From positions 1 through 61,907 of IMG/VR virus record IMGVR_UViG_3300023184_000128: a stretch of 61,907 nucleotides of DNA; one strand, given 5' to 3'. Position numbers and translations under genes: made by a program. Each line of letters starts with the position of its first letter. The stretch's first letter is position 1. Shown here one piece after another: positions 1 to 61,907 of this stretch. The notes below the pieces were generated by a model. It was not told where the DNA came from. It ran no database searches and saw only the letters and a list, made by a program, of their open reading frames with translations. This stretch comes from a virus.

Positions 1-155
1 GCACCACGCTCCTAATGGAAATTTATCTTTATCTCTGTAACAAAGATTTCCCATTTTAAGAACATAAGCACAAACAGTTGTCATTTGAATTGTATCTTTA
101 GAAGTATCAGATAGAATAATTCCACCCTTAGTTTGAGCTGGTCCAGCATAAGGCA
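1..155. repeat. Terminal direct repeat, left copy (contig overlap)
   Basis: The first 155 bases recur at the right end (61753-61907). The copies differ only at position 127 (C here, T there) and 130 (A here, G there). The repeat lies inside one reading frame, the groES-like gene, which becomes complete when the ends are merged. This is what an assembler leaves on a circularly permuted phage genome; the two mismatches suggest strain variation. Confidence 0.9.
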
Positions 156-315
156 AAACTAAAAGTCTCCAACCCGTAGGCTGTGGCAGTCTATCTAAAG
201 TAGATTTATCTATTGAATTTGGGTTGAGAACTTTCTCAACCACTTCTTTGTCTTGATAAACTTCTTTTAAACCTTCATGTATAGAAGGAATATCAGTCGT
301 TACTGTCGTCGTCAT
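1..315 (-). CDS. groES: GroES-like co-chaperonin, N-terminal part (gene crosses the contig join)
   Basis: The ATG is at 315 and the frame runs off the left end, continuing at 61752 down to the stop at 61615. The joined protein is 150 residues. It has a variable leader of about 45 residues, then PTGWRLLVLPYAG, a mobile-loop-like GPAQTKGGIIL (about 58-68), and the GroES-like second half seen at the right end. GroES caps the GroEL ring; a phage version would adapt host GroEL to fold virion proteins. It is about 50 residues longer than bacterial GroES, all at the N terminus. It overlaps the next leftward gene by 23 bases and lies beside the scaffold gene, so a late role in capsid folding is likely. 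Confidence 0.8.
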   Translation of the reverse strand, partial: MTTTVTTDIPSIHEGLKEVYQDKEVVEKVLNPNSIDKSTLDRLPQPTGWRLLVLPYAGPAQTKGGIILSDTSKDTIQMTTVCAYVLKMGNLCYRDKDKFPLGAWC

Positions 316-502
316 CTTCACTATTCTCCCGTTTCAGCAGGTCATTAAGATCCTGAAGCAGAGTTTCTAAAGCTCTGAGTTGACCTCTAGCATAGTGAAG
401 TTTATCAAGCGTGTCTATACCATAGCAAAGATCATCCTTTATTAAGGCTAGTCGCTTGTTTATTAGTTTTTTTATATCTTGAACTGTATCAATACTTAGC
501 AT
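293..502 (-). CDS. Small helical protein with acidic tail
   Basis: A 69-residue protein, mostly predicted helix (KKLINKRLALIKDD, GQLRALETLLQDLNDLLKR), ending in a run of Glu and Asp. It resembles small conserved proteins of unknown function seen beside capsid genes of marine phages. It overlaps the glycosyltransferase upstream by 7 bases and groES downstream by 23, so it belongs to the leftward late operon. It could be a small coiled-coil scaffold or assembly factor; no function can be assigned. Confidence 0.65.
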   Translation of the reverse strand: MLSIDTVQDIKKLINKRLALIKDDLCYGIDTLDKLHYARGQLRALETLLQDLNDLLKRENSEDDDDSND

Positions 503-1365
503 TTTGTTAATTTACGGATAATATTATATTGTTCATGATTGTCAAATTCTTTTCCTAAACCTATTTTATGAGCATGTTCTTTAGCATAAGTTCCCTTAAT
601 AAATATTTCTGTTAAATCTTCTCCCCATTTTTCTACACCTTTTTTTAGATACTGGTCTCTTCTAACTTTTTCTTGTTCTGTAGATTCTGCTCCATCCCAA
701 GATGATTTACCGTGAAAGTGTAATATGAATGGATGTAATGCTAACATTGTTTTATATCCTTTAATCGCTGCTCTAATTCTATAATCCATATCTTCTCCAC
801 CACAATTAGAAAACGTATGATCAAAATAACCTACTTCATTATGAACTTTGTAAGGAATTCTTGCTAAATACATTTGTATAAATATACGTTCTTGAATTAC
901 ATCTAGTTTAAAATTGTTTTGATGAAATCCTACAATAGCTTCTAAGTAAGGTTCTTTACCAATATATTCATCATAATGCATTGTAGGCATTGTTGAAAAA
1001 TTAGGACTTCTATACATAAAGTTTACATTACAAGCAGGAATTAAAATCATATCATCTGTTTGTTTTAATGCATCCAGCCAACCTTTAGTAAATACAACAT
1101 CGTTGGTTATAACGACAAAATGTTTTTTAAATTTCTTAGCTATTCTTAAACCTTTATTAAAATTCTCAGCCCAGCTTTTAGGTGTTTTATTATTAATATA
1201 AATATCTATTGGATAATCTTTTTTAAATGCATTTGTTCCATCATTGTTAACAAATACAAATATATCGTTGGGTTCTATTTTAGTATTTTTAAAAAAACTA
1301 TCTAATGCTAATTTAGAATAATTTTCTGTGATCTTAGAACTTACAAAACAAAATACATGGCTCAT
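496..1365 (-). CDS. Family 2-type glycosyltransferase
   Basis: This 289-residue protein has a GT-A layout: an N-terminal nucleotide-sugar-binding region, VITNDVVFTKGWLDAL near residues 86-101 in the position of the metal-binding DxD region, and SNCGGEDMDYRIRAAIKGYK followed by LHFHGKSSW near the C terminus, typical of GT2 acceptor-site regions (E-D-x-D plus a late His). It should move a sugar from a nucleotide donor to an unknown acceptor. It is the last gene of a leftward trio with an epimerase and a methyltransferase, suggesting joint synthesis or decoration of a glycan. Substrate unknown. Confidence 0.75.
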   Translation of the reverse strand: MSHVFCFVSSKITENYSKLALDSFFKNTKIEPNDIFVFVNNDGTNAFKKDYPIDIYINNKTPKSWAENFNKGLRIAKKFKKHFVVITNDVVFTKGWLDALKQTDDMILIPACNVNFMYRSPNFSTMPTMHYDEYIGKEPYLEAIVGFHQNNFKLDVIQERIFIQMYLARIPYKVHNEVGYFDHTFSNCGGEDMDYRIRAAIKGYKTMLALHPFILHFHGKSSWDGAESTEQEKVRRDQYLKKGVEKWGEDLTEIFIKGTYAKEHAHKIGLGKEFDNHEQYNIIRKLTKC

Positions 1366-1913
1366 GCTATTCTTTTTAAAACAGTCAAACCATTATTATT
1401 AGTTAATACTTCTTTTATCTCCCAGTCTTTATTCAATTTTATAAATTCATTTATAGCTTTAACGACTCCACTACAAGTTGCCGTATCATGAAATATTAAA
1501 TACTTTTTAACTTTATGTGCATGCATTTTTAATTCTTTAGAACATTGATCATAAGTATGTTCTGTATCTATAAATAATAAATCAGTTGGTTCTATATCTA
1601 ATTTATCTGCAATTGTACTTACACAAGTAAATGTAAAATCTTTATCTATTTCTCTTAAAGCTAAGAAATGAGTTTGCAAATGAGATTCTACTTCTTTATC
1701 AATATCAAAACATCTAATTGTTTTAGCTTTAGAAGTTAACCATGCCCAAGTACTAACACCTGTTCTAGTTCCAAATTCAGTTATATGTTCACATTCATTT
1801 GCATATTCAGTAAGAACTGGAATATGTTCATTGATATCCGATCTATTCGTACAAGCATGGTTGTAACCAAACTCAAGAAGATTATCTACTGTTAATGTTA
1901 TTTTATATGGCAT
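1362..1913 (-). CDS. Class I SAM-dependent methyltransferase-like protein
   Basis: This 183-residue protein contains EFGTRTGVSTWAWL (SAM-binding motif I), then FDID, an acidic residue after the second strand, then DLLFIDTEHTYDQCSKEL and LIFHDT. The IDxxHTY and HD-T pattern is that of the Methyltransf_24 / cephalosporin hydroxylase-like group, which acts on sugars or small metabolites. It overlaps the glycosyltransferase start by 4 bases and the epimerase stop by 1, so the three are probably translationally coupled. O-methylation of a glycan is inferred; the exact target is unknown. Confidence 0.7.
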   Translation of the reverse strand: MPYKITLTVDNLLEFGYNHACTNRSDINEHIPVLTEYANECEHITEFGTRTGVSTWAWLTSKAKTIRCFDIDKEVESHLQTHFLALREIDKDFTFTCVSTIADKLDIEPTDLLFIDTEHTYDQCSKELKMHAHKVKKYLIFHDTATCSGVVKAINEFIKLNKDWEIKEVLTNNNGLTVLKRIA

Positions 1914-2920
1914 TAAATTAATTTTTTAGTCCAAGTACTTGGAGTTTTATCATTTATAATTTCTATGTCTAGATGATATTGAAAGGCCCGTGGTCCGTGG
2001 TGCTTAATATATTCATACGTTTTCCTAATACCTTCCTTTGTATTAGTCATCGTCTTATATCCTAAAAGTTTTCTTGCTTTATCTGAGGAGCAAGTCGCAT
2101 GTTTAACTTCTTGTGGGCGATCAGGGACATAGACAAAGTCTCCGTTGAAACCAGTAAGATTGGCACACGTCTCAGCGACCTCTTTTATTGTAACGAATTC
2201 TTCATCAGGTCCGATGTTAATTACTTGGCCCACGACTGACGGATCTTCGACCATTTTAAGTAAGCAACTTAAACAATCATCTACATAAGAGAAACATCTT
2301 GTTTGTAATCCATCTCCATAAATAATTGGAGGCTTTCCTTGTAACATTCTATTAATAAAAATAGATACAGCATTTCTAAATGGATCATCATATTTTTGAT
2401 TCGGTCCAATAATGTTATGAGGAACTGCAATGACTAATTCAACTCCGTGAACTTTGCATAATGTTTTTAATATTTCTTCTCCAGCAACTTTTGATATACC
2501 ATAAGGATCTACAGGTTTGGTTGGCATGTCTTCTGTAAATGGACTCGGTTGATCTCCATATCTTGCCATAGAAGAGCAATAAATAATTCTTTTAACTCCG
2601 TTTTGAATAGCTGCTGTTGCAACTCCTACTGTTGCCATAATATTATTTTGTGTAATGGTATAAGGTGAGAATACAGATAATCCTTCATGAGCGGTTGCTG
2701 CACAATGAAATAACACATCAATGCCTTCAGTAATTTTGAGCATTGATTTAAAATCTGCACAATCTAATTTATAAAAATTATCTAGGAATGGAATATTATC
2801 TTTATCTCCACCTAATAAATTGTCTACACCTATAACTTCATAATTTCTATTAAGAAGTTCTTTACAAATATGTGAACCTAAAAATCCAGCAGCCCCTGTG
2901 ACTAAAATTGTTTTAGCCAT
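1913..2920 (-). CDS. NAD-dependent nucleotide-sugar epimerase/dehydratase (extended SDR)
   Basis: This 335-residue protein opens with the Rossmann signature TGAAGFLGSH, has an acidic NAD(H)-binding residue in VIGVDNLLGG, HCAA after strand 4, the catalytic-type triad region CSSMARYG plus YGISK, and a sugar-binding C-terminal half (RCFSYVDDC, INIGPDEE). It matches the GalE / dTDP-glucose dehydratase superfamily at full length. It probably makes or converts a nucleotide sugar used by the neighbouring glycosyltransferase. The leftward neighbour starts at its stop. Exact substrate cannot be read from sequence. Confidence 0.88.
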   Translation of the reverse strand: MAKTILVTGAAGFLGSHICKELLNRNYEVIGVDNLLGGDKDNIPFLDNFYKLDCADFKSMLKITEGIDVLFHCAATAHEGLSVFSPYTITQNNIMATVGVATAAIQNGVKRIIYCSSMARYGDQPSPFTEDMPTKPVDPYGISKVAGEEILKTLCKVHGVELVIAVPHNIIGPNQKYDDPFRNAVSIFINRMLQGKPPIIYGDGLQTRCFSYVDDCLSCLLKMVEDPSVVGQVINIGPDEEFVTIKEVAETCANLTGFNGDFVYVPDRPQEVKHATCSSDKARKLLGYKTMTNTKEGIRKTYEYIKHHGPRAFQYHLDIEIINDKTPSTWTKKLI

Positions 2921-3011
2921 TTTTTAATTTCTTTTTTAATTGTTTAATTTGTTTTTTTAAATTAAAAATTATTTTATCAAGATCGTTTGGACCTTTATCC
3001 TTAATAGACAT
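2913..3011 (-). CDS. 32-residue lysine-rich microprotein
   Basis: The ATG at 3011 shares bases with the stop of the upstream 65-residue gene, and the stop at 2913-2915 overlaps the epimerase start. The product begins MSIKDKGPNDL and continues as a Lys/Leu-rich helix with heptad-like spacing, consistent with a short coiled coil. The exact fit between neighbours supports translation. No family recognised; it could be a translational-coupling relay. Confidence 0.45.
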   Translation of the reverse strand: MSIKDKGPNDLDKIIFNLKKQIKQLKKKLKNG

Positions 3012-3208
3012 TATTCAATAATTTTCTTTTCTCTTTTGATATGTCCTAGGACTGTTCCTTTGTGAGAACCTTCTTTAATAGTATAACCAGAAGTTCCGTT
3101 GCCATTAATCTCAACTTCTTTTCTGCTTCTAAGTAAAGCATCATTTTTCTTTTCTATTTCTTTATTAGAAAAGTTTTTAGCTATTAAATCTTTTAATCTT
3201 TCTATCAT
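3011..3208 (-). CDS. Small protein of unknown function
   Basis: A 65-residue basic protein: a charged N-terminal helix (MIERLKDLIAKNFSNKEIEK) and a C-terminal part with GYTIKEGSHKGTVLGH. It lies between a hidden lipoprotein gene and the 32-residue microprotein, near the holin, in the leftward late operon. No domain recognised. Its position would suit a lysis-accessory or virion role, but that is only context. Confidence 0.55.
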   Translation of the reverse strand: MIERLKDLIAKNFSNKEIEKKNDALLRSRKEVEINGNGTSGYTIKEGSHKGTVLGHIKREKKIIE

Positions 3209-3209
3209 A

Positions 3210-3311
3210 TTAAAATGTCTTTTCTATTTTTAATAATGTTATATTGTCTATATAAGTTGAATTTACATTATTGCAAGAATAAAGCAATAACAATATAACT
3301 ATGTATTTCAC
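3210..3311 (-). CDS. Small lipoprotein, candidate Rz1-like outer-membrane spanin
   Basis: A GTG at 3311 overlaps the holin TAG stop by one base (TAGTG), giving a 33-residue product beginning MKYIVILLLLYSCNNV. This is a short signal peptide of one Lys and a hydrophobic run, then a lipobox-like LYSC, so lipidation at Cys13 is predicted. A mature peptide of about 21 residues, directly after a holin, fits small o-spanins that help fuse the inner and outer membranes at lysis. No matching i-spanin was found. The GTG start and tiny size limit confidence. Confidence 0.5.
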   Translation of the reverse strand: MKYIVILLLLYSCNNVNSTYIDNITLLKIEKTF

Positions 3312-3739
3312 TATCCGTTTTCTTGGTCTTTTGATGAGGGTTTATTAGCCATGGTTCTAGCCACAGATTCTGCGGATCTTCCTACCACGTAACCTCCTAG
3401 ACCTATCTGTAATAGTGTCCAAACATCCCCTGGAAGCGTTATAGTTATAGAAGCCTTAAAGAAAAACAATATTACAGGTCCTAATACATAATTCCATACT
3501 AATATAAATATAAGCACATACATTAATAAAGGTCTCCAAGAACTAGCAAACCAACCTGCTTTTGCTTCAGCTTCAATAATTCTAGAAGCCGCTTGTAACT
3601 CTTGAGTATGAGATTGTAACATTTGTGTTTGTAATTCTGCTTTTAATTTAGCAGCAAGATCTTTATCTGTTACAGCTTTATCTACTGTGTTAAAAAGTAT
3701 TTTAGCTAATGGAGCTACAGCTCCTAACATCTGTAACAT
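3311..3739 (-). CDS. Holin (GTA-type three-helix holin-like)
   Basis: This 142-residue protein has a hydrophobic N-terminal helix, an amphipathic Ala/Gln/Glu-rich helix, then SSWRPLLMYVLIFILVWNY and a further hydrophobic run, and a third helix around VWTLLQIGLGGYVVG. The E-A-x-A plus W-RPLLM feature just before the membrane helices is typical of the holin family found in gene transfer agents and marine phages. It would make inner-membrane lesions that release endolysin. The endolysins are far away at 55-56 kb but on the same strand. The lipoprotein gene starts at its stop. Confidence 0.8.
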   Translation of the reverse strand: MLQMLGAVAPLAKILFNTVDKAVTDKDLAAKLKAELQTQMLQSHTQELQAASRIIEAEAKAGWFASSWRPLLMYVLIFILVWNYVLGPVILFFFKASITITLPGDVWTLLQIGLGGYVVGRSAESVARTMANKPSSKDQENG

Positions 3740-3741
3740 AA

Positions 3742-3852
3742 TTATAATTTTTTTAAATTTTTATCTACAGGTGGTATTTGTGGCATTGGTCCTTTTAAAG
3801 GAGGTGGGCCAAATCTTTTACCAAGTACTGGAGCTTTTTCTTTTTTAATCAT
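3742..3852 (-). CDS. 36-residue proline- and lysine-rich microprotein
   Basis: The ATG at 3852 overlaps the portal stop (ATGA), and the frame ends just before the holin. The product starts MIKKEKAPVLGKRFGPPPLK and continues with PMPQIPPVD before a basic end. It has no predicted membrane segment or fold and looks disordered. Tight coupling to the portal gene favours real expression, perhaps as a portal-associated peptide. No family recognised. Confidence 0.45.
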   Translation of the reverse strand: MIKKEKAPVLGKRFGPPPLKGPMPQIPPVDKNLKKL

Positions 3853-6203
3853 TGTTTATTTTGTTTTTCTCTGGCTAATTGAATTTTTTGTTTAGCAATA
3901 TCTAATCTGTCATAAGATTGTTTATCTTTAACTTCAATCTCATGTTGTTTCATTAAAGTATCAACTTTAAATTGAGAAGCATTTAATGCATTATCAGTTG
4001 CAATATTATTTTGTTTAATTTGTAAATCCATTGCTCTAAGATCTAATTCTCTTTGTTTAAGAGCAACAAGTGGATCTACTTTCTGTTCACCAGCAGCTTC
4101 TGCAGCTTGTAATTGTGCAGTAAGTTCTACAGTTCTTTGTGCAATCAAACCGTTCATTTTAACTGTAAACATTTCTGGATTTGTTTTTGCTAATATTTTC
4201 TCTGCAGGATTAGATGCTAATGCTTCTACAACTTCTTGTGAAGCTTTTTGAGAAATATGTTCTGAGATATGTCCTTGTAATAATGCATACACTGCAGGAT
4301 TAATTTGTACCATTCTTGTTTTAATAAATAATGAGTGTGCTGCTATATGAGCATCATGATCTTGTGTAGGAAATGCTTTAGGTAATTTCATTTGTAATGC
4401 TTCCATGTTTTCCATAGCAGGATCTTTTGGAAGTTTAGGTTCTTCTGGTTTTAATAAATCTTCTATATGTTGAGTTCCTAATGCAGTATAAACTCTTCTG
4501 TAAGCTTCTCTAATGTCATGTAACTCTGGAGCTGACATTGCAATCTTTAATGTTTCATTAGCAAGAGTAACTCTTTGTGATAATGAAAATACGTTTGGAT
4601 CAGCAACAGGTATTACATCTACTCTGTCATCAAAGTCTGTAAGTTTTACAAAACGATCCCCACCATAAACTGCATATGGATATACAGGAGGTAAATACGT
4701 TGCGAATATTTTATGTAACAATCTAAATTCAGTTCTCATAGAATAATAACATCGCTTATGAATAGCTGACATTACTCTTGAGCCTCTTTCTAATAATGCA
4801 ATCGTTGTACCAACAGCGGCTTGTTGATTACCATCTCCAACTTGAATATCTGCGATTGCTGCAAATCTTTGTCCAGCTTCAACACAGAAACCCATTAATT
4901 GATAAAGGACTGCACTTGGTTCTTTAAATGGAAGTAATTGGAATTGATCTTTAATGTTTCCTCCTGGTGCGTCTACATCTCTAAACTCACCTGGTTGAAA
5001 TGGTTGATCATCATCTCTAATTCTTAAACCTCTAGCTTTAAATCCAGCGGGTAAGTTAGCTAATGTTCCAGCATCTAATAATTGTCTTAGAGCTTGAGTT
5101 GCTGATCTAGATAATCCACCGATCATATGAATTAATCCAAATCCATAAAATCCTAAACCTGGTAAAAATTTAAAATGTACAAAGTAATCTTTTCTAATCT
5201 TTAATGGATCTTTCTCATCCCAGTTTCTATAAATAGATAATATCTTTTGTGAACCTTCATCTAAAGTTACAATGTAAGGAATCTTAACATTTTTATTTTT
5301 ATCATTAGAGGTTTTTTCAAATTCTGCTAAATCTAAATCCACATGCATTTCTAATATATTAAATTGAAAATCTATATTATTGCCTGGTGAATTAACTCCT
5401 TCTAATTGATCATATTTCTTTTGAATATCACTTTCATTAGGATTTGTTTCTTGTAATTCTACATCTCTATAAAATCCCGCTTCTTGTTTTTTAAGAATGT
5501 CATTCTCAGACATTTTAACAACATGGGTAATTCTTTCACAATCTTTTAAATCTGTTGCATAGTATGGAACCACTAAATCTTCTGCAGGTATAAATTTAGA
5601 TACTGCACGTTCCATAATCTCATCATAGTAAATTTTTTTAAATGCAGATCCTGCTAATGGTAAATAAAATAATAATTGATCAAATTCTGGAGTATATTCT
5701 TCCATTTGTTCCATCAACATATAGTTCATAAAATCTTCTACACGTTGTGCTTGGTTTTCAACTTCTTGTGTATCTTCACCAATAACTTGTGTTCTTACAG
5801 GTCCTGATGCTGGTAATAATTCTTTATAAGCTTGTGCTTGAAATTGTGTAACGGCTTCAGCAAGTAACGGATGTGTTACGCCTGATGCTCCTTGAAACGG
5901 TCTTGTTTGATCTCTGTATCTAAATCCTAATAGATCTAAACCACTTACATAACCTTGTTCCCAATCTTGTCTAGATTCTTTATCTCTTTTGTAATCATTT
6001 AATAATGTATAAGCAATTTTGCTTAACATTTTATCATCCATATCTTCTGCAAGATTACGGTAAAAATCTTCTTTAGGTGCTTCTTCAACTGGAGGCTCTT
6101 GTCCCTCTATTTGAACGTTAACAGGTTCTGCGGGTACAGACATATCTGTTTGTACTGCGGAAGGATCTATTTCTCCTATTGGGTTGTTATCTTCAATTGC
6201 CAT
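3849..6203 (-). CDS. Portal protein (P22 gp1-like)
   Basis: The 784-residue size fits P22-type portals rather than the 400-550 residues of HK97-type ones. Features are a disordered acidic N terminus (1-45), then DMDDKMLSKIAYTLLNDYKR, GYVSGLDLLGFRYRDQTRPF, and a C-terminal region rich in Gln/Lys helices from about residue 690, like the P22 barrel. The portal forms the dodecameric ring at the capsid vertex through which terminase packs DNA. It sits downstream of terL in the leftward late operon and upstream of the holin, and its stop overlaps a 36-residue gene. Confidence 0.85.
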   Translation of the reverse strand: MAIEDNNPIGEIDPSAVQTDMSVPAEPVNVQIEGQEPPVEEAPKEDFYRNLAEDMDDKMLSKIAYTLLNDYKRDKESRQDWEQGYVSGLDLLGFRYRDQTRPFQGASGVTHPLLAEAVTQFQAQAYKELLPASGPVRTQVIGEDTQEVENQAQRVEDFMNYMLMEQMEEYTPEFDQLLFYLPLAGSAFKKIYYDEIMERAVSKFIPAEDLVVPYYATDLKDCERITHVVKMSENDILKKQEAGFYRDVELQETNPNESDIQKKYDQLEGVNSPGNNIDFQFNILEMHVDLDLAEFEKTSNDKNKNVKIPYIVTLDEGSQKILSIYRNWDEKDPLKIRKDYFVHFKFLPGLGFYGFGLIHMIGGLSRSATQALRQLLDAGTLANLPAGFKARGLRIRDDDQPFQPGEFRDVDAPGGNIKDQFQLLPFKEPSAVLYQLMGFCVEAGQRFAAIADIQVGDGNQQAAVGTTIALLERGSRVMSAIHKRCYYSMRTEFRLLHKIFATYLPPVYPYAVYGGDRFVKLTDFDDRVDVIPVADPNVFSLSQRVTLANETLKIAMSAPELHDIREAYRRVYTALGTQHIEDLLKPEEPKLPKDPAMENMEALQMKLPKAFPTQDHDAHIAAHSLFIKTRMVQINPAVYALLQGHISEHISQKASQEVVEALASNPAEKILAKTNPEMFTVKMNGLIAQRTVELTAQLQAAEAAGEQKVDPLVALKQRELDLRAMDLQIKQNNIATDNALNASQFKVDTLMKQHEIEVKDKQSYDRLDIAKQKIQLAREKQNKQ

Positions 6204-6206
6204 TGT

Positions 6207-6458
6207 TTAATATAGTTTAGTTGGTTTACTTCTTGCTAATTTATTTCCTCTAGCTATCACAGATCCGCCTTTTTGCAAAGGAGTAAATGTAGTAGATCCT
6301 TTAGCCGATGCATTAGACATTGGAACTACTCTAGGTTCATTAATACTAACGGGTCTTGGTGATCTATTTAAATCAGTACTAGTTTCTGTTTTTCCTAATG
6401 CTTGTCTAAATAATCTTTTAAATAGAGGATGATTCCTTAATAAACTTCCTAATGCCAT
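6207..6458 (-). CDS. Small basic protein with shared C-terminal peptide
   Basis: An 83-residue basic protein just upstream of the portal gene. The N-terminal part (MALGSLLRNHPLFKRLFRQA) is an amphipathic helix; the middle is Ser/Pro-rich; the end is GGSVIARGNKLARSKPTKLY. The same kind of ending, GG plus basic residues plus KLY or KMY, closes the next three genes. Its place between terL and portal implies a virion or assembly role. Function unknown. Confidence 0.6.
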   Translation of the reverse strand: MALGSLLRNHPLFKRLFRQALGKTETSTDLNRSPRPVSINEPRVVPMSNASAKGSTTFTPLQKGGSVIARGNKLARSKPTKLY

Positions 6459-6466
6459 AATCCATC

Positions 6467-6757
6467 CTAATACATCTTAGTAACTTTTTTTCTATCATTC
6501 ATTACTTTGCCACAACCTTTAGCAATGAACCCGCCTTCCTTAATACCAATTGGTTCTTTAAAACCAGGTGGCATTGTTCTAGCCTGAGGCATTTCATTTT
6601 CAAATTCTGTAAAAACTTCTGGCATTACTCTCATCATATCTTCTTCTTGAATTTCATAATTAGGTTTTTTTGCATCAATATTTTCTAATAATTCTAATTC
6701 AGAGTAAGATTTATACTTACTTAAATTTTTTTCTGCTCTACTTTTCTTCTCCGCCAT
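6467..6757 (-). CDS. Small charged protein with shared C-terminal peptide
   Basis: A 96-residue protein with a Lys-rich N terminus (MAEKKSRAEKNLSKYKSYSE), an acidic middle (QEEDMMRVMPEVFTEFENEM) and an end containing KEGGFIAKGCGKVM followed by KKVTKMY. It is unrelated to its neighbours apart from this end. The start shares one base with the stop of the upstream gene, so the genes are coupled. No known domain; an assembly or virion role is inferred from context. Confidence 0.6.
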   Translation of the reverse strand: MAEKKSRAEKNLSKYKSYSELELLENIDAKKPNYEIQEEDMMRVMPEVFTEFENEMPQARTMPPGFKEPIGIKEGGFIAKGCGKVMNDRKKVTKMY

Positions 6758-7149
6758 TAGTATAATTTAGTCGGTTTAGTTTTAGCAAGTTTAGTTTTAA
6801 CCGTAACGGATCCACCAGCAGAATAAGACATACTATCATCTGGAATCTCATAAGTAGGTGGTGTATTTTTTCTACCTGTACCATACATAGTATCATCCGT
6901 AATAGGAGGCTTATCGGGTTGATCGTAGAATCCTGGTTTGAATTCATTACGACTCATATAAGGATCTTTATCTTTAGATTTTTTTTGAGAAGTAGGCATT
7001 CCTCCTTTTTTTAACATAGGACCATAGAAATCATTAAAATATTCTTCTGGAGAATTATACCCCATTGGAATTCCTTCTTGCTCGTATTCTTTAACGATCT
7101 TTGGATTAATTTTAGTTTTAACTTTTTTATCTTTTTTATCGTCTGGCAT
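6757..7149 (-). CDS. Hydrophilic protein with shared C-terminal peptide
   Basis: A 130-residue, mostly disordered, Lys/Asp/Pro-rich protein. An internal GYNSPEEYFNDFYGPM may form a short helix. It ends GGSVTVKTKLAKTKPTKLY, nearly the same as the ending two genes downstream, and it has an internal KKGGMPTSQKK. It lies 2 bases after its upstream neighbour and overlaps the downstream start by one base. The repeated ending suggests a common docking or sorting signal. No domain assigned. Confidence 0.6.
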   Translation of the reverse strand: MPDDKKDKKVKTKINPKIVKEYEQEGIPMGYNSPEEYFNDFYGPMLKKGGMPTSQKKSKDKDPYMSRNEFKPGFYDQPDKPPITDDTMYGTGRKNTPPTYEIPDDSMSYSAGGSVTVKTKLAKTKPTKLY

Positions 7150-7151
7150 AA

Positions 7152-7628
7152 TTAATACATTTTAGCTTTTTTAATTCCTCTAATCGCTGCACCAGTGCCA
7201 CGGACCATGCCGCCTTCTTGTAATGCTGCACCCATACCAGCCATAGCCATTCCACCACCACGCTTTTTCATTTTAGATTTACCAGCTTCTGATAATGCAA
7301 TTGCAATTGCTTGTTTAGGATTTTTTACAACGGGTCCTTTTTTTCCACCCGAATGTAATTTACCTTCTTTAAATTCTTTCATTACTTTACTAACTTTTGC
7401 TTGAGCCTTAGTTGGTTTCATAGCACCTCCTCTAACCATTTTAGATTTTTTCATTCCACCCATTTTCATATATTGTTTTCCTGGTTTAAGTTTTTCATCT
7501 TCAAGTCCCATACCCATTCCATCTGCTGGTGGTTTTGGTCTTGGTTTCAATGGTCTAAAATATTCTTCCATTGCATCTAATTCTTCTTGTGTTGGTTTTC
7601 TTTGATTTTTAAAATCATCTTTAGACAT
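7152..7628 (-). CDS. DUF6496-like basic protein with shared C-terminal peptide
   Basis: This 158-residue basic protein has an N-terminal acidic helix (EELDAMEEYFRPLKP), then from about residue 75 a region resembling DUF6496: AKVSKVMKEFKEGKLHSG, a Lys/Gly stretch, and NPKQAIAIALSEAGKSK. It ends GGMVRGTGAAIRGIKKAKMY, the fourth member of the shared-ending set. DUF6496-type proteins are small basic phage proteins of unknown role. It is the first gene after terL in the leftward direction. DNA binding is plausible from charge but not shown. Confidence 0.7.
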   Translation of the reverse strand: MSKDDFKNQRKPTQEELDAMEEYFRPLKPRPKPPADGMGMGLEDEKLKPGKQYMKMGGMKKSKMVRGGAMKPTKAQAKVSKVMKEFKEGKLHSGGKKGPVVKNPKQAIAIALSEAGKSKMKKRGGGMAMAGMGAALQEGGMVRGTGAAIRGIKKAKMY

Positions 7629-7637
7629 AGTTATCTC

Positions 7638-9125
7638 CTAATAATATTTATATTCTTTTGGCGGACGCTCTTCGTCCATATAATCCATATATGTACTGAC
7701 AAAGCTACCTTGGCGGTATCTTAACACGGCTTGAGTAGTACTGTCCACATAATCGTCATATTCTCCATGGGGAAATGCAGCACATTCCTCAATAACATCC
7801 ATAGCAAACTTTTCACCATCTGGATAGTAAACATTACCAGCTTCAAATACTGGAGCACATGAATTGATCCTAGTAAACTTATCATTTCCTTTATTAGGGC
7901 TAAAATCTACAGCAGGAATACCCGCTCGTCTAAACTCTTGTAATAAAGGTTGTCCAGAAGCTTTAGCTTCAATTAATACAGTTTCTGGTTCCCAATATTT
8001 ATATTGTTCAAATGCTATATTCTTTAACTCTGGAAAATCAAACTTACCTTTAATAGCATCTAATAATATCATTGCATAAGGCTGATCTTCCTTAGGTTGA
8101 AATATACCCCATGTAGTAATAGCAGAATAATCGGCAGTTTCCTTTTTACTAAAAGCAGTATCATAACTTTGTATGACATGATGTAGATTCGGTATGTCTT
8201 CGTACTTCCATGGTCTCCACCACTCTCGTTTAATAATAGCTCCTTCTTCAGATGTAGGGTTCTGCATATATTGTGCAGACCAGTTTCTAATACTTAACGA
8301 TGCTTTTACTTTTTCTAATTCTTCTAAACTCCAATACTCTGGCCAAACAGGAGTCCCTGATTCTAAAATTGCTGGAAATGAAATTAATTTCCACTTGTCT
8401 GCTTTAGGTTCTGACTGAGCCTTGATTAATCTACCAGTAAGGTCATCTTCAGCCCACCTAGTCATAACTAACAATATGGAACCACCTGGTTGTAAACGTT
8501 GTCTGGGTCCTGATAAATACCATTCGTATGTTCTTTCCATTGCAGTATTAGACAATGAGTCTTGTTCTGTATGGGGATCGTCAATAATCAACAAATCCGC
8601 ACCACGTCCTGTAATGGAACCACCAACACCAGCAGCATAATATTCACCGCCGTGATTTGTTTCCCAACGACCTTTTGCTTTAGAATCTTCTCTGAGCCTC
8701 ACATCACCAAAGATTTGTTTATACTGTGGCGAATCAATCAAGTTACGAACCTTACTACCAAATCTTCCAGATAATTCTGCATTGTGTGATACCTGCATTA
8801 ATTTCATCTTAGGATACTTCCCTATAATCCATGCAGGAAAATAGATTGAAGCGAACTCAGATTTAGTATGTCTAGGTGGCATGTTAATAATGAGCCTCCC
8901 TTTTTTATTACTTGCTATCTTAGTAAATTCATTTGCGATTATCTGATGGTGTCCCCAACGGGTCCTATCTGTTTCTTTACGAAAAATGAAGTCAGGCCAC
9001 ATCTCTCTAACAAAATATAAAAAATTATCCTGGCACAACTTGATATGTTGGATCCATGCACGCTCAACTTTCTCCCTTAACTGTTCTGTAGTTAATAGGT
9101 CAACATTAGAAATATTAGGTTCCAT
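7638..9125 (-). CDS. terL: Terminase large subunit
   Basis: The ATG at 9125 gives 495 residues; an in-frame TTG at 9164 would add 13. The ATPase has LIINMPPRHTKSE (Walker A type, about 82-90) and LLIIDDPH (Walker B, about 178-185). The C-terminal RNase H-like nuclease has SYDTAFS near residue 323, VLIEAKASG, and YDDYVDSTTQAV with the last acidic residues. It cuts and pumps concatemeric DNA through the portal. It is unusually separated from terS by an opposite-strand gene block. Headful-type packaging is inferred from the permuted contig. Confidence 0.95.
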   Translation of the reverse strand: MEPNISNVDLLTTEQLREKVERAWIQHIKLCQDNFLYFVREMWPDFIFRKETDRTRWGHHQIIANEFTKIASNKKGRLIINMPPRHTKSEFASIYFPAWIIGKYPKMKLMQVSHNAELSGRFGSKVRNLIDSPQYKQIFGDVRLREDSKAKGRWETNHGGEYYAAGVGGSITGRGADLLIIDDPHTEQDSLSNTAMERTYEWYLSGPRQRLQPGGSILLVMTRWAEDDLTGRLIKAQSEPKADKWKLISFPAILESGTPVWPEYWSLEELEKVKASLSIRNWSAQYMQNPTSEEGAIIKREWWRPWKYEDIPNLHHVIQSYDTAFSKKETADYSAITTWGIFQPKEDQPYAMILLDAIKGKFDFPELKNIAFEQYKYWEPETVLIEAKASGQPLLQEFRRAGIPAVDFSPNKGNDKFTRINSCAPVFEAGNVYYPDGEKFAMDVIEECAAFPHGEYDDYVDSTTQAVLRYRQGSFVSTYMDYMDEERPPKEYKYY

Positions 9126-9164
9126 AGCAAAATCAACTGTACTGTATGTATAAGTCCTGCACAA

Positions 9165-9342
9165 GGGTACATCACGAAGACACTCTTTTTTTTAAAAATT
9201 CCATTAAAAGTTGCACAATTCTAAGTTGTATTGGGCTTTGGTTATGAGCCTCAACGGCTCAAGTATCACGGCTCAAGGCTAAGTTATGCTAGGTTATATA
9301 ACATAATATCATAAGTGATAAGTAAAGATTATCGGAAAATAA
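9165..9342. other. Intergenic segment with short inverted repeats upstream of terL
   Basis: This gap has a T/A-rich run, a TTGCACAATT stretch (about 9209) like the 15-bp units at 14.65 kb, a TGAGCC-tcaac-GGCTCA hairpin (about 9245-9260), one exact CACGGCTC octamer (9267-9274), and an AT-rich dyad around ATATAACATAATATCATAAGTGAT. No gene is visible. It could hold a late promoter, a terminator or a packaging site. Confidence 0.4.
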
Positions 9343-9759
9343 TTAAGCAATACAATGTTTTTTAGCGACGTGCTCAAGCAACGTGGCTACGCCGTCGACG
9401 CTATAGTCTACGCTTAATTGCTCAGTCATCACGTGGCACGGCTCAACCCTATAGAGTTTGAGACCACGCTCCTCGAGGGGTCTATTCAAGATGTAGGCAA
9501 CGCCTCCCGCTTTCATATGGTTATATATCCAGTTGAATTGGTACTTTGAAACGTTGCAATTCTTTAAGTTATTACTTTTTATTTCAAGCCAAAATTCAAC
9601 TGATTTATTAATCAGTTTAGAATAATAAACTATGTTTAAATCTGGTATACCTTGCAAGGTATAACCGCTCTCAACCCTTGTTAAATGACAATTTAATTTA
9701 AGATTTACAACGGCTTTTTTAATTAGTTTATATACATTACTTTCAGTTGTTTTATTCAT
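9343..9759 (-). CDS. VRR-NUC / resolvase-like PD-(D/E)XK endonuclease
   Basis: The ATG at 9759 gives 138 residues; the upstream TTG at 9768 would add three. The core has GIPDLNIVYY followed by VEFWLEIKSN, the PD and (D/E)xK catalytic motifs, then KYQFNWIYNHMKAGGVAYIL, the conserved Gln/His helix of small VRR-NUC and Holliday-resolvase-like nucleases. Such proteins cut branched DNA during recombination or before packaging. The C-terminal 45 residues are more GC-rich in sequence and contain a CACGGCTC octamer. It is divergent from the rightward early block. Confidence 0.75.
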   Translation of the reverse strand: MNKTTESNVYKLIKKAVVNLKLNCHLTRVESGYTLQGIPDLNIVYYSKLINKSVEFWLEIKSNNLKNCNVSKYQFNWIYNHMKAGGVAYILNRPLEERGLKLYRVEPCHVMTEQLSVDYSVDGVATLLEHVAKKHCIA

Positions 9760-9906
9760 TAAATGCAACTTATAATTGAATAACTAAGGGGTCAATATGT
9801 CATTGTTTTTATTATCTTATTTCTTGTAATATTTTGTATTTTTTTCTTTTATTTTGTATCAAATTAATTTAATTAAATATTTATTAACTAACAAAGGTAA
9901 ACAAAA

Positions 9907-10185
9907 ATGACTAATAATAAAAATGAACAATTATTAAAAAAATTAATATCAGTAGCTTTAAACTTTGATAAAACATTTGATGAGTTAATGGCTGATAATG
10001 AATTTCAAAATCATTTTGCTAATAACAAAATTTTTAAAAATGAAATTAGTGTTATGAGTAAATTTTTATGGCTAGAAATTCAAACTTTATCGGACAAAGT
10101 ACAAAAAAGTTTTATTAAAAATACATATAAAACGCCCGATAATTCAAAAATTGATATTGAAGAATTTAACAAAAAATTTAATTAA
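9907..10185 (+). CDS. First gene of rightward block; unknown protein
   Basis: A 92-residue Lys/Asn/Phe-rich, largely helical protein starting MTNNKNEQLLKKLISVALNF. It follows the leader AACTAACAAAGGTAAACAAA, which recurs before many genes of the rightward blocks and, with the first codons, before the next gene. It ends directly before a 12-bp hairpin. No domain recognised. Base composition is even more AT-rich than in the structural genes. Confidence 0.6.
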   Translation: MTNNKNEQLLKKLISVALNFDKTFDELMADNEFQNHFANNKIFKNEISVMSKFLWLEIQTLSDKVQKSFIKNTYKTPDNSKIDIEEFNKKFN

Positions 10186-10232
10186 CGTATAACGCCTTTA
10201 AATAGGCGTTATACGATAGTTAAAAAACTATC
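10186..10232 (+). terminator. Tandem hairpins between two early genes
   Basis: The first hairpin starts on the base after the stop: CGTATAACGCCT (10186-10197) pairs perfectly with AGGCGTTATACG (10204-10215). A second, GATAGTT-aaaa-AACTATC, spans 10215-10232. There is no clear U run, so it may be a processing or attenuation element rather than a full terminator. The same two-hairpin design recurs at 15118-15162. Confidence 0.5.
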
Positions 10233-10267
10233 ATAAAAAACTAACAACTAACAAAGGTAAAAAACAA

Positions 10268-11200
10268 ATGACTAATAACTTAAACAAAGTATCGGCCAAA
10301 GACTATTTAACTACAATTAGAGATAATTTAGTTGAACAATTAGAAAAAAATTCAAATAACTGGCATAAATCTTTTATCAATAAGAATATGCCAGTCAATG
10401 CCGTGACTGGTAAACATTATAACAGCACGAATTTTTTTAATTTAAACTGGGTAGCCAATAGTAATAATTATGCTCAAAATATCTGGGCATCTTTTTTAGA
10501 CTGGAAAAAAATCGGTTGTAAAATTAAAACTGGAGAAACACACAAGGCCAAAGTTTTATATTATGGCTCATTTATTAAAGAGAATGAAAAAACAAAAAAA
10601 GATGAGACAATCGCATTTTTAAAAGCAACGCCAGTTTTTAACATTGCTCAAGTTGATTTGTCGGAATGTAAATTAAAATTTGATAATACGGACAATGTAA
10701 ACAAAGTTGTATCTATTCAAGAAATAGATAATTTTGTTAATGATACTGGGGTTGAAATTAAACACAGTAGTGACGGCCGTTGTTATTATGCAAAAACAAC
10801 TGATTATATTCATATGACAAACAAAGAGAATTTTGTTAAAACTGAATATGCCAATGAGACAAATAACTATTATTCCGTGTTATTTCACGAATTAATACAC
10901 TCAACTGGCCACGCTCAAAGGCTTGACCGCTTTAAAGATAATGACAAAAAATTTAAAGACGACGCTCAACAGTCTTATGCCTTTGAGGAATTGATTGCGG
11001 AATGTGGGTCTATAATGCTGTGTCAACAGTTTAACTTAGAAAAAACAATTAGAGTTGACCACGCTCTATATATTAAAAGTTGGATATCAGCTTTAAAAAA
11101 TGACGTAAAATTTTTAACATCGTCATTAACACGGGCATATAAAGCAACTGATTATTTACTTAAAAAAATAAAAAAAGTTGAATTAAAGGCGGTTGCTTAA
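10268..11200 (+). CDS. ArdC-type antirestriction protein / metallopeptidase
   Basis: This 310-residue protein has the ArdC layout: an N-terminal ssDNA-binding-like domain (about 10-125; TGKHYNSTNFFNLNW, FLDWKKIGCKIKTGE, FLKATPVFNIAQ) and a C-terminal zinc metallopeptidase-like domain with FHELIHSTGH (about 207-215) and a downstream FEELIAECGS acidic motif. ArdC proteins from plasmids protect incoming DNA from restriction, and the phage version probably does so early. The leader ACTAACAAAGGTAAA precedes it. It ends 1 base before the next gene. Confidence 0.85.
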   Translation: MTNNLNKVSAKDYLTTIRDNLVEQLEKNSNNWHKSFINKNMPVNAVTGKHYNSTNFFNLNWVANSNNYAQNIWASFLDWKKIGCKIKTGETHKAKVLYYGSFIKENEKTKKDETIAFLKATPVFNIAQVDLSECKLKFDNTDNVNKVVSIQEIDNFVNDTGVEIKHSSDGRCYYAKTTDYIHMTNKENFVKTEYANETNNYYSVLFHELIHSTGHAQRLDRFKDNDKKFKDDAQQSYAFEELIAECGSIMLCQQFNLEKTIRVDHALYIKSWISALKNDVKFLTSSLTRAYKATDYLLKKIKKVELKAVA

Positions 11201-11201
11201 T

Positions 11202-11909
11202 ATGGAATATAAACCGCAAAAAAGACTATTAGGCATTAATAACATTAAAATGCTTAAAAGTATAAAACTAGGTTATTTGACCGCAATTTTGCATTTAGCC
11301 CCGCACAAGTTAAGCGGGGTTAACATATGCCCTAAGGCGTCACAAGGTTGTGCTATGGCTTGTTTAAATACAAGCGGTAGAGGTCGATTTGAATTTACTC
11401 AAAAAAGCCGTTTAAATAAAACTTATTACTTTTTAAAAGACCGCCAAAAATTTTTATTACAACTTGATAATGAAATAAAAAACTTTAAAAAAAGAGCAAT
11501 TAAACAAGGTTTAAAACTTGCTATACGTTTAAATGGTACTAGTGATTTAATCTGGGAGAGATATCCAGTAAGGGACAATAAAAATATTATGGAATTAAAC
11601 CCAGATATAATATTTTATGATTATACAAAAATTAAAAATAGATTAAATGATAAGTTGCCTAAAAATTATTATTTAACATTTAGTAAGTCGGAAAGTAATG
11701 ACGACGAAATAAAAGATTTATTAACAACAGCTTTTAATATAGCGGTTGTTTTTAAAGATAAGCTACCTAAAACTTATCTAGGCCGTAAAGTAATTGACGG
11801 TGATATAAGTGACCTAAGATTTTTGGATAAAAAAGGGTCAATAGTAGGCTTAGCAACTAAGGGCAATGCAAAAACCGATAATACGGGGTTTGTAGTAAAT
11901 GTAAACTAA
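11202..11909 (+). CDS. GP88-family phage protein (cysteine cluster)
   Basis: The ATG at 11202 gives 235 residues, preferred over an upstream TTG because AAAGGCGG lies in ribosome-binding position. It has LSGVNICPKASQGCAMACLN (Cys 43, 50 and 54), then GRGRFEFTQKSRLNKTYYF, LAIRLNGTSDLIWE and FYDYTK, the pattern of the GP88 family of phage proteins of unknown function. The Cys cluster and the barrel-like strand pattern suggest a metal- or Fe-S-binding enzyme, but no reaction is known to me. It follows ArdC closely. Confidence 0.7.
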   Translation: MEYKPQKRLLGINNIKMLKSIKLGYLTAILHLAPHKLSGVNICPKASQGCAMACLNTSGRGRFEFTQKSRLNKTYYFLKDRQKFLLQLDNEIKNFKKRAIKQGLKLAIRLNGTSDLIWERYPVRDNKNIMELNPDIIFYDYTKIKNRLNDKLPKNYYLTFSKSESNDDEIKDLLTTAFNIAVVFKDKLPKTYLGRKVIDGDISDLRFLDKKGSIVGLATKGNAKTDNTGFVVNVN

Positions 11910-11928
11910 CAATGGAGGATAAAACAAA

Positions 11929-12135
11929 ATGAGACAATTAACAAAAAAGCAAAAAAAAATATTAGATAATTATAAAAATATTTTTAGAATTGAGGAATTG
12001 CCAAACGGCGTTTTTGAGCAATTAGAAAAAATAAACGATACTGAAATTTTATGGAGTGAGACAAATCGTTATTTGTCGGATAACTACTATAAAAATTTGT
12101 ATAATAAAAATAACAATGGAGTAATTAAGTTATGA
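11929..12135 (+). CDS. Small unknown early protein
   Basis: A 68-residue charged protein, beginning MRQLTKKQKKILDNYKN, with a good ribosome-binding site (AATGGAGGATAAAACAAA before ATG). Its stop TGA overlaps the ATG of the next membrane microprotein (ATGA). Predicted helical; no family recognised. Its position after GP88 implies an early role. Confidence 0.6.
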   Translation: MRQLTKKQKKILDNYKNIFRIEELPNGVFEQLEKINDTEILWSETNRYLSDNYYKNLYNKNNNGVIKL

Positions 12136-12293
12136 TTTATAATATATCAATAACAACTATTTTTATAATTTTATTAATAGTTGTATTAAAGAATTTTATT
12201 GAGGTTATTTATTTTACTAAAAATAATAATTTTGATAAAAAATATAAAGCAACACGAATTAATGCTAATAAATACAGCGTTGATAAGTGGTAA
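12132..12293 (+). CDS. 53-residue single-pass membrane microprotein
   Basis: Starts at the ATGA overlap with the preceding gene. Residues 5-29 form one hydrophobic helix (ISITTIFIILLIVVLK and on), followed by a Lys/Asn-rich cytoplasmic-type tail ending DKW. It is probably an inner-membrane protein with the tail inside by the positive-inside rule. Coupling and composition support a real gene; function unknown. Confidence 0.5.
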   Translation: MIYNISITTIFIILLIVVLKNFIEVIYFTKNNNFDKKYKATRINANKYSVDKW

Positions 12294-12318
12294 ACTAAAC
12301 AATAACAAAGGAAAAAAT

Positions 12319-12507
12319 ATGACTGAAAAAAATAAAACATATAAATTAGAGACACGAACAGTTGAAATAATAACACTTAATGCTAAAAATGAAGAACAAG
12401 CAAAAGAAATGGCAATTAGTGGATATTCTGATAATGTAAGGTCTATGGAATTTTACATTGATGAGATTGAGGATATAACACCAACTGAAAAACTAACTAA
12501 CAACTAA
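12319..12507 (+). CDS. Small unknown early protein
   Basis: A 62-residue protein, MTEKNKTYKLETRTVEIITL and on. The ATG at 12319 is chosen over an upstream in-frame codon because AACAAAGGAAAAAAT, the shared early leader, directly precedes it. It has beta-strand pairs then an acidic helix (KNEEQAKEMA), a shape like the later 63-residue protein at 22086, which also has a strand-rich start and an EAKN-type helix. No known family. Confidence 0.6.
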   Translation: MTEKNKTYKLETRTVEIITLNAKNEEQAKEMAISGYSDNVRSMEFYIDEIEDITPTEKLTNN

Positions 12508-12519
12508 AAAGGAAAAAAT

Positions 12520-12708
12520 ATGAGCAATAGACAAGTAAAAACGGCTTATGAATTTACAAATTATAAGCCCATTAGCGTACATAAAAAAGTATATGATGAG
12601 TTAACCGACTTATCCAATAATATTTATGACGTAAAATTAAGTTATGCTAAAACGATTGAGCATTTAATTAATTACTATAAAGAAAATAAAATAAAGAGGT
12701 TAAAATAA
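12520..12708 (+). CDS. Small basic protein, possible ribbon-helix-helix fold
   Basis: A 62-residue protein. KPISVHKKVYDELTDLS, then a linker, then KLSYAKTIEHLINYYKENK has the strand-helix-helix pattern of Arc/MetJ-type DNA-binding proteins. It follows the leader AACAACTAAAAAGGAAAAAAT. If correct, it is a candidate regulator of the early block. The assignment rests on pattern only. Confidence 0.55.
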   Translation: MSNRQVKTAYEFTNYKPISVHKKVYDELTDLSNNIYDVKLSYAKTIEHLINYYKENKIKRLK

Positions 12709-12709
12709 T

Positions 12710-13045
12710 ATGGCTCAACATATATCGATTAAACACTACTTAAATGAGGAGTGGCTATTTAATTTAATAGACAAGTGTAAGACGATAGCGTGGCAATTTA
12801 GAGAAATAGAGAATAGTAAAGACTATTTTAAAGAAATAAATAAAAATCTTAAATTGCTACCTATTGAATATGCTTGTGATTATGACAAGCCAAAAATAGT
12901 TAGGAGGGTTAATAAGGTTTTTAATTATAAATGCGATATAGACAAGCCATTAACAAAAGAGGATGACAATCTTTTATTAAGTGATTGTAATATAGAAATA
13001 CATTTAGATAAAAGTAAATTGGTTGATATTTTTATAGTGGCTTAA
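12710..13045 (+). CDS. Unknown protein ending the first rightward block
   Basis: A 111-residue protein starting MAQHISIKHYLNEEWLFNLI. It has a helical N-terminal half with aromatic residues (CKTIAWQFREIENSKDYF) and a strand-rich C-terminal part (CNIEIHLDKSKLVDIFIVA). It starts one base after the previous stop and its stop overlaps the convergent gene stop by 4 bases at 13042-13045. No family recognised. Confidence 0.55.
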   Translation: MAQHISIKHYLNEEWLFNLIDKCKTIAWQFREIENSKDYFKEINKNLKLLPIEYACDYDKPKIVRRVNKVFNYKCDIDKPLTKEDDNLLLSDCNIEIHLDKSKLVDIFIVA

Positions 13046-13338
13046 ATCTTTTTAATATCGATTATTACTGAAGTGGGTATTAAAGTTGTATTGGCAATCT
13101 CATCAATTACGCCCGTTTTTTCGTCTTTAAGAGCGTAATCTCCAAAGACCCTAGCAACGCCTTTATTATGGCTTAATAAATGCCCCTTTGTAGTACATAT
13201 TGGCAATTTTGCTGTCATTAAATCATCTATTGATTGCCACGTGCTATCACTAGTTATGTCATACCATTTAATCTCTACTAATGGGTATTTCTCTATTTCT
13301 TTTTTTGCTTTTTTATTTATTAGTTTTCTTTTTATCAT
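13042..13338 (-). CDS. Conserved small phage protein of unknown function
   Basis: A 98-residue protein with a basic N terminus, then VEIKWYDITSDSTWQSIDDL, CTTKGHLLSHNKGVARVFG and LIPTSVIIDIKKI. The order W-x-D, W, threonine-glycine turn, and I-P-x-S-V-I-x-I end is one I associate with a small beta-rich protein widespread in phages near packaging or replication genes, without a known role. It follows a hidden 54-residue gene and terS, and converges with the rightward block. Confidence 0.6.
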   Translation of the reverse strand: MIKRKLINKKAKKEIEKYPLVEIKWYDITSDSTWQSIDDLMTAKLPICTTKGHLLSHNKGVARVFGDYALKDEKTGVIDEIANTTLIPTSVIIDIKKI

Positions 13339-13477
13339 TTATATTTATATGTACGTTGCCAACGCTTGAATTTAAGTGCTTATTATGTACCTCATTAAAT
13401 TGATTAATGAAAGTTTTCCAGTCACTATTTTTCAATAATCGTTTCTGCTGTGATGTCGATGATTTGTTTATTTTCAT
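13313..13477 (-). CDS. Hidden 54-residue gene overlapping terS and its neighbour
   Basis: An ATG at 13477, inside the end of terS in another frame, opens 54 codons, MKINKSSTSQQKRLLKNSDW and on through KTFINQFNEVHNKHLN, that bridge the terS stop and overlap the next start by 26 bases. Without it the 86-base gap between the two genes would be empty. The Lys/Asn composition matches real genes here. Function unknown. Confidence 0.45.
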   Translation of the reverse strand: MKINKSSTSQQKRLLKNSDWKTFINQFNEVHNKHLNSSVGNVHININDKKKTNK

Positions 13478-13940
13478 TTATATTTTTTTCTAATTCCGAC
13501 AATCTTTTTTCCAACTGCTCTCTATTCATACCCTCAAGTCCTATATGATTAATTTCTTTTTTATCTACAAAAAAACCCGCCATTTGTCCCGCTCTAAATT
13601 CTGCATTAATTGCGGAGGCAAACTGATTTTTTTCTTCTGCTTTATTTCTTAATCGCTCAAATACTTTATATGTTTTTAATTTGTCCTTTTCATATTTATT
13701 TAATTCCTGAGATAATCTTTTTTCTAAGTATCTACATATATGAGGGTTAATTTCTGGGTTTGTTAACCTTGAGGCAATTTCAAAAGGTTTTCTATTCGGG
13801 TCTTTGGTTGTATATCCCGCTTGTATACAAGCGTCTACTTTGGATATTTGTCCCCAGTTAGCAACTAATATATCTACAAAAGCCCGTTGCTTTGGAGTTA
13901 ATTCCGTGCTAAGTTTTACTTCGTTTTTTCTACGTCCCAT
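13425..13940 (-). CDS. terS: Terminase small subunit
   Basis: A 171-residue protein with the order typical of Terminase_2-type small subunits: LTPKQRAFVDILVANWGQI, a helix-turn-helix region (SKVDACIQAGYTTKDP), RLTNPEINPHICRYLEKRL, then a long C-terminal oligomerisation helix (about 85-160). It recognises the packaging site and loads TerL. GAGGTC 8 bases before the ATG is a ribosome-binding site. It borders the repeat-rich non-coding region; TerL is 4.3 kb further left, beyond an opposite-strand block. Confidence 0.88.
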   Translation of the reverse strand: MGRRKNEVKLSTELTPKQRAFVDILVANWGQISKVDACIQAGYTTKDPNRKPFEIASRLTNPEINPHICRYLEKRLSQELNKYEKDKLKTYKVFERLRNKAEEKNQFASAINAEFRAGQMAGFFVDKKEINHIGLEGMNREQLEKRLSELEKNINENKQIIDITAETIIEK

Positions 13941-14020
13941 AAATTATTGACCTCATAATAATATAAATATGTTATTTTAGCTATACACTCAAAAAATCCT
14001 TATAAATAAAGGCTTATGCT

Positions 14021-14579
14021 AAAAAAGTATTTAAAATCAATGACTTAACAATGTACCTATCATTTTACGCCATTTTTTAAGTACAAAGTGAAATAACCCG
14101 CATAGTTCTAACCCTCATTTACACGGAATGCAAAAAAGTATTTAAAATCAATAACTTAACAAGATGACAAAAATGAACGCTGAAAAGTTAAAAAAATAAA
14201 CAAGCATTTACGCCATTTTTCCGTTTTTCAGTCCTAAACCCTTTGTATAGAAAAAAAATACTAAAAAATTTTTGCAAAAGGTAGAAATATCGCTGAAACG
14301 CTGAAAAGCTATATAGAATGAGGGTTATTCGTTCAGCGTCACGTGGGATAATCCCAACTATCGCTGAAAAACAGCCAAAATAGCCCCTCATTTTTTTTCA
14401 GCCACTGAAACACTGGGAACTATGTGGCTTATTTCATTTTAGTGAACTTTTACTGTCCTATCTACTATAAAAGGTATATAAATCAATGACTTAACTATTA
14501 AAAAATGCCTTTTTACCCTCAATTTATCCCATGTAATTTACTACCCTATCAAAAAAGCTATATAAATCAATAACTTACA
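14021..14579. repeat. Four dispersed direct repeats (AAATCAATRACTTA core)
   Basis: Copies lie at 14021-14050, 14132-14161, about 14468-14495 and 14551-14579. The first two read AAAGTATTTAAAATCAATRA and on to CTTAAC; the last two have TATATAAATCAATRACTTA. They form two pairs. A partial match, AAAATCAATGACA, lies on the minus strand near 20390-20405. Protein-binding sites for replication or transcription control are likely. Confidence 0.7.
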
Positions 14580-14653
14580 AGCCCCGTGGCTCGTGGCTCG
14601 TGGTAGCTGATATATGACACACTAGCCAACCAACACGGCTCACGACAACCTAT

Positions 14654-14773
14654 GATTGCACAACTTACGATTGCACAATTTATACGAGTACAACTTACAC
14701 GAGTACAACTTACACGAGTACAACTTACGATTGCACAACTTATACGAGTACAACTAAAAGTTGCACAACTATA
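14654..14773. repeat. Iteron-like array: eight tandem 15-bp units
   Basis: Units begin at 14654, 14669, 14684, 14699, 14714, 14729, 14744 and 14759. Two forms alternate: GATTGCACAACTTAC (A) and ACGAGTACAACTTAC (B), in the order A A B B B A B A-like. TACAACTTAC or GCACAACTTAC is the common half. The period is exact. The array directly precedes an AT-rich region and the first gene of the second rightward block. Confidence 0.85.
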
Positions 14774-14790
14774 AATTTAAAAAAATTATT

Positions 14791-14818
14791 TTTACATTTT
14801 TTAAAATACAACTATAAA
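14791..14818 (+). promoter_or_regulatory. Candidate early promoter after the 15-bp array
   Basis: TTTACA (14791-14796), 16-base spacer, TATAAA (14813-14818), about 60 bases before the first gene of the rightward block at 14879. It lies immediately after the repeat array, so a protein bound to the array could control it. The AT-rich context makes chance matches common. Confidence 0.45.
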
Positions 14819-14878
14819 GTGATTTACATAATATATTTTATATGAAAATGTAATATGTAAACTAACAAAGGAGAAAAT

Positions 14879-15106
14879 ATGCCTAGATATGCACTAACAG
14901 AAAGTACAAAAAACTTAAATGGAAAATTTCCATTTGAAAAAGTGCAAGTACAAAAATATAATATCTCAAAAGATAAAATTGGATATTTTATTCAAGTGCT
15001 AGAGTGGGATAAAAAAGCCGAAATTTACAAGGCTCTTTATACCATTGATAGTAAAGAGTTTAACTTTGAAGATAATTCGGACAAGGCAAGAGAAATTTCC
15101 GAATAA
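14879..15106 (+). CDS. Small unknown early protein
   Basis: A 75-residue protein starting MPRYALTESTKNLNGKFPFE, strand-rich in the middle (YFIQVLEWDKKAEIYKALYT) and ending in an acidic helix. It has the shared leader GTAAACTAACAAAGGAGAAA before its ATG. It is the first gene downstream of the repeat array, so it is probably among the earliest expressed. A two-hairpin element follows its stop. No domain recognised. Confidence 0.6.
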   Translation: MPRYALTESTKNLNGKFPFEKVQVQKYNISKDKIGYFIQVLEWDKKAEIYKALYTIDSKEFNFEDNSDKAREISE

Positions 15107-15117
15107 TTTAGCTAACC

Positions 15118-15162
15118 CAATGCCCTCAACACAGGGCATTGAGATAGTTAAAAATAACTATC
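15118..15162 (+). terminator. Second copy of the tandem-hairpin intergenic element
   Basis: CAATGCCCT (15118-15126) pairs with AGGGCATTG (15133-15141); then GATAGTTA-aaaa-TAACTATC (15143-15162). The second hairpin is nearly identical to the one at 10215-10232 although the first has different sequence, and both are followed by CATAA and a ribosome-binding leader. No U run follows. Confidence 0.5.
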
Positions 15163-15178
15163 ATAACAAAGGAGAACA

Positions 15179-15310
15179 ATGAAAAAACGAGAAGAACAAA
15201 AGTTAGTTAAACTTTTAAAAAGTCTTTACGGAAAAAATTGGCTTTTTAATTGGCAAGGTCAAGACAATGGCTTTGAACTAACATTACAAGTATGGAAAGG
15301 AAAAAAATGA
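15179..15310 (+). CDS. 43-residue unknown microprotein
   Basis: Starts after AACAAAGGAGAACA, a strong ribosome-binding leader. The product begins MKKREEQKLVKLLKSLYGKN and continues W-L-F-N-W-Q-G with a short strand-rich end. Its TGA overlaps the next ATG (ATGA at 15307). Amphipathic N-terminal helix; no family recognised. Confidence 0.5.
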   Translation: MKKREEQKLVKLLKSLYGKNWLFNWQGQDNGFELTLQVWKGKK

Positions 15311-15558
15311 AAAGTCCATTTCATATTTTAGATAGTGCAAAAAACTTTGGCGATGCAGTTAAAGAAAAAGCAAAGCCGATTGAATATCATTTCAAAGCAA
15401 TAGACAAAGACGGCATACCAAGAGTTTTTGGATATGGCAGAAATAGACTTGAGGCTAGATTACAATGTGAAATAGCCTTGAGAGAATATCTTCTGAGAAA
15501 ATTAGAAAACAATGTAATAATGTGCCCAGAAGATTATATGATTAAAGAAGATAATTAA
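15307..15558 (+). CDS. Small unknown early protein
   Basis: The ATG at 15307 (83 residues) overlaps the upstream stop; an earlier in-frame ATG at 15292 would add five residues but lies inside the previous gene. It has an alpha/beta look: IEYHFKAIDKDGIPRVFGYG then NRLEARLQCEIALREYLLRK. A perfect hairpin follows the stop. No domain recognised. Confidence 0.6.
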   Translation: MKSPFHILDSAKNFGDAVKEKAKPIEYHFKAIDKDGIPRVFGYGRNRLEARLQCEIALREYLLRKLENNVIMCPEDYMIKEDN

Positions 15559-15564
15559 AACTTT

Positions 15565-15590
15565 AGTACCCCCTAATTTTAGGGGGTACT
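15565..15590. terminator. Perfect 10-bp hairpin, candidate terminator
   Basis: AGTACCCCCT (15565-15574), loop AATTTT, AGGGGGTACT (15581-15590). It stands just after the stop at 15558, and a gap without genes follows to 15742. The GC-rich stem is strong for this AT-rich genome, but no U run follows on the plus strand. Confidence 0.55.
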
Positions 15591-15742
15591 ACACCTCATC
15601 AAACCCCAAAATCGTGCGTCTACGGGCTTTTAAATAAGACTTTTATACAACTAAATAGTGAAAAATAAGGCTTTTTATCGTTTGACAATAAAAACGAATA
15701 ATGGGAGATTGTGGGATAATAACAAACTAACAAAGGAAAAAA

Positions 15743-16294
15743 ATGAGAAACTTACAGTTAATAAAAGAAATAAAAGTTAAGGATAATACTTTTATTTTAA
15801 ATTCTAATGAAATAGATAAATTAGAATTAAATGAAAATAAAAATTATGTAAAAACTGTTTTAACTAAATTAAAAAATAGTTTTACAAAATTAAATATTAA
15901 ATACATCGTTGGAGAATTTTCTGGTGGCAACGATGATGGTGGTTTTGATAGTGTATATTTAGCAAACGCTGAATTAGACAAAGTAGAAATACCCGAAGAA
16001 GATAAAAATCTTTTTAGACAATGGATAGATTATAAAAAAATCTATACCTATGAAAATGAGAAAGATAAAAAGATTTCTGTTTATTCAACTAACACAGATA
16101 GAATGGTAAATGTTTTAGATGACCTTGAGGACTTACTTTATAAAGCGGGTTGCCTTGAAGAATATGGCAGTTTTGCGGGAGAGTTTAGTGTAAGAGGAAC
16201 TGTGAAACTAAATGTACTTACTCATAAATGGGAATTAACTGGAGAACAATCAGTTGAACATTATGAAGATGTGACAGAAAGTGGGGAACTATAA
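15743..16294 (+). CDS. DUF6878-like protein
   Basis: A 183-residue protein. YIVGEFSGGNDDGGFDSVYL, then a spacer domain with DDLEDLLYKAGCLEEYGSFA, then EFSVRGTVKLNVLTHKWELT and a conserved HYEDVTE end resemble the DUF6878 group (G-S-G-D-x-G pattern and G-T-V plus W end). It starts after AACTAACAAAGGAAAAAA. The next gene, DUF6915-like, overlaps its stop by one base; I associate these two families with each other in mobile elements. Function unknown. Confidence 0.6.
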   Translation: MRNLQLIKEIKVKDNTFILNSNEIDKLELNENKNYVKTVLTKLKNSFTKLNIKYIVGEFSGGNDDGGFDSVYLANAELDKVEIPEEDKNLFRQWIDYKKIYTYENEKDKKISVYSTNTDRMVNVLDDLEDLLYKAGCLEEYGSFAGEFSVRGTVKLNVLTHKWELTGEQSVEHYEDVTESGEL

Positions 16295-16638
16295 TGGCTA
16301 CACCCGTAATACACGCACAAGCAACAGTAAATCGTTATGGTGGACGCATTGAAGATTATATTGCTATCCATAAGTGGTTTGACTTTACAAAGTCTTACCA
16401 CCCAGATTTTAGACACAGAGCATTAAGACATCATTCACTTGGTGTTGAAGAATGTGTTGAAAAGTTTGGCGATTATATTATCAACTCAGATAATAAAAAA
16501 GTACCCGTTAAAACAATCGGCGAACAACATATTATGGAAGACTGTGGTTTTATTCCATCCGTTAGTGATTGGTTAGTAAATTTACAGCCTAAAAGATTTA
16601 TGATGGACGCTAAAAAACTAGAAAGGAAAGTAGCATAA
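16294..16638 (+). CDS. DUF6915-like protein
   Basis: A 114-residue His-rich protein: HAQATVNRYGGRIEDYIAIH, KWFDFTKSYHPDFRHRALRH, HSLGVEECVEKFG, VPVKTIGEQHIMEDCGFIPS and VSDWLVNLQPKRFM. This order is strongly conserved in the DUF6915 group from phages and proteobacteria. The HRALRHH and GEQH histidines could bind metal. It overlaps both neighbours by one base. Function unknown. Confidence 0.7.
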   Translation: MATPVIHAQATVNRYGGRIEDYIAIHKWFDFTKSYHPDFRHRALRHHSLGVEECVEKFGDYIINSDNKKVPVKTIGEQHIMEDCGFIPSVSDWLVNLQPKRFMMDAKKLERKVA

Positions 16639-16796
16639 TGAAACCAAACAAAGACTGTATAAACTGTGATGTTTCAAGCAATTACGTTTGTTTTGAAACC
16701 GAAGATATGTTTATGAAAGAAAACTATCCCAATTATTTTTACAATGATGATTGTGAATGGGAGTTAAAACCAACAACTAAGAAAGGAAAACTATGA
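16638..16796 (+). CDS. 52-residue cysteine-bearing microprotein
   Basis: TAATG overlap with the previous gene. The protein begins MKPNKDCINCDVSSNYVCFE with a CxxC pair (Cys 7 and 10), Cys18 and Cys39, so it may hold a zinc ion with four cysteines. The rest is acidic and aromatic. Its stop overlaps the next ATG. No known family. Confidence 0.5.
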   Translation: MKPNKDCINCDVSSNYVCFETEDMFMKENYPNYFYNDDCEWELKPTTKKGKL

Positions 16797-16960
16797 AAGA
16801 AGATATAAAAGTTATTAAACAATATATCAAAACTTTTAATGACAGAAAGTTAAGAGAGGAATATAGATTATATACCTCACTTGAAAGACCAACGATACTT
16901 GAAAACTATTTCAAGGACTTTATTAAACAAGAAATAAACCAAAGGGGGATAGGAGTATGA
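16793..16960 (+). CDS. 55-residue helical microprotein
   Basis: ATGA overlap on both sides. The product starts MKEDIKVIKQYIKTFNDRKL and continues as a second helix (TILENYFKDFIKQEINQRG). Charge pattern suggests a small helical-hairpin protein. It resembles the next gene product in its end (ENELLSRGY versus KQEINQRGI), so the two may be distant paralogues. Function unknown. Confidence 0.5.
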   Translation: MKEDIKVIKQYIKTFNDRKLREEYRLYTSLERPTILENYFKDFIKQEINQRGIGV

Positions 16961-17181
16961 GAATAGCCATAGGTAATTCTTTTGATTTAAAAAGTGTATC
17001 AGATGTAAAGAACTATCTAAAGATATGTACCGACAGCAGATTAGAAAATGAATTTTATTCTATTTCTAATCAAAATTGGACAGATAGTATAAGTGATACT
17101 TTTAAAACGCTTATTGAGAATGAACTTTTATCACGTGGATATGAGTTTGGTTCACAATTAATTAAACCATACGAGGAATAA
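16957..17181 (+). CDS. Small unknown helical protein
   Basis: A 74-residue protein with a strong AGGGGGATAGGAGT ribosome-binding stretch before its ATG. It has VSDVKNYLKICTDSRLENEF, then FKTLIENELLSRGYEFGSQL. The D-x-x-L-E-N-E-F and I-x-x-E-L-x-x-R-G-Y pattern is like small phage proteins that pair two helices. No function assigned. Confidence 0.55.
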   Translation: MRIAIGNSFDLKSVSDVKNYLKICTDSRLENEFYSISNQNWTDSISDTFKTLIENELLSRGYEFGSQLIKPYEE

Positions 17182-17183
17182 GT

Positions 17184-17393
17184 ATGAGCCATAAAAATAG
17201 AATGTTTTATAACTATATGACTGAACAAGACGCTTGGGACGAGTACCTTGAACTCATAAAAGAGGACGAGCATTTTGCAGAACAATGGACAAATACCAAA
17301 GACGATTTTTTAGATTGGTGTGAGGCAGATGATATTGTTCTGGTGGACAATAAACAATTAGCAAACGAACTAGAGGAGGCACAATTACAATGA
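17184..17393 (+). CDS. Small acidic unknown protein
   Basis: A 69-residue very acidic protein starting MSHKNRMFYNYMTEQDAWDE, with EQWTNTKDDFLDWCEADDIV. Strong negative charge and a compact helical pattern are typical of small early phage inhibitors or DNA mimics, but this is only composition. Its stop overlaps the next ATG by 4 bases. Confidence 0.55.
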   Translation: MSHKNRMFYNYMTEQDAWDEYLELIKEDEHFAEQWTNTKDDFLDWCEADDIVLVDNKQLANELEEAQLQ

Positions 17394-17674
17394 GCGATAA
17401 GTTAGAGGGCTATACTAAATTTAGCGAAATAGAAGAAAATAATTTAGAACTACGATGGCTAGAAAGAATAAATAAATTGTTAATTGGTAAAAAAATAGTT
17501 AGAGTAGTATATATGTCTAAAAAACTAGCAGAAGAACAAGGTTGGTATAAAAGACCTATCCAAATAAGATTAAATGATGGCACGTGGTTAACGCCGTCAA
17601 TGGATGATGAGGGTAATGATGGAGGTGCATTATTCACAAATGATGAAAAATTACCAACTATACCCGTAATATAA
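17390..17674 (+). CDS. Conserved small phage protein
   Basis: A 94-residue protein: helix (LRWLERINKLLIGKKIVRVV), a strand region (RPIQIRLNDGTWLTPSMDDE) and GNDGGALFTNDEKLPTIPVI. The D-D-E-G-N-D-G-G-A pattern is one I recognise from hypothetical proteins in cyanophages and other marine phages. Function unknown. It overlaps the previous gene by 4 bases. Confidence 0.6.
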   Translation: MSDKLEGYTKFSEIEENNLELRWLERINKLLIGKKIVRVVYMSKKLAEEQGWYKRPIQIRLNDGTWLTPSMDDEGNDGGALFTNDEKLPTIPVI

Positions 17675-17688
17675 ACAAGGAGGAAAAA

Positions 17689-17955
17689 ATGGACAATGAA
17701 ACAATACAATATAAAGGCAAAACTATTTGTCAAAAACATATAGTGCATTTTTGTTTAGAATGTTTAGGAGAAGATAGCAGATGTGATACGTGTAATGGCA
17801 TAGGAGAATGGGAAAGTACAGTAGATTTAGATTTTGGATATGACCCACGATCTTTAAATGAATTGTATTTAGTGGACACAGACGATAATTATTATGAAAT
17901 TAAAGAAAAAGATTTTCATAAATATATAGACCCAATAAACAAGGAGGAAAAATGA
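17689..17955 (+). CDS. Small zinc-ribbon-like protein (DnaJ-type CxxCxG half)
   Basis: An 88-residue protein after GGAGGAAAAA. HFCLECLGEDSRCDTCNGIG has CxxC...CxxC with CNGIG, like one zinc unit of the DnaJ central domain. The rest is acidic. It probably binds zinc and a partner protein or peptide. Its stop overlaps the next start by 4 bases. Confidence 0.6.
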   Translation: MDNETIQYKGKTICQKHIVHFCLECLGEDSRCDTCNGIGEWESTVDLDFGYDPRSLNELYLVDTDDNYYEIKEKDFHKYIDPINKEEK

Positions 17956-18179
17956 AAGACGTAAGATACGTAATAGACTGGCTAGAAGAAGAACTAGCAC
18001 ACTTTGAAATGGCAGTAGAACAACATAACTATGTATCTAAAGCAGATGAGATTAGATACAGAATGGCACAAGAACTATTGGCTTGGATATTGGAATACAA
18101 GTTTGATCCTAAGTATTCCGTGAGCCGTGTTCCTTGCGATACGGGACACGATACAAAGGCCTTTGGGGGTAGAACATGA
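17952..18179 (+). CDS. Small unknown protein
   Basis: A 75-residue protein after GGAGGAAAA. The N-terminal 55 residues are helical (VIDWLEEELAHFEMAVEQHN, RMAQELLAWILEYK). The C-terminal end (SVSRVPCDTGHDTKAFGGRT) is encoded by a GC-rich patch with the GAGCCGTG octamer at 18122-18129, very unlike the surrounding AT-rich sequence; the octamer may have been inserted or selected there. Its stop overlaps the next ATG. Confidence 0.55.
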   Translation: MKDVRYVIDWLEEELAHFEMAVEQHNYVSKADEIRYRMAQELLAWILEYKFDPKYSVSRVPCDTGHDTKAFGGRT

Positions 18180-18268
18180 ATATAAAAAAATATGAACGCA
18201 ATATTTGGTTATTGGTAATTATTGTTGCTTGGCTATTATTAATTGTTAGCATTATTGTATGGAAGTAA
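18176..18268 (+). CDS. 30-residue single-pass membrane microprotein
   Basis: ATGA overlap with the previous gene. After MNIKKYERN comes a hydrophobic helix, IWLLVIIVAWLLLIVSIIVW, ending in Lys. This is a classic tiny inner-membrane protein with a basic cytoplasmic start. The next gene starts inside its last codons. Function unknown; lysis timing, superinfection exclusion or membrane-stress roles are possible. Confidence 0.5.
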   Translation: MNIKKYERNIWLLVIIVAWLLLIVSIIVWK

Positions 18269-18447
18269 GAGATTTTAGAATTACTTTTGAAAGCAGAAGT
18301 GCTATAACTGATAATGCAATAACTGAATTTACAGTTAGGGCTAAAAATTATTGTGATGCTGAAAAGAAAGCATTAGCAAGATTTGATAAAAGAGAAAAGC
18401 ATAGCTGTATAATTATTATTGAAAAAATGAAAAAGGAAAAAAGATGA
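18259..18447 (+). CDS. Small unknown protein
   Basis: A 62-residue protein with strand-rich MEVRDFRITFESRSAITDNA and TEFTVRAKNYCDAEKKALAR followed by a basic helix. The pattern (strands, then an A-K-N-Y-x-D-A-E-K-K-A helix) is shared with the products at 12319 and 22086, so these may be one small protein family. Overlaps both neighbours. Confidence 0.55.
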   Translation: MEVRDFRITFESRSAITDNAITEFTVRAKNYCDAEKKALARFDKREKHSCIIIIEKMKKEKR

Positions 18448-18554
18448 TAAGCAAATACGTTAAAGATATAAAAAAATTACTTAAAAACTATCATAAAAAA
18501 TATGATTGCTTTGGTAATAAACTAAAACAAACAAAGAGGAAAACTAATGGCTGA
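18444..18554 (+). CDS. 36-residue lysine-rich microprotein
   Basis: ATGA overlap with the previous stop; ends 8 bases into the next gene. The product is MISKYVKDIKKLLKNYHKKY and a short basic end with one Cys. It is helical and highly positive, so it might bind nucleic acid. It could also be a chance open frame acting as a coupling leader. Confidence 0.35.
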   Translation: MISKYVKDIKKLLKNYHKKYDCFGNKLKQTKRKTNG

Positions 18555-18864
18555 CATAAAAGAACTATTAGACAAAAAAATAGAAGAAAGATTGAATGAA
18601 GAAATATGCAAACTTGCAAGTGAAGTTTATTTTTATTTTATAAACCGATTAGAAATAGAAGATAAATGCGTTGTAAATGTTGATGACTATACTGAGAATA
18701 CTGATTTAGGTAGAGAAATCTATTATCGTATTGAAAATATTCTTTTTGAGAATATGAAAAAACCACCGACTAAAAATTGGAGTATGTTTGGCGATGTAGA
18801 TTTATTTGCTGAAATTAAAGGACTTGTTAAACGTTGGGAAAACAATAAAAAGAGGTTGCATTAA
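18547..18864 (+). CDS. Unknown acidic helical protein
   Basis: A 105-residue protein starting MADIKELLDKKIEERLNEEI, mostly helical, with FINRLEIEDKCVVNVDDYTE and a C-terminal LFAEIKGLVKRWENNKKR. The leader ACAAACAAAGAGGAAAACTA precedes it. Its stop shares one base with the next start. No family recognised. Confidence 0.6.
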   Translation: MADIKELLDKKIEERLNEEICKLASEVYFYFINRLEIEDKCVVNVDDYTENTDLGREIYYRIENILFENMKKPPTKNWSMFGDVDLFAEIKGLVKRWENNKKRLH

Positions 18865-19151
18865 TGACTAAACAAAAACCAATGAATGTTTTAAGACAAG
18901 CACAATTATTAAAAGTTTATAATGACTTGCTTGATGTCGTTAAAGAAATGCTTGATAACAAAGTAGAGCCAGATATTCTAGCCTCTACCTTAGTTGCACA
19001 AGGACTTAGATTATATAGAGGAGTTTTAGATGATGACACCTTTAAAGCAACGATTGATGTGATTGTAAAGAACGCAAGAGAAATGGGCATACGGCCTTTG
19101 TTTGAGCCACACCCACCTAAAGAAGAAAAAAAGGAAGAAACAATAAACTAA
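18864..19151 (+). CDS. Conserved small phage protein, unknown function
   Basis: A 95-residue protein. LKVYNDLLDVVKEMLDNKVE, ILASTLVAQGLRLYRGVLDD and DTFKATIDVIVKN form a helical domain, then a Pro/Glu/Lys tail. The L-A-x-x-L-V-A-x-G-L-x-L-Y-R pattern resembles hypothetical proteins of marine phages. One-base overlap with the preceding gene implies coupling. Confidence 0.6.
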   Translation: MTKQKPMNVLRQAQLLKVYNDLLDVVKEMLDNKVEPDILASTLVAQGLRLYRGVLDDDTFKATIDVIVKNAREMGIRPLFEPHPPKEEKKEETIN

Positions 19152-19152
19152 C

Positions 19153-19209
19153 ATGGATCAAATAATAGAGGGAATATTAGCATTTATATTATTATTTTTA
19201 ATATTTTAA
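19153..19209 (+). CDS. 18-residue hydrophobic peptide (tentative)
   Basis: Starts one base after the previous stop and encodes MDQIIEGILAFILLFLIF, one short membrane helix with two acidic residues at the start. It resembles other phage leader-size membrane peptides, but its size makes it uncertain. Confidence 0.3.
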   Translation: MDQIIEGILAFILLFLIF

Positions 19210-19210
19210 T

Positions 19211-19300
19211 ATGATTGCGTTAGTATCGGACTTAGGCTTTTGGTGGTTTACACTATCGGTAGTGCTGTGTCTTTTAATTTATACCATATATAGAAAATAA
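19211..19300 (+). CDS. 29-residue single-pass membrane microprotein
   Basis: Begins MIALVSDLGFWWFTLSVVLC and continues with LLIYTIYRK. A single hydrophobic helix with a basic C-terminal anchor. It lies one base after the previous tiny frame and directly before a strong promoter. It lacks a clear ribosome-binding site, so translation would depend on coupling. Confidence 0.4.
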   Translation: MIALVSDLGFWWFTLSVVLCLLIYTIYRK

Positions 19301-19303
19301 TAT

Positions 19304-19331
19304 TTGACATTAGTGGTTTAATAAATATATT
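19304..19331 (+). promoter_or_regulatory. Strong sigma-70-type promoter
   Basis: TTGACA (19304-19309), a 16-base spacer and TATATT (19326-19331). It is among the best matches to the host consensus in the window. Transcription would start near 19338, about 110 bases before the next annotated gene, leaving a long structured leader. Confidence 0.65.
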
Positions 19332-19337
19332 AACACT

Positions 19338-19442
19338 ACTAATAGTGTCGTAGCTATTAGGTCTCTTTTAGATAAGAGTATAAACATATCTTACCTTTGT
19401 TAGACAATGGAGGGGTTAGTATGCGGTTTCTAATCCCTCTTT
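19338..19442 (+). ncRNA. Candidate small RNA or structured 5' leader
   Basis: From the promoter at 19304, this 105-base stretch has no conserved frame but three hairpins: AATAG..CTATT (about 19341-19358), CTCTT-ttagat-AAGAG (about 19363-19378), and a 10-bp stem GAGGGGTTAG / CTAATCCCTC (19410-19419 with 19430-19439) followed by TTT. It could be a terminated small RNA. Alternatively GGAGGGG serves as ribosome-binding site for a 7-codon leader peptide (MRFLIPL, 19421-19444), with the stem controlling the next gene. Confidence 0.45.
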
Positions 19443-19448
19443 AAACTT

Positions 19449-19640
19449 ATGAGATTACAACATATAAAAAATTTATTAGAAAAAATAGAAGATATTGAGT
19501 GGTTAGTAGAAGCACTTAATATTGACTTAGAACAATACCCTGAGTTTGATAGCGAACTTTTAAAAGATAAATTTTGGAAACTTTTAGAAGAAAAAAAATT
19601 AAAAGATAAATTTAAAGTTTATATAGGCGAATGGGAATAA
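19449..19640 (+). CDS. Small acidic/basic helical protein
   Basis: A 63-residue protein starting MRLQHIKNLLEKIEDIEWLV, then Asp/Glu-rich and Lys-rich helices. It has no ribosome-binding site of its own before the ATG; translation may rely on the upstream 7-codon leader. Its last codons contain the start of the next membrane microprotein. Function unknown. Confidence 0.5.
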   Translation: MRLQHIKNLLEKIEDIEWLVEALNIDLEQYPEFDSELLKDKFWKLLEEKKLKDKFKVYIGEWE

Positions 19641-19720
19641 TCCTTACACCAGAATTTTGGTTAGTTATTGGATGGGCTGTATTTTTGATATGGCTCACTT
19701 GGCTCAGTCATAAAAATTAA
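19631..19720 (+). CDS. 29-residue tryptophan-rich membrane microprotein
   Basis: Starts 10 bases before the previous stop. The product MGIILTPEFWLVIGWAVFLI continues WLTWLSHKN, one membrane helix with four Trp, typical of very small inner-membrane proteins. It is the last rightward gene of the block; a hairpin overlaps its end. Confidence 0.45.
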   Translation: MGIILTPEFWLVIGWAVFLIWLTWLSHKN

Positions 19721-19731
19721 CTAAGCCAAGT
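19697..19731 (+). terminator. Hairpin closing the rightward early block
   Basis: ACTTGGCT (19697-19704) pairs with AGCCAAGT (19724-19731) across a 19-base loop that holds the stop of the last rightward gene. No U run follows, so termination strength is uncertain, but its position at the block end is apt. Confidence 0.4.
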
Positions 19732-19798
19732 AGCTTCATCTTCGTTATAAGGCATCATTTGTAATTTTTATAAATTAAATAAAATACTAAAATGAAAC

Positions 19799-19819
19799 TA
19801 ACAATAAAAAATATTGTTA
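19799..19819. terminator. AT-rich hairpin between convergent units
   Basis: TAACAATA (19799-19806), loop AAAAA, TATTGTTA (19812-19819), placed 10 bases from the stop of hsp20 and after the rightward block. It could end transcription in both directions; on the minus strand it contains a U6 run. The stem is weak. Confidence 0.4.
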
Positions 19820-19828
19820 TTGTAGTCA

Positions 19829-20251
19829 TTATTTAATATCTATTTTAACGCCTTCAATTTCTTTAGGCTCATTATAACCAAGTTTAATTTTTAATAAACC
19901 ATCTTTCATTTCAGCTTCATCAACTATTACATCTTTAGCTAATTCAAATTGTTTGAAAAACTTTCTAAAAGCTAAACCTTTTTGAACGTAATCTACGTTC
20001 TTATCTTCTACTTTACCCTCAATAGTTAAAATACCGTCTTTAACTTCTACAAGTACATTTTCTTTATTGTATCCAGCTAAACCGATTTCTAAACCATATT
20101 TACCTTTTGAGTATTTTACTACATTGTAAAATGGGAATGATTGAACTTTTGACCAACTGTCAAAAATTGTTTCAAAGGCATCATCAAAAAACTTTGTTGA
20201 TCCGTTGAATAATTGTTTGTTTAAATTATTGAAAACTTCTAGGTTTGTCAT
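19829..20251 (-). CDS. hsp20: Hsp20-family small heat-shock protein
   Basis: A 140-residue protein with the alpha-crystallin fold order: a short N-terminal arm, PFYNVVKYSKGKYGLEIGLAG (strands 2-3), VEVKDGILTIEG (strands 4-5), KGLAFRKFFKQFELAKDV (strands 6-7) and MKDGLLKIKL (strands 8-9, with the G-x-L motif) plus a short tail. It is close to IbpA-type proteins and to the Hsp20 found in many marine myoviruses. It holds unfolding proteins for refolding, perhaps late in infection. AGGAG lies before the ATG. Confidence 0.92.
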   Translation of the reverse strand: MTNLEVFNNLNKQLFNGSTKFFDDAFETIFDSWSKVQSFPFYNVVKYSKGKYGLEIGLAGYNKENVLVEVKDGILTIEGKVEDKNVDYVQKGLAFRKFFKQFELAKDVIVDEAEMKDGLLKIKLGYNEPKEIEGVKIDIK

Positions 20252-20322
20252 AATTTACTCCTTTTTAAGCAAGTTAATTAGGTCTACCCACATGGTACAA
20301 CCTATGACAGTATATAGTTAAA

Positions 20323-20346
20323 CCTCCCCCTTTTTCAAGGGGGAGG
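20323..20346 (-). terminator. GC-rich hairpin upstream of hsp20
   Basis: CCTCCCCCTT (20323-20332), loop TTTC, AAGGGGGAGG (20337-20346): a perfect 10-bp stem between the 45-residue acidic gene and hsp20. Read leftward, the loop and right arm give TTGAAA followed 18 bases later by TATACT, so a promoter for hsp20 may overlap this hairpin. It probably insulates hsp20 transcription. Confidence 0.55.
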
Positions 20347-20447
20347 AAACTTTAAACAATGAAAGGAAAAAATAGAGTGTGATACTCTATGTCATTGATT
20401 TTATTACCAAATTTAATATAAGTCAATTACACTAAATTTGCTTGTAT

Positions 20448-20585
20448 TTACTCATCTTCGTCTTCATCATCAAAATCAGAGTCATCATCTTGAGATTCTA
20501 ATTCTTCGATCTTTTCTCGGATAGTATCAATGTCTTCTTGAATTCTATCTAAGATGTCTTGTAATGTTTCTTTTTTCTTAGCCAT
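20448..20585 (-). CDS. 45-residue acidic coiled-coil protein
   Basis: Starts MAKKKETLQDILDRIQEDID at 20585 after a strong AAAGGAG, continues as a helix (TIREKIEELES) and ends in a tail of Asp/Glu with one Phe. Good ribosome-binding site, clean composition and a spare 196-base gap before hsp20 support a real gene. Acidic tails like this mimic DNA or contact basic surfaces. No family recognised. Confidence 0.6.
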   Translation of the reverse strand: MAKKKETLQDILDRIQEDIDTIREKIEELESQDDDSDFDDEDEDE

Positions 20586-20641
20586 GAAATACTCCTTTCG
20601 GCAGGTATGATCTCAAATAAAATTTATGGGATCAACTATGT

Positions 20642-21103
20642 TTATGAAATTAAAAACGAGGAAACTAAAGCAGTTGTACTATTAAGAACAATGGTTCGCC
20701 ATTTATCTGCCATCTTTTTACATTCTTTTCTTTTATCTTTATCAGTTTCTTTTTTGTAAGCCTCGTAATGTCTATAATATTTAATCCAATTAATTTGTTT
20801 TTCTGTAAATTTAATATCTCCTCTTTTAACTGCTTGTAAATATTTTTCTTTAACTAAATCAGGATCAAAGCCTGACCAATAACATACTCTTTGAAAATCT
20901 TCGTCATTATTTATTATCCATTCATGAGCTTCCATTTTAAAGATACTTGTCTTACGATCAGATAAACCCTGCATAGTATCTTCAATAGCATTACATAAAA
21001 CACCACGCCATAGCTTTTGCTCAGAAGCTATTTCCTTATCTTCTAGAATGGTTTGAGCAAATTCAATGCCCATAAGTTTTAATAAGTCTACTGAGTATGT
21101 CAT
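20642..21103 (-). CDS. Conserved phage protein, unknown function
   Basis: A 153-residue protein. EQKLWRGVLCNAIEDTMQGL, then HEWIINNDEDFQRVCYWSGF with DPDLV, matches a group of small phage proteins I associate with regulation or replication blocks, all without a known role. The C-terminal half is basic (YRHYEAYKKETDKDKRKECK). The start overlaps the stop of the upstream gene, so it is in the leftward unit driven from 22.0 kb. Confidence 0.6.
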   Translation of the reverse strand: MTYSVDLLKLMGIEFAQTILEDKEIASEQKLWRGVLCNAIEDTMQGLSDRKTSIFKMEAHEWIINNDEDFQRVCYWSGFDPDLVKEKYLQAVKRGDIKFTEKQINWIKYYRHYEAYKKETDKDKRKECKKMADKWRTIVLNSTTALVSSFLIS

Positions 21104-21269
21104 GGTAATACAGGATCATCTCAGGACTATGTTTGTTTTTAACAAAATAATCATAGTTATCATGTACTGCTAATAACAACTCTGTGATTTCCTGTCCAGA
21201 CCATGTCGAATAATCTATATCCAGCACGTTTTCTAGTCTATGTGGTTTAAAGATATTTGTACGTTTCAT
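21063..21269 (-). CDS. Small unknown protein
   Basis: The ATG at 21269 (68 residues) is preferred because longer versions overlap the upstream gene heavily. It reads MKRTNIFKPHRLENVLDIDY, then STWSGQEITELLLAVHDNYD and a helical end. The sequence is helix-rich with no known domain. The downstream gene starts inside its last 41 bases, so coupling is probable. Confidence 0.5.
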   Translation of the reverse strand: MKRTNIFKPHRLENVLDIDYSTWSGQEITELLLAVHDNYDYFVKNKHSPEMILYYHDILSRLIKTYGH

Positions 21270-21285
21270 ACGTACATTGTAAATC

Positions 21286-21573
21286 TTATTTTTCTTTTTT
21301 GCCACCATCATACACTTTAAATATTGTAGCTTTTCCATCATTTTCAGGAATAATTTTTGAATTAAAATCATTTTTACCTTTACTATGCCAATATATTTTA
21401 CATAATGGCAAAAATCTTTCATCAAATGCAGGATCAAAACCATAAGTTTTACCCATGTAAAGATTAAACATTATATGACATACAAGTTCGTATTGAAATT
21501 TTGTTAATTTCTTAGATAAGAAACTAAGACAGTATAAAAATTCTGTTTGAATGGGGTCGTTTTCGTTATTCAT
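21286..21573 (-). CDS. Unknown protein
   Basis: A 95-residue protein: helical N terminus (LYCLSFLSKKLTKFQYELVC), then YGFDPAFDERFLPLCKIYWH and a Lys-rich end. Three Cys and many aromatics. Upstream is a gene-free 36-base gap; downstream is the 68-residue gene. No domain recognised. Same unit as the RHH-like gene. Confidence 0.55.
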   Translation of the reverse strand: MNNENDPIQTEFLYCLSFLSKKLTKFQYELVCHIMFNLYMGKTYGFDPAFDERFLPLCKIYWHSKGKNDFNSKIIPENDGKATIFKVYDGGKKEK

Positions 21574-21609
21574 GTAAATTTAATAACATAAATAACGAAA
21601 GATACAACC

Positions 21610-21807
21610 TTAATGTTTTCCGTTAAGTAGATTTTTTATAAAAACTTCGTATTTTACTTTTTCTTTTGTGGCTTGATACTTGCAATAATCATGAACTAAT
21701 TTAGATATCATACTTGCAGGAGCTCTAAATTTCTTTCCACAAAGACTTTTAAGTATTTTGTAGTCATCAATTCTTATTGCAACGCTTTTCCATTTACTAA
21801 TGTCCAT
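21610..21807 (-). CDS. Ribbon-helix-helix-like DNA-binding protein
   Basis: The ATG at 21807 gives 65 residues; AGGAAATACA precedes it, whereas the frame upstream begins only with TTG. KSVAIRIDDYKILKSLCGKK followed by FRAPASMISKLVHDYCKYQA is a beta strand, helix, turn and helix as in MetJ/Arc/CopG proteins. It is a candidate repressor, perhaps of the divergent promoters at 22.0 kb nearby. Operator binding is inferred. Confidence 0.6.
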   Translation of the reverse strand: MDISKWKSVAIRIDDYKILKSLCGKKFRAPASMISKLVHDYCKYQATKEKVKYEVFIKNLLNGKH

Positions 21808-21815
21808 TGTATTTC

Positions 21816-22007
21816 CTATGGGTGTAATCTTCGCCAATAATCCATTCTTTCTTCAAAGGTAGGCTCAGATTTTAGTTTCCAAAATATATGTAATCTTTTT
21901 AATAAAGGCGGATAAGACCTACCATCTGGATGTTCATCCATATAATATTGCTTAGACGTATATTTTTTAAAGTTATACACATATCTTTTTATCATTGTTT
22001 TAATCAT
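21816..22007 (-). CDS. Small basic protein
   Basis: A 63-residue basic, aromatic protein, first gene after the leftward promoter at 22.0 kb. It reads MIKTMIKRYVYNFKKYTSKQ, then HPDGRSYPPLLKRLHIFWKL and EERMDYWRRLHP. High Tyr/Trp and Arg content suits nucleic-acid or protein binding. No family known. Confidence 0.55.
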   Translation of the reverse strand: MIKTMIKRYVYNFKKYTSKQYYMDEHPDGRSYPPLLKRLHIFWKLKSEPTFEERMDYWRRLHP

Positions 22008-22015
22008 AATATTTG

Positions 22016-22079
22016 TTTTTAAGGATGTTTCATGATAATGTCAAGGAATATTGACAATGCATCCCAAGTTATATAAGAT
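22016..22079. promoter_or_regulatory. Back-to-back divergent promoters with shared operator-like dyad
   Basis: Rightward: TTGACA (22051-22056), 17-base spacer, TAAGAT (22074-22079). Leftward: TTGACA on the minus strand (22044-22039), 17-base spacer, TAAAAA (22021-22016). The two -35 boxes form a perfect dyad, TGTCAA-ggaata-TTGACA (22039-22056), only 6 bases apart, so two polymerases could not bind at once. It would drive the gene pair at 22086 and the leftward unit to hsp20. Confidence 0.6.
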
Positions 22080-22085
22080 AATCTT

Positions 22086-22277
22086 ATGAAGTCATATCGC
22101 TTTACCGCTAGATATGCTGGTCAACGTATAGTACTTGACGTAAAAGCAGTAGATGATGATGAAGCGAAAAATAACTTCATTAAAGAGCTTAGAGAAGGCC
22201 GAGGAACTTGGAGTAAAGAAATTACATACTCCCCATCCAAAGTCTTCCTAACATATGAGGAACTTAATGTTTCATAA
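22086..22277 (+). CDS. Small unknown protein
   Basis: A 63-residue protein, MKSYRFTARYAGQRIVLDVK, followed by an acidic helix DDDEAKNNFIKELREGRGTW and a strand-rich end. The layout, strands, an A-K-N helix and a final strand pair, is shared with products at 12319 and 18259. The ATG lies only 6 bases after the promoter -10, so the transcript would be nearly leaderless. Confidence 0.55.
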   Translation: MKSYRFTARYAGQRIVLDVKAVDDDEAKNNFIKELREGRGTWSKEITYSPSKVFLTYEELNVS

Positions 22278-22473
22278 TGAACAGTCTCTTATCGCTAGAA
22301 AAATGATTCTAGAAGCTAAATGGAATCATATGTTTTTAGAAAAAGGATCAGAGACAATAGATATGATGCAGATTGAACTCGAACTGAAAGAAATTAAAAG
22401 ACAGTTAAGAGAACAAGCTGTATTCAAAGTAAGAGAAGAATTACAAGAAGAAGATTTAGATATCGCTTCTTAA
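22267..22473 (+). CDS. Small coiled-coil protein
   Basis: The ATG at 22267 (68 residues) has ATGAGGAA just before it; an ATG at 22255 would add four residues. It is helical throughout: IARKMILEAKWNHMFLEKGS, then MQIELELKEIKRQLREQAVF with heptad pattern and an acidic end. It overlaps the upstream gene by 11 bases. It may be a small dimer; function unknown. Confidence 0.55.
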   Translation: MFHNEQSLIARKMILEAKWNHMFLEKGSETIDMMQIELELKEIKRQLREQAVFKVREELQEEDLDIAS

Positions 22474-22478
22474 ATTTT

Positions 22479-22958
22479 TTATCTTAACAACTTATCTTTG
22501 GGAACGCCTTCAGAGAATAAGTAAGTACACTTTGCTGTGTAGTCAACGATATCGTCTTGAAATAAAAATTCAAAACTTCTAATAACTTTTTGTTCTGTAT
22601 GAAGTTTAAATACTTTTTTATTCATTTGTTGTAAGAATTTTTCTTCATCAACATTTTTAGCAATATAACATATAGAAGAATTTGCATATTCTTTTACAAA
22701 GTTATATCGGCTACACCCATCAGTTATGATATACTTATCGTCTTTTTTAGATAAAACTATTGGACAAATTAATCCAATGTCCTCTATTGAATCATTAATA
22801 TCAGTTGCATGTTCTTTATGATCACAATTAATTATATTATCAAAGTGAACCATTTCTAATCGCATTGGAAACACTTGATACAAGGGATGTATAATTCTTA
22901 AAGGTCCAAGAGCCGAGATCCCTGTGATGTGATTGTCTTTACCAATTTCGTTCTTCAT
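22479..22958 (-). CDS. ParB-like domain protein
   Basis: A 159-residue protein containing the first half of a ParB/sulfiredoxin fold: INDSIEDIGLICPIVLSKKD then DKYIITDGCSRYNFVKEYAN, the sIxxxGxxxPI and DGxxRY motifs. There is no helix-turn-helix C-terminal part, so it is the short phage type, which may act as a nuclease or CTPase-like regulator. It is translationally coupled to the HNH gene (20-base overlap). Not a partition protein by itself. Confidence 0.7.
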   Translation of the reverse strand: MKNEIGKDNHITGISALGPLRIIHPLYQVFPMRLEMVHFDNIINCDHKEHATDINDSIEDIGLICPIVLSKKDDKYIITDGCSRYNFVKEYANSSICYIAKNVDEEKFLQQMNKKVFKLHTEQKVIRSFEFLFQDDIVDYTAKCTYLFSEGVPKDKLLR

Positions 22959-23454
22959 AAGCCTTTAATATAGCGACACAAAGTTCTTTTGTCACTGCCC
23001 CTTTCATATTGTTAACTCTATTAGATACAAATATTATATTATCTTCGGTATAGCCAATTTCTGGATTTAATCTATCTACACTAACCCCATCGTTTTTTAC
23101 AGAATCTTTATGATTGGTTCTTTTAAATATTATGTTCTCTTCACTTAAAGCACATTTATATCCATATCTTAATTTATGCTCTTCCCATTTTTTTAAAAAT
23201 TGTTCTTTTGTCATATAACAACGATGTCTATTTTTTTCTTCTTCAGAAAAATCATTATAACGAGGATTTCTTATTTTTCTTCTTATAGCACTATAAAGAA
23301 TACCTAATGCACCGTTTTCTGTATTTGCATATCTAAAGTCAATTTTTTTCCTACATTTTCTACATTGTGGAGATAAACCATCTTTCTTATGCGATTTATT
23401 TTTACTAAAATCTTGAAATGGTAGTAGTTCTTTACATATAGTACATATTTTCAT
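22939..23454 (-). CDS. HNH endonuclease with zinc-finger N terminus
   Basis: A 171-residue protein: an N-terminal zinc knuckle CTICKELLPFQDF...CRKCRK (two CxxC), and a C-terminal HNH-type core with SVDRLNPEIGYTEDNIIFVS and NRVNNMKG. This is the form of phage HNH (often homing) endonucleases. It lies directly downstream of DNA polymerase, overlapping it by 4 bases. It may be a homing element that settled beside the polymerase gene, or a genuine replication nuclease. Confidence 0.75.
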   Translation of the reverse strand: MKICTICKELLPFQDFSKNKSHKKDGLSPQCRKCRKKIDFRYANTENGALGILYSAIRRKIRNPRYNDFSEEEKNRHRCYMTKEQFLKKWEEHKLRYGYKCALSEENIIFKRTNHKDSVKNDGVSVDRLNPEIGYTEDNIIFVSNRVNNMKGAVTKELCVAILKAYEERNW

Positions 23455-25322
23455 TTTACTTCACCCCAACTATCACCAATGGCTACATCAACTAAGCTAG
23501 GGATTTTAAACTCTATACAATTCTCCATAGTCTTTTTAATTAGTTTAACATCTTTAACTTCGTCTTTAATGTTAAAACATAACTCATCATGGATCTGTAG
23601 TAATGGAGTATGTCCTGCTTCGTGGCAATCAATGATTGCTTGTTTAGTTTGATCGGCTGCGGAACCTTGTATCAATCTATTTAAAGCTTTATACGTTCCA
23701 GATCGTTTAATGTTTTCTTGTCCACCAAACTTAGCAACTGCTGTCTCAAAGTTTTCTGGTGTTGTCATTGTCCAATCTTTAGGTTCCCATTTATCAAATC
23801 TACATTTACGACCTTTTTTAGTTCTAATAGCACCTTCTTTAGATGCTTTATCCATACAAAGATTAATAAGTTTTTTAACAAAAGGAACTTTCTTATTGTA
23901 TTGAAGAATAATATCTCTTGCCTCTTGTTCAGATAAACCAAGTGAAGTTGCAAGTTTAGTATTACCCATACCATACATTAAACCTAAACCAATGGTTTTA
24001 GCTTGTGAACGATCTATACCGATCATGTCAGCAACTGTTTGGTGAAAGTCTGCTGAAGCATTTTCATATGCTTTAACTAACTCTTGTGTTCCATCATAAC
24101 CAACAGAAGATGCATAGTGCACAACCATTCTTGGTTCTTGCTGTGAATAGTCAAATGATCCCCATTTATGATCTTCATCAGGTAAGAATAAAGATCTAAT
24201 TTTAGGGCCAAAATCTTTATTACGAGCAGGAATTTGCTGTAAGTTTGGATTAGACATAGAGATACGTCCTGATACTGTACCACCATTGTCTGATCTTAAT
24301 TGATTGATTTCAGCATGAACTCTACCATTTACTTGGTATTTCATAATACTTTGTAAAAATGTAGCATGAAATTTATTTATCTCTCTAGCTTGAACAATAA
24401 GTTTAGCTATTTCATGATTACAGTTTGTTAACCAGTTTGCTGTAAAGCTAGGTTCATTACTCTTAGCAGTTCTAGGATAAGGTATTTTTAATTTATCAAA
24501 AGCTTCTCCTATTTGTCTTGCGGCCCAGATATCTATATCCTTACCTGCTATTTTATTTATTTTAAGTAAAGTTTCTTTCTCTTGTTTTTCAAACTCTTTA
24601 ATCATCCTTTGAGCTTTTTCCACATCTACTCTAATTCCTTTTTGTCTCATTAAAATTAAAATAGGAAGTAATTTAGATTCCATGTCCCAAATGGTAGTTA
24701 AATTTTGTTTGATGATTTCATTTTTTAGAAATCCCCATAGCTTTAACGTGAGCCGTGCATCTTGCTCCGCATAAAATCCAACATGTTCAGCAGGAAGTTT
24801 CCACATTTCAGCTTTAGGATCAATGCCATGATCTTTAGCGGCTTCTTTCAAATCCGTTTCAGCTTTAATCTCTCCCAAATAATCTTTTGCTAATGCATTT
24901 AGATTGTATGCCCATCTATTTTCATCAACGATGGCTGCTGCAACCATTGTGTCTACAATCTCTCCATTAACTTTGATACCCATAGATTGCAACCAACCTA
25001 AATCGTATTGAGCATTATGAAATATTTTTCTACAAGGAAGTGCACAAATTTCTTTCATATAACTAATAACTTGTTTAGGCACCATGTTGCCACCGCCATA
25101 ATGTTTGAATGGGTAATAACCTTGCCAACCTTCAACAGCGACTGCAAAACCGATTACATAACCTTTACCTATTGCCCAACCAGCACCTAGTCCTTCATTA
25201 ATACCATCATCTCTTGTTTCTAAATCTATTGCTATTTCAGTTGCATTAGATAAATCTTTATACTCTGATGGACATAGCCACATACTTTTCTTAAACGTTA
25301 ATGAATATTGTAAACTTGTCAT
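23451..25322 (-). CDS. polA: Family A DNA polymerase (with 3'-5' exonuclease)
   Basis: This 623-residue polymerase has proofreading motifs AIDLETRDDG (Exo I, Asp33/Glu35), FHNAQYDLGW (Exo II, Asp107) and YAEQDARL (Exo III, Asp188). The polymerase has motif A FDYSQQEPRM (Asp391), motif B with Arg438, Lys442, Leu446 and Tyr450, and motif C QIHDE (Asp579). Leu446 is the equivalent of E. coli Phe762, an alternative known to change fidelity and speed. It copies the phage genome. No 5'-nuclease domain is present. It is the centre of the leftward replication operon. Confidence 0.95.
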   Translation of the reverse strand: MTSLQYSLTFKKSMWLCPSEYKDLSNATEIAIDLETRDDGINEGLGAGWAIGKGYVIGFAVAVEGWQGYYPFKHYGGGNMVPKQVISYMKEICALPCRKIFHNAQYDLGWLQSMGIKVNGEIVDTMVAAAIVDENRWAYNLNALAKDYLGEIKAETDLKEAAKDHGIDPKAEMWKLPAEHVGFYAEQDARLTLKLWGFLKNEIIKQNLTTIWDMESKLLPILILMRQKGIRVDVEKAQRMIKEFEKQEKETLLKINKIAGKDIDIWAARQIGEAFDKLKIPYPRTAKSNEPSFTANWLTNCNHEIAKLIVQAREINKFHATFLQSIMKYQVNGRVHAEINQLRSDNGGTVSGRISMSNPNLQQIPARNKDFGPKIRSLFLPDEDHKWGSFDYSQQEPRMVVHYASSVGYDGTQELVKAYENASADFHQTVADMIGIDRSQAKTIGLGLMYGMGNTKLATSLGLSEQEARDIILQYNKKVPFVKKLINLCMDKASKEGAIRTKKGRKCRFDKWEPKDWTMTTPENFETAVAKFGGQENIKRSGTYKALNRLIQGSAADQTKQAIIDCHEAGHTPLLQIHDELCFNIKDEVKDVKLIKKTMENCIEFKIPSLVDVAIGDSWGEVK

Positions 25323-25814
25323 TTATTTAATTAACTCCTTTGCTGTTGATAATTTTCTTATATCTTCAAACGGCACTAATGTTATTTTGTCTTTTCTATT
25401 TAAACGTGTGTATATCATGTATTTTCCTTTTCCTGTTTTATAGTTATTTTCTTTTAATTTAGATGTTGTAAAATCTAAAAGTTCTTGTCTTTCTACTAAA
25501 AGCCAATGATTGTTTCTTTCAAAAACAATATAATCAGCATTTCCTTTCAACCAACCTTTTCTTCCATCTACTGCGGTTCCTTCAACCCAAGCATTTTCAT
25601 CTTGATAAGCATTATCTGAACGATTTATTTTCTTTAATCCTTTAACATCAAATCTTAAACTATTTAAACTAATGACAGCACAAATACCTTTGACATCCCA
25701 ATGTTCAAATATATCTTGTTCTTTATTAGCTAATATAAAATCTTTTAAATATTTATTAGCAAAATTCAATTCTGTTTGTTTTCCCTTTTGTAAAAAAGAT
25801 TGATATTCATTCAT
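25323..25814 (-). CDS. Putative PD-(D/E)XK-type nuclease-like protein
   Basis: A 163-residue protein directly upstream of polA (1-base spacing). KQTELNFANKYLKDFILANK gives the alpha-1 helix with Glu, then HWDVKGICAVISLNSLRFDV-KG suggests strand motifs with D-x-K-type residues, and GNADYIVFERNNHWLLVERQ a further conserved pair of strands. I read it as a restriction-fold protein by pattern only; catalytic residues are not certain. It may process replication intermediates. Confidence 0.5.
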   Translation of the reverse strand: MNEYQSFLQKGKQTELNFANKYLKDFILANKEQDIFEHWDVKGICAVISLNSLRFDVKGLKKINRSDNAYQDENAWVEGTAVDGRKGWLKGNADYIVFERNNHWLLVERQELLDFTTSKLKENNYKTGKGKYMIYTRLNRKDKITLVPFEDIRKLSTAKELIK

Positions 25815-25901
25815 TTAAAGTACCATTAGTAAAAAATAAAAAATACAAATACAGGTAAATAAACCCATATCACCAATTATAGTTTTTTTAAGATTAAACA
25901 T
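25815..25901 (-). CDS. 28-residue single-pass membrane microprotein
   Basis: The ATG at 25901 overlaps the end of the DUF3310 gene and the stop abuts the next ATG (25814), so the 84-base gap is filled exactly. MFNLKKTIIGDMGLFTCICI then FYFLLMVL is one membrane helix after a basic start. Exact fit between genes supports translation. Confidence 0.45.
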   Translation of the reverse strand: MFNLKKTIIGDMGLFTCICIFYFLLMVL

Positions 25902-26109
25902 TGTAATCTCTTTCTAAAACCATTTCTAAATAGTGAATAGCTTTTAATATGTCTTCTTTTTTTCCTTTTAACTTATGTCTGCATATGTACTTGATTGCAT
26001 TACCTTCTGCAAATGGCAAGTTGTTTTCATTAATAAACTTAGAAGGCTGTATCTTCATTTCTTTGTAATGAGATCCACCTACTTGTTTAAAGAAAGCTTT
26101 ATTAGTCAT
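25894..26109 (-). CDS. DUF3310 protein
   Basis: A 71-residue protein with the typical DUF3310 signature: GGSHYKEMKIQPSKFINENN, EGNAIKYICRHKLKGKKEDI and KAIHYLEMVLERD. This small family is often annotated as nucleotide kinase-like and occurs in many phage replication operons; its biochemical role is unproven. It overlaps the helicase stop by 8 bases and the microprotein ATG. Confidence 0.85.
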   Translation of the reverse strand: MTNKAFFKQVGGSHYKEMKIQPSKFINENNLPFAEGNAIKYICRHKLKGKKEDILKAIHYLEMVLERDYNV

Positions 26110-27748
26110 TTTGTTTCTCCTGTAAATATTTAAAGTAATCTTCCCCTATTGGATAGTTGTACTTATGATCAGAACTTAATAAATGTAATGAACATTTAGC
26201 TCTTGTCACTGCAACATAAACTACTCTTTTTTCGTCCATTTTTTCCTGTACTGTTTTGTTTTGATATTGAGAAGCATAATCAGCTTTGAAATAGACTAAA
26301 ACATTATCAGCTTCTCCTCCTTTTACAGAATGTACAGTATCTATAATCATATTAGGCTCTTTGCTTAATTGATCTTCTCCGTACTTCTCTAATAGAATAT
26401 TTATATAAGTTACTTCTGTGGGTGTGATATTTCTTTTTAAAACATGAAACCATTCTTGTCCTACAAGTTCATCTTTTATAGTTAAACCGCACCATGCTTT
26501 TAAATCTTCAAAAGAATATTCATTAAATTTATCTTGTTCATCCCAAAATTCTTTCTTTCTATATAATTCTTTAGCTAGATATCTAGTGTATTTATAAAAG
26601 TTTTGTGCTTCTTCTTTATTTATCTTTTCTCCATTACATAATCTTTTCCAAGTTTTAATAGCTTTCCATTTGTTATTTGTAAAAGATTTATTACCTTTGT
26701 TATCCATAAAGTATAAACCTTTATTCTTTGCCATCATTCTAAGTTCATTAACAGTTGCACTAATTCTTCCTAATAAATACCAACTTCCTTTATATTCATC
26801 AAAATCAACATCAAAAAATGATCTGTAGGCTTTTACACTATCTTTAATATCAGGGTTTGGTAGATATTCTTTTTCTTCACTATCTATAATGGACTTTCTT
26901 ATTACTTGAGAAAATTTATATATCTCTTTTCCAAAACGTCTTGTTTGAGATAAAACTCTTTTTTCTCCTGGAAAATACTTTGTAAAATATCTATGATCTG
27001 ATCCATTCCATCTATAAATAGCTTGGTCATCATCTCCTGCTAAATATACTTTATTTGCATTTTGAGCCATCTTATAAACTACTGACCATTGTAATGGTGT
27101 AAAATCTTGTGCTTCATCTAATATTAAAACTTCTAATGGTGGAAAATTAACTTCATCAATGGAACGTTCAATCATATCGGTGAAGTCCATGTATTTAGTT
27201 TCTCCTTCTTTTTTATATGCATTATAAGCATCAATTTTTCTTAATAGTAAATGTAAAGATTCTCTTTTATAGGTCTCATTACGATAAACTTCTTCAACAG
27301 GCTGCATCATATTTCTAGCTTTATCATAAATATGTAATGACCAATCTTTATAAACAAATGAATCATCGTCTAATCTAGAATCAGAACTTTTTATAATTTT
27401 ACTTTCTAAAGCAAAATCAATCATACATCTTTGTGGATCAAAGACTTCTTGAGTAAAGTATTTCTTACAATACTTATGTAACGTTTTAAATCTTTGAAAA
27501 TCTTTCATACTATATTGTGGAAATGTTTTTAAAACTCTATCTATTGCTGTGTTAACAGCTTTATTTGTAAAAGATATGAAAGCTATATCTTGTGGCAAAA
27601 TACCTTCAGCTAAATGTTTAGTAAGTATTTCTTGAACTAATGTATTAGTTTTTCCAGTTCCTGGCGGCCCATAAAACTTAATAGTTTTACTTCTAATACT
27701 ATTAGATCTGTTTAGGTTCTCTAAATTGTTGTGCATGATATTCATCAT
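26102..27748 (-). CDS. UvrD/Rep-like superfamily 1 DNA helicase
   Basis: A 548-residue protein with motif I GPPGTGKT (about 27-34), motif Ia ISFTNKAVNTA, motif II ILDEAQD (about 210-215), motif III YLAGDDDQAIYRWNG, motif V-like TVHSVKGGEADNVLV and motif VI YVAVTRAKCSLHLL. These define a 3'-5' SF1A helicase of the UvrD group. It is likely the replicative or recombination helicase, since no DnaB-type gene is visible. It overlaps the primase gene by 47 bases, so the two are probably made together. Confidence 0.92.
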   Translation of the reverse strand: MMNIMHNNLENLNRSNSIRSKTIKFYGPPGTGKTNTLVQEILTKHLAEGILPQDIAFISFTNKAVNTAIDRVLKTFPQYSMKDFQRFKTLHKYCKKYFTQEVFDPQRCMIDFALESKIIKSSDSRLDDDSFVYKDWSLHIYDKARNMMQPVEEVYRNETYKRESLHLLLRKIDAYNAYKKEGETKYMDFTDMIERSIDEVNFPPLEVLILDEAQDFTPLQWSVVYKMAQNANKVYLAGDDDQAIYRWNGSDHRYFTKYFPGEKRVLSQTRRFGKEIYKFSQVIRKSIIDSEEKEYLPNPDIKDSVKAYRSFFDVDFDEYKGSWYLLGRISATVNELRMMAKNKGLYFMDNKGNKSFTNNKWKAIKTWKRLCNGEKINKEEAQNFYKYTRYLAKELYRKKEFWDEQDKFNEYSFEDLKAWCGLTIKDELVGQEWFHVLKRNITPTEVTYINILLEKYGEDQLSKEPNMIIDTVHSVKGGEADNVLVYFKADYASQYQNKTVQEKMDEKRVVYVAVTRAKCSLHLLSSDHKYNYPIGEDYFKYLQEKQND

Positions 27749-29291
27749 CTAGTTCAGTTAATGTAGCTTGTTTTGTTGATTCTTTTTTAGTTTCTGTTTC
27801 TTTTTTGCTTTTAAAATCTGGTAATTCCATCTTCCATAAGTTTTTTTGATTTTTGTGATAATCTATTTTTACACACTGCATTGCTTGTAATGCTTCTTGT
27901 GAGTTTGCGAATAATTTATTTGATGATCTCTTAACAAATTCATCTAATGTACTTTTCTTAAAATATATAAAATCTTTATTATCTATTTCTTCTCTAACCA
28001 AATAATTATTTTTAAGTTGATCAAAGTCATCTACTATTAAATGTGTTTCAAAGAATTTCTTTTTAAATGAGAATACAGTATCTTCTAATGTATCTTCATA
28101 TTTAGCATCTGTATTTTCTTTAGCTTTATCAAATAAACCTTGAACTAACATTTCAAAAGGATTAGGTCCTTTTTTAGGTTTAGGTAATGTCATCCAATTT
28201 ATAGAATAGATTAACATCTTTTTTCTAAATGATTTTTCGTCAATTAAATCATCATCGGTTTTAAATATCATATTTGTTCCTTTATATTTAAATTCAATAA
28301 AAGTTTCTTTTACATTTCTTGTAACAACTACATCTTCAAATTCATCTATGATATCTGGAACCTGACAACCGATTCCAAGTTTTCTCATTTGGCATAATTG
28401 TTTATTACAAATAGGTATCATATGAGGATATCTTGGTGGGCATTTATAGTTATAACTTTTCTTTGCAGTTGATTTAGCAACACTACCTAATATTTCTTTT
28501 TCAGTTAAAGGTTTAGTAAATATTGCCTGATTTCTTTCTAATAAGGTACTTACTAAAGTTTTTTTATCTATATTGCCGTCTGATTTTTTCATTTCAAGAA
28601 CAGCCATATTAAACATAATGTCGTTTCTATTATCTCCAGCCCATTTATCTGTAAGTAAATTTTGTATACACGGTGGATATTCGTTCCAATCTAATTCTGG
28701 TTCATATTTTTTAGTTTTAAAATTTATTAAATCATCAAATGATAATCTTTTTTTAAATGCTAATTCTATAAATTGTTCTAAATCTAATCCTTCTCCTCTA
28801 TCGTCATATGCATATTCAACTGTTCTTGCCTCTTTGTGATAAGGCATTCCTAAATGTTTATTACGAGGAAATACTTCTTTTGCTAAAAAATAACTTTCAT
28901 TCCATTTATCTAAAATTTCTCTAACTTTTTTTTCATCAGACCAATCTGTTAAAAATAAAATTAAATGTAGTCCCCCTGATTTTGATCTAAGAGGTACAAG
29001 TGGAAGACTATTTTGTTTAATAATTTCTATAAATTTCTTTGCATTAAAATCTTTATAACTACCAGGGTCCATATCAATACAACCCCATTTTGTTTTACCA
29101 TTTATTTCTGGTTTAATTCCAATAATAGTTTCTCCGTCTAAATGTTTTTTCCAAAGCTCCGCCGTTACTGGCTTATAGACAGTTACATATTTAGCTTGCC
29201 TCTTACCTCGCTCATCAAGGTCACCCGTTAAGGTGACCTCAATGTGCTGATTAGAATCGCCTTCAAACAGTTCTAATAGCTTTGTTTCCAT
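27702..29291 (-). CDS. Archaeo-eukaryotic-type primase / PrimPol-like protein
   Basis: A 529-residue protein with an AEP-like catalytic core: WGCIDMDPGS (Asp73, Asp75, metal binding) and LRSKSGGLHLIL (Ser/His motif, His109). Next come YPPCIQNLLTDKWAGDNRND, a helical region like primase C-terminal domains, and a four-Cys cluster (Cys284, 295, 300 and 309, CPPRYP..PIC.K..C) that could bind zinc or an Fe-S cluster. It makes RNA or DNA primers. No DnaG/Toprim gene is present. A charged tail of about 200 residues is of unknown role. Confidence 0.8.
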   Translation of the reverse strand: METKLLELFEGDSNQHIEVTLTGDLDERGKRQAKYVTVYKPVTAELWKKHLDGETIIGIKPEINGKTKWGCIDMDPGSYKDFNAKKFIEIIKQNSLPLVPLRSKSGGLHLILFLTDWSDEKKVREILDKWNESYFLAKEVFPRNKHLGMPYHKEARTVEYAYDDRGEGLDLEQFIELAFKKRLSFDDLINFKTKKYEPELDWNEYPPCIQNLLTDKWAGDNRNDIMFNMAVLEMKKSDGNIDKKTLVSTLLERNQAIFTKPLTEKEILGSVAKSTAKKSYNYKCPPRYPHMIPICNKQLCQMRKLGIGCQVPDIIDEFEDVVVTRNVKETFIEFKYKGTNMIFKTDDDLIDEKSFRKKMLIYSINWMTLPKPKKGPNPFEMLVQGLFDKAKENTDAKYEDTLEDTVFSFKKKFFETHLIVDDFDQLKNNYLVREEIDNKDFIYFKKSTLDEFVKRSSNKLFANSQEALQAMQCVKIDYHKNQKNLWKMELPDFKSKKETETKKESTKQATLTELDDEYHAQQFREPKQI

Positions 29292-30124
29292 TAGAACGGA
29301 ACTGATTCTGAGTCTTGTTTAATTTGTTGAGATTCTTCTTTGCCAAAATCAACTTTACCAAAGATATCTGACTTCATAGCACTTTCATAAAATGCTTTAG
29401 TCATCTCTAACACTTTAGCATACTTTGGATCATTCAAGTATTTATCAAACTCTACAATCCAACCATACCAACTGTTACCAGAATTAGATTCTTTAGTTGT
29501 GGTTAATTTATAAGCAGTTGCCCATGATGGCGGACAAAAGAAACCTTTCTTGCCTTGTAGTCTTCTACTTTGAATCATAGAATTCCAAGTTTTAGATTTT
29601 TTCTTTTGAGTAGACTTCATAGCAATCAATGCTGTTTCAACTGGATTATAATCTTTATCCAATATGTAAACGAAATGATTACCAGTGTCTTCTATATAAT
29701 TACCATTTGGTAATCTATCCTTATTGTCATCTCCTCTAGTAGTTTGTGACATAACAGACGGATCTGTATGTATTCCTACTGGACGACCTGGACTATCTCC
29801 TCTATCTTTCCATTCATTAAATGTATTGATGTACAGACAAGGAACAACAATTACACCTTCTTTACCTTTATAAAGGCTTCCTGTTGTTTCATTATAAATG
29901 TCTCCTTGTTTTGCACTTTCAATATATTTTCCATCACTTTCATCTAATACTTTAGAATTAGCGTATAAGATTTTAAGTATTGGAAGTTTTGTATCACGTG
30001 CTGTGACATACTCCGAACCCTGACCTGATGCTGATTCTAAATCTAACATCGCTGGCAGTGGAGCTTCTTTCTTAACTGCAACCTCAGCTTTTGCTGAAGC
30101 ATTTTTCGCTTGTGCTTGTACCAT
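29291..30124 (-). CDS. Single-stranded DNA-binding protein (phage type)
   Basis: A 277-residue protein. The N-terminal 30 residues are Ala/Lys-rich and disordered; the middle holds LPILKILYANSKVL, GVIVVPCLYINTFNEW, HFVYILDKDYNPVETALIAM, and KSKTWNSMIQSRRL, a strand-rich core shared with SSB-like proteins of marine phages. The end, QIKQDSESVPF, is acidic with Pro-Phe, the classical SSB tip that recruits partners. One-base overlap with the primase suggests coordinated expression. It coats ssDNA during replication. Confidence 0.75.
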   Translation of the reverse strand: MVQAQAKNASAKAEVAVKKEAPLPAMLDLESASGQGSEYVTARDTKLPILKILYANSKVLDESDGKYIESAKQGDIYNETTGSLYKGKEGVIVVPCLYINTFNEWKDRGDSPGRPVGIHTDPSVMSQTTRGDDNKDRLPNGNYIEDTGNHFVYILDKDYNPVETALIAMKSTQKKKSKTWNSMIQSRRLQGKKGFFCPPSWATAYKLTTTKESNSGNSWYGWIVEFDKYLNDPKYAKVLEMTKAFYESAMKSDIFGKVDFGKEESQQIKQDSESVPF

Positions 30125-30126
30125 GA

Positions 30127-30669
30127 TTACTCCTTCGTGGTTATTTTTGTTTTGTTTGCAACGTAAACGCCGAATATATCGGAAGGAACGTTCTTTCCTT
30201 GTTGGATTTGTTCTTTAACAAATGCCTTCAAGGTCATTGGTTCTACCTTTTCGGTCTGGTTCACATTATGCCCTTTTTTTCGTAAATCCGCAACTACGTT
30301 TTTAGCTACGTCATCTTCATTACGACCAAAAGTTAATGTTACGTTGTTCTTAATTAAATCCCCAAAACCATTTTGACGAAGCCATTCAAATGCTTCCTCA
30401 GTTTTAGTAGAGGGAATTCTTGCAGAATAAAATGGCTTAACTTCAACTGACGATCCGTCAGCAAGTTTAAGCAATGATATACCTGCTTGTTGCATTAAGT
30501 TTGGAATTGTCTGTTCGGAAAGCAATGATTCAGCTTCTTGTAACTTCTTTAATTGTTCTTCAGTTGCTGTTATTTGTTTCTGAACGTCCAATAACTTATT
30601 GCAAGATTTAGCAATGTCCGAAGACATTGCAGTATCAACTCGTATGGTTGATTCTGCTTCTAAGTCCAT
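30127..30669 (-). CDS. Conserved phage replication-block protein, unknown function
   Basis: A 180-residue protein. An N-terminal coiled coil (LLDVQKQITATEEQLKKLQE) is followed by LLKLADGSSVEVKPFYSARI, EEAFEWLRQNGFGDLIKNNV, MTLKAFVKEQIQQGKNVPSD and IFGVYVANKTKI. This order is well conserved in many podoviruses and siphoviruses beside SSB or recombinase genes. No activity is known to me. AAGGAGGTC, a near-perfect ribosome-binding site, precedes the ATG; it is the first gene of the leftward replication unit. Confidence 0.7.
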   Translation of the reverse strand: MDLEAESTIRVDTAMSSDIAKSCNKLLDVQKQITATEEQLKKLQEAESLLSEQTIPNLMQQAGISLLKLADGSSVEVKPFYSARIPSTKTEEAFEWLRQNGFGDLIKNNVTLTFGRNEDDVAKNVVADLRKKGHNVNQTEKVEPMTLKAFVKEQIQQGKNVPSDIFGVYVANKTKITTKE

Positions 30670-30704
30670 AAGACCTCCTTGGCAAAGCTGTTTATTTTAT
30701 TTGT

Positions 30705-30733
30705 TTGACAATGTAAAGCAAAAAATGTAAAAA
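30705..30733 (+). promoter_or_regulatory. Candidate promoter for the SNF2-type gene
   Basis: TTGACA (30705-30710), 17-base spacer, TAAAAA (30728-30733), 36 bases before the ATG of the rightward gene. On the other strand TTTACA (30717-30712) with TAAACA 17 bases further may serve the leftward replication genes. The region is AT-rich, so confidence is moderate. Confidence 0.5.
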
Positions 30734-30768
30734 AGATTAAATACTTTTAAAGTATGGAATGACGAAAC

Positions 30769-32187
30769 ATGGACAAGAAAAAATATACATATAAAACAAT
30801 ACCTTACGAGCATCAACGTAATGCTTTAATTAAAGGTGCTAAAGAATTAAATTTTGCATATTTCTTAGAGATGGGGACTGGCAAAACAAAAGTTGCCATA
30901 GATAATATAGCTTATTTATACCAAGAAAAATTAATTACTACTGCAATAGTTATTGCACCTAATTCTGTTTATAAAAACTGGATAAAAGAAATTGAAACAC
31001 ATTCTCCAGTAACTGATTATACAATGTTTGTTTGGAAAGATGATAATGAAATTAATTATCAAGCTGATAAATTAAATTATGTATTAATGAATGTAGAAGC
31101 TTTATCTCATAAAAATGGATTTGATTTTTTAACTAAACTTGTAATTAATACAGGTCAAAAAGCTATAATGATTGTAGATGAAAGTACTACAATTAAAAAT
31201 GATAAAGCAAAACGATCTAAAAATATTTGTAAATTATCTCCACATGTTAAATATAAAAGAATACTAACGGGCTCACCAGTGACCAAATCACCATTAGACT
31301 TATATCAACAATGTGCTTTCTTGTCTAAAGACTTACTTGGATATCCTTCTTTTGTAGCATTTAGAGCTAGATATGCAGTAATGAAACAAATTAATATGGG
31401 GCCAAATAGAGTTGTACTTATTCCACAATATTATACGAACTTAGATGAACTAGAAGCAAAGATTAAAAAGTTTTCTTTTAGAGTTAGAAAAGTAGATTGT
31501 TTAGATTTACCAAAAAAAATTTATCAACAACGATATGTAAATTTAACTAAAGAACAAATTAAAGTTTATGAAGATTTAAGAAAATATGCAAGATCTATTA
31601 TTGAAGATAAAGAAGTTAGCTTTGCAAATAAACTTACAGAGATATTAAAACTACATCAAGTTTGTAATGGATATTTAAAAACAGATGACGGAGAAATAGT
31701 TCCATTTGATAATGATCCTAAACTAGAAGAACTATTAAGTATTATAGAAGAATCAGATGGTAAATTTATTATCTGGGCTAATTATATCCATAACATTAAA
31801 ACAATCGTTAAAACTTTAAGAAAAGAATATGGAGATGAAAGTGTTGTATCTATTTATGGAGAAATAACTACAGAGAACAGAAAAAAAGCTGTAGAAGAAT
31901 TTCAAGGTAATGATAAAGTTAGATTCTTTGTTGGCAATCCAAGTACAGGAGGATATGGATTAACTTTAACTGCTGCAAGTTATGTAGTTTATTATTCTAA
32001 TAATTATAATTTAGAAGTTAGAGAACAATCAGAAGATAGAGCACATCGTATCGGACAAACAAAAAGTGTAACTTATATAGATTTAATTATAGATAAAACA
32101 ATTGATAGTCATATTATCTCTGCATTAAAACGTAAGATTAAAATATCTGCCGAGACGATGGGTGAAGAAATTAAAAATTGGATTTAA
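30769..32187 (+). CDS. SNF2-family DEAD/DEAH-type helicase/translocase
   Basis: A 472-residue protein: Q-like PYEHQRNAL, motif I EMGTGKTKVA (about 34-43), motif II VDEST (about 136-140), motif III LTGSPVTKSP, then a C-terminal domain with FIIWANYIHNIKTI, VVSIYGEITTENRKKAVEEF, NPSTGGYGLTLTAASYVV and motif VI EQSEDRAHRIGQ. It is a compact SNF2 translocase as in many phages; it may clear proteins or drive fork repair. It alone in 22.5-39 kb is rightward, converging with speD. Confidence 0.92.
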   Translation: MDKKKYTYKTIPYEHQRNALIKGAKELNFAYFLEMGTGKTKVAIDNIAYLYQEKLITTAIVIAPNSVYKNWIKEIETHSPVTDYTMFVWKDDNEINYQADKLNYVLMNVEALSHKNGFDFLTKLVINTGQKAIMIVDESTTIKNDKAKRSKNICKLSPHVKYKRILTGSPVTKSPLDLYQQCAFLSKDLLGYPSFVAFRARYAVMKQINMGPNRVVLIPQYYTNLDELEAKIKKFSFRVRKVDCLDLPKKIYQQRYVNLTKEQIKVYEDLRKYARSIIEDKEVSFANKLTEILKLHQVCNGYLKTDDGEIVPFDNDPKLEELLSIIEESDGKFIIWANYIHNIKTIVKTLRKEYGDESVVSIYGEITTENRKKAVEEFQGNDKVRFFVGNPSTGGYGLTLTAASYVVYYSNNYNLEVREQSEDRAHRIGQTKSVTYIDLIIDKTIDSHIISALKRKIKISAETMGEEIKNWI

Positions 32188-32594
32188 TTATTTGATTTAA
32201 CAAAACCAATAGTATGCAGTTCTTTTAAATCATGTTCTCTATCTAAGAATTTATATTCTATTTTGTGTACTATAAAATCTTTATCTATTTTTTTACAAAT
32301 AGTTTCTGGATCAAACTCTCCACAACTGTAAACATCAAATTGCATTAGTGCTGGATGAACTTCATCCCAAATATGCATTACGATGTGGGATGTTTCAATT
32401 ATTGCTGCTCCAGTAATTCCTCTGTTGCCTTCCATGTTAGAATATTTAACATAAGGCCCCATCATTACTTTCATTCCAATTTGTTCTATGAATTCATTTA
32501 ACCAACGCCTAAGAAACTCCTCGTCCATCGGTGGCCGATAGACTTCTGCTCTCACTATTAAATGTTTATGAACTAATAATTTATTTTCATTCAT
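32184..32594 (-). CDS. speD: S-adenosylmethionine decarboxylase-like protein
   Basis: The ATG at 32594 gives 136 residues, overlapping the upstream gene by 8 bases; a longer version starts inside that gene. The core ITGAAIIETSHIVMHIWDEV then FDVYSCGEFD matches class 1b SpeD: Ser69 aligns with the pyruvoyl-forming serine, His74 and Cys91 with the processing and acid residues. The usual Glu before the serine is Thr here (ETSH, not xESH). It makes decarboxylated SAM for spermidine, which packs DNA. Self-cleavage with Thr-Ser is uncertain. Confidence 0.8.
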   Translation of the reverse strand: MNENKLLVHKHLIVRAEVYRPPMDEEFLRRWLNEFIEQIGMKVMMGPYVKYSNMEGNRGITGAAIIETSHIVMHIWDEVHPALMQFDVYSCGEFDPETICKKIDKDFIVHKIEYKFLDREHDLKELHTIGFVKSNN

Positions 32595-33306
32595 TAACTG
32601 ACATTGTATAAAACTTTTCGACTCTGTCAAACCACTTGGACTCATATTCTGATAATTTTATTTTATCCATTTTGAACTCTTGGTACTTGCCATCCTTAGT
32701 ACAAATAGCGATAATACCCTGTTCAATTGGTCCATAATTTTTTTTATGAGCAATAGAGTAAGCTGCAACTTGATAGAAGTAGTCTTCAATCCATTCTTCT
32801 TTTTTTAATTTGTTAGCTTGTTTAAAGTCTATAATTGTATCTTTACCATCATACTTACCCACAAGATCGGTTGATCCTGCCCATTTAGATTCATATTGAA
32901 GATTTATTTCATTACCATAGACTTCTTTTAAAGGTTCTAGGTTATCTATGATCTTATGTGCCATGAGCCGTGATTGTGCCCCATCAGAGCTTAAATTAAG
33001 ATATCCTATGCCATTTATGTAGTTCTCTAGCACATAATGCATTTCGGTGCCTCTAGAGGCCGCTTTGGTGGTTATAGCCTGTGCTTCTTGGTACCCAACA
33101 CGTTCTCTCCAAGCATCTAAGGCTGCTTTTTTATCTTTAGAAGCTGTTTTAGCTAATATGGTCGTAACGGATGGAACTTTAGTTTCTCCGACTAAATAGG
33201 TCCGTGGGCCGTGGTCATCGTCTCTTGTATATCGGACATAAGGATACTTATCTATTCTTTTAAAGTCAGTAACTATGAAGCTGGAATCTTGTCGGATTAA
33301 TTTCAT
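32587..33306 (-). CDS. RecB/Cas4-like PD-(D/E)XK exonuclease
   Basis: A 239-residue protein with SVTTILAKT near the start, RGTEMHYVLENY (His90), YESKWAGSTDLVGKYDG (Glu139, Asp147), TIIDFKQANK (Asp160, Lys162) and YFYQVAAYSIA (QxxxY). These are the motifs of the RecB nuclease family, as in the exonuclease genes of many marine phages. It likely degrades DNA ends in recombination or host DNA. It has no Cas4-type Cys cluster. The octamer GAGCCGTG lies within it at 32965-32972. Confidence 0.85.
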   Translation of the reverse strand: MKLIRQDSSFIVTDFKRIDKYPYVRYTRDDDHGPRTYLVGETKVPSVTTILAKTASKDKKAALDAWRERVGYQEAQAITTKAASRGTEMHYVLENYINGIGYLNLSSDGAQSRLMAHKIIDNLEPLKEVYGNEINLQYESKWAGSTDLVGKYDGKDTIIDFKQANKLKKEEWIEDYFYQVAAYSIAHKKNYGPIEQGIIAICTKDGKYQEFKMDKIKLSEYESKWFDRVEKFYTMSVNE

Positions 33307-33343
33307 AGTTCTTATTAAATTAACTATGAAGAATGGTCAATGA

Positions 33344-33574
33344 TTATTTAACAAACTTAAATGCTATAACTATTAATGTAAGGATCAAGGCTCCCATACC
33401 ACCAATCATAGACCAAAGGATCTTATCTACTTTCTTTTCAATCTTATAAATAGCACAACTCATATGTTTTAAGTGATTATTTTTAATTATAGAAATATCT
33501 TTTTTTAAGTTATCTACTCTATGGTATAAATCTATCATATGATCTTCTAATCGTGATTTTATAATTCTTTTCAT
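33344..33574 (-). CDS. XhlA/holin-like protein with C-terminal membrane helix
   Basis: A 76-residue protein: a long charged coiled-coil part (LYHRVDNLKKDISIIKNNHL) and a C-terminal hydrophobic helix, KILWSMIGGMGALILTLIVI, with a short basic tail. This is the topology of XhlA-type cell-surface hemolysin-like phage proteins. It sits after the ejection-protein genes, overlapping the large gene by 4 bases. It may act with those proteins at the membrane, or in lysis. Confidence 0.65.
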   Translation of the reverse strand: MKRIIKSRLEDHMIDLYHRVDNLKKDISIIKNNHLKHMSCAIYKIEKKVDKILWSMIGGMGALILTLIVIAFKFVK

Positions 33575-35922
33575 CCTTGTCTCGCAATTTGCTGACCTGT
33601 TACATCAAATGGAAATAATCCAGCATATTGTTGTGCTTTATCCATTGGTTGTGCTGTTGGTGTAACTCCTGTTGTCATTGGAGTTCCTGGTGTATTAGCT
33701 GCAAATATATTTGCAGGCGGTGAGGTTGGTGTTACTGGAGCTTCTGATCTTGGACTTGTTTGTACTGGAGCTGGCGTTACAGGTGCTGGAGTAGGTTTTA
33801 CTTTTCCAGATTTTAAACCTTTAGCTTCAGAAGTAACAAAGTCTGTTTCTTCTATAACTCTTTTTGCTTCATCTCTATCAATAATTCCTTCATCACCTAA
33901 ATGAGCAACAAATTGTTTAAAAGCACTTCCTTTTATTGTTGGGTCTGTAGCTTTTATTGTTTTAGTTAAATATTCTACTGCTTTTGGACTTGTTAACATC
34001 CATCCTATTGCTCTTGGTGAAGCTAATACAAGAGAAGCCCCTATTAAACCTTTTCCTGTTTCACCTTGATATGCCCCTAATGTAAGTACTGCTCCAGCAG
34101 CAGTTGCAACTTTAGCTGTAGCTCCAGCCTGTTCAAATTGAAAATACATTGCACCAGGTCTTGGGCCAGCATCTCTTACTAATTTACCTTGTGAAAATTT
34201 AAGTGCATTTTGTAATTCTTGTAAACGAGCATATTCTTGTTTTGTAAATAATTCTTTTGCAATATCTTCATATTTTCCAGGTTTAGCTCCTGTAGCATTA
34301 GATCCTATTAAAGCTTCTAATTTATTTGCATTTACTCTATTATATTGTCCGATAGCTTCAGTAGAATCTCCTATAGCTTTTTTTAATAACTCACCTTTTA
34401 ATCCTAATTTTAATTGTTCAGCTTCTGCTTTTAATGCTGGAGTAGTTGCTCTTTTATCAATAATTTTAAGAGCCTCTTGCATAGGAACTACTTCTCCTCC
34501 GCTTCTTACAAGTTCTTTAAATACTAAATCAGGTCTTTTTTCTACAAGTTTTGTAATAATTGTATTATTAAAATCTTCTAATCCTTCTCTGTAAAACCTA
34601 TTAGCTTCAAAAAATGCTGCTTTTGCTTCTGGAGAAACTGCTGCATTTTCTAATAAACCAGTTATTTCTTTTTCTAAAATATTATATTCTTTTGTAAAAG
34701 AAGCTATATTTTTAGTATTAGTTGTATTAGCAGATCTTCCTAATTGTAATAATTTTTGTCTATATTGGTTTATTAAAGAAAAATCTGCATTGTAAGGAAG
34801 AGTTTTTTGAAACTCTAATAATTCTAAAGCAGCTTTATCTTGAGATCCTCCTGCTACTTTTTTAAGATCATTTATTCTTGCATCTAATAAATCATGATAA
34901 GGTTTAGTATCAATTAAAGGAGATTTACTAGATATAACCACTCCTGTTTTAGGATCTTTAACTATTCCTAATAATTCATCTACATTTTTATATTTAGCAT
35001 CAACAATTGCATCAAATGCGTTTCTTTGTTTAGCTAAAGATTCTTGTACTAATTTACCAGTAGCTAATTTATTATCTGTTATTACAAATTGATTAACAAA
35101 ATCATCTATTCCTGATTTTGCAATTGTTTCAGCCCCTTCTATTGTTTTTCTTAATCCGCTTGATCCAAATATACCTGATTTAACAATACTTTGTAATTGA
35201 TCTAAAAATTCACTATCTGTTGCTATTCCTGGAGTAAGAAATCCTTTTTTAGCTGCTTCATCTAATGCTATTCTATCTACTTCGTCTGTAAATGCTGCTT
35301 TTCCAGTTTTAATAATTTCTCTTTGTTCTTCTATTGTTTTAATAGCATCATCAGCACCTTTTAATAATTTAAAACCAGGGGCTACAACTTTTTCTACAGC
35401 TTTTACTGCTAATCCTCCAATTCCTTCTCCAGCAGCATTTTCAAAAGAGGCTCTTACAATTTCTTTTACCATATCATCTTTTGGATCTATGGGTTGAGCA
35501 GCTATAGATCCTATGGCTCCACCAGCTCCAGCACCTGCACTTCTAATTGCTAATTGTCTTAAAAAAGGTTGAGCTACTGTTGCAACTCTAGCTACAGTTA
35601 AAGGAGCTGTTGCTCCTCCAGTAAATGCTGCTCCAGCAACACCTCCACCTATCTCTAATACTAGTCTTGCAAATTCAGGTGACGTTACAAAATCTGCAAC
35701 TGCTTTATCTATATCAGATCCAGCACCAACCATTTCTCCAGTTAATTCTTTATCTGATACGTAAGTTTCGCCTGTAGATTGTTGATATGCATATGCATCT
35801 GCATTTGTTTTTTCTGATTTCTTAGCTTCAGCTGCTTTTAAAATAATACGTGCTTCTTCAGGAGTAGGTTGATCTCCTTTTATTTGAACAGCACCGATAC
35901 CTTCAACATTTATAGTACCCAT
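33571..35922 (-). CDS. Large virion ejection-type protein
   Basis: A 783-residue protein. A short N-terminal domain (VEGIGAVQIKGDQPTPEEAR) is followed by Gly/Ala-rich hydrophobic segments near 85-150 (LVLEIGGGVAGAAFTGGATA, AGAGAGGAIGSIAA), long helical regions, another hydrophobic part near 610-650, and a Pro/Thr-rich end. Such helical proteins with membrane-inserting segments are typical of the ejection proteins of podoviruses, delivered into the cell to form a channel. Homology by sequence is not evident; the role is from size, composition and context. Confidence 0.6.
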   Translation of the reverse strand: MGTINVEGIGAVQIKGDQPTPEEARIILKAAEAKKSEKTNADAYAYQQSTGETYVSDKELTGEMVGAGSDIDKAVADFVTSPEFARLVLEIGGGVAGAAFTGGATAPLTVARVATVAQPFLRQLAIRSAGAGAGGAIGSIAAQPIDPKDDMVKEIVRASFENAAGEGIGGLAVKAVEKVVAPGFKLLKGADDAIKTIEEQREIIKTGKAAFTDEVDRIALDEAAKKGFLTPGIATDSEFLDQLQSIVKSGIFGSSGLRKTIEGAETIAKSGIDDFVNQFVITDNKLATGKLVQESLAKQRNAFDAIVDAKYKNVDELLGIVKDPKTGVVISSKSPLIDTKPYHDLLDARINDLKKVAGGSQDKAALELLEFQKTLPYNADFSLINQYRQKLLQLGRSANTTNTKNIASFTKEYNILEKEITGLLENAAVSPEAKAAFFEANRFYREGLEDFNNTIITKLVEKRPDLVFKELVRSGGEVVPMQEALKIIDKRATTPALKAEAEQLKLGLKGELLKKAIGDSTEAIGQYNRVNANKLEALIGSNATGAKPGKYEDIAKELFTKQEYARLQELQNALKFSQGKLVRDAGPRPGAMYFQFEQAGATAKVATAAGAVLTLGAYQGETGKGLIGASLVLASPRAIGWMLTSPKAVEYLTKTIKATDPTIKGSAFKQFVAHLGDEGIIDRDEAKRVIEETDFVTSEAKGLKSGKVKPTPAPVTPAPVQTSPRSEAPVTPTSPPANIFAANTPGTPMTTGVTPTAQPMDKAQQYAGLFPFDVTGQQIARQG

Positions 35923-35924
35923 GA

Positions 35925-37007
35925 CTATTCTCCAATCATTTTTTTAAGTTCGTCTACTGAATAAACTTTTTGTTTAGATTGTTCTTCTTTAGGAGCTGGC
36001 TTATTATATCTTTTTTCAGAAGATTTAGCTTGTTCTTTAGGAGCAAGCGACAATGGAGTTGTTTTATATTTTTGTTTAATAGTTGAACCATCAGGTGTTT
36101 GAAATATATAATAACTATCTACTACTGGATTACCTTTTTCATCTAAAACTTTTTCTGATGTAAAAGTAGTTAACTTAGTTCCTTTAGGAGCATTTATTTC
36201 ATTACCTTCTTTATCTTTTATTTTTTTAGGTCTTAAATCAGAATCAATAAATATATTTTCTTGTTCTACACCTTTCTTTTTAGCAATATCTGCTATTGAA
36301 TCTCTATAAGAATCTAAAGCAGCTTGTTGTGTTTGAAAACCATTAATTGCACCTTCTGTAAATTGTCTTCGTTGGTCTGGAGTTAATCTTTCTCCTTTTA
36401 AAATTTTATTATGTATAGCTATTAAACCTTGTGGTGCACCTCTTGATTGTTCAACAGTTGCAAACTCTCCTTCTCTTACAGTAGATCCTGGATCTAATAT
36501 TTTAAGAAATCCAAATATAACTCCATAATCTCCAGCTGCATCATCTCTAGAAGCACCTTCTATAACTTTATTAATGTTTGTTTGACTTTCATTAAAAGAT
36601 TTTACAATAGGGCTATTTGAATACATTGTTCTAAATTCTTTTTCATCTTCTCTCAGTAATTTACCAGGTTCACCTTTAATTTTTTCTAGTTTAGCTAATT
36701 GATCTAATCTTTCATTTTCAGCTTTATCTATATCTAATCTAGTCTTAACAACTTGTGGTAAAGCAGCTCCAATATTAGAAGCAACAGCACCTAATTGAGA
36801 TTGTCCTGGTTGTCTAGTTCCTGTTAATAATTGTGATGCAAGAGGAGCCAATAACATTGCTGTTTTTTCTCCTTCACTTAATCCACCTTCATAGAAATGT
36901 TTTGCTCTTAAAGAAGCAAGCCCACCTTCTTTAAAACGAGATACTTCTTTATTTACTGTTTGTAAATATTTATCTCTAAATAATTTTCTTGTTAATACTT
37001 TATCCAT
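35925..37007 (-). CDS. Virion/ejection-type protein
   Basis: A 360-residue protein. Near the start is KEGGLASLRAKHFYEGGL, a motif also found in the gene at 38504 (QGGIASLNHFRDGGI). Then hydrophobic MLLAPLASQLLTG and helical, Gln/Lys-rich parts (ENERLDQLAKLEKIKGEPGK) follow, ending in a disordered Lys/Pro/Gln tail. It lies between two other ejection-like genes. The motif pair suggests a shared anchoring signal within virion proteins. No named family. Confidence 0.55.
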   Translation of the reverse strand: MDKVLTRKLFRDKYLQTVNKEVSRFKEGGLASLRAKHFYEGGLSEGEKTAMLLAPLASQLLTGTRQPGQSQLGAVASNIGAALPQVVKTRLDIDKAENERLDQLAKLEKIKGEPGKLLREDEKEFRTMYSNSPIVKSFNESQTNINKVIEGASRDDAAGDYGVIFGFLKILDPGSTVREGEFATVEQSRGAPQGLIAIHNKILKGERLTPDQRRQFTEGAINGFQTQQAALDSYRDSIADIAKKKGVEQENIFIDSDLRPKKIKDKEGNEINAPKGTKLTTFTSEKVLDEKGNPVVDSYYIFQTPDGSTIKQKYKTTPLSLAPKEQAKSSEKRYNKPAPKEEQSKQKVYSVDELKKMIGE

Positions 37008-38047
37008 TATGCAGTAGCCTTAGGTTGTAATGCTTGATACGTAGCATACGCTCCTAAACCACTACCTAAAGATTGAGCTAAAGGACTCGTTGTTGGAGCC
37101 GTTGCAGCTGTAATTCCTGAAGTTGATTTAGGACCAGCAGCATATACGTTTGATAAAAATTCTACTCTTTGTAGAGGTTCAGTAGCTTTTTGTAATGCAG
37201 ATTGTCTTTCAGCATCTAACGCTTGTTGTGCAAGTTGTCTTTGTAATCCACCCCCAGCCATCAATTGATTAATGTCAGCTTGTGACATAGCTTGTTGTTG
37301 AACTCCAAGTTGTCCTAATTGTTGTCCAGCTTGTAAACCAATTTGTTGTTGTTGTGTAGCTGCTCCTAATGCAGTATTAAATCCAGTTCGTTGTGCTTCT
37401 CCGATTGCTCCGAGTCTTGCTCTTTCTTGTTCAGCTCTTTGTACACCTTCTCTTCCACCACCAAATGCACCTGCTTGAACAGCTTGTCCTGCTAATTGAT
37501 TTTGTGCCATTGCAGCTTGTCTATTAATTTCATCTAATACATAGGATTGATATGGATTATAAAATTGTTGAATGTTTGGACCTTGTTGTGCTTGTAATAT
37601 AGATCCAATACCAGCTTGAGTAGTCGGAGCACCAACACCTGTTGTTGCAGCTTGTCCTAATCCTTGTTGTTCTAATCCTGAAAGTCCAGCAACTCTTACA
37701 TCTGGTACATTTGCATATAATGGTTGTTGTGCAGCACTACGTGCTATATCCATTAATTCAATTTTACGTTCTTCTATTCCTGGAGCTTCTCTTACGAATT
37801 GTGTAGTAGTATCTGGTTGAGAACTTCCTCCACCTCCACCTGATCCTCCTCCACCAAAATATTGTCTTAATCCTGTTTCTTCATTAATAGTACCAGCACC
37901 TCCATACATTTTAAGAATTCTAGATTCAAATTCATTAATATGTGCAAGTTCAGTGTCTCCTTTAATACCTTTACCAGAAATTTCTTTATAAAGATTTTTA
38001 AATAGTTCTACTTTTTCTTTTAATGTAAGGTTCTTTAAATCAATCAT
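37007..38047 (-). CDS. Glutamine/alanine-rich virion protein
   Basis: A 346-residue protein: a helical start of 65 residues, a glycine linker (FGGGGSGGGGGSS), then a long Gln/Ala-rich region (AQNQLAGQAVQAGAFGGGRE, GLQAGQQLGQLGVQQQAMSQ) that should form helical bundles. T7-type and P22-type ejection proteins have comparable helix-rich low-complexity composition. It overlaps both neighbours by 1-4 bases. Role in the virion core or ejection is likely; no exact homologue recognised. Confidence 0.6.
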   Translation of the reverse strand: MIDLKNLTLKEKVELFKNLYKEISGKGIKGDTELAHINEFESRILKMYGGAGTINEETGLRQYFGGGGSGGGGGSSQPDTTTQFVREAPGIEERKIELMDIARSAAQQPLYANVPDVRVAGLSGLEQQGLGQAATTGVGAPTTQAGIGSILQAQQGPNIQQFYNPYQSYVLDEINRQAAMAQNQLAGQAVQAGAFGGGREGVQRAEQERARLGAIGEAQRTGFNTALGAATQQQQIGLQAGQQLGQLGVQQQAMSQADINQLMAGGGLQRQLAQQALDAERQSALQKATEPLQRVEFLSNVYAAGPKSTSGITAATAPTTSPLAQSLGSGLGAYATYQALQPKATA

Positions 38048-38532
38048 AATGCTTTCTCTAATTGTACATGTGTTTTTACAAAACCCTTATGTTTAAGAAT
38101 TCTTTCCCAACCTGGTCTTGTAAATATTTCCATTTTTTTACATCCTATAGATCTTGCCCAGTTAACTACATTATCCATAAAATCTACCCAACTTCTATAG
38201 TCTGTTCCTGTAGTTATTTTACAATCACAAACTTTGTATTTTGGATACTGTCTTATTTCAGTAACCGTAACACATTTAATCTTTTTATCTTTACCATCAA
38301 ACGCTACCCATAATTGCATAGTTCCTTTTTCTAACCATGCTTTTATATCTTCAGCATCTGCAAAAGCTCCTGCTCTATCACAAGCTTTTTGTATAAGGTT
38401 TTTGACTAATACCCATATACCAGCAACTTCATTTGGTTTAAATACTATTAAGTCTAATTTACTTTTAGTATTTTTGGTATTAATTGGTAATACCGACACA
38501 TTATCAATATGCTGTTGCTTTTCTGCTTGCAT
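38044..38532 (-). CDS. GNAT-fold protein in the virion cluster (T7 gp13-like context)
   Basis: A 162-residue protein. IKAWLEKGTMQLWVAFDGKD, KIKCVTVTEIRQYPKYKVCD, and WARSIGCKKMEIFTRPGWER with ILKHKGFVKTHVQLEKAL follow the strand order and the last G-W-x-x-x-L-x-x-x-G-F motif of GNAT acetyltransferases. The classical acetyl-CoA loop (R/Q-x-x-G-x-G/A) is not obvious. T7 gp13 holds an equivalent position among internal virion genes and is also small, so an assembly role rather than catalysis is plausible. Confidence 0.6.
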   Translation of the reverse strand: MQAEKQQHIDNVSVLPINTKNTKSKLDLIVFKPNEVAGIWVLVKNLIQKACDRAGAFADAEDIKAWLEKGTMQLWVAFDGKDKKIKCVTVTEIRQYPKYKVCDCKITTGTDYRSWVDFMDNVVNWARSIGCKKMEIFTRPGWERILKHKGFVKTHVQLEKAL

Positions 38533-39655
38533 CTAGTAAATCATAAATTCTTTTAAAACGTTTTTGTTGTTCATAAAAGAATTCAGCTCCTAATTTTCTC
38601 ATTTCTTTAGCATTTTTAGGATTAGCCCCTGCTAATATACCAGCTCCTAAAACACCATCTGTTCTTGTAACAAATTCTCCATCTGCTAATTGAGCTAACA
38701 TTGTATCTTCTTCTTTATCTCCATTACCAGCACCATCTTCTACATATCCATTAACTCTCATATAATTATCTTCATTATCTTCATCATGAATAGTTTTTGA
38801 AGGTAAATAATTAATTCCGCCATCTCTAAAATGATTTAAACTAGCAATACCACCTTGTTGTAAAGTAAGTACTTCTCTTTTATATGGTCCAAATTGTTGT
38901 TCTGGACTTGTAATACTTTCTTTAGCTTTTTCTTCTGGTATATAAGCTTGTTGTTCTAATTCTTTTACTTCTCCAGTTTTTGGATCTTGTACATACATTT
39001 TTCTAGATCTATATAGTTCTGGATAATTTACGTTATATGTAAATTGATTTCTTTGATATGGTTCTCTTTCAAAAGCACCTGATAAATAAGTTAATGCAGG
39101 TATACCCACTAAAGCAGCATTACCTAATTTAATTCCTTTATCTTCATCATAAAAAGTTTTTTTAGCTATTCCACCAACTTTATCTAAAAATGATTCTTCT
39201 TTAGTTGGAATATTTGGTGTTGGTGTAACTGCAGGAGTTGCTGCAGATGTTGCTGAAGATAATGTTTCTAATGGTTGAAAACCTAAATTTGTTTGTGCAA
39301 TTCCTGTGTATGGATTAAATCCTGCTGATAATCCAGCTTGTGTTCCACCTTCTAATGCTGCTTGTGTAGCGGCTTGTGTAGCTGCATCAGTAAGTGCTTG
39401 TGTACCTGTATTTTGTAATGCTGCAATTCCTGCTTGATTAGCAAGAGCAGATACTCCAGCTTGAGTTCCACCTTCTATTGCAAGATTAGGAGCCGTGTTC
39501 ATTAAACTTCCAATTCCTTGTCCTAGATTGTATCCGCCGTATGCTCCAAGAGCTGTACCAAATATTCTTCCTAAGCCATTTGCACCAGCTTTTTTAGCAC
39601 TTCTATATCCTTGATATCCCCCATATATGGCGAGGGCAATTGTTAATGGATCCAT
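38504..39655 (-). CDS. Virion protein with glycine-zipper start
   Basis: A 383-residue protein. Residues 1-55 are glycine-zipper-like hydrophobic (YGGYQGYRSAKKAG, FGTALGAYGGYNLGQGIG), then Ala/Gln/Thr-rich repeats. QGGIASLNHFRDGGI (about 265-280) matches a motif in the gene at 35925. The last part, LAQLADGEFVTRTDGVLGAG, then NPKNAKEMRKLGAEFFYEQQ, resembles an end domain common to tape-measure-like and ejection proteins of marine phages. It is likely packed in the virion. Confidence 0.6.
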   Translation of the reverse strand: MDPLTIALAIYGGYQGYRSAKKAGANGLGRIFGTALGAYGGYNLGQGIGSLMNTAPNLAIEGGTQAGVSALANQAGIAALQNTGTQALTDAATQAATQAALEGGTQAGLSAGFNPYTGIAQTNLGFQPLETLSSATSAATPAVTPTPNIPTKEESFLDKVGGIAKKTFYDEDKGIKLGNAALVGIPALTYLSGAFEREPYQRNQFTYNVNYPELYRSRKMYVQDPKTGEVKELEQQAYIPEEKAKESITSPEQQFGPYKREVLTLQQGGIASLNHFRDGGINYLPSKTIHDEDNEDNYMRVNGYVEDGAGNGDKEEDTMLAQLADGEFVTRTDGVLGAGILAGANPKNAKEMRKLGAEFFYEQQKRFKRIYDLLDASRKATAY

Positions 39656-39698
39656 ATATAATAAAATAGTTAACTAATTAACCATTTTAACGAATTTA

Positions 39699-40526
39699 TT
39701 AGCTCTTAGCAATATCAGAGCTATTAACTTCTACATCATTATTGATTGTTTTTCCCTCTATTTGTGTAGAGGTTTCTGTCTTTTTGAATTCATCTAAAAG
39801 TCTTCCTGTGTAACTATGTTCTCCATGATGAGATATATATTCATCTACTAATGCATACATTTTAATACCAGCATGTTTACATAATTTACAGAAATAAAAA
39901 TCTTCTCCAGTATATGTTTTATCTTCTTTATTCCAATAAGTGTCAAAGAAGTTATACATATAGTTTCTTTTAACTAATTTACCATCAATCAAAGTATGTT
40001 GATTAATTGTAAATTCTGGATATTCTTTAATTAATTTATTAATTACTTCTTTTTTAATTAACATACATCCAGCAGGTCCTCTTTCTACTTCTATAAAACC
40101 ATTAGTAACTTTAACATTAGATGGATCTGGAACAGCCATTGTATATTGATTACCTAATAATAATGGATCTAAAGTATCTCCAGCTAATATTCTTGCTTTC
40201 ATTTTATTAGAATCCATTCCTTTAATAGGATAAGGAACAAGACAAATTTCTTTGTCAAAATTAATCATTCTTTCAATCATCTTAAAATTAAAAGATATAT
40301 CCGAATCTATAAATAGCATATGTGTACAATCTGATTCCATAAATCCAGATACACATAATTGTCTTCCTTGTGTTACCAAACTACTTTTCATAACTTGGAA
40401 CATTACAGGTATTTTTCTAACAAAACATTCTTTTTGAAATTCAAGACATGCTTTGAAATAATGAATAGATACATCCGAATGAACGGGCGTTGCTACAAAT
40501 ATACGAAACGGTTGTTTATACCCCAT
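39699..40526 (-). CDS. GT-A-type glycosyltransferase
   Basis: A 275-residue protein. RIFVATPVHSDVSIHYFKAC, SSLVTQGRQLCVSGFMESDC and MLFIDSDISFNFKMIERMIN place the metal-binding DSD near residues 74-76; then VEVERGPAGCMLIKKEV and a TGEDFYFCKLCKHAGIKMYA acceptor/catalytic region. This is like Anp1/GT2 glycosyltransferases. Its partner, a GT-B enzyme, overlaps the start by 11 bases. They may modify virion or host surface glycans; acceptor unknown. Confidence 0.75.
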   Translation of the reverse strand: MGYKQPFRIFVATPVHSDVSIHYFKACLEFQKECFVRKIPVMFQVMKSSLVTQGRQLCVSGFMESDCTHMLFIDSDISFNFKMIERMINFDKEICLVPYPIKGMDSNKMKARILAGDTLDPLLLGNQYTMAVPDPSNVKVTNGFIEVERGPAGCMLIKKEVINKLIKEYPEFTINQHTLIDGKLVKRNYMYNFFDTYWNKEDKTYTGEDFYFCKLCKHAGIKMYALVDEYISHHGEHSYTGRLLDEFKKTETSTQIEGKTINNDVEVNSSDIAKS

Positions 40527-41430
40527 TTAAAAAATTCTCCCAATATGTCTTTATTACATTCCAATGATAAAACTGTCTATAGTATTGTTGTTGAAGTTTC
40601 ATTTTATTTTCATCTGCATTCTTTAACATATCTGGTAATTGATTAATGGTATCTGCAAATTGAGTAGCTAATAACTTTCTACTATTTTGATGAGGAATAT
40701 AAATTGGAAATTCAGCACAAGTTTCATATAAAGCACCGAGGTCCGTGGTCACTACAACAAGGCCCGCTGCTAACGATTCCATAGCCGCTACACAGAAAGT
40801 TTCTTCAAATGTAGATGGATGAACATAACAATCATAAATATGAAGTACTTTCATCAATTCTTTATGATGCAAATAGCCTTTATAATTTACATTTTTTATT
40901 GTTTTTGCTTTATCATACAAAGCCACAAATTTATCATCATTATATTTCTTAAACTGATCTCCATAGATTTGCGTACTTGAATAAATGTCTAATTCAACTT
41001 TATCTGTTTTAATTTGTTCCATCGCATCTAGGAGCACGTCTAATCCACGCCAAGGAGTTGAAGTATAAACTAATTTTATTTTATCTTTTATTTTAAAATC
41101 TTTCTTTATTATTAAATCATCATCAAAACCATTTTTAATAATTAAACATAGTTCTGTAGGAATACTAAAGAAATATCTATATTTTTCATAAGTCCAATGA
41201 GAATTAAATACATACCAATCATATTTACCGTGGTTTAATTTATTTTTAAACCAAGGCATTACATTGGGTTGATCATAACTATTATGTACCCAAAGTATAT
41301 TAGTTTTATCTATAACTATTTTTTCTTTTTCTGGAACAGAAGTTGTTATTTTAGCTTTGTTAAGTAATTCTGGTGATACGTATTTATGTAGATATTCTAC
41401 TTGTATTTCAGTTCCGCCGTATGGATTCAT
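40516..41430 (-). CDS. GT4-type (GT-B) glycosyltransferase
   Basis: A 304-residue protein with N-terminal GGTE (nucleotide-side start), INKF-like middle with KLVYTSTPWRGLDVLLDAME, KNVNYKGYLHHKELMKVLHI, and VHPSTFEETFCVAAMESLAA with GLVVVTTDLGALYE. The E-x7-E segment is the donor-binding motif of GT4. It is somewhat short in the N-terminal domain. The pair with the GT-A gene is independent of the epimerase cluster at 0.5-2.9 kb but both lie in the late region. Confidence 0.85.
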   Translation of the reverse strand: MNPYGGTEIQVEYLHKYVSPELLNKAKITTSVPEKEKIVIDKTNILWVHNSYDQPNVMPWFKNKLNHGKYDWYVFNSHWTYEKYRYFFSIPTELCLIIKNGFDDDLIIKKDFKIKDKIKLVYTSTPWRGLDVLLDAMEQIKTDKVELDIYSSTQIYGDQFKKYNDDKFVALYDKAKTIKNVNYKGYLHHKELMKVLHIYDCYVHPSTFEETFCVAAMESLAAGLVVVTTDLGALYETCAEFPIYIPHQNSRKLLATQFADTINQLPDMLKNADENKMKLQQQYYRQFYHWNVIKTYWENFLNGV

Positions 41431-41651
41431 TATTTGGTTTTACCAAATACTGTCAAAGATGCAACTGTTATTTTAAGGTCTTGTTGTAAATCTTCTGCTT
41501 TTGTAGGTGTATTAGGATTTGCTACATCTGCATGGAATTCTTCTAAACTTGAGTAAGTTTGTCCAGTAACTTTATTCTTTATAATTTCTTCAGCTTTTGC
41601 TGGAAGTACAGGAACTTCTTGTCCGTCTATGATTACTGTTTTGTCAGCCAT
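41430..41651 (-). CDS. Small unknown protein
   Basis: A 73-residue protein starting MADKTVIIDGQEVPVLPAKA, then NKVTGQTYSSLEEFHADVAN and a strand-rich end LKITVASLTVFGKTK. The V-T-G-x-x-Y-x-S-x-E-E pattern resembles small phage proteins with a minor virion role. One-base overlap with the glycosyltransferase and TAATG overlap with the upstream membrane microprotein. Confidence 0.55.
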   Translation of the reverse strand: MADKTVIIDGQEVPVLPAKAEEIIKNKVTGQTYSSLEEFHADVANPNTPTKAEDLQQDLKITVASLTVFGKTK

Positions 41652-41785
41652 TAATTAAACCCCATTGGACATTTTCTTTTAACTTCTTTATTTTCTACAA
41701 CTTTATTTTTACCAAGTCTGTAACCCATAAAAAATGCAAAAGTTATAAATACTAATACTAGTAATGTATGCCAAATATAAAACAT
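41651..41785 (-). CDS. 44-residue single-pass membrane microprotein
   Basis: The ATG at 41785 opens MFYIWHTLLVLVFITFAFFM, followed by GYRLGKNKVVENKEVKRK and CPMGFN. It is an N-out membrane helix with a strongly basic cytoplasmic tail; the stop overlaps the next start. The gap between 41.65 and 41.93 kb would otherwise be empty. Function unknown. Confidence 0.5.
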   Translation of the reverse strand: MFYIWHTLLVLVFITFAFFMGYRLGKNKVVENKEVKRKCPMGFN

Positions 41786-41803
41786 AAAATTTAATATATA
41801 CTA

Positions 41804-41935
41804 TTAACGTCTACCTTGTCCACGATATTCTTTACGACTATTTCGTTTATTAGGTCGTTTACTATGTCTTCCAGGTCTTTTTTTATTTGTATGTTTAATA
41901 AAAGTACCCGAACCTGATTGTACTTTTCTAGCCAT
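41804..41935 (-). CDS. 43-residue arginine/lysine-rich basic protein
   Basis: The ATG at 41935 gives MARKVQSGSGTFIKHTNKKR then PGRHSKRPNKRNSRKEYRGQ and GRR. About 40% of the residues are Arg or Lys. Similar K-R-P-G-R-H-x-K-R-P-N-K strings with a Y-R-G-Q-G-R end occur, to my memory, in small proteins of cyanophages and pelagiphages. It could neutralise packaged DNA or bind RNA. It overlaps the upstream gene by 8 bases. Confidence 0.6.
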   Translation of the reverse strand: MARKVQSGSGTFIKHTNKKRPGRHSKRPNKRNSRKEYRGQGRR

Positions 41936-42266
41936 TCTGATCGTTTCTATTCATTTCTAATATAGATAATACAGCAGATATAGCTGTTGTATCGCTAGTT
42001 TGCAATAGTATAGAATCACTTTCTTCTAATATAATTGGACCCTCTGCAATATTACAAATAGTAGGTCCTGATATACTTGCATAAGCTATTTGAAAACTTG
42101 TATTTACAGAAGAATCTATAATAGAAGCTTTTAATATTTTAGATCCAGATTCATTTGTTATTTGTATGTTTTGAATGATGGCTCTTGAATTAGAAGGACA
42201 TGCATATACCGTAACCGTATTAGTTGTTGTTGGATCGTAGAATGCATTTTTATAATAATTAGCCAT
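41928..42266 (-). CDS. Beta-rich virion structural protein
   Basis: A 112-residue protein with strand-rich Ser/Ile/Thr-rich sequence: TVTVYACPSNSRAIIQNIQI, KASIIDSSVNTSFQIAYASI, EGPIILEESDSILLQTSDTT. This looks like a small beta-sandwich such as a head decoration or tail adaptor. Position directly after the large structural protein supports a virion role. Specific family not recognised. Confidence 0.6.
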   Translation of the reverse strand: MANYYKNAFYDPTTTNTVTVYACPSNSRAIIQNIQITNESGSKILKASIIDSSVNTSFQIAYASISGPTICNIAEGPIILEESDSILLQTSDTTAISAVLSILEMNRNDQNG

Positions 42267-42270
42267 AATA

Positions 42271-43539
42271 TTATTGTGTTAAATCGTAAAATGATAATGA
42301 TCCTACACCACTTCCTTTAGTAGCTCCAGACACTGTTCTAACTCCTACTGTATAGATATCACTAACACTAGTTAATGAAGATCCTAATTGTAAATCTAAA
42401 TTATATCCAGTTGGAATAGAAGTATTAATAGTACCACCAGATCCTGTACTAGTTACATAATCTTGTTGAACAATTGTACCTGCTGCAGTTATAGCAGTTG
42501 CCGCAACATCATATTCAACACTGGAATCTGAAGATACTGTTGCTGCCCAAGTAGCACCACTTAATGTTGGATTTTTTAATAACACAACTTCATAGTTTTG
42601 AGACGTTAAAGGTAAAAATTGAACTCTATTTGGTATTACAACTGCATTTAATGCAGTAGAAGCTAATCTAATAGATACTATTGGAAAAAATGTAGAAGTC
42701 GTGTCAATGTTTGTAAATTCTGTTGTTCTTATTGCAGTATGATCAATTGATGTTTGTTCAAATCCAGCTTCTGATACGACGGATGAACATATTTGTTTCA
42801 TTGTAGAAGAGGATGCTGTTCCTGCAGTATTTGTTATTTCATATCTAACTGGTAATATTGCTGTAGTCATATAAACAGATGAACCATAAACGTTTGCAGT
42901 ATTATAAGTATGACATACAATGTATTGGCCATTAATAATAAATCCGCATCTTACGGATCCAACACCTAACCATTCAAAATCCATCCATAATATTTGAGGA
43001 TGAGTTAAATCTAAAGTATATCCACTAGGTCCAGTTCCATCTAATTTATCACCATTCCATGAAGATTGTTCAACTCTACGTGATGTATTATCTACAGAAC
43101 CACTAATATAAGTTCTTAAAACAAATGCTTTAGTTCCAGGAGATGCTCCACTTAATTCAAAATAAACTCCGTTTTGAGTTCCAAAATAACCACATCTTTG
43201 TCTTAAACCATCTTTAGTGGTGGCCATTTGAAATGTTCCAAGAAATAATAAACCTTTTCCTGGTTGATAAGGCATACATCTATAAGACTGTCTAACAACT
43301 TCAGCACCAGAAGCGGTTGTATTAATCATAGCAACAGATGCTTCATTAACTAAAAAACTAGTACTTCCTCCAGTTACAGTTGCAGTATCAAATTGATTAT
43401 CTATTGCGTATCTATTTTGTGAGTCAAATAATGTATAAGGTTGAGATACTCTTAATCTTCCAAATGCATCTGTATTTGTTCCATCTATTGCAACATAGAT
43501 TGGATAAGCAGGTCCTGAATTTACATTATCACAACTCAT
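42271..43539 (-). CDS. Virion structural protein (possible tail or head fibre)
   Basis: A 422-residue protein rich in Ser/Thr/Gly with many predicted strands. AFGRLRVSQPYTLFDSQNRY is a motif I know from structural proteins of cyanophages and other marine phages; YFELSGASPGTKAFVLRTYI and WMDFEWLGVGSVRCGFIING look like a jelly-roll or lectin-like fold. It lies between the gp10-like hub and the small decoration-like gene. It may be a fibre or tail spike component. Confidence 0.65.
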   Translation of the reverse strand: MSCDNVNSGPAYPIYVAIDGTNTDAFGRLRVSQPYTLFDSQNRYAIDNQFDTATVTGGSTSFLVNEASVAMINTTASGAEVVRQSYRCMPYQPGKGLLFLGTFQMATTKDGLRQRCGYFGTQNGVYFELSGASPGTKAFVLRTYISGSVDNTSRRVEQSSWNGDKLDGTGPSGYTLDLTHPQILWMDFEWLGVGSVRCGFIINGQYIVCHTYNTANVYGSSVYMTTAILPVRYEITNTAGTASSSTMKQICSSVVSEAGFEQTSIDHTAIRTTEFTNIDTTSTFFPIVSIRLASTALNAVVIPNRVQFLPLTSQNYEVVLLKNPTLSGATWAATVSSDSSVEYDVAATAITAAGTIVQQDYVTSTGSGGTINTSIPTGYNLDLQLGSSLTSVSDIYTVGVRTVSGATKGSGVGSLSFYDLTQ

Positions 43540-43715
43540 TAGCAGCCAAACCTCATACTAAACCAAGTAAATCTTTCTGAATTTTGTAATTGTTCTTCTA
43601 GATAACTAGTATTAAGTTGTTGTCTAAGCGTAGCCAATGCTTGTAGAACTTGTCTCTGATTATCTGGAGAAAATTGTTCTGTTGGTTCTGGTATAAAATA
43701 ATCAATTTTTGCCAT
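43539..43715 (-). CDS. Small protein beside tail hub gene
   Basis: The ATG at 43715 gives 58 residues; the longer frame begins within the gp10-like gene. MAKIDYFIPEPTEQFSPDNQ then RQVLQALATLRQQLNTSYLE form a short helical protein. The position directly after the tail-hub gene suggests an assembly partner. Small proteins of this shape follow gp10-type genes in marine podoviruses. Function unknown. Confidence 0.55.
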   Translation of the reverse strand: MAKIDYFIPEPTEQFSPDNQRQVLQALATLRQQLNTSYLEEQLQNSERFTWFSMRFGC

Positions 43716-43716
43716 A

Positions 43717-45672
43717 TTAATTTTGTGGTGAACTTCCACCCATTCCATCTGGTTGGATATCTACTCTAAATATTCCGTATCTCCAGTTATCATTTAAGGC
43801 ACTATTTTCTATTTTAATAGATGCTAATCTTGCTCTAGCACGAGTATCTACCTTATCAGTAGATGTAGTTATTGTAAATGGTCCAATAGAAGTTTCTCCT
43901 TTTGCAGTTGTAGTGTCTGCTGGATATGCTCTTAAATATAATGTTACATTCGCAGATCCTTCTAAATTTTTAAAGTCTGGTATAAATCTTCTAATCTTTA
44001 AGAAGTATTGTCCATCTCCATCTGCATCCAAATCAAAGTCTCCAGATCTAACATAAGCAGATATAGCTAAATTAGTTATATTAGTAGTTGTTAAATTTAA
44101 CACTTCATTTTTACCTTTGTCTTGTGCAAAGTAATAAGAAGCTCCAGCCGATACTCCATTAATAGTTGGTACTGTTGGTGTTGCTGTTGAATCATATTTA
44201 GTTGCATATGGAAATTTAAATACTTTAGAATCTTCCCAAGTGGTTCTAGATAAAGAACCTGTAGTCCAAGTATTATCTGCATAATTAAGAGTGGTTACTC
44301 TATCAATTTGTGTAGATCCTGCTTTTGGATAAAACCAGCTTATTTCAGTAAAGAGTGTATTTAATCCAGCATAAACAATATCTCCTGCTGCAAAATTAAT
44401 GCCTAAATTATCGGTTCCTTTTGTAGTAAATACAAAATCTTCAACTAAAGAATCAACATCTTTAACTGTACCATCATACATATTAAATCCACCAGAATCT
44501 CCCATCCACCAAACTGCTCCGTTGACGAACGCCATAGCATGTTGACCAATGCATCCACAATTAGAACCTACTTTTCTAATACTAAATGTATAAGGAGTTC
44601 CAACGTATTGAATACTATAAGCTGCAGTATCTGTTAAAACTAATATATAATCTTTTGCTCTTACGGCTCCAATAATAGTTGTTCCATCATCTAATCTAAA
44701 TGTACCTGCCGTATTCGTAGATGTTGGTTCATAAACTTCTATATCTTCTTGATCAGAAAATCTTATAAACATTGGATCTTGAGAGGAAGATACTCCAATA
44801 ACTGTTTCTGTTCCTAAATGTAATAGATGTCTATCCCTATCAGATACAATAGTCATAATAGAAGCTGTTGGGTTATTTGGAACTAATGATGCTCTGGTAT
44901 TTACTCCTGTTCCTGCACTTGGATTCCATTTAAATGTATTTCCATTTTTAATGGTAGCTATTAGTAATTCTCCAAAATTATCTAAAGACCAGTTACCAGC
45001 TTCAATAGTTGCATTAGAAGTTGTTCTAGGTGTTCCCCAATAAGATTTTCCCCATGGACCTGCTCCCCAACCATAACCAACTGTAGAAGTTAATGGTCCA
45101 ATAATATAATAAGGACTTATTGCTAAAGTTCCTCCAGCAGTTACTCCTGTACCAGTCTCAGTAACTGGCATTGTAATTGTAAATGTATTTATAGTAGGAG
45201 CAGTCTTAACTTCAAATGCATTTGTTGTAAAATCTGATGATGTAAAACTAGTTGTTGGACTACCAGGTGTTGTTGCAGCTGTAAAAATAAATAATTCGCC
45301 AGGAAGTAAACCATGACTTGATTTGGTTATAGTAACCGTTTTAGATCCTGTTGTAGATGTATAAGTACATGCTGTTAAATTTCTTGAAGTATCTAAAGGT
45401 GTAATATCATATATTGAATCGGCATCATAAACATATAAACACTTATTGGTACCAAGAGCTGCATAACGTCTACCAGTCAAATCAGTCCATGACCATTGAC
45501 ACCTAACTGCTCCTACCATTAATTTATCAGTGAGTTGTTCCCATCCACCTATTTTTTCAGGAGAACCATAACGAAAACGAACATTATCTCCATCAATCCA
45601 TTGGCCTTCAGCTTGTGAAGCCGTTGCTTGTTTGTTAAAGCCTGGCTGTAAAGGTATTTTTTTTAATGGCAT
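43717..45672 (-). CDS. P22 gp10-like packaged-DNA stabilisation / tail hub protein
   Basis: A 651-residue protein. The N terminus, IPLQPGFNKQATASQAEGQW then IDGDNVRFRYGSPEKIGGWE, is highly typical of P22 gp10-like proteins, followed by a beta-propeller-like region (RDRHLLHLGTETVIGVSSSQ, WWMGDSGGFNMYDGTVKDVD) and a C-terminal strand-rich part. Six copies join gp4 to the tail needle or fibre and plug the head. It confirms the P22-like tail design. There is no recognisable gp26 needle gene. Confidence 0.9.
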   Translation of the reverse strand: MPLKKIPLQPGFNKQATASQAEGQWIDGDNVRFRYGSPEKIGGWEQLTDKLMVGAVRCQWSWTDLTGRRYAALGTNKCLYVYDADSIYDITPLDTSRNLTACTYTSTTGSKTVTITKSSHGLLPGELFIFTAATTPGSPTTSFTSSDFTTNAFEVKTAPTINTFTITMPVTETGTGVTAGGTLAISPYYIIGPLTSTVGYGWGAGPWGKSYWGTPRTTSNATIEAGNWSLDNFGELLIATIKNGNTFKWNPSAGTGVNTRASLVPNNPTASIMTIVSDRDRHLLHLGTETVIGVSSSQDPMFIRFSDQEDIEVYEPTSTNTAGTFRLDDGTTIIGAVRAKDYILVLTDTAAYSIQYVGTPYTFSIRKVGSNCGCIGQHAMAFVNGAVWWMGDSGGFNMYDGTVKDVDSLVEDFVFTTKGTDNLGINFAAGDIVYAGLNTLFTEISWFYPKAGSTQIDRVTTLNYADNTWTTGSLSRTTWEDSKVFKFPYATKYDSTATPTVPTINGVSAGASYYFAQDKGKNEVLNLTTTNITNLAISAYVRSGDFDLDADGDGQYFLKIRRFIPDFKNLEGSANVTLYLRAYPADTTTAKGETSIGPFTITTSTDKVDTRARARLASIKIENSALNDNWRYGIFRVDIQPDGMGGSSPQN

Positions 45673-45774
45673 ATTTATGACTATTATACCACTAATTGAA
45701 TATAGCTAAAAGATTATAGATATTTTTAAAGGCATAAATGTTTTTATACCATATATCTATATAATTAATAATAA

Positions 45775-46362
45775 TTAATAAAATTTAACATTTATTTGTT
45801 TATCTAATGTATGTTCTTTTTGCACTAAATCAAAATCTATATTAAATGATATAATTGTTTTTCTTATATCTGTTAAATTTTTTTGAGAACGATGGATAAA
45901 ATATGAAGGAAAAGTTATTATGTCCCCTTCTTCTACATCAATAGTAAAACATTTATTTAAATCATTTGGAAATAAGAATTCTGTCCTAGGCGAATTTTTA
46001 TTAAATTCTAAATAATATACTCCAGTATAATTAGATCCATGAATATGCCAATTATGAATATCTCCTTTATTGTATTGTTGATACCATAATTCTCTTAATA
46101 AAATTCTATCACAACCAATTATTTTTGAAAAATTATTTAATTGTTCAAAAAAATGATTAATTATTAATTTAACCCAAGGTCTTTCAAAATTTTTTGCTAA
46201 ATCCCAATCTAATTTTGATATATCATCATTCATATTATTTGTATGATCATTTAAACCATTATCTTTAGTTTCATGTATTAATTTTAATAATTGTTCTTTA
46301 AAATTTTCATGATATTTAAATTTTTCTTTTAAAATTAAAGATGGTATTTCAATTTTTTTCAT
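45775..46362 (-). CDS. 2OG-Fe(II) oxygenase-like protein 1
   Basis: A 195-residue protein of the double-stranded beta-helix type. DIHNWHIHGSNYTGVYYLEF holds a His106-x-His108 pair (usually His-x-Asp), GDIITFPSYFIHRSQ holds the distal His157, and R167 in TDIRKTIISFNID would bind 2-oxoglutarate. The pattern is that of a putative 2OG-Fe(II) oxygenase family seen in marine phages. It hydroxylates an unknown substrate. Last of a five-gene oxygenase/DUF6065 cassette. Confidence 0.7.
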   Translation of the reverse strand: MKKIEIPSLILKEKFKYHENFKEQLLKLIHETKDNGLNDHTNNMNDDISKLDWDLAKNFERPWVKLIINHFFEQLNNFSKIIGCDRILLRELWYQQYNKGDIHNWHIHGSNYTGVYYLEFNKNSPRTEFLFPNDLNKCFTIDVEEGDIITFPSYFIHRSQKNLTDIRKTIISFNIDFDLVQKEHTLDKQINVKFY

Positions 46363-46577
46363 TTTCCATTTATTTCAGTATCTTCAAATGTTTCTTTATT
46401 AGATATTTTTTGATTAAATTTTATATTCCAATCTGCAACTATTCTTACAAGATTATTTCCAAAATGCCTTAGATTTTCATCTGATAAATGTAATTTTCCT
46501 TTTTCATTTAATATTTTTATTTCTTCTTTAGAAAATTCTATATCACAAGATCCGTTCTCATATTGTATAAATCTCAT
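46359..46577 (-). CDS. Small protein within oxygenase cassette
   Basis: A 72-residue protein: strands MRFIQYENGSCDIEFSKEEI, then helix LSDENLRHFGNNLVRIVADW and a short Thr/Glu-rich tail. It overlaps both neighbouring oxygenase genes by 4 bases, so it is expressed with them. The I-x-F-S-x-E-E-I start suggests a small winged domain. It may be an accessory subunit; no family recognised. Confidence 0.6.
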   Translation of the reverse strand: MRFIQYENGSCDIEFSKEEIKILNEKGKLHLSDENLRHFGNNLVRIVADWNIKFNQKISNKETFEDTEINGK

Positions 46578-47119
46578 TTTTGAACTCCATATGTTAATCT
46601 TTTATCTTTAAACCATTCTTTGTTAAATCCATTCTTATCTACGTAATGTAAAAAAGTTTGTGCATGCCAATCTCCTTTAAATTCTTCTCTCCAGTGTTCA
46701 ACCTCACATCCCAAATATATTGCAGCATCTCCAGGTTCCATGTTTATTTCTTTTCCATCCATATATATTGGCCATTGAGTTCCATCAGAACCAATCATTA
46801 CAGTAACACTTATTTCACAAGAAGATCTATCTTTATGTTTTTTTAAATCTGCAAACATTGTATACATTCTCCAAAAAGCGTAGGTGGGTAATAATTCTAA
46901 ACCAGTTTCTTTTTGCATTAATTCTAATTTATTAACCATTAATGATTCCATCAATGCATCTCCATAGAAAAAAGTATCCCCATTATTATTTTGTCTAAAA
47001 TCAAACGAATCGAAATTAACTCTATGTTTTATTCTACAATAATCATTTAACAATTTAATTTCTTCTTTGGTTAAAAAATTTTTTATTAATTTATATTTAA
47101 AATCTTTTATAGTATTCAT
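46574..47119 (-). CDS. 2OG-Fe(II) oxygenase-like protein 2
   Basis: A 181-residue protein like prolyl-4-hydroxylase-type enzymes. DLKKHKDRSSCEISVTVMIG gives the His95-x-Asp97 pair, MEPGDAAIYLGCEVEHWREE gives His142 as distal ligand, and the 2OG-binding residue may lie in WHAQTFLHYV. The metal triad H-x-D...H is intact. It likely hydroxylates or demethylates a protein, sugar or nucleic-acid substrate. Adjacent to two other oxygenases. Confidence 0.8.
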   Translation of the reverse strand: MNTIKDFKYKLIKNFLTKEEIKLLNDYCRIKHRVNFDSFDFRQNNNGDTFFYGDALMESLMVNKLELMQKETGLELLPTYAFWRMYTMFADLKKHKDRSSCEISVTVMIGSDGTQWPIYMDGKEINMEPGDAAIYLGCEVEHWREEFKGDWHAQTFLHYVDKNGFNKEWFKDKRLTYGVQK

Positions 47120-47120
47120 A

Positions 47121-47633
47121 TTAAAAATAATTTATATTTATTAAAATTCTTCTTTTAGTATCTGATTGTATTAATGCACAATGTTCTATTTGTGAATCAA
47201 AAATAACCATTCTGTTTTCAATACTATCTATTTTTATTTTTTTATTTTTATCTAAAATAGTAGCACCATTATTAGTATTCATATAAAATATAGATGTAGT
47301 ACATTTAAAAGAATAATCTGTGTGAAAATATAATTTTTTAATTTTATCTTGTCTTAAAAGTAAATTTGCTCTTGATTGTATAATTGCCTTACATTTTAAT
47401 TTTTTATATATTTTATGTAAAAAATAATTAAATTGATTAAAATCATTATTAAAATCATTAAAAAAATTTAATGAAAAATATCCAATATCATCTACATCAT
47501 CTTGAGATTCTTTTATTTGGCTATTTCTATAGAACCAAGGAGTATTCTTAGTATCAAATATAATTTCTTTAAATTTAAAAAAATCTTCTTTTTCTAAAAA
47601 ATTATCTATTATTTTATAATCTAGAGTGCCCAT
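47121..47633 (-). CDS. 2OG-Fe(II) oxygenase-like protein 3
   Basis: A 170-residue protein. LYFHTDYSFKCTTSIFYMNT has the His104-x-Asp106 pair, IENRMVIFDSQIEHCALIQS the distal His151, and TKRRILININYF the Arg161/162 for 2-oxoglutarate. The fold order is complete for a short 2OG oxygenase. N-terminal MGTLDYKIIDNFLEKEDFFK is the typical lid start of phage PKHD-like enzymes. It overlaps the next gene by 13 bases. Confidence 0.8.
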   Translation of the reverse strand: MGTLDYKIIDNFLEKEDFFKFKEIIFDTKNTPWFYRNSQIKESQDDVDDIGYFSLNFFNDFNNDFNQFNYFLHKIYKKLKCKAIIQSRANLLLRQDKIKKLYFHTDYSFKCTTSIFYMNTNNGATILDKNKKIKIDSIENRMVIFDSQIEHCALIQSDTKRRILININYF

Positions 47634-48190
47634 GCTACAACTGAATATCTTATTCCTTTTATTACTGGTTTAACTGTATGTGGATATAAAAAAATACTTG
47701 GCCAAAGTATCATTCTATTTGGTTTAACTTCTACTTCCCATTCGCCACTTCCATCTGGGTTTCTAAAACAAAGATTACCACCTTCATAATCATTATTTAA
47801 TAATAATATACAACTCATTGTTCTTGGAATTTCTGCAAAATGGTCTACATGCCATGTATAAAAACCAGTATTTTCATACTTTAAAATTTCAATATCAAAA
47901 ATATCCTTATAGGCATAATCTAATATATTTAAATCAGTTTTATATTGATTTAATTTTTGATTAAAAAAATTTTTTAATAAATTAAACCAGTGTACATTAG
48001 TTAAAGAATTATTTAAATTAGATAAAGGAAGAGTATAGGTTCTCCTTATATTAAAATCAGTTTTTGTTTCATTACCACCGCCTACTTTTGTTTCCTCAAA
48101 AGTAGAATTATTTGCAAAACGAATTATATTTGATACCATGTTCCATGGTAAAACTTCATCATATATCTTTATAAAATTTTTTATTTCCAT
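47621..48190 (-). CDS. 2OG-Fe(II) oxygenase-like protein 4 (PKHD-type)
   Basis: A 189-residue protein with the clearest motifs of the set: GFYTWHVDHFAEIPRTMSCI (His114-x-Asp116), DYEGGNLCFRNPDGSGEWEV, and RMILWPSIFLYPHTVKPVIK-GIRY (His171, Arg181). This is the PKHD-type hydroxylase pattern. Its partners are probably the other three oxygenase-like genes and the DUF6065-like gene that overlaps its start by 10 bases. Substrate unknown. Confidence 0.88.
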   Translation of the reverse strand: MEIKNFIKIYDEVLPWNMVSNIIRFANNSTFEETKVGGGNETKTDFNIRRTYTLPLSNLNNSLTNVHWFNLLKNFFNQKLNQYKTDLNILDYAYKDIFDIEILKYENTGFYTWHVDHFAEIPRTMSCILLLNNDYEGGNLCFRNPDGSGEWEVEVKPNRMILWPSIFLYPHTVKPVIKGIRYSVVAWAL

Positions 48191-48936
48191 GATTTTTTAC
48201 TCCAATATTTTTCTTTATATGTATTTATTAATTTTAATCCGTAAAAAAGCCTAGAATTTTGTATTTCTTTTTGTTCTCTTTTTTTAAAAGTCATTTTCCA
48301 ACAATCTCTTTTAAAAGGTATTATTTGAACATAAGGAGTTCCTTTTTTAATAGTTGTTTCTAATACTGTATATTTGTCTCCATTAATAACTATTGGAAAA
48401 TTTATTTCCCCTGGGAAGGTATCCGTATCAACAATACCTGGAATAATAGAAAATCTATCATCTGAGTTATTTAAAGGTGATACAAATAAACAAGAATAAC
48501 CTTTTGGAGTTTTGATTTTCCAAGGATTTACTATTTTATAAAATGGTAATTTTTTATTTTTTTCAATGAGTGGAGATCCTTCTAATTGTTTTATTGGATG
48601 GATATCAATCCCAGAATTTAAATTTATCCTTTTGGCACTTAATAAATGTGATTGATCATGAAGTCCATAAGTTTGAAATGAATCTTTAAAAATTTCTCCC
48701 TTTTCATTTTTATTATCTACATTATGTTTGATATGAAAATCTTGTGGCATCTTTAACAAATAACCCGATGTTAAAGTATCTAAAAAAGGCATACATCCTT
48801 TTACTGTTCTATTTTCAATGATATGATCTAATTTTTTATACCATTCTGGTATATTTAATTTTGTAGGAATAGGATAATCTTCTTTAAGTGCAAAATAATC
48901 TTCATGGGCACTAAACTCTATTTCTTTATCAAACAT
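48181..48936 (-). CDS. DUF6065-like protein
   Basis: A 251-residue protein. YPIPTKLNIPEWYKKLDHII, RTVKGCMPFLDTLTSGYLLK, SCLFVSPLNNSDDRFSIIPG-IVDTDTF, INFPIVINGDKY and KGTPYVQIIPFKRDCWKM are in the order of the DUF6065 group as I remember it. The strand-rich fold and the conserved V-D-T-D-T-F and I-P-F-K-R residues suggest a cupin-like enzyme or scaffold. It is first of the oxygenase cassette and may be their substrate carrier or partner. Confidence 0.7.
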   Translation of the reverse strand: MFDKEIEFSAHEDYFALKEDYPIPTKLNIPEWYKKLDHIIENRTVKGCMPFLDTLTSGYLLKMPQDFHIKHNVDNKNEKGEIFKDSFQTYGLHDQSHLLSAKRINLNSGIDIHPIKQLEGSPLIEKNKKLPFYKIVNPWKIKTPKGYSCLFVSPLNNSDDRFSIIPGIVDTDTFPGEINFPIVINGDKYTVLETTIKKGTPYVQIIPFKRDCWKMTFKKREQKEIQNSRLFYGLKLINTYKEKYWSKKSWK

Positions 48937-48955
48937 GCTAATTAATTAGCAATTA

Positions 48956-49411
48956 TTAAGGTAATTGTAAAGGATTATAAGAGGGTTGGCCTAAATTATA
49001 GAAATATTGTTCTAAAGATACATTTAAAGGTAAAGGTATAGATGATGTATCTAAATTAGATAATTGATTATAATAATTATTCCATCTTGAATACAAAAGA
49101 CTGTTTTTATTATTATCTAAAAAACATTTAATAAGGTTTTTAAAATTACTGATATATTTATCTATAGTATATTGATTATCTGCAAAAAGAGTAGATTCAA
49201 TATTTACATATATAATAGCATCATTTTGATAACCTGTAATACTTTTTGTACCATATTTGACTGCATTAAAATTTTCTTGTGTGTCTTGTATAATTTTGTA
49301 AGTGGATAAATTAGTTATGTTAAGATTATCTAAATCATATTGATTTTCTGCAATTCTATAAAGTGTTCCAGAAATATTATTTTGATTATTTTCAAAAATA
49401 AAAAAAGCCAT
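48956..49411 (-). CDS. Tail-fibre-adjacent unknown protein
   Basis: A 151-residue protein: FIFENNQNNISGTLYRIAEN, QDTQENFNAVKYGTKSITGY and a helical, Asn/Leu/Tyr-rich C-terminal half. It lies immediately after the tail-fibre gene, the position of fibre assembly or capping proteins. No chaperone domain could be named. Similar Asn-rich proteins sit beside fibre genes in other marine phages. Confidence 0.55.
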   Translation of the reverse strand: MAFFIFENNQNNISGTLYRIAENQYDLDNLNITNLSTYKIIQDTQENFNAVKYGTKSITGYQNDAIIYVNIESTLFADNQYTIDKYISNFKNLIKCFLDNNKNSLLYSRWNNYYNQLSNLDTSSIPLPLNVSLEQYFYNLGQPSYNPLQLP

Positions 49412-49414
49412 ATT

Positions 49415-50698
49415 TTATGTACCAGAATTTTCAAAAACAACTATTGCACCAGGATTTCCTGGACTTCCAAACCAATTACTTGTATTACCACCATCATTTC
49501 CCCCACTACCACCACTACCACCACTAAATCCTGTTACAAAACCTTTAGACGGTGCATTAAAATTGGATAAAGGAGCCGTTCCTGCATTACCTGGATTACC
49601 TGGAGCAGTATTAGGACCTCTATTTCCACCATTACCACCATTAGCAGTTAGATTAGTTGCAATAGTACTAGCACCTCCTGCACTTCCTCCAGAAAAACCA
49701 CCAGGTCCTCCACCACCGCCGCCTCCAACTGAGTAAGGAACTGCATATGGTCGAGTTATAGGGACGTTAAAATAACCATATCCACCTGGTCCACCAGCAC
49801 CACCACTTATTCCACTACCTGATGTTCCACCTCCTCCACCACCTGCTCCGTAAATATAAAGAGCTAATCTATTTGTATTATTTCCAGCTGTATATGTACC
49901 TGAAGTTGGTCCAGTGTACCATTGAGTTGGAACAAATCCTCCAGCTCCTGCTGATCCAGAAGATGCAGCTGTAATTCTACCTTGAGCATCAACAGTAATT
50001 GATGCAGCTGTGTATGATCCTGCAGTAACTGCAGTATTTGCTAATTGAGTTGGTCCTACAGCTGCTGCTGCAATTTTAACTGATGTAACTGATGCTGTAT
50101 CTAACGCACCTGATGTAACTGCAAATGATGCAATCTTAAATGATGTAACTGCGGATGTGTCTAATCCTGAAGATGTAACAGCAAAAGATGCAACTTTAAA
50201 TGATGTAACTGCTGCTGTATCTAATGCACTAGCTGTAACAATAGAGTTTGCTAATGCTGTACTAGTGTTAATTGATCCACCTAATGTACTAAGATCAATT
50301 ACGTTTGCATTTGTTCCATTTAAATAAACTTGTTTAATATTTTTTTCTGCTGTTCCCCAAATGACAGAAGCTCCACCAACTTGATTTAATGCTAATGTAA
50401 ATGCACCTGTTGTACTATTTTTAATTGTGTATGTTTTTTCAATTCCACTTTCAACATATACTGTTGAGTTTGCTGCTAATACTCCTGTAAATTCTAAAAC
50501 AGCATTTCTTGCATCTGAAATAGTAGCATTTGTCATAGACAAAGTAGTGTTTGTAGATGTAAGTGCTATAGCTTGATAACCAACAACTGCTTGTTGTAAT
50601 AGATTTAAATTTGTATTTGTTTTATCACCCCATGTTCCAGAGTTTTCCCCTGTTACCATTAGCTCAAGTTTGAGGTCTGTAGAATAACTAGATGCCAT
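49415..50698 (-). CDS. Tail fibre with glycine-rich receptor-binding tip
   Basis: A 427-residue protein. MASSYSTDLKLELMVTGENS-GTWGDKTNTNLNLLQQAV is the common phage fibre N terminus. Pseudo-repeats FKVASFAVTSSGLDTSAVTS, FKIASFAVTSGALDTASVTS (about 168-215) form the shaft. The C-terminal third is extremely glycine-rich (GAGGGGGG, GGGGGGGPGG, NGGNGGNRGP), like the polyglycine-II-helix adhesin tips of T4-like phages that bind outer-membrane proteins. It probably decides host range. No collar or chaperone domain is visible. Confidence 0.8.
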   Translation of the reverse strand: MASSYSTDLKLELMVTGENSGTWGDKTNTNLNLLQQAVVGYQAIALTSTNTTLSMTNATISDARNAVLEFTGVLAANSTVYVESGIEKTYTIKNSTTGAFTLALNQVGGASVIWGTAEKNIKQVYLNGTNANVIDLSTLGGSINTSTALANSIVTASALDTAAVTSFKVASFAVTSSGLDTSAVTSFKIASFAVTSGALDTASVTSVKIAAAAVGPTQLANTAVTAGSYTAASITVDAQGRITAASSGSAGAGGFVPTQWYTGPTSGTYTAGNNTNRLALYIYGAGGGGGGTSGSGISGGAGGPGGYGYFNVPITRPYAVPYSVGGGGGGGPGGFSGGSAGGASTIATNLTANGGNGGNRGPNTAPGNPGNAGTAPLSNFNAPSKGFVTGFSGGSGGSGGNDGGNTSNWFGSPGNPGAIVVFENSGT

Positions 50699-50740
50699 AA
50701 ATTCCTTTTAAATTCGTAATAATACTCAATTTTAGTTTGA

Positions 50741-51592
50741 TTAAGCTGCTATGTCAACAACTGCCCAACTGTTACTTATACCAATATTTACCACTGCCCA
50801 AGCATTTATAAAGACAGTTCCAGTATAAGTAGTCATTTGTAATCCAGTAATATCTGGTGCTACATCTATAGTTACAGATACTGAACTTACAGTAGTATTT
50901 GCAGATACTGAAGTTACATCTACTAAAGTATTAGCATCTAATTTAGCTGTTCCTACACTTGCAGAAAGTGCATCGCAAGTTACAAATACAGTAACAGCAA
51001 TATCAACTTCCTCATCTCCTAAAGATACAGTTAATGAACTTCCATTTACATCTATATCAGCTCCTGCTGTAACAGAAACTGTATCTACTGTAGTTGATCT
51101 AGATTGTCCTGTAACAGATACATCAACATCTATTTGAGAGGTTACTGTTCCTGTAGTTACAAGAGAACTTATTCCAGTTAAAGTAAAACTTCCGTCTCCT
51201 GTAATAGATAAAGTTCCAGTAGTCGTGTTTAATTGATTACCAACTACATCAACATCTATTACATTTATACCTTCAGCTGTTCCAGTGGTTGTATTTAATA
51301 GATTTGTAGATAAATCTATACTTCCATCAATTGTAAAAGATAAACTACCTACAGTTGTATTTAATAGATTTGTAGATAAATCTATACTTCCATCAATTGT
51401 AAAAGATAAACTACCTACAGTTGTATTTAATAGATTTGTAGATAAATCTGCAGAAACATCTATTGTGACTGTCGCACTATTTTGATCGGATTGTAATCCT
51501 GAAATTTGTCCCCATGCATTAGATCCCCAAGTAGAGTATCCCCATGTGGTAAGAGTACCAGGCGACGTTACTTCTATTGTAATATCTGCCAC
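50741..51592 (-). CDS. Repetitive beta-rich virion protein
   Basis: A 283-residue Ser/Thr/Val/Asp-rich protein. It begins with Trp-rich TTWGYSTWGSNAWGQ, then repeated strands: LSTNLLNTTVGSLSFTIDGS occurs twice with a partial third, then diverged versions (SLVTTGTV, SRSTTVDTVSVTAGADI) follow. It ends NSWAVVDIAA, echoing the Trp motif. Repeats coded by near-identical DNA show recent duplication. A tail or head fibre-like or decoration protein is likely; no named family. Confidence 0.65.
   Translation of the reverse strand: MADITIEVTSPGTLTTWGYSTWGSNAWGQISGLQSDQNSATVTIDVSADLSTNLLNTTVGSLSFTIDGSIDLSTNLLNTTVGSLSFTIDGSIDLSTNLLNTTTGTAEGINVIDVDVVGNQLNTTTGTLSITGDGSFTLTGISSLVTTGTVTSQIDVDVSVTGQSRSTTVDTVSVTAGADIDVNGSSLTVSLGDEEVDIAVTVFVTCDALSASVGTAKLDANTLVDVTSVSANTTVSSVSVTIDVAPDITGLQMTTYTGTVFINAWAVVNIGISNSWAVVDIAA
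51288..51449. repeat. 66-bp tandem repeat inside the virion gene
   Basis: Two complete identical copies (51288-51353, 51354-51419) and the first 30 bases of a third (51420-51449). 66 bases is 22 codons, so the frame is preserved and repeat-number changes give in-frame length variants of a surface-exposed beta region. Identity at the DNA level points to recent duplication. Confidence 0.9.
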
Positions 51593-51607
51593 CTGGCCCT
51601 CCTAAAA

Positions 51608-52045
51608 TTATGCGATTCTTAATATAGCTGCTGCTGATGTAAATGCTGGAAATACGATTGTAAATGTTCCTGATGTTGCAGTTTTGTCAGCACCGAAGTC
51701 TAACACACAAACTGATCTTTTAGTTGCAGTTGTTGTGTTGTTATAAATTAATGCTCCTCTAGCAGTTAATGTAACTCCTGTAAAAGATAAATCTGCAAAA
51801 TCTACTATACCTACAGAACCATCAAGTGATACTTGTTGGCTTTGTAAAACTCCACCACCTGCTGCATATTGTCCTGATGCAGAAACTTCACCAGATGTTG
51901 TGTAAACTGTTGTAGCTGCTGATAGGTTAGCTGCAGATGTATACAATGCTAAATTAAAAGATTGTCCTGAACCTGAATCGAAATCATGTACAGCACCTAA
52001 AAGTTCTGACTTAAATGTGTTGCACACTGCTTGTGATATTGCCAT
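51608..52045 (-). CDS. Small virion structural protein
   Basis: A 145-residue Ser/Ala/Thr-rich protein: AISQAVCNTFKSELLGAVHD, SFNLALYTSAANLSAATTVY, GGGVLQSQQVSLDGSVGIVD, then FTIVFPAFTSAAAILRIA. The F-x-L-A-L-Y-T and I-V-F-P pattern is shared with a group of marine-phage structural proteins near adaptor genes. It may be a head-tail or minor tail subunit. A good ribosome-binding site (AAGGAGTACAACAT) precedes it. Confidence 0.65.
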   Translation of the reverse strand: MAISQAVCNTFKSELLGAVHDFDSGSGQSFNLALYTSAANLSAATTVYTTSGEVSASGQYAAGGGVLQSQQVSLDGSVGIVDFADLSFTGVTLTARGALIYNNTTTATKRSVCVLDFGADKTATSGTFTIVFPAFTSAAAILRIA

Positions 52046-52066
52046 ATGTTGTACTCCTTATAGTTA

Positions 52067-52750
52067 TTATGGTGATGGTGAATTAATTTTAATTCGTAAC
52101 ACACCATCTTGAAACTCGTCTCTGCGTCTTCTACCTGTTTGCTCTAACGCAAATCCTTGTAATGCTGTATTATACTTGTCCTGATATAGTTTGTACATAT
52201 CCATAGGTCCTTTTAAGTATGCAAAGGCTTCTACTAAACAAGCATATAATAATAATTCTGGGGCATTTTGACTAATATAAGTTGTTGTATTTGTTGAACT
52301 TAAATTATCTGGTGTGTATATATAATCTAAAGTAACTGGATAATTATCATTTGGTATAGGAGCTACTTGAATAGCATTTTCTTTGTACATTGAATAATAT
52401 TTAGGAAAACCACTTGTTCCAGAACTATTATATTCAGTAATAAAAGTATCATCTCTAGGTTCTAAAGATATTTGAGCTGAAGAAGTATTTGTTACAACAA
52501 CAGATCTTACTATAAAAGCTCTTCTAACTGTTGTAGAACCTTCATCTGTATTATCATCTGGTAATAATAAATATTTATTTCCAGAATTAAAAGTTGATGT
52601 TGCATATTCTCTTGAATAATCAGCATCTGCTTCTCTAAATATTCTATATTCAGAATTTTTAATAAATGTATCACAAATAGAGTTAGTTAAGACAGAAGAA
52701 TCTACTTCTGTATAATCTCTAATTTGTTGTAATAGTTCTGCGTATGTCAT
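52067..52750 (-). CDS. Head-tail adaptor-like structural protein
   Basis: A 227-residue protein. MTYAELLQQIRDYTEVDSSV, LTNSICDTFIKNSEYRIFRE, PKYYSMYKENAIQVAPIPND and PELLLYACLVEAFAYLKGPM form the pattern of an adaptor family common to marine podoviruses, placed beside gp4-like genes. It would build part of the short neck or tail. Its stop-overlap with neighbours indicates coupling. The named role is from context. Confidence 0.65.
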   Translation of the reverse strand: MTYAELLQQIRDYTEVDSSVLTNSICDTFIKNSEYRIFREADADYSREYATSTFNSGNKYLLLPDDNTDEGSTTVRRAFIVRSVVVTNTSSAQISLEPRDDTFITEYNSSGTSGFPKYYSMYKENAIQVAPIPNDNYPVTLDYIYTPDNLSSTNTTTYISQNAPELLLYACLVEAFAYLKGPMDMYKLYQDKYNTALQGFALEQTGRRRRDEFQDGVLRIKINSPSP

Positions 52751-53106
52751 GTTATATCTATAGTTACATCTCCTACATCGGAATAAGCTTGTCTTCTAGC
52801 ATTAATTACATCACCACTAATTGCTGGTTCCATACTACCTGGATTTGTTGTTTCATATTGTCCTGGCCAGTATTGTAAATCTAATTGTACTAAACATCCT
52901 CCACCTGGAACAGTATCTGATCTAGCATTTTTAAGTCCTTGTGGATCTGCTTTATGATGTCTTGGATCTAATTGAGGTTGTTTTGGTTCATATTCACTAT
53001 AATGAACCCACGAACCATTCCACTCTCTTTTCATTTCCACATATGGAAATTGCATTCCTGATCTATCAGAAATAGCTAATGATCTTTTACCTCTAGAAAA
53101 TGCCAT
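52747..53106 (-). CDS. Conserved structural-cluster protein
   Basis: A 119-residue protein: MAFSRGKRSLAISDRSGMQF, EMKREWNGSWVHYSEYEPKQ, PQLDPRHHKADPQGL and a Gly-rich end. The I-S-D-R-S-G-x-x-F and W-V-H-Y-S-E-Y-E strings match small proteins of marine phages between two adaptor genes, with no known function. His-rich part could bind metal. It overlaps its neighbours by 1-4 bases. Confidence 0.65.
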   Translation of the reverse strand: MAFSRGKRSLAISDRSGMQFPYVEMKREWNGSWVHYSEYEPKQPQLDPRHHKADPQGLKNARSDTVPGGGCLVQLDLQYWPGQYETTNPGSMEPAISGDVINARRQAYSDVGDVTIDIT

Positions 53107-53795
53107 TAGATTCCATCTCCAAAGTAAGAATAAGGTGAAATGTAAGAGCTTGTTCTTTGAGAGTCTTCTTCTAAAGCTCTTTGTAATTCATCTTCGTATA
53201 TTAATTTTAATCCTTGAACTCTATCTGGAGCAACTTTTTGTCCTAGATAATAAGCAAGTCCAGAAATCATACATGGTAAAAATCTGTAAGGTACATTTGC
53301 TTGATCACTATATGCACCTGCATCTTGTATTCTACTAATATAATAATATTTTAAATAAATATATTGAGCACAATCTGGTGTTAAATATAAACTAATAGTT
53401 GGATTAATTTGACGATTCACATAATATTGTGATGGTTGTCCAGTTTGTCCTTTATTAGGAAGAGCTGCATAAGCAGATCTATCAATTTTATCTAAAGAAA
53501 TATCGTTTGTTGTTTCAGTTACAGTTAAAGCTGTAGAAACATACGCTTCTAATACGTCACTACAATCAGATGGAGTAGCATAAGTTGATGTACCTGCAGT
53601 CAAAGCTTGTTCTTTAAGAACAACTTTCCAAAGATGAACTCCTCTATTTCCCCATTCAGAAAATAAAATGTTTAAACTTCTTCTTGCTGACTTTATATTG
53701 TATCCGCTGTTAGTTCTTACACCACAACGTTCGTAGGCTTCTTCAATAATATCGTCTATGTCTAAATCGAATGATGTAGTTCCTGAAGTAGCCAT
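53106..53795 (-). CDS. P22 gp4-like head-completion / tail accessory protein
   Basis: A 229-residue protein. FDLDIDDIIEEAYERCGVRT, YNIKSARRSLNILFSEWGNR, GVHLWKVVLKEQAL, DKIDRSAYAALPNKGQTGQP and RFLPCMISGLAYYLGQKVAP correspond to the tail accessory family that closes the portal after packaging. P22 gp4 itself is 166 residues and has lysozyme-like activity; this longer form is common in marine phages. It attaches to the portal and binds the gp10-like hub. Confidence 0.75.
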   Translation of the reverse strand: MATSGTTSFDLDIDDIIEEAYERCGVRTNSGYNIKSARRSLNILFSEWGNRGVHLWKVVLKEQALTAGTSTYATPSDCSDVLEAYVSTALTVTETTNDISLDKIDRSAYAALPNKGQTGQPSQYYVNRQINPTISLYLTPDCAQYIYLKYYYISRIQDAGAYSDQANVPYRFLPCMISGLAYYLGQKVAPDRVQGLKLIYEDELQRALEEDSQRTSSYISPYSYFGDGI

Positions 53796-53801
53796 TAGAC
53801 A

Positions 53802-53921
53802 TTATTTTTTCTTATTGTTTTTAGAAACTTTCTTAGCACTAAATCCTTTTAACATACCTGCAACTTTTGCTGGTGTGTTTTTTGGAACTATTCCTGCTTT
53901 TAAATATGTTTTCATTCCCAT
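53802..53921 (-). CDS. 39-residue basic protein
   Basis: The ATG at 53921 gives MGMKTYLKAGIVPKNTPAKV, then AGMLKGFSAKKVSKNNKKK, with GGAGAATATTAAA before the start. It is strongly basic. A longer frame starts inside the upstream gene. It belongs to a run of small basic proteins (53.8-55.1 kb) next to the tail genes. Possible DNA-condensing or virion role. Confidence 0.5.
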   Translation of the reverse strand: MGMKTYLKAGIVPKNTPAKVAGMLKGFSAKKVSKNNKKK

Positions 53922-53922
53922 T

Positions 53923-54261
53923 TTAATATTCTCCGAAGTATTGTTTGTTAACTTGTATTGCTTTTTGACCTTTAACCAGCATTTTACCCTTTTGTGCACT
54001 CACAGGTTCTTCAGACATTGATTTTTCAATGGCCATTCCTCTTTTTTTCTCATAAGAAGATAGTTTTCCATCTTTATTCAAGTCTGCTTTTGAAGATAAT
54101 CCCATCATTTTGCCTTCTTGTGCTTTCATAGGTCTCATTTTTCCACTTTTAGTTTCTTCATATCCTTTTTTTTCAAGCATAGTTTCTTTAGCTTCCATAG
54201 CTTTTGATTCCATACCTTCATGTTTCATGGACATGTCTTGATATTTTTTAGATTTTTTCAT
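53923..54261 (-). CDS. Basic protein with EF-hand-like loop
   Basis: A 112-residue Lys/Met/Glu-rich protein. KADLNKDGKLSSYEKKRG (about 58-75) has Asp60, Asn62, Asp64, Lys66, Ser68 and Glu71, the ligand positions of a canonical EF-hand calcium loop. Around it are short repeated basic patches (EETKSGKMRPMKAQEGKMMG). It may bind calcium in seawater-exposed virions. Only one loop is present, so folding would need pairing. Confidence 0.6.
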   Translation of the reverse strand: MKKSKKYQDMSMKHEGMESKAMEAKETMLEKKGYEETKSGKMRPMKAQEGKMMGLSSKADLNKDGKLSSYEKKRGMAIEKSMSEEPVSAQKGKMLVKGQKAIQVNKQYFGEY

Positions 54262-54266
54262 AATAC

Positions 54267-54734
54267 TTAAATATACCTCATTTTTGTCATGTTATATATA
54301 CCACCGTCTTTCATTTTTTTTGATTTATTTACTATTGTTTTAACATTTTTTGGTTTTGGACCTGTGTTAGATACAGCTCTTTTCCTAATTATCGCTGATC
54401 TTTTTTGACTTTCTGTCATTCTTGCTGCTTTTGCAGCAGGAACACATTTTGGATATCCTCTTTTTGAATTATTTGCAGATTTTCTTCCACATTCTTTATA
54501 TCCGCCTTCTTTTTTAGGAGCAGAAATATCAACCCATTTTTCATTAAACCATTTTGCAAGACCACCTTGCTTTAAACCAAGATCAAGATCAAAATAATAT
54601 TGTCCAGTCTTTTCAAAATTATTTTCTTGCTTTAATTTTGCTTTTTCAGCCGTAATAATTCTTGCTGCTTCTTTAGATCCAACTCTTTTAGCAAGTTCTA
54701 TTACAGATTCTTCTTTATTTTTATCTTCAGGCAT
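54267..54734 (-). CDS. DUF5872-like basic protein
   Basis: A 155-residue protein. LKQGGLAKWFNEKWVDISAP, then KKEGGYKECGRKSANNSKRG, YPKCVPAAKAARMTESQKRS and AIIRKRAVSN is the Cys/Lys pattern of DUF5872, also found in large algal viruses. The N-terminal helix (EESVIELAKRVGSKEAARII) is separate. It ends KDGGIYNMTKMRYI, reminiscent of the shared ending at 6.2-7.6 kb. It may bind nucleic acid in the virion. Confidence 0.75.
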   Translation of the reverse strand: MPEDKNKEESVIELAKRVGSKEAARIITAEKAKLKQENNFEKTGQYYFDLDLGLKQGGLAKWFNEKWVDISAPKKEGGYKECGRKSANNSKRGYPKCVPAAKAARMTESQKRSAIIRKRAVSNTGPKPKNVKTIVNKSKKMKDGGIYNMTKMRYI

Positions 54735-54979
54735 TATTTTAATAAATCTCCATAGTAACTTTTTAAAGATTCATTAGAATAATTTTTATTATTCATTTCT
54801 ACTTCTATAAATTTACCCATATAAGCACCTTTAGGCTTCCAATCTTTTCTTTTTTTACCAGAAGGATCTTTTATTTTACCTGCACAAATTTTTGAAGCAT
54901 ATGCATTTGCATATGCAGAGGGATATACTGCAAATTTTCTTTTTGCTGCTGATTTTCCTCTAGAACAAAGTTTTGTCAT
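54734..54979 (-). CDS. Small Cys/Lys protein of the KFxVYPSAYAN type
   Basis: An 81-residue protein: CSRGKSAAKRKFAVYPSAYA, NAYASKICAGKIKDPSGKKR and KDWKPKGAYMGKF. The string K-F-x-V-Y-P-S-A-Y-A-N-x-Y-A is very conserved in small proteins from marine phages and algal viruses, often next to DUF5872. One-base overlap with the DUF5872-like gene. Probably a nucleic-acid-binding or virion protein; function unproven. Confidence 0.75.
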   Translation of the reverse strand: MTKLCSRGKSAAKRKFAVYPSAYANAYASKICAGKIKDPSGKKRKDWKPKGAYMGKFIEVEMNNKNYSNESLKSYYGDLLK

Positions 54980-55086
54980 TTTATTTTTTTCTTTCTTTTT
55001 TTATATGCAAGCATGGCTTTAGATGGTTTTGCTCCACGAAGTTTTCCTTCTATTTGTTGGGGTATTTGGGATCTTCCTATTGGCAT
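54976..55086 (-). CDS. 36-residue basic microprotein
   Basis: The ATG at 55086 starts MPIGRSQIPQQIEGKLRGAK and continues PSKAMLAYKKRKKKIK; the TGA overlaps the next ATG (ATGA at 54979). Very basic end. It fills the gap between the M15 peptidase gene and the small Cys/Lys gene and has the composition of its neighbours. Function unknown. Confidence 0.5.
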   Translation of the reverse strand: MPIGRSQIPQQIEGKLRGAKPSKAMLAYKKRKKKIK

Positions 55087-55088
55087 AA

Positions 55089-55547
55089 TTAAACCATTGG
55101 TGAATATACAATTTTACCATTTACCTTCTGTGCCTTCAAGTACTGCTTCCTATTACCATTTATTGAATAACTACAATGAACCCACCCACTATTAGGTTCA
55201 TTTTCATTCCAGAATTCAAGTATACATTGATCATAATCAAGATTTTGTATAATGAAATCTGCAACATCTTTATTTGCTACACCAAATATTTCAAAATCTG
55301 CAGCTTGACCCTTAGTATGCTGACTCTTGGCAGAAGATCCTATAGCTTCGCAAAGTGCAACTGATCTATAACCAGAAGATATAGAAACAGGTAAACCATA
55401 ATAATCTCTTAAAGGTTGTAATATTTTTTCACAAAGTATTTTTAAATTTTCTATATGTTCTTTGTTTGGAATATTTTCTATTCCGAGTCTTATTGCTTCT
55501 TGAGACTTTATTAATTCATTTAATGTAAAACTTTTACTTAGTTCCAT
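55089..55547 (-). CDS. Endolysin: M15-family D,D/L,D-peptidase
   Basis: A 152-residue protein with SISSGYRSVALCEAIG, SQHTKGQAADF (His77, Asp84) and GWVHCSY (His124), the zinc ligands of M15-type peptidases; the general base lies before the last motif. Such enzymes cut peptide bridges in peptidoglycan. No signal peptide, so export would depend on the holin. The second hydrolase lies directly upstream, an unusual pair. Confidence 0.85.
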   Translation of the reverse strand: MELSKSFTLNELIKSQEAIRLGIENIPNKEHIENLKILCEKILQPLRDYYGLPVSISSGYRSVALCEAIGSSAKSQHTKGQAADFEIFGVANKDVADFIIQNLDYDQCILEFWNENEPNSGWVHCSYSINGNRKQYLKAQKVNGKIVYSPMV

Positions 55548-55548
55548 T

Positions 55549-55611
55549 TTAATAAAAATATGTATAGTATGTCCAAACAGCTATATTGAAAAGTAGTAAT
55601 GCTTCTATCAT
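55549..55611 (-). CDS. 20-residue membrane peptide (tentative)
   Basis: The ATG at 55611 overlaps the glucosaminidase stop (ATGA). MIEALLLFNIAVWTYYTYFY is one hydrophobic segment rich in Tyr. It ends one base before the M15 peptidase start. Placed between two lytic enzymes, it could be a lysis helper, but it is too short for certainty. Confidence 0.3.
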   Translation of the reverse strand: MIEALLLFNIAVWTYYTYFY

Positions 55612-56213
55612 TTAATATTTCTTAATTTATTTATAACCTCAATAACATGTTTTTCATATTCTTTATTTGTAGAAAAACTATCTAATGCTTTTGCCATTCT
55701 TATTGGATCTCTATTAAATGACATATCTCTAGCTTTTCTAAATTCTGCATACACTTGTTTTGTATTTAAAATCTCTATGTAATATTTAACAGAATCACAT
55801 TTAGTTTTAAATACTCTTACACGCCATTCTATATGATCTGGCTGTCTATAAGGCAACATACCTTCTTTAGACCATACTCTTATACCAAATAAATTGTTTC
55901 CTTCAATGGCAAATCGTGATGTTCCATAATTACTTTCAACTATAGCTTGAGCTACTATGAGTTCTGTATTTATGTGATTTCTTGTTGGAATTTCAAAATT
56001 TAGGTAAGTGATACACTTTTTAAGGGAGGTAATGAATTCTTCGTTATTATGATATTCAAACCTTGGAGGACCAAACCCTAGGCTTTTAGCCCAGGCGATA
56101 ATGGCGTTTTCAGTTTTCTTTTTTGCAACTGGATTCGGAAAAAACGTACCTAATAAGAAGGCTAAGATCGCTATAATTATGTATTTCCAGATCGTTAAAA
56201 TCTTTGTTGTCAT
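55608..56213 (-). CDS. Membrane-anchored Bax/glucosaminidase-like hydrolase
   Basis: A 201-residue protein. Residues 9-25 (WKYIIIAILAFLLGTFF) are an uncleaved signal anchor. The domain follows: INTELIVAQAIVESNYGTSR, FAIEGNNLFGIRVW and EYEKHVIEVIN, with Glu93 as the expected catalytic acid. This is the Bax-type endo-beta-N-acetylglucosaminidase fold. It would cleave glycan strands from the periplasmic face. Signal-arrest release could tie it to membrane depolarisation by the holin. Confidence 0.82.
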   Translation of the reverse strand: MTTKILTIWKYIIIAILAFLLGTFFPNPVAKKKTENAIIAWAKSLGFGPPRFEYHNNEEFITSLKKCITYLNFEIPTRNHINTELIVAQAIVESNYGTSRFAIEGNNLFGIRVWSKEGMLPYRQPDHIEWRVRVFKTKCDSVKYYIEILNTKQVYAEFRKARDMSFNRDPIRMAKALDSFSTNKEYEKHVIEVINKLRNIK

Positions 56214-56306
56214 AACATTTACAGTGATTTAATAAACAGCATCCAGATGTTAAATTGTTGATACAATTAATTTTTGACTTTTGGTACAAAGTTTTTGTAA
56301 AACATT

Positions 56307-56969
56307 TTATTTTTTTTCCTCATTCATTATATCATAAAAAAATTTATCTGTGTCATCTGTAATTAATCCTTTATTTTCAACATTCCAAATTGTAGTTTGC
56401 ACTTTATAATCTGGTACAGATGATGAAGTAGTAAAACTAGGGATACTCCACAAAATACGATTATTAGGCATAATTGCATAATTACCGTTATCGAGAGCCA
56501 AAACATGTCCACACTTATGTTGATCAGGAATTTCGGAATGTTCAGTATCCACAATATTAGATTCTGGATGTGCCCAATCAATCGTAAATAAATATTCACC
56601 ATGATAAAGTTTATTTTTATTTTTACTAAAATATTTACAGCGTTGTCCTTTTAAAAAATCAAAAACAGTAACACTAGGATAATAACTAAATGAATTCCAT
56701 AACTGAAGATCTTCGAGATCTTGATGTTCCATTTGTGTGCTATGCACATTACTGCTGATTCTTCTTTGAACAAAAGCAGAGATAGGAAGTCTCCAATATA
56801 TTGCACCGTTGCCAAGTAAACAATGAAACAACGTTGCACGGCCGCTAATACTCCCCAAACCAAATACCACACAGTCTTCAGTTTCTCCTTGATGGTCTCG
56901 TAAGTCATACAAATATTCCTTTCTTATTTTACAGTATATGGGTGGTATGTTAGCATTTAAATAAGACAT
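56307..56969 (-). CDS. Conserved marine-phage protein, unknown function
   Basis: A 220-residue protein: IPPIYCKIRKEYLYDLRDHQ, GETEDCVVFGLGSISGRATL, HCLLGNGAIYWRLPISAF and LQLWNSFSYYPSVTVFDFLK then IDWAHPESNIVD and CGHVLALDNGNYAIMPNNRI. I recognise the order from hypothetical proteins in cyanophages and other marine phages. Beta-rich with many aromatics; several His and Cys. No catalytic motif can be named. Confidence 0.6.
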   Translation of the reverse strand: MSYLNANIPPIYCKIRKEYLYDLRDHQGETEDCVVFGLGSISGRATLFHCLLGNGAIYWRLPISAFVQRRISSNVHSTQMEHQDLEDLQLWNSFSYYPSVTVFDFLKGQRCKYFSKNKNKLYHGEYLFTIDWAHPESNIVDTEHSEIPDQHKCGHVLALDNGNYAIMPNNRILWSIPSFTTSSSVPDYKVQTTIWNVENKGLITDDTDKFFYDIMNEEKK

Positions 56970-56978
56970 TGCAAGAAA

Positions 56979-57482
56979 TTAACATTTCCATCGTCTTCTT
57001 GCTTGTCTTAATCTAGAATTAGGGTCTTTTGCAGCTTTTGGAAACATTTTCATTTGTCCTGCAGATCTTGCACAAAATGATTTTCTTCTTTTAGCTGCTC
57101 TGCTTCCTGGTTTAACTTTACCAGTAACTGCTGTGGATAACTTTGAACCTGGGTTTTCTCTTCTATATCTTTCAACTCCAGCTTTAGTCATTCCAGCACC
57201 AGACTTTGTTGGTCTAAAATATTTTTTAGTTTTAGGTGGTTGCACATCTCCACCTCTAGCCATGCCTTCTTTTTTTTCTTCTGATTTTTTTTCAGTTTCT
57301 GGAGGTGGTGAATATCCTGTTACTTGAGATGCTTGTGGAAATAAAGCTTGTGTATAATATCTTTGTTCATAGTCGCCTGGTTTTCCTTGATATGCTCCAG
57401 ATTTAATAGCTAAAGCTCCACCTAAAGACATTTTTCTAACAGCTTTACCTGTCCCACGCTTTTGAATACCGAAGCCAGACAT
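56979..57482 (-). CDS. DUF6321-like basic protein
   Basis: A 167-residue basic protein. The C-terminal half, GAGMTKAGVERYRRENPGSK, LSTAVTGKVKPGSRAAKRRK, SFCARSAGQMKMF and DPNSRLRQARRRWKC, is the signature of DUF6321, present in T4-like cyanophages. ARGGDVQPPKTKKYF in the middle recalls the GG-containing ending motif of other small proteins here. Basic charge suits nucleic-acid or membrane binding. Function unknown. Confidence 0.75.
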   Translation of the reverse strand: MSGFGIQKRGTGKAVRKMSLGGALAIKSGAYQGKPGDYEQRYYTQALFPQASQVTGYSPPPETEKKSEEKKEGMARGGDVQPPKTKKYFRPTKSGAGMTKAGVERYRRENPGSKLSTAVTGKVKPGSRAAKRRKSFCARSAGQMKMFPKAAKDPNSRLRQARRRWKC

Positions 57483-57486
57483 TTTA

Positions 57487-57825
57487 TTATTTATCTATAA
57501 ATAAAGTAACAATTATTCCAGAATTATTAACTACGCCTATTCCGTCTACACAACCAACAGCATTGTTAATACTATATAAAACTCCATCTTCTGGAATATT
57601 TAATGTAGATGTTTGTCCAGCACCAACTGATCCTAATATATAAACTTGTGTATTAGTAGAAACACTAACAGTAGTGGCGTTTGCTAAACCATTGATAACA
57701 ACAGTTCCAGAAGTTCCAACAGATTGTAAAGCATAACCTCTTAATCTTGTTCTTCCAGTAAAAGCAACTGCACTTGTTTGTGTATTTAAAATCACAATTG
57801 GTTTTACATCACTTTTAAAACTCAT
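57487..57825 (-). CDS. Small beta-rich virion protein
   Basis: A 112-residue protein starting MSFKSDVKPIVILNTQTSAV. It has alternating Val/Thr/Gly strands: GTVVINGLANATTVSVSTNT, YILGSVGAGQTSTLNIPEDG, and VDGIGVVNNSGIIVTLFIDK. It looks like a decoration or adaptor beta-sandwich. A hairpin precedes its ribosome-binding site. Its gene is downstream of the 171-residue decoration-like gene. Confidence 0.6.
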   Translation of the reverse strand: MSFKSDVKPIVILNTQTSAVAFTGRTRLRGYALQSVGTSGTVVINGLANATTVSVSTNTQVYILGSVGAGQTSTLNIPEDGVLYSINNAVGCVDGIGVVNNSGIIVTLFIDK

Positions 57826-57840
57826 TTAAACTCCTTTTAT

Positions 57841-57864
57841 TAAGAGCTCCCGAAGGAGCTCTTA
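57841..57864 (-). terminator. Hairpin with UUCG-type loop
   Basis: TAAGAGCTCC (57841-57850), loop, GGAGCTCTTA (57855-57864). On the minus strand the loop reads TTCG, the especially stable tetraloop, closed by C-G. It separates the decoration-like gene from the next leftward gene. No U run, so it may stabilise the decoration mRNA end or attenuate transcription. Confidence 0.55.
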
Positions 57865-57875
57865 AAATTAATTAA

Positions 57876-58391
57876 TTATACTGCAGCACTAAATGGTGTA
57901 GCTACTGCTCCTGTAGCACCAGATACTACATTAACTTTGTATCTGTTAGCTCCAATTACTGTAGCAGTAATAGTCGCTCCACCTACTCCACCTTTAGTTG
58001 TTCCATCTAAAGTAATAGTGTCAGATGCAGTTACTGTACTAAATACTAATGCAGTAGTACCAGAACCAAGAATGGCTGTTCCTACCATAGTATCACTAGA
58101 ATTAGCAACTTGTACTTTAAAATCACCTGTTACAGTTGTTGAAAGTACAAAACTAAAAGTTGCACCATAGTTATTAGACTGATTTGGATCAGTTGGATCA
58201 CTTGGTGTAGTTGTATTTACAGCTGGCAATGTGAAAGTTGCTGTAGCTGTGCTTGTGTAATAGATTTGTTTTCCAGCATAATTAGCAACATCTAAAGTTG
58301 CACCTACTGCTGTTGTTACTGAGTTTGATACTCCAGAACTAATAAAACCTGCTAATGATCTTACTGGTCCTGAAAACGTTGATTGTCCCAT
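57876..58391 (-). CDS. Head decoration-like virion protein
   Basis: A 171-residue Ser/Thr/Ala/Val-rich protein: STFSGPVRSLAGFISSGVSN, TATATFTLPAVNTTTPSDPT, TGDFKVQVANSSDTMVGTAI, ATVIGANRYKVNVVSGATGA. A beta-rich secreted-like composition and position just after the capsid gene suggest a capsid surface decoration protein, expressed strongly. CGGGAGAATAAT precedes the ATG and it has its own promoter at 58427. Confidence 0.65.
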   Translation of the reverse strand: MGQSTFSGPVRSLAGFISSGVSNSVTTAVGATLDVANYAGKQIYYTSTATATFTLPAVNTTTPSDPTDPNQSNNYGATFSFVLSTTVTGDFKVQVANSSDTMVGTAILGSGTTALVFSTVTASDTITLDGTTKGGVGGATITATVIGANRYKVNVVSGATGAVATPFSAAV

Positions 58392-58426
58392 ATTATTCTC
58401 CCGTATAGTGGTTAAGCTTTGTAGTC

Positions 58427-58455
58427 TCTATACAGTCTGTCTAGCCAGTCTACAA
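58427..58455 (-). promoter_or_regulatory. Candidate leftward promoter for the decoration gene
   Basis: Read leftward: TTGTAG (58455-58450), 17-base spacer, TATAGA (58432-58427), about 36 bases before the ATG at 58391. It follows the capsid terminator, so the decoration gene needs such a promoter. The spacer contains GTCTAGCCAGAC-like dyad sequence. Confidence 0.5.
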
Positions 58456-58491
58456 AACTATTATATCTAGATTATTTATGATTATAAAAGA

Positions 58492-58523
58492 AAAAGGGGC
58501 CAAAGTAAACCTTGGCCCCTTTT
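58492..58523 (-). terminator. Rho-independent terminator after the major capsid gene
   Basis: AAAAGGGGCCAA (58492-58503), 8-base loop, TTGGCCCCTTTT (58512-58523): a perfect 12-bp stem 17 bases after the capsid stop. In the transcribed minus strand it is followed by TTTTCTTTT-like U-rich sequence. It is the clearest terminator in the window. Confidence 0.85.
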
Positions 58524-58540
58524 ATGAAAAGACTTAATTA

Positions 58541-59452
58541 TTAAGCCGCTCCTGGAGTTCCGAAAATTCCTCTAGGGTCAGACCAACCGAAGCTGTATCT
58601 TTCTCTAGCTTTGAATCTTACGTTACCAGTATCAAAATCGCCTTCGATAGCTGTTTTGATTGGACTTCTAACGAATTCTTTTAATCCATTAGGAGCGTCT
58701 GTAATGATAAAGAATGCATCTGTGTCAGTTAAGAAGTGATTCACTCTGTAACCTTCTGGAATCATTCCCATATTTAACATTGCATTAATGTCATTATCAG
58801 ATGTAGATGTTCTAAGTGGAGATCTTAATACTCTCTCAGCAGTAAATTGTAATTCTTTTGGAATAATCAATTTTCTACCTTGAAGAGCAATTTTTAAACC
58901 TCTTTCATCTACAAATCCTGCAATATCAATTAACGATTGTTCTAATGAAGTTTCGTTAAGATCCGCTGCAGTAGCTAAAATGTTTGAAAAAGTTGATCCA
59001 TTAGCAAGAGGATGGTTACTAGCTAAAAGCTGAACTCCATCACCACCTGTGTAATTTGAATCAAAACCATTATTCAAAATATTAGCTGCGATTGTTTGTT
59101 TAGTTTGTGACATTGAACGAGCTAAAGCTCTAGTATATCTAGAAGCTAATCTATCGTACAAGTTATCTTCAATAGCTTCCTCAGTTATAGCAAATGCTAA
59201 AGCAATTGTTTGATGAGTGTATCTTGAAGTGTAGGCTTCAGAAGCTTGATCGAACTGCACTCCTGCACCTTCTTGTTTGATAGCAGCACCTGCGAAACCA
59301 GTTAACATTACTTCTTCTTCAAAAGCTCTGTCTGAAGATTCAGATGTAAAGATTTCTGTGTGCTCGTTGTCGTATCTGTTGTATTCCAGGCCGAATAGGG
59401 CATTCAATCCTGGCTCTAGTTCTTTAACTAGCTGTGAACGTGATATAGCCAT
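58541..59452 (-). CDS. Major capsid protein (HK97 fold, Mu gpT-like)
   Basis: A 303-residue protein. SQLVKELEPGLNALFGLEYN, YTHQTIALAFAITEEAIEDN-LYDR, LLASNHPLANGSTFSNIL, IPKELQFTAERVLRSPLRTS, MGMIPEGYRVNHFLTDTDAF-FI and RSPIKTAIEGDFDTGNVRFK-ARERYSFGWSDPRG follow the Mu gpT-like capsid pattern. It forms the icosahedral shell with the help of the scaffold gene upstream and probably GroES. AGGAGAATAAACT precedes the ATG and a strong terminator follows. Confidence 0.9.
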   Translation of the reverse strand: MAISRSQLVKELEPGLNALFGLEYNRYDNEHTEIFTSESSDRAFEEEVMLTGFAGAAIKQEGAGVQFDQASEAYTSRYTHQTIALAFAITEEAIEDNLYDRLASRYTRALARSMSQTKQTIAANILNNGFDSNYTGGDGVQLLASNHPLANGSTFSNILATAADLNETSLEQSLIDIAGFVDERGLKIALQGRKLIIPKELQFTAERVLRSPLRTSTSDNDINAMLNMGMIPEGYRVNHFLTDTDAFFIITDAPNGLKEFVRSPIKTAIEGDFDTGNVRFKARERYSFGWSDPRGIFGTPGAA

Positions 59453-59466
59453 AGTTTATTCTCCTA

Positions 59467-60045
59467 TTATAGTCCTGAAGTAGCTGATCTATAGAAGTGG
59501 TTGTTAATTCTAACAAGCACGTTCGCATTAGATACAGCTGCATCGCTGTTAAGTACGTCGCCTGATATATCAATAGCTTGTACTAAGAATGTCGAAGCCG
59601 TTCCTGAATTCGCCATATCTAATTGTACATATGATATACCTGTTTTAGTATTTCCAGTCTCATTAGAGATTGAAAAGTTTTTAAAGATGTCAGCAACTGC
59701 AAAAACATCATTAGCGTTCACTTCGAACACTGTGTCTGGTCCGTCAATTACGAAAGCGATGATATCGCTAGCAACTGTAGAACCTGGAAGATAATTCTTC
59801 CATGTTGGTTTTTGCGTTGTTGGATCTGTATAAAAACATCCATTGAAAACTCCCACAACAGGTGTAGATGAGTTAGCAATAGCTCTTCCAACGTTACCAG
59901 AAGCAAATGGGATCACCACGTCACCTTGATAAATGTTAGTAGAGTTATTGTTTGCTACTCTATATCTGTTTTGAGCGTTAATGAATGGACTACCGTTAAG
60001 TTGTCTACTTGGTCTAAGACCAAATTTTTCTGTTACGTTTGCCAT
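59467..60045 (-). CDS. Capsid-associated structural protein
   Basis: A 192-residue protein between the capsid and the 158-residue gene. FGLRPSRQLNGSPFINAQNR, YRVANNNSTNIYQGDVVIPF, VVGVFNGCFYTDPTTQKPTW-KNYLPGS, and ANVLVRINNHFYRSATSGL are very typical of a conserved marine-phage virion protein placed beside capsid genes. It is beta-rich, likely a decoration or capsid-stabilising protein. GGAGTATAAAATAA precedes the ATG. Confidence 0.75.
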   Translation of the reverse strand: MANVTEKFGLRPSRQLNGSPFINAQNRYRVANNNSTNIYQGDVVIPFASGNVGRAIANSSTPVVGVFNGCFYTDPTTQKPTWKNYLPGSTVASDIIAFVIDGPDTVFEVNANDVFAVADIFKNFSISNETGNTKTGISYVQLDMANSGTASTFLVQAIDISGDVLNSDAAVSNANVLVRINNHFYRSATSGL

Positions 60046-60102
60046 TTATTTTATACTCCGTTTATTTATTTTAATTTACAGTAGTTGACTTTTGCCAAAA
60101 AT

Positions 60103-60579
60103 TTATGACTTTCGTCCACCACCAAAAGTTACACGGGTCTGTCTATCAATATTGATAGGCATTCCTGGTCGTTGTTCCTTCATCAGATCAGCATCAATCG
60201 ACTTAATTCTATCCTGAGTAATTCTTTTAAAATACTCGGAACGACTTTTGACAATCTCTTCAGGTATCCTTGCCAACACAAGGCCGCCAACCCCTACTAA
60301 CCCAGCATATTTTCCCTCAGCGATTACTGGATAGTCATGATCACCCATAGAATTTTTAATTTCTTCGGCTCTCACAAATTCCCAACCTTCTCTGAGTTTT
60401 TTAGATACGTTTGCAGTATCCTGAAAACCCTGCGATTCTGTTCTAATCCATCTGTGAACAAAACCCGCTGGTGCTTTAGGTGCATCCAGACTTGACGGTG
60501 GAGTCCAAGGCTTCTTACGAAGATCCTTATTTCTTACTTCTGACTCGCGTGAAGTTCTTTTATTTAATTTATCGCTCAT
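60103..60579 (-). CDS. Conserved head-region protein
   Basis: A 158-residue protein. RKKPWTPPSSLDAPKAPAGF, VHRWIRTESQGFQDTANVSK, KLREGWEFVRAEEI and DHDYPVIAEGKYAGLVGVGG-LVLARIPEEI form a pattern well conserved in marine phages and N4-like relatives between scaffold and capsid genes. Role unknown, possibly a head-assembly factor. AAGGAGGTATAA is a near-perfect ribosome-binding site; the start lies one base after the scaffold stop. Confidence 0.75.
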   Translation of the reverse strand: MSDKLNKRTSRESEVRNKDLRKKPWTPPSSLDAPKAPAGFVHRWIRTESQGFQDTANVSKKLREGWEFVRAEEIKNSMGDHDYPVIAEGKYAGLVGVGGLVLARIPEEIVKSRSEYFKRITQDRIKSIDADLMKEQRPGMPINIDRQTRVTFGGGRKS

Positions 60580-61602
60580 TTATACCTCCTTCACGTATTT
60601 AGCGTACTCTTCTAGTGGCACCCCTAATTTTTTAGCAATAGCCACCTGTGATTTGGTGAGTCTCACGGTTCTGCGTCCTGATTGTTTTCTACCAGCAGAA
60701 GCAACAGTTTGGACGGGTTTTCTGTTCTCCTCTGTAACCTCAGTTTCCTGAGATTTAGCAAACTTATGAGGATATAAATCTCTCATACGTTTATCTACCT
60801 CATTATAATACTCATCACTCTCTGCGTCAAACCCCTGACTTACCAAGTCTTCATGAAGCATAAATGCTGAGTTTGTCATGTATTTATCATTACCAAACCA
60901 CTCATTTTTTTCAGCCCATGACTTAGCTTTTGTACTTGGAGTAATTGGTTGTTGAGGTGCTTTTTGCACAGCTTGAGCTTTTTGTTGTTCCTCAAAAGAT
61001 TTTCTAGCTGCCTCACGCTCGCTCATAACGATTCGTGCCTTTTCTTTCTCAACGGACAACCTTGTCAGTTCATCTTGTGCAGATGCAATTTGTTCCGCAT
61101 CTTGAGACTCAATGGCAAGCTTTAACTTAGCTTTTGCTTGTGCACGTTGAGCATCAACTCTTGCGTCAAATTCTTTGATGTAGTTTGTATCCACATCCAT
61201 ATACTTAGATTCAGCATCTGAGTATTTTTTTTGTAGACCTTTAGCATATTCTAAAGCAGCTTTTTCTCTTCTTTCTGCTTCACGTATTTTATAAGTTAAT
61301 TTATCAATACGTTTTTTTACGCTTTCAGTATACTCTTCTAGATTTTCACCTGCTGGTTTAGCTTCAGTTTTAACTTCTGTTTTAGTTTCAACTTTTGGTT
61401 GTTCTTCTATTTCTTCAACAGAAATTTTTTCTTTTTCTTTTTCTGCTTTACCATCATGTGTTGTGTATCCTAAATCAACTTCACCAACATTTAAGTTAGG
61501 AGCTTTTTTAGTATCTTCTTTTTCCTTTAATTCTACAGATGTTTCTTTAGCGTCGTCTAGATCTAATTCAACTTCTGGTTGTTTTTTTGTTTCTTTATCC
61601 AT
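60580..61602 (-). CDS. Capsid scaffolding protein
   Basis: A 340-residue, highly charged helical protein. The acidic/Lys-rich N terminus (to about 90) is disordered; a long coiled coil follows (VKKRIDKLTYKIREAERREK, AQRAQAKAKLKLAIESQDAE); the C terminus is basic (GRKQSGRRTVRLTKSQVAIA). Acidic N terminus, coiled coil and basic end match P22-type scaffolds, where the basic tail binds the coat protein. Its position just before the capsid genes and after groES supports this. AGGAGAACAAC precedes the ATG. Confidence 0.8.
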   Translation of the reverse strand: MDKETKKQPEVELDLDDAKETSVELKEKEDTKKAPNLNVGEVDLGYTTHDGKAEKEKEKISVEEIEEQPKVETKTEVKTEAKPAGENLEEYTESVKKRIDKLTYKIREAERREKAALEYAKGLQKKYSDAESKYMDVDTNYIKEFDARVDAQRAQAKAKLKLAIESQDAEQIASAQDELTRLSVEKEKARIVMSEREAARKSFEEQQKAQAVQKAPQQPITPSTKAKSWAEKNEWFGNDKYMTNSAFMLHEDLVSQGFDAESDEYYNEVDKRMRDLYPHKFAKSQETEVTEENRKPVQTVASAGRKQSGRRTVRLTKSQVAIAKKLGVPLEEYAKYVKEV

Positions 61603-61614
61603 GTTGTTCTCCTA

Positions 61615-61907
61615 TTAGTACATGTGCAAAATATCAGCAGGGTTATCTATCTTAGCAATAATTTCATCATCATTAAGAATTCTAACTTCACCACCTTCTA
61701 TTTTGAATCTGCTACCTGCATATCTTCCAAAAATTACCCAATCACCTTCCTTGCACCACGCTCCTAATGGAAATTTATCTTTATCTCTGTAACAAAGATT
61801 TCCCATTTTAAGAACATAAGCACAAACAGTTGTCATTTGAATTGTATCTTTAGAAGTATCAGATAGAATAATTCCACCTTTGGTTTGAGCTGGTCCAGCA
61901 TAAGGCA
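61615..61907 (-). CDS. groES: GroES-like co-chaperonin, C-terminal part (gene crosses the contig join)
   Basis: This is the second part of the gene that starts at 315; the frame enters from the right edge and stops at 61615. It carries GGIILSDTSKDTIQMTTVCA, then GAWCKEGDWVIFGRYAGSRF, KIEGGEVRILNDDEIIAKID. GDWVIFGRYAG plus EGGEVRILNDDEIIA is the characteristic GroES core and C-terminal roof strand pattern. Residues 61753-61907 repeat the left end. The 12-base gap to the scaffold ATG holds that gene's ribosome-binding site. Confidence 0.85.
   Translation of the reverse strand, partial: PYAGPAQTKGGIILSDTSKDTIQMTTVCAYVLKMGNLCYRDKDKFPLGAWCKEGDWVIFGRYAGSRFKIEGGEVRILNDDEIIAKIDNPADILHMY
61753..61907. 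repeat. Terminal direct repeat, right copy (contig overlap)
   Basis: Second copy of the 155-base end repeat, matching 1-155 with two substitutions (T for C and G for A, at 61879 and 61882). Both fall in the third codon positions of GroES codons or are silent (ACC/ACT and AAA/AAG), so the protein is unchanged. Merging gives a circle of about 61,752 bp. Confidence 0.9.

Follow-up and report, generated by a model that had tools for sequence, protein, structure and literature searches.

Why should a phage carry several divergent 2OG-Fe(II) oxygenase-like genes side by side among its tail genes, and on what substrate might their products act? The question is raised by the window, by which we mean the entire 61,907-nt stretch analysed here (positions 1–61,907 of IMG/VR record IMGVR_UViG_3300023184_000128). 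It belongs to an ocean phage, apparently related to the phages of SAR11 bacteria, and megablast returned a single distant phage relative.

Organization of the locus

Six ORFs, P1 to P6, overlap or closely abut one another on the minus strand of the window, between the tail fibre P8 and the stabilization-type tail protein P9. They comprise four genes for divergent 2OG-Fe(II) oxygenase-like proteins, one small ORF of 72 aa and one gene related to DUF6065; all six lie at the coordinates stated in a first-pass annotation of the sequence. The features are as follows.

P8, 49415..50698, minus strand: tail fibre of 427 aa with a Gly-rich C-terminal tip (PHROG tail families 416/863/892; PF21722 just below cut-off)
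P7, 48956..49411, minus strand: fibre-adjacent protein of 151 aa, directly before P6 in 151/159 contigs
P6, 48181..48936, minus strand: DUF6065-related protein, an optional member of the frame, whose C-terminal half resembles the beta-clip of dUTPases (phrog_7084, 1.3e-46)
P5, 47621..48190, minus strand: 2OG-Fe(II) oxygenase, frame gene (PF13640, 2.8e-16; phrog_61)
P4, 47121..47633, minus strand: 2OG-Fe(II) oxygenase in slot A, the P5–P3 gap (phrog_274, 8.2e-37)
P3, 46574..47119, minus strand: prolyl-4-hydroxylase-fold protein with a non-canonical 2OG anchor, frame gene (phrog_2954, 6.4e-47)
P2, 46359..46577, minus strand: conserved 72-aa protein, frame gene, in the P3–P9 interval in 130/136 contigs
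P1, 45775..46362, minus strand: 2OG-Fe(II) oxygenase-like protein in slot C, the P2–P9 gap (PF13759, 1.7e-9)
P9, 43717..45672, minus strand: structural protein of the tail, of the stabilization type, which bounds the cassette downstream (phrog_3287, 6.8e-83)

Glycine makes up 32.5% of the last 160 aa of P8. P7, which gave no weighty Pfam or PHROG match, is possibly a fibre chaperone, judging only by its size and position. Homologues of P9 in other phages carry the annotation 'stabilization protein'.

Oxygenases recognizable by sequence

P5 scored 60.7 bits against PF13640 (cut-off 27), and residues H114, D116, H171 and R181 are invariant in its family alignment; a profile score over the cut-off together with an HxD...H...R motif places it in the 2OG-Fe(II) oxygenase superfamily. 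P1 likewise combines a passing score (38.4 bits against PF13759, cut-off 27) with a metal triad. Its H-x-H, remarked on in the first-pass annotation, is the norm in its family, since H106-x-H108 and H157 are conserved in 115/119 members, most of which carry R or K at about +11; an exact-peptide scan found few close relatives of P1. P4 fell short of the PF13640 cut-off (20.6 bits vs 27, E 9e-4), but the HxD...H...R motif is present, H104, D106, H151 and R162 being invariant in 16 sequences, and a profile-profile comparison matched its family to that of P5 with an E-value of 1.3e-5. The identification of P4 as DNA endonuclease V was rejected, as this phrog label sits on an oxygenase family.

P3, a 'ferrochelatase' with a prolyl-hydroxylase fold

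Relatives of P3 are labelled 'ferrochelatase' in public phage records. The AlphaFold model of P3 (pLDDT 96.0, pTM 0.91) displays the double-stranded beta-helix of the prolyl-4-hydroxylase type: the best PDB match in Foldseek was the prolyl-4-hydroxylase of P. putida (4j25, E 8.9e-9, prob 1.00), among 416 matches at E<=1e-3. The metal triad H95, D97 and H142 is conserved in the family. The remark that P3 has no clear Arg was also borne out: no Arg or Lys lies about 10 residues past the distal His of P3, and none is conserved about 9–12 residues past it in the family alignment, where R98, R144, Q154 and H158 are conserved instead of the usual Arg anchor for 2OG. Searches of Pfam gave neither an oxygenase nor a ferrochelatase match, and the P3 profile matched no PDB sequence. 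Because hhalign comparisons with the P5 and P4 profiles aligned an N-terminal segment only, the class of P3 rests on its fold, by which it is probably a prolyl-4-hydroxylase-like 2OG oxygenase with a predicted activity to match. The identification as ferrochelatase was rejected, given the missing Pfam match and a fold that is not that of a chelatase, and with it falls the link to haem.

These results bear on the view that such genes serve DNA repair or the handling of 2-oxoglutarate, iron or haem. A role of this kind has been proposed for 2OG genes and 'ferrochelatase' genes in cyanophages and pelagiphages (PMC3037559, PMC9599517), and host iron-uptake genes rise in expression upon infection by HTVC027P, a phage of the HTVC023P type (PMC12753301). 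However, the 'ferrochelatase' here has a prolyl-hydroxylase fold, and multiple divergent oxygenases plus transferases at one fibre locus are not what a 2OG sink or repair of the AlkB type would call for, which makes the metabolic account very unlikely.

Fixed frame and variable slots in relatives

Hundreds of relatives carry such a cassette, built as a constant frame with slots whose contents can be exchanged. All 136 contigs that have P6, P5, P3 and P9 carry them in that order, and 130 of these 136, which span the full interval, have P2 in the P3–P9 gap; an order constant in 136/136 contigs is not a chance arrangement. P6, P5, P3 and P2 are thus the fixed frame, and P4 and P1 are variable-slot genes. 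Slots A, B and C of the 136 contigs hold 305 additional genes in 87 fine clusters, mostly other 2OG oxygenases, and these accessory oxygenases are gained and lost independently. A decorating enzyme is present in 53 of the 136 contigs: O-carbamoyltransferases occupy slots in 38 (matches to PF16861 down to 4.6e-57; split N-halves of these enzymes fell under 'other' in the slot counts) and glycosyltransferases in 18 (match to 2.6e-12). Further slot genes matched sulfotransferase (2.2e-9), Trp halogenase (5.7e-96), CmcI-type O-methyltransferase (5e-13) and JmjC_2 (1.3e-10). In 12 of the 14 sulfotransferase contigs the enzyme is accompanied by a P-loop kinase and a nucleotidyltransferase, which are fused in phrog_10255 and are its probable PAPS-making partners.

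The turnover of the slots lends no support to the first-pass proposal of a multi-step hydroxylation of one substrate: independent gain and loss of accessory oxygenases is more easily reconciled with separate sites or alternative decorations than with ordered steps, and relatives also have transferases (carbamoyl-, sulfo-, glycosyl- and methyl-) and Trp halogenases in these slots, so that 'hydroxylate, then decorate' is the better description. The earlier interpretation is partly supported, and the observation behind it confirmed.

The frame genes are under strong purifying selection. P3 shows a median of 84% amino acid identity vs 48% identity at 4-fold sites, and amino acid conservation is 79–84% for P6 and P3, vs 51% for the fibre and 60% for P9. 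P3 and P5 are joined in one 427-aa protein in cyanophage S-SCSM2R.

Linkage to the tail fibre

The fibre that precedes P6 has more than 20% Gly in its last 160 aa in 137/143 cassette contigs. A second sample consisted of 65 contigs picked by P9 alone and not by the cassette, and here oxygenases lie beside the fibre in 55. P5 occurs in 50 of these contigs, P3 in 47 and a DUF6065-related gene in 10; P5 and P3 are both present in 47 and both absent from 15 (Fisher p 4e-12, kinship ignored). The linkage claimed by the first-pass annotation accordingly holds for the oxygenases with each other and with the tail-fibre locus, but not for DUF6065, which at 10/65 was rejected as an obligatory partner. 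A Gly-rich fibre tip was found in 46/55 contigs with oxygenases vs 2/10 without, a comparison that ignores kinship and in which the oxygenase-free contigs represent few lineages. The fibre linkage is maintained across two distinct tip architectures. Some oxygenase contigs have no detected Gly-rich tip and some no fibre within the contig; other large adhesin-like proteins occur in some oxygenase contigs (L254, L269, L272 and L288). Mosig, HTVC008M, HTVC033P and HTVC023P have similar arrays close to their tail genes, and P3 relatives lie away from tail genes in some cyanophages, as in P-SSM7, between replication genes.

In a partial Mantel test with the frame genes controlled for, slot content correlated with fibre distance (r 0.16, p 0.002). 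The P9 control was positive to a similar degree (0.145, p 0.003); the Mantel test hence does not single out the fibre and was dropped as proof. That slot content follows P9 as much as the fibre is what one would expect if the locus were a recombination hotspot at which diverse morons pile up after the fibre, having no substrate in common, and the high turnover (87 fine clusters) and very low GC of the slot genes (P1 19.9% and P4 17.7%, vs 34–39% in the fibre and P9) agree with this. A hotspot is nevertheless rather improbable, for the contents are non-random, consisting mostly of one enzyme superfamily and hydroxyl-directed transferases, the gene order is constant, P5 and P3 co-occur and are fused elsewhere, and selection on the frame genes is strong.

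Could the target be a host component instead, such as a translation factor, a ribosomal protein or part of the envelope, modified to favour infection or to block superinfection, with the fibre neighbourhood reflecting merely late expression? The closest solved relatives of P3 include the P. putida prolyl hydroxylase in a structure with its substrate EF-Tu (4iw3), and an invariant target would account for frame genes that are more conserved than the fibre and P9. We regard a host target as unlikely, because the frequent replacement of slot enzymes suggests that the target itself diversifies, the fibre linkage persists across both tip architectures, and the association with Gly-rich tips would be left without a reason.

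P6 and P2

P6 of the window reached 12.3 bits against DUF6065 (PF19541), under the curated cut-off of 26.6. The earlier label 'DUF6065-like' is sustained by homologues that pass, from haloviruses (35.7 bits; about 30% identical to the window protein) and Dongia (29.8 bits), and not by P6 itself. Its model (pLDDT 90.9) matched dUTPases in Foldseek at E 5e-3, over about 80 columns of the C-terminal half only (rmsd 2.3, query TM ~0.22–0.34); the P6 profile matched no PDB sequence, and no HxD..H motif is present in the alignment. Judged by eye on the alignment against the five catalytic motifs of dUTPases, P6 retains only motif 3/4-like stretches (GIVDTD and KKGTPYVQ) and has no C-terminal Gly-rich motif 5. 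From the dUTPase-like fold our guess is that it may be a binding or adaptor protein. Only in marine phages are its relatives associated with fibre and oxygenase genes; those in haloviruses, and in most of the bacterial loci inspected, are solitary.

Carbamoyl- and glycosyltransferases are known from DNA hypermodification, and oxygenases could hydroxylate bases ahead of them. The dUTPase-like fold of P6, a halovirus relative of which adjoins a thymidylate synthase, would also accord with DNA as the target, as would the thymidine hypermodification genes of some HTVC023P-type clades; the latter, however, adjoin the DNA polymerase and not the fibre (PMC9599517). Searches of the window record, which is possibly incomplete, detected neither a C5-cytosine methylase (PF00145) nor a thymidylate synthase (PF00303), while positive controls worked. 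The best matches of the oxygenases are not TET/JBP, and sulfotransferase and Trp halogenase are suited to protein side chains and not to bases. DNA hypermodification is thus hardly probable at all.

P2, small and conserved in position, had no Pfam or PHROG family match. It could be imagined as the precursor in a RiPP-like pathway, the oxygenases, halogenase and transferases being its tailoring enzymes, and tailoring sets of peptide natural products do resemble the enzyme set of the cassette. But P2 was found upstream of P9 in only 10 of the 58 P9-selected contigs whose upstream sequence exceeded 2 kb, vs 41 for P3, a count on which it was also rejected as a universal substrate; its alignment has no leader/core pattern, and neither a protease nor an exporter was seen alongside it in the cassette. 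We consider a peptide pathway very improbable.

A proposed fibre-linked modification cassette

The genes, their families or folds, fixed order and slots, the fibre-locus linkage and the pairing and fusion of P5 and P3 are direct observations; together they suggest, short of proof, that the cassette chemically decorates the phage's own host-binding fibre. We put at about one half the probability that this is a modular fibre-linked protein-modification cassette that would hydroxylate, then decorate, the fibre tip; a virion-protein substrate, as first proposed, is plausible rather than proven. In such a scheme the Gly-rich fibre P8 would be made together with P7 and the enzyme frame, presumably late in infection. 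P5 and P3, the latter probably acting like a prolyl hydroxylase, may add hydroxyl groups to side chains of the fibre tip, either ahead of assembly or while it proceeds, and the exchangeable enzymes of the slots (P4 and P1 in the window) would hydroxylate additional sites. In relatives, slot transferases could cap the hydroxyls with carbamoyl, sulfate, methyl or sugar groups, and the Trp halogenase could modify aromatic residues. The outcome would be a chemically varied receptor-binding surface on a fibre of unchanged sequence, with possible benefits for host range, adsorption or stability.

More tentatively, this decoration may be combinatorial, an invariant oxygenase pair being joined by swapped hydroxylases, transferases and halogenases, so that host recognition would shift as enzymes are acquired or lost, in addition to shifting with fibre mutations. 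Marine phages abound in 2OG oxygenases, 'ferrochelatases', carbamoyltransferases and Trp halogenases, long catalogued as isolated auxiliary genes with no assigned substrate (PMC3037559). Their grouping in slots of a single cassette linked to the fibre offers one testable hypothesis for them all, does away with the haem reading of 'ferrochelatase' and suggests that phages may vary their receptor-binding surface by chemistry.

Comparison with known systems

Searches of the open-access literature gave nothing on point for phage tail-fibre hydroxylation or comparable enzyme sets, and no mention of DUF6065. Against the profile of that domain (PF19541), the haloviral and Dongia homologues lie over the cut-off and P6 of the window under it. 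P3 shares the fold and HxD...H triad of P. putida PPHD and human EGLN/PHD2 but, unlike these, has no Arg/Lys 2OG anchor after the distal His and no detectable PDB sequence match; EGLN3-like proteins are reported to be widespread among marine phages (PMC12774648). The slot carbamoyltransferases, of about 496 aa or split as 309+181, match the C-terminal domain of TobZ/CmcH-type O-carbamoyltransferases (PF16861/PF02543; 4.6e-57 and 4.6e-55), and differ from TobZ/CmcH in lying at the phage fibre locus of relatives, with none in the window. Like the window, the Pelagibacter phages HTVC008M and Mosig each have four oxygenases beside a P3 relative near tail/neck genes, with a P4-type gene in Mosig and a Trp halogenase nearby in HTVC008M; unlike it, they have myovirus-type genomes and other neighbours, and a DUF6065-related gene was not seen in the regions read. 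The closest precedent is the 2022 report of eight non-orthologous 2OG oxygenases co-located with ferrochelatase partners in HTVC023P-type pelagiphages (PMC9599517), which belong to the same lineage as the window and show the same pairing of 2OG and P3-type genes. That paper, whose text has no occurrence of carbamoyl, sulfotransferase, halogenase or tail fiber, reads the pairing as iron/haem partners, whereas P3 of the window has a prolyl-hydroxylase fold. The co-location of oxygenase and 'ferrochelatase' genes has thus been known since 2022; the slots, the transferases and the link to the fibre appear to be new.

Organization of the locus

The window, a virus record of 61.9 kb, contains phage structural genes, and Pelagibacter phage HTVC023P is a distant relative (75% identity over a single 1.2-kb stretch; the P9 tail proteins of the two are 55% identical). 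The first-pass annotation noticed four 2OG-Fe(II) oxygenase-like genes with a DUF6065-like gene and read them as a multi-step hydroxylation of one substrate. Our analysis confirmed the gene group and supported the interpretation in part, the actual unit being larger and comprising, in the direction of transcription:

49415-50698, minus strand, fibre (P8), first
48956-49411, minus strand, fibre-adjacent gene (P7)
48181-48936, minus strand, DUF6065 relative (P6)
47621-48190, minus strand, oxygenase-like (P5)
47121-47633, minus strand, oxygenase-like (P4)
46574-47119, minus strand, oxygenase-like (P3)
46359-46577, minus strand, 72-residue protein (P2)
45775-46362, minus strand, oxygenase-like (P1)
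43717-45672, minus strand, tail structural protein (P9), last

From P8 to P9, adjacent genes overlap or almost touch, as they would in a single transcript. The GC content, 34-39% in the flanking fibre and P9 genes, drops to 18-27% across 45775-48936, with 25-27% in P6, P5 and P3 and a minimum of 18-20% in P4 and P1, which occupy variable slots (see below).

Elsewhere in the window, an NAD epimerase/GDP-mannose-dehydratase-like gene with a methyltransferase (1362-2920) and a separate group-1 glycosyltransferase (40516-41430) indicate that the phage also owns sugar genes. At 10268-11909, an anti-restriction protein of the ArdC type (ArdcN plus PolyVal metallopeptidase) precedes a GP88 protein, and a protein at 27702-29291, adjoining Pam3 gp33/gp34-like proteins, weakly matches the TOTE-system archaeo-eukaryotic primase domain.

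Identity of the enzymes

P5 and P1 scored above the Pfam cut-offs, each for a different 2OG-Fe(II) oxygenase family. P4 fell below the cut-off; H104-x-D106, H151 and R162 are kept without exception in its family. In the P1 family, H-x-H and a distal His are present in 115 of 119 members, most having Arg or Lys about 11 residues further. P3 carries the PHROG label ferrochelatase, and many of the 156 phage records matching it are annotated likewise. Its AlphaFold model (58 sequences, pLDDT 96) matched Pseudomonas putida prolyl-4-hydroxylase and human PHD2 in Foldseek. Its conserved residues include H95, D97 and H142, but the customary Arg/Lys anchor is lacking, with R98, R144, Q154 and H158 conserved instead. 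A ferrochelatase is very unlikely because of this prolyl-4-hydroxylase-type fold and the conserved metal residues. The label (phrog_2954, phrog_3531) sits on a prolyl-hydroxylase-fold family in 46574-47119 and the 156 public records. Judged by sequence matches, phrog_3531 looks like a P3-P5 fusion (P3 at its N-terminal part, P5 at its C-terminal part). PHROG 274, which includes 47121-47633, is labelled DNA endonuclease V, also in GenBank (Mosig_00058, 023Pt_psg01); by motif, the members present here are intact 2OG oxygenases.

The oxygenase motif is absent from P6, whose model (pLDDT 90.9) resembles dUTPase in its C-terminal half, at modest significance. DUF6065 also exists outside the cassette, since many haloarchaeal tailed viruses encode P6 relatives, in HSTV-2 beside thymidylate synthase and DNA polymerase, and others stand alone in alphaproteobacterial chromosomes (viral and bacterial loci: L004:7902-8771; L201-L211, L216).

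A fixed frame with variable slots

Among 162 marine viral contigs gathered by the presence of P6, the order P6-P5-P3-P9 was found in all 136 holding the four genes; P2 lay between P3 and P9 in 130 of these, and P7 immediately preceded P6 in 151/159 contigs. Slots A (P5 to P3), B (P3 to P2) and C (P2 to P9) each hold 0 to 7 extra genes, 305 in total including three between P6 and P5; in the window, P4 occupies slot A and P1 slot C. Oxygenase profiles matched 151 of the 305, and 49 more had the motif only. The remainder included O-carbamoyltransferases (38/136 contigs), glycosyltransferases (18 of 136), QueC-like proteins (6), sulfotransferases (4), JmjC_2 proteins (3), Trp halogenases (2) and a CmcI-type O-methyltransferase (1), with at least one decorating enzyme in 53/136 contigs.

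Of 14 contigs with a sulfotransferase, 12 also had genes for a P-loop kinase and a nucleotidyltransferase, and phrog_10255 is a fusion of the latter two. The set looks like a small PAPS-making unit, possibly a minimal phage PAPS pathway. At L143:5854-6574, L099:7565-8715 and L062:6841-7197, the sulfotransferase accompanies a small P-loop kinase followed by a 115-residue nucleotidyltransferase. A 5.3-kb phage fragment binned in a Maricaulis MAG (L200, NZMJ01000157.1) carries the entire P8-P7-P6-P5-P3-P2-P4-P9 cassette and represents a prophage, a captured virus or mis-binning.

Median amino acid identity to the window genes was 84% for P3, 79% for P6 (inflated by the contig selection, which affects P3 and P5 less), 77% for P5, 60% for P9 and 51% for the fibre, with four-fold-site identity near 45-57% for all five. 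High amino acid against low four-fold-site identity shows strong purifying selection on the frame enzymes and speaks against their recent transfer.

Association with the fibre

In a second sample, picked by P9 only, 65 contigs had at least 4.5 kb upstream; oxygenases, most often three to four and at most nine, lay beside the fibre in 55. P5 and P3 were both present in 47, neither in 15 and P5 alone in three, so that across the wider lineage the invariant element is this pair, fused in S-SCSM2R. P6 occurred in only 10/65; P6, P7 and P2 belong to one fibre architecture. A Gly-rich tip protein accompanied 46/55 contigs with oxygenases versus 2/10 without (Fisher p 1.6e-4), an association that is only suggestive because the oxygenase-free contigs represent few lineages; none of the carbamoyl-, sulfo- and glycosyltransferase or halogenase types searched for turned up in those 10. 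A Gly-rich tip ends 137/143 fibres in cassette contigs. In L254, L269, L272 and L288, oxygenases follow large adhesin-like proteins that are not Gly-rich, so that the association extends to fibre loci generally.

These data are best read as a hydroxylate-and-decorate cassette with the fibre tip as its putative substrate, a view supported by the linkage, the chemistry of the enzymes and the association with Gly-rich tips. In a partial Mantel test, however, the fibre did not stand out from P9. The hydroxylases would create acceptor groups for carbamoyl-, sulfo-, methyl- and glycosyltransferases, and aromatic side chains would be the target of the Trp halogenase. Modification of a host protein is a serious rival, favoured by the strong conservation of the frame and by EF-Tu being the target of P3's nearest structural relative. 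DNA hypermodification, haem or 2OG metabolism and a P2-derived peptide are disfavoured.

Comparison with known systems

No account of the slot structure, transferase content or fibre link was found in the open-access literature, to which the search was confined. A 2022 study of HTVC023P-type genomes described eight non-orthologous 2OG oxygenases co-located with ferrochelatases, interpreted as iron/haem partners (PMC9599517). In cyanophage surveys, 2OG oxygenases, carbamoyltransferase, prnA and a "ferrochelatase domain" protein are entered among the sporadically occurring genes (PMC3037559), and EGLN3-like folds are widespread in marine phages (PMC12774648). Host iron uptake rises on HTVC027P infection (PMC12753301), which is compatible with Fe-dependent enzymes and not specific to them. 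HTVC027P carries a tail-collar fibre and, at the equivalent place but on the opposite strand, an oxygenase gene: in this isolate, three opposite-strand genes, among them a 2OG oxygenase, separate fibre/collar from P9 (L360:7292-8953).
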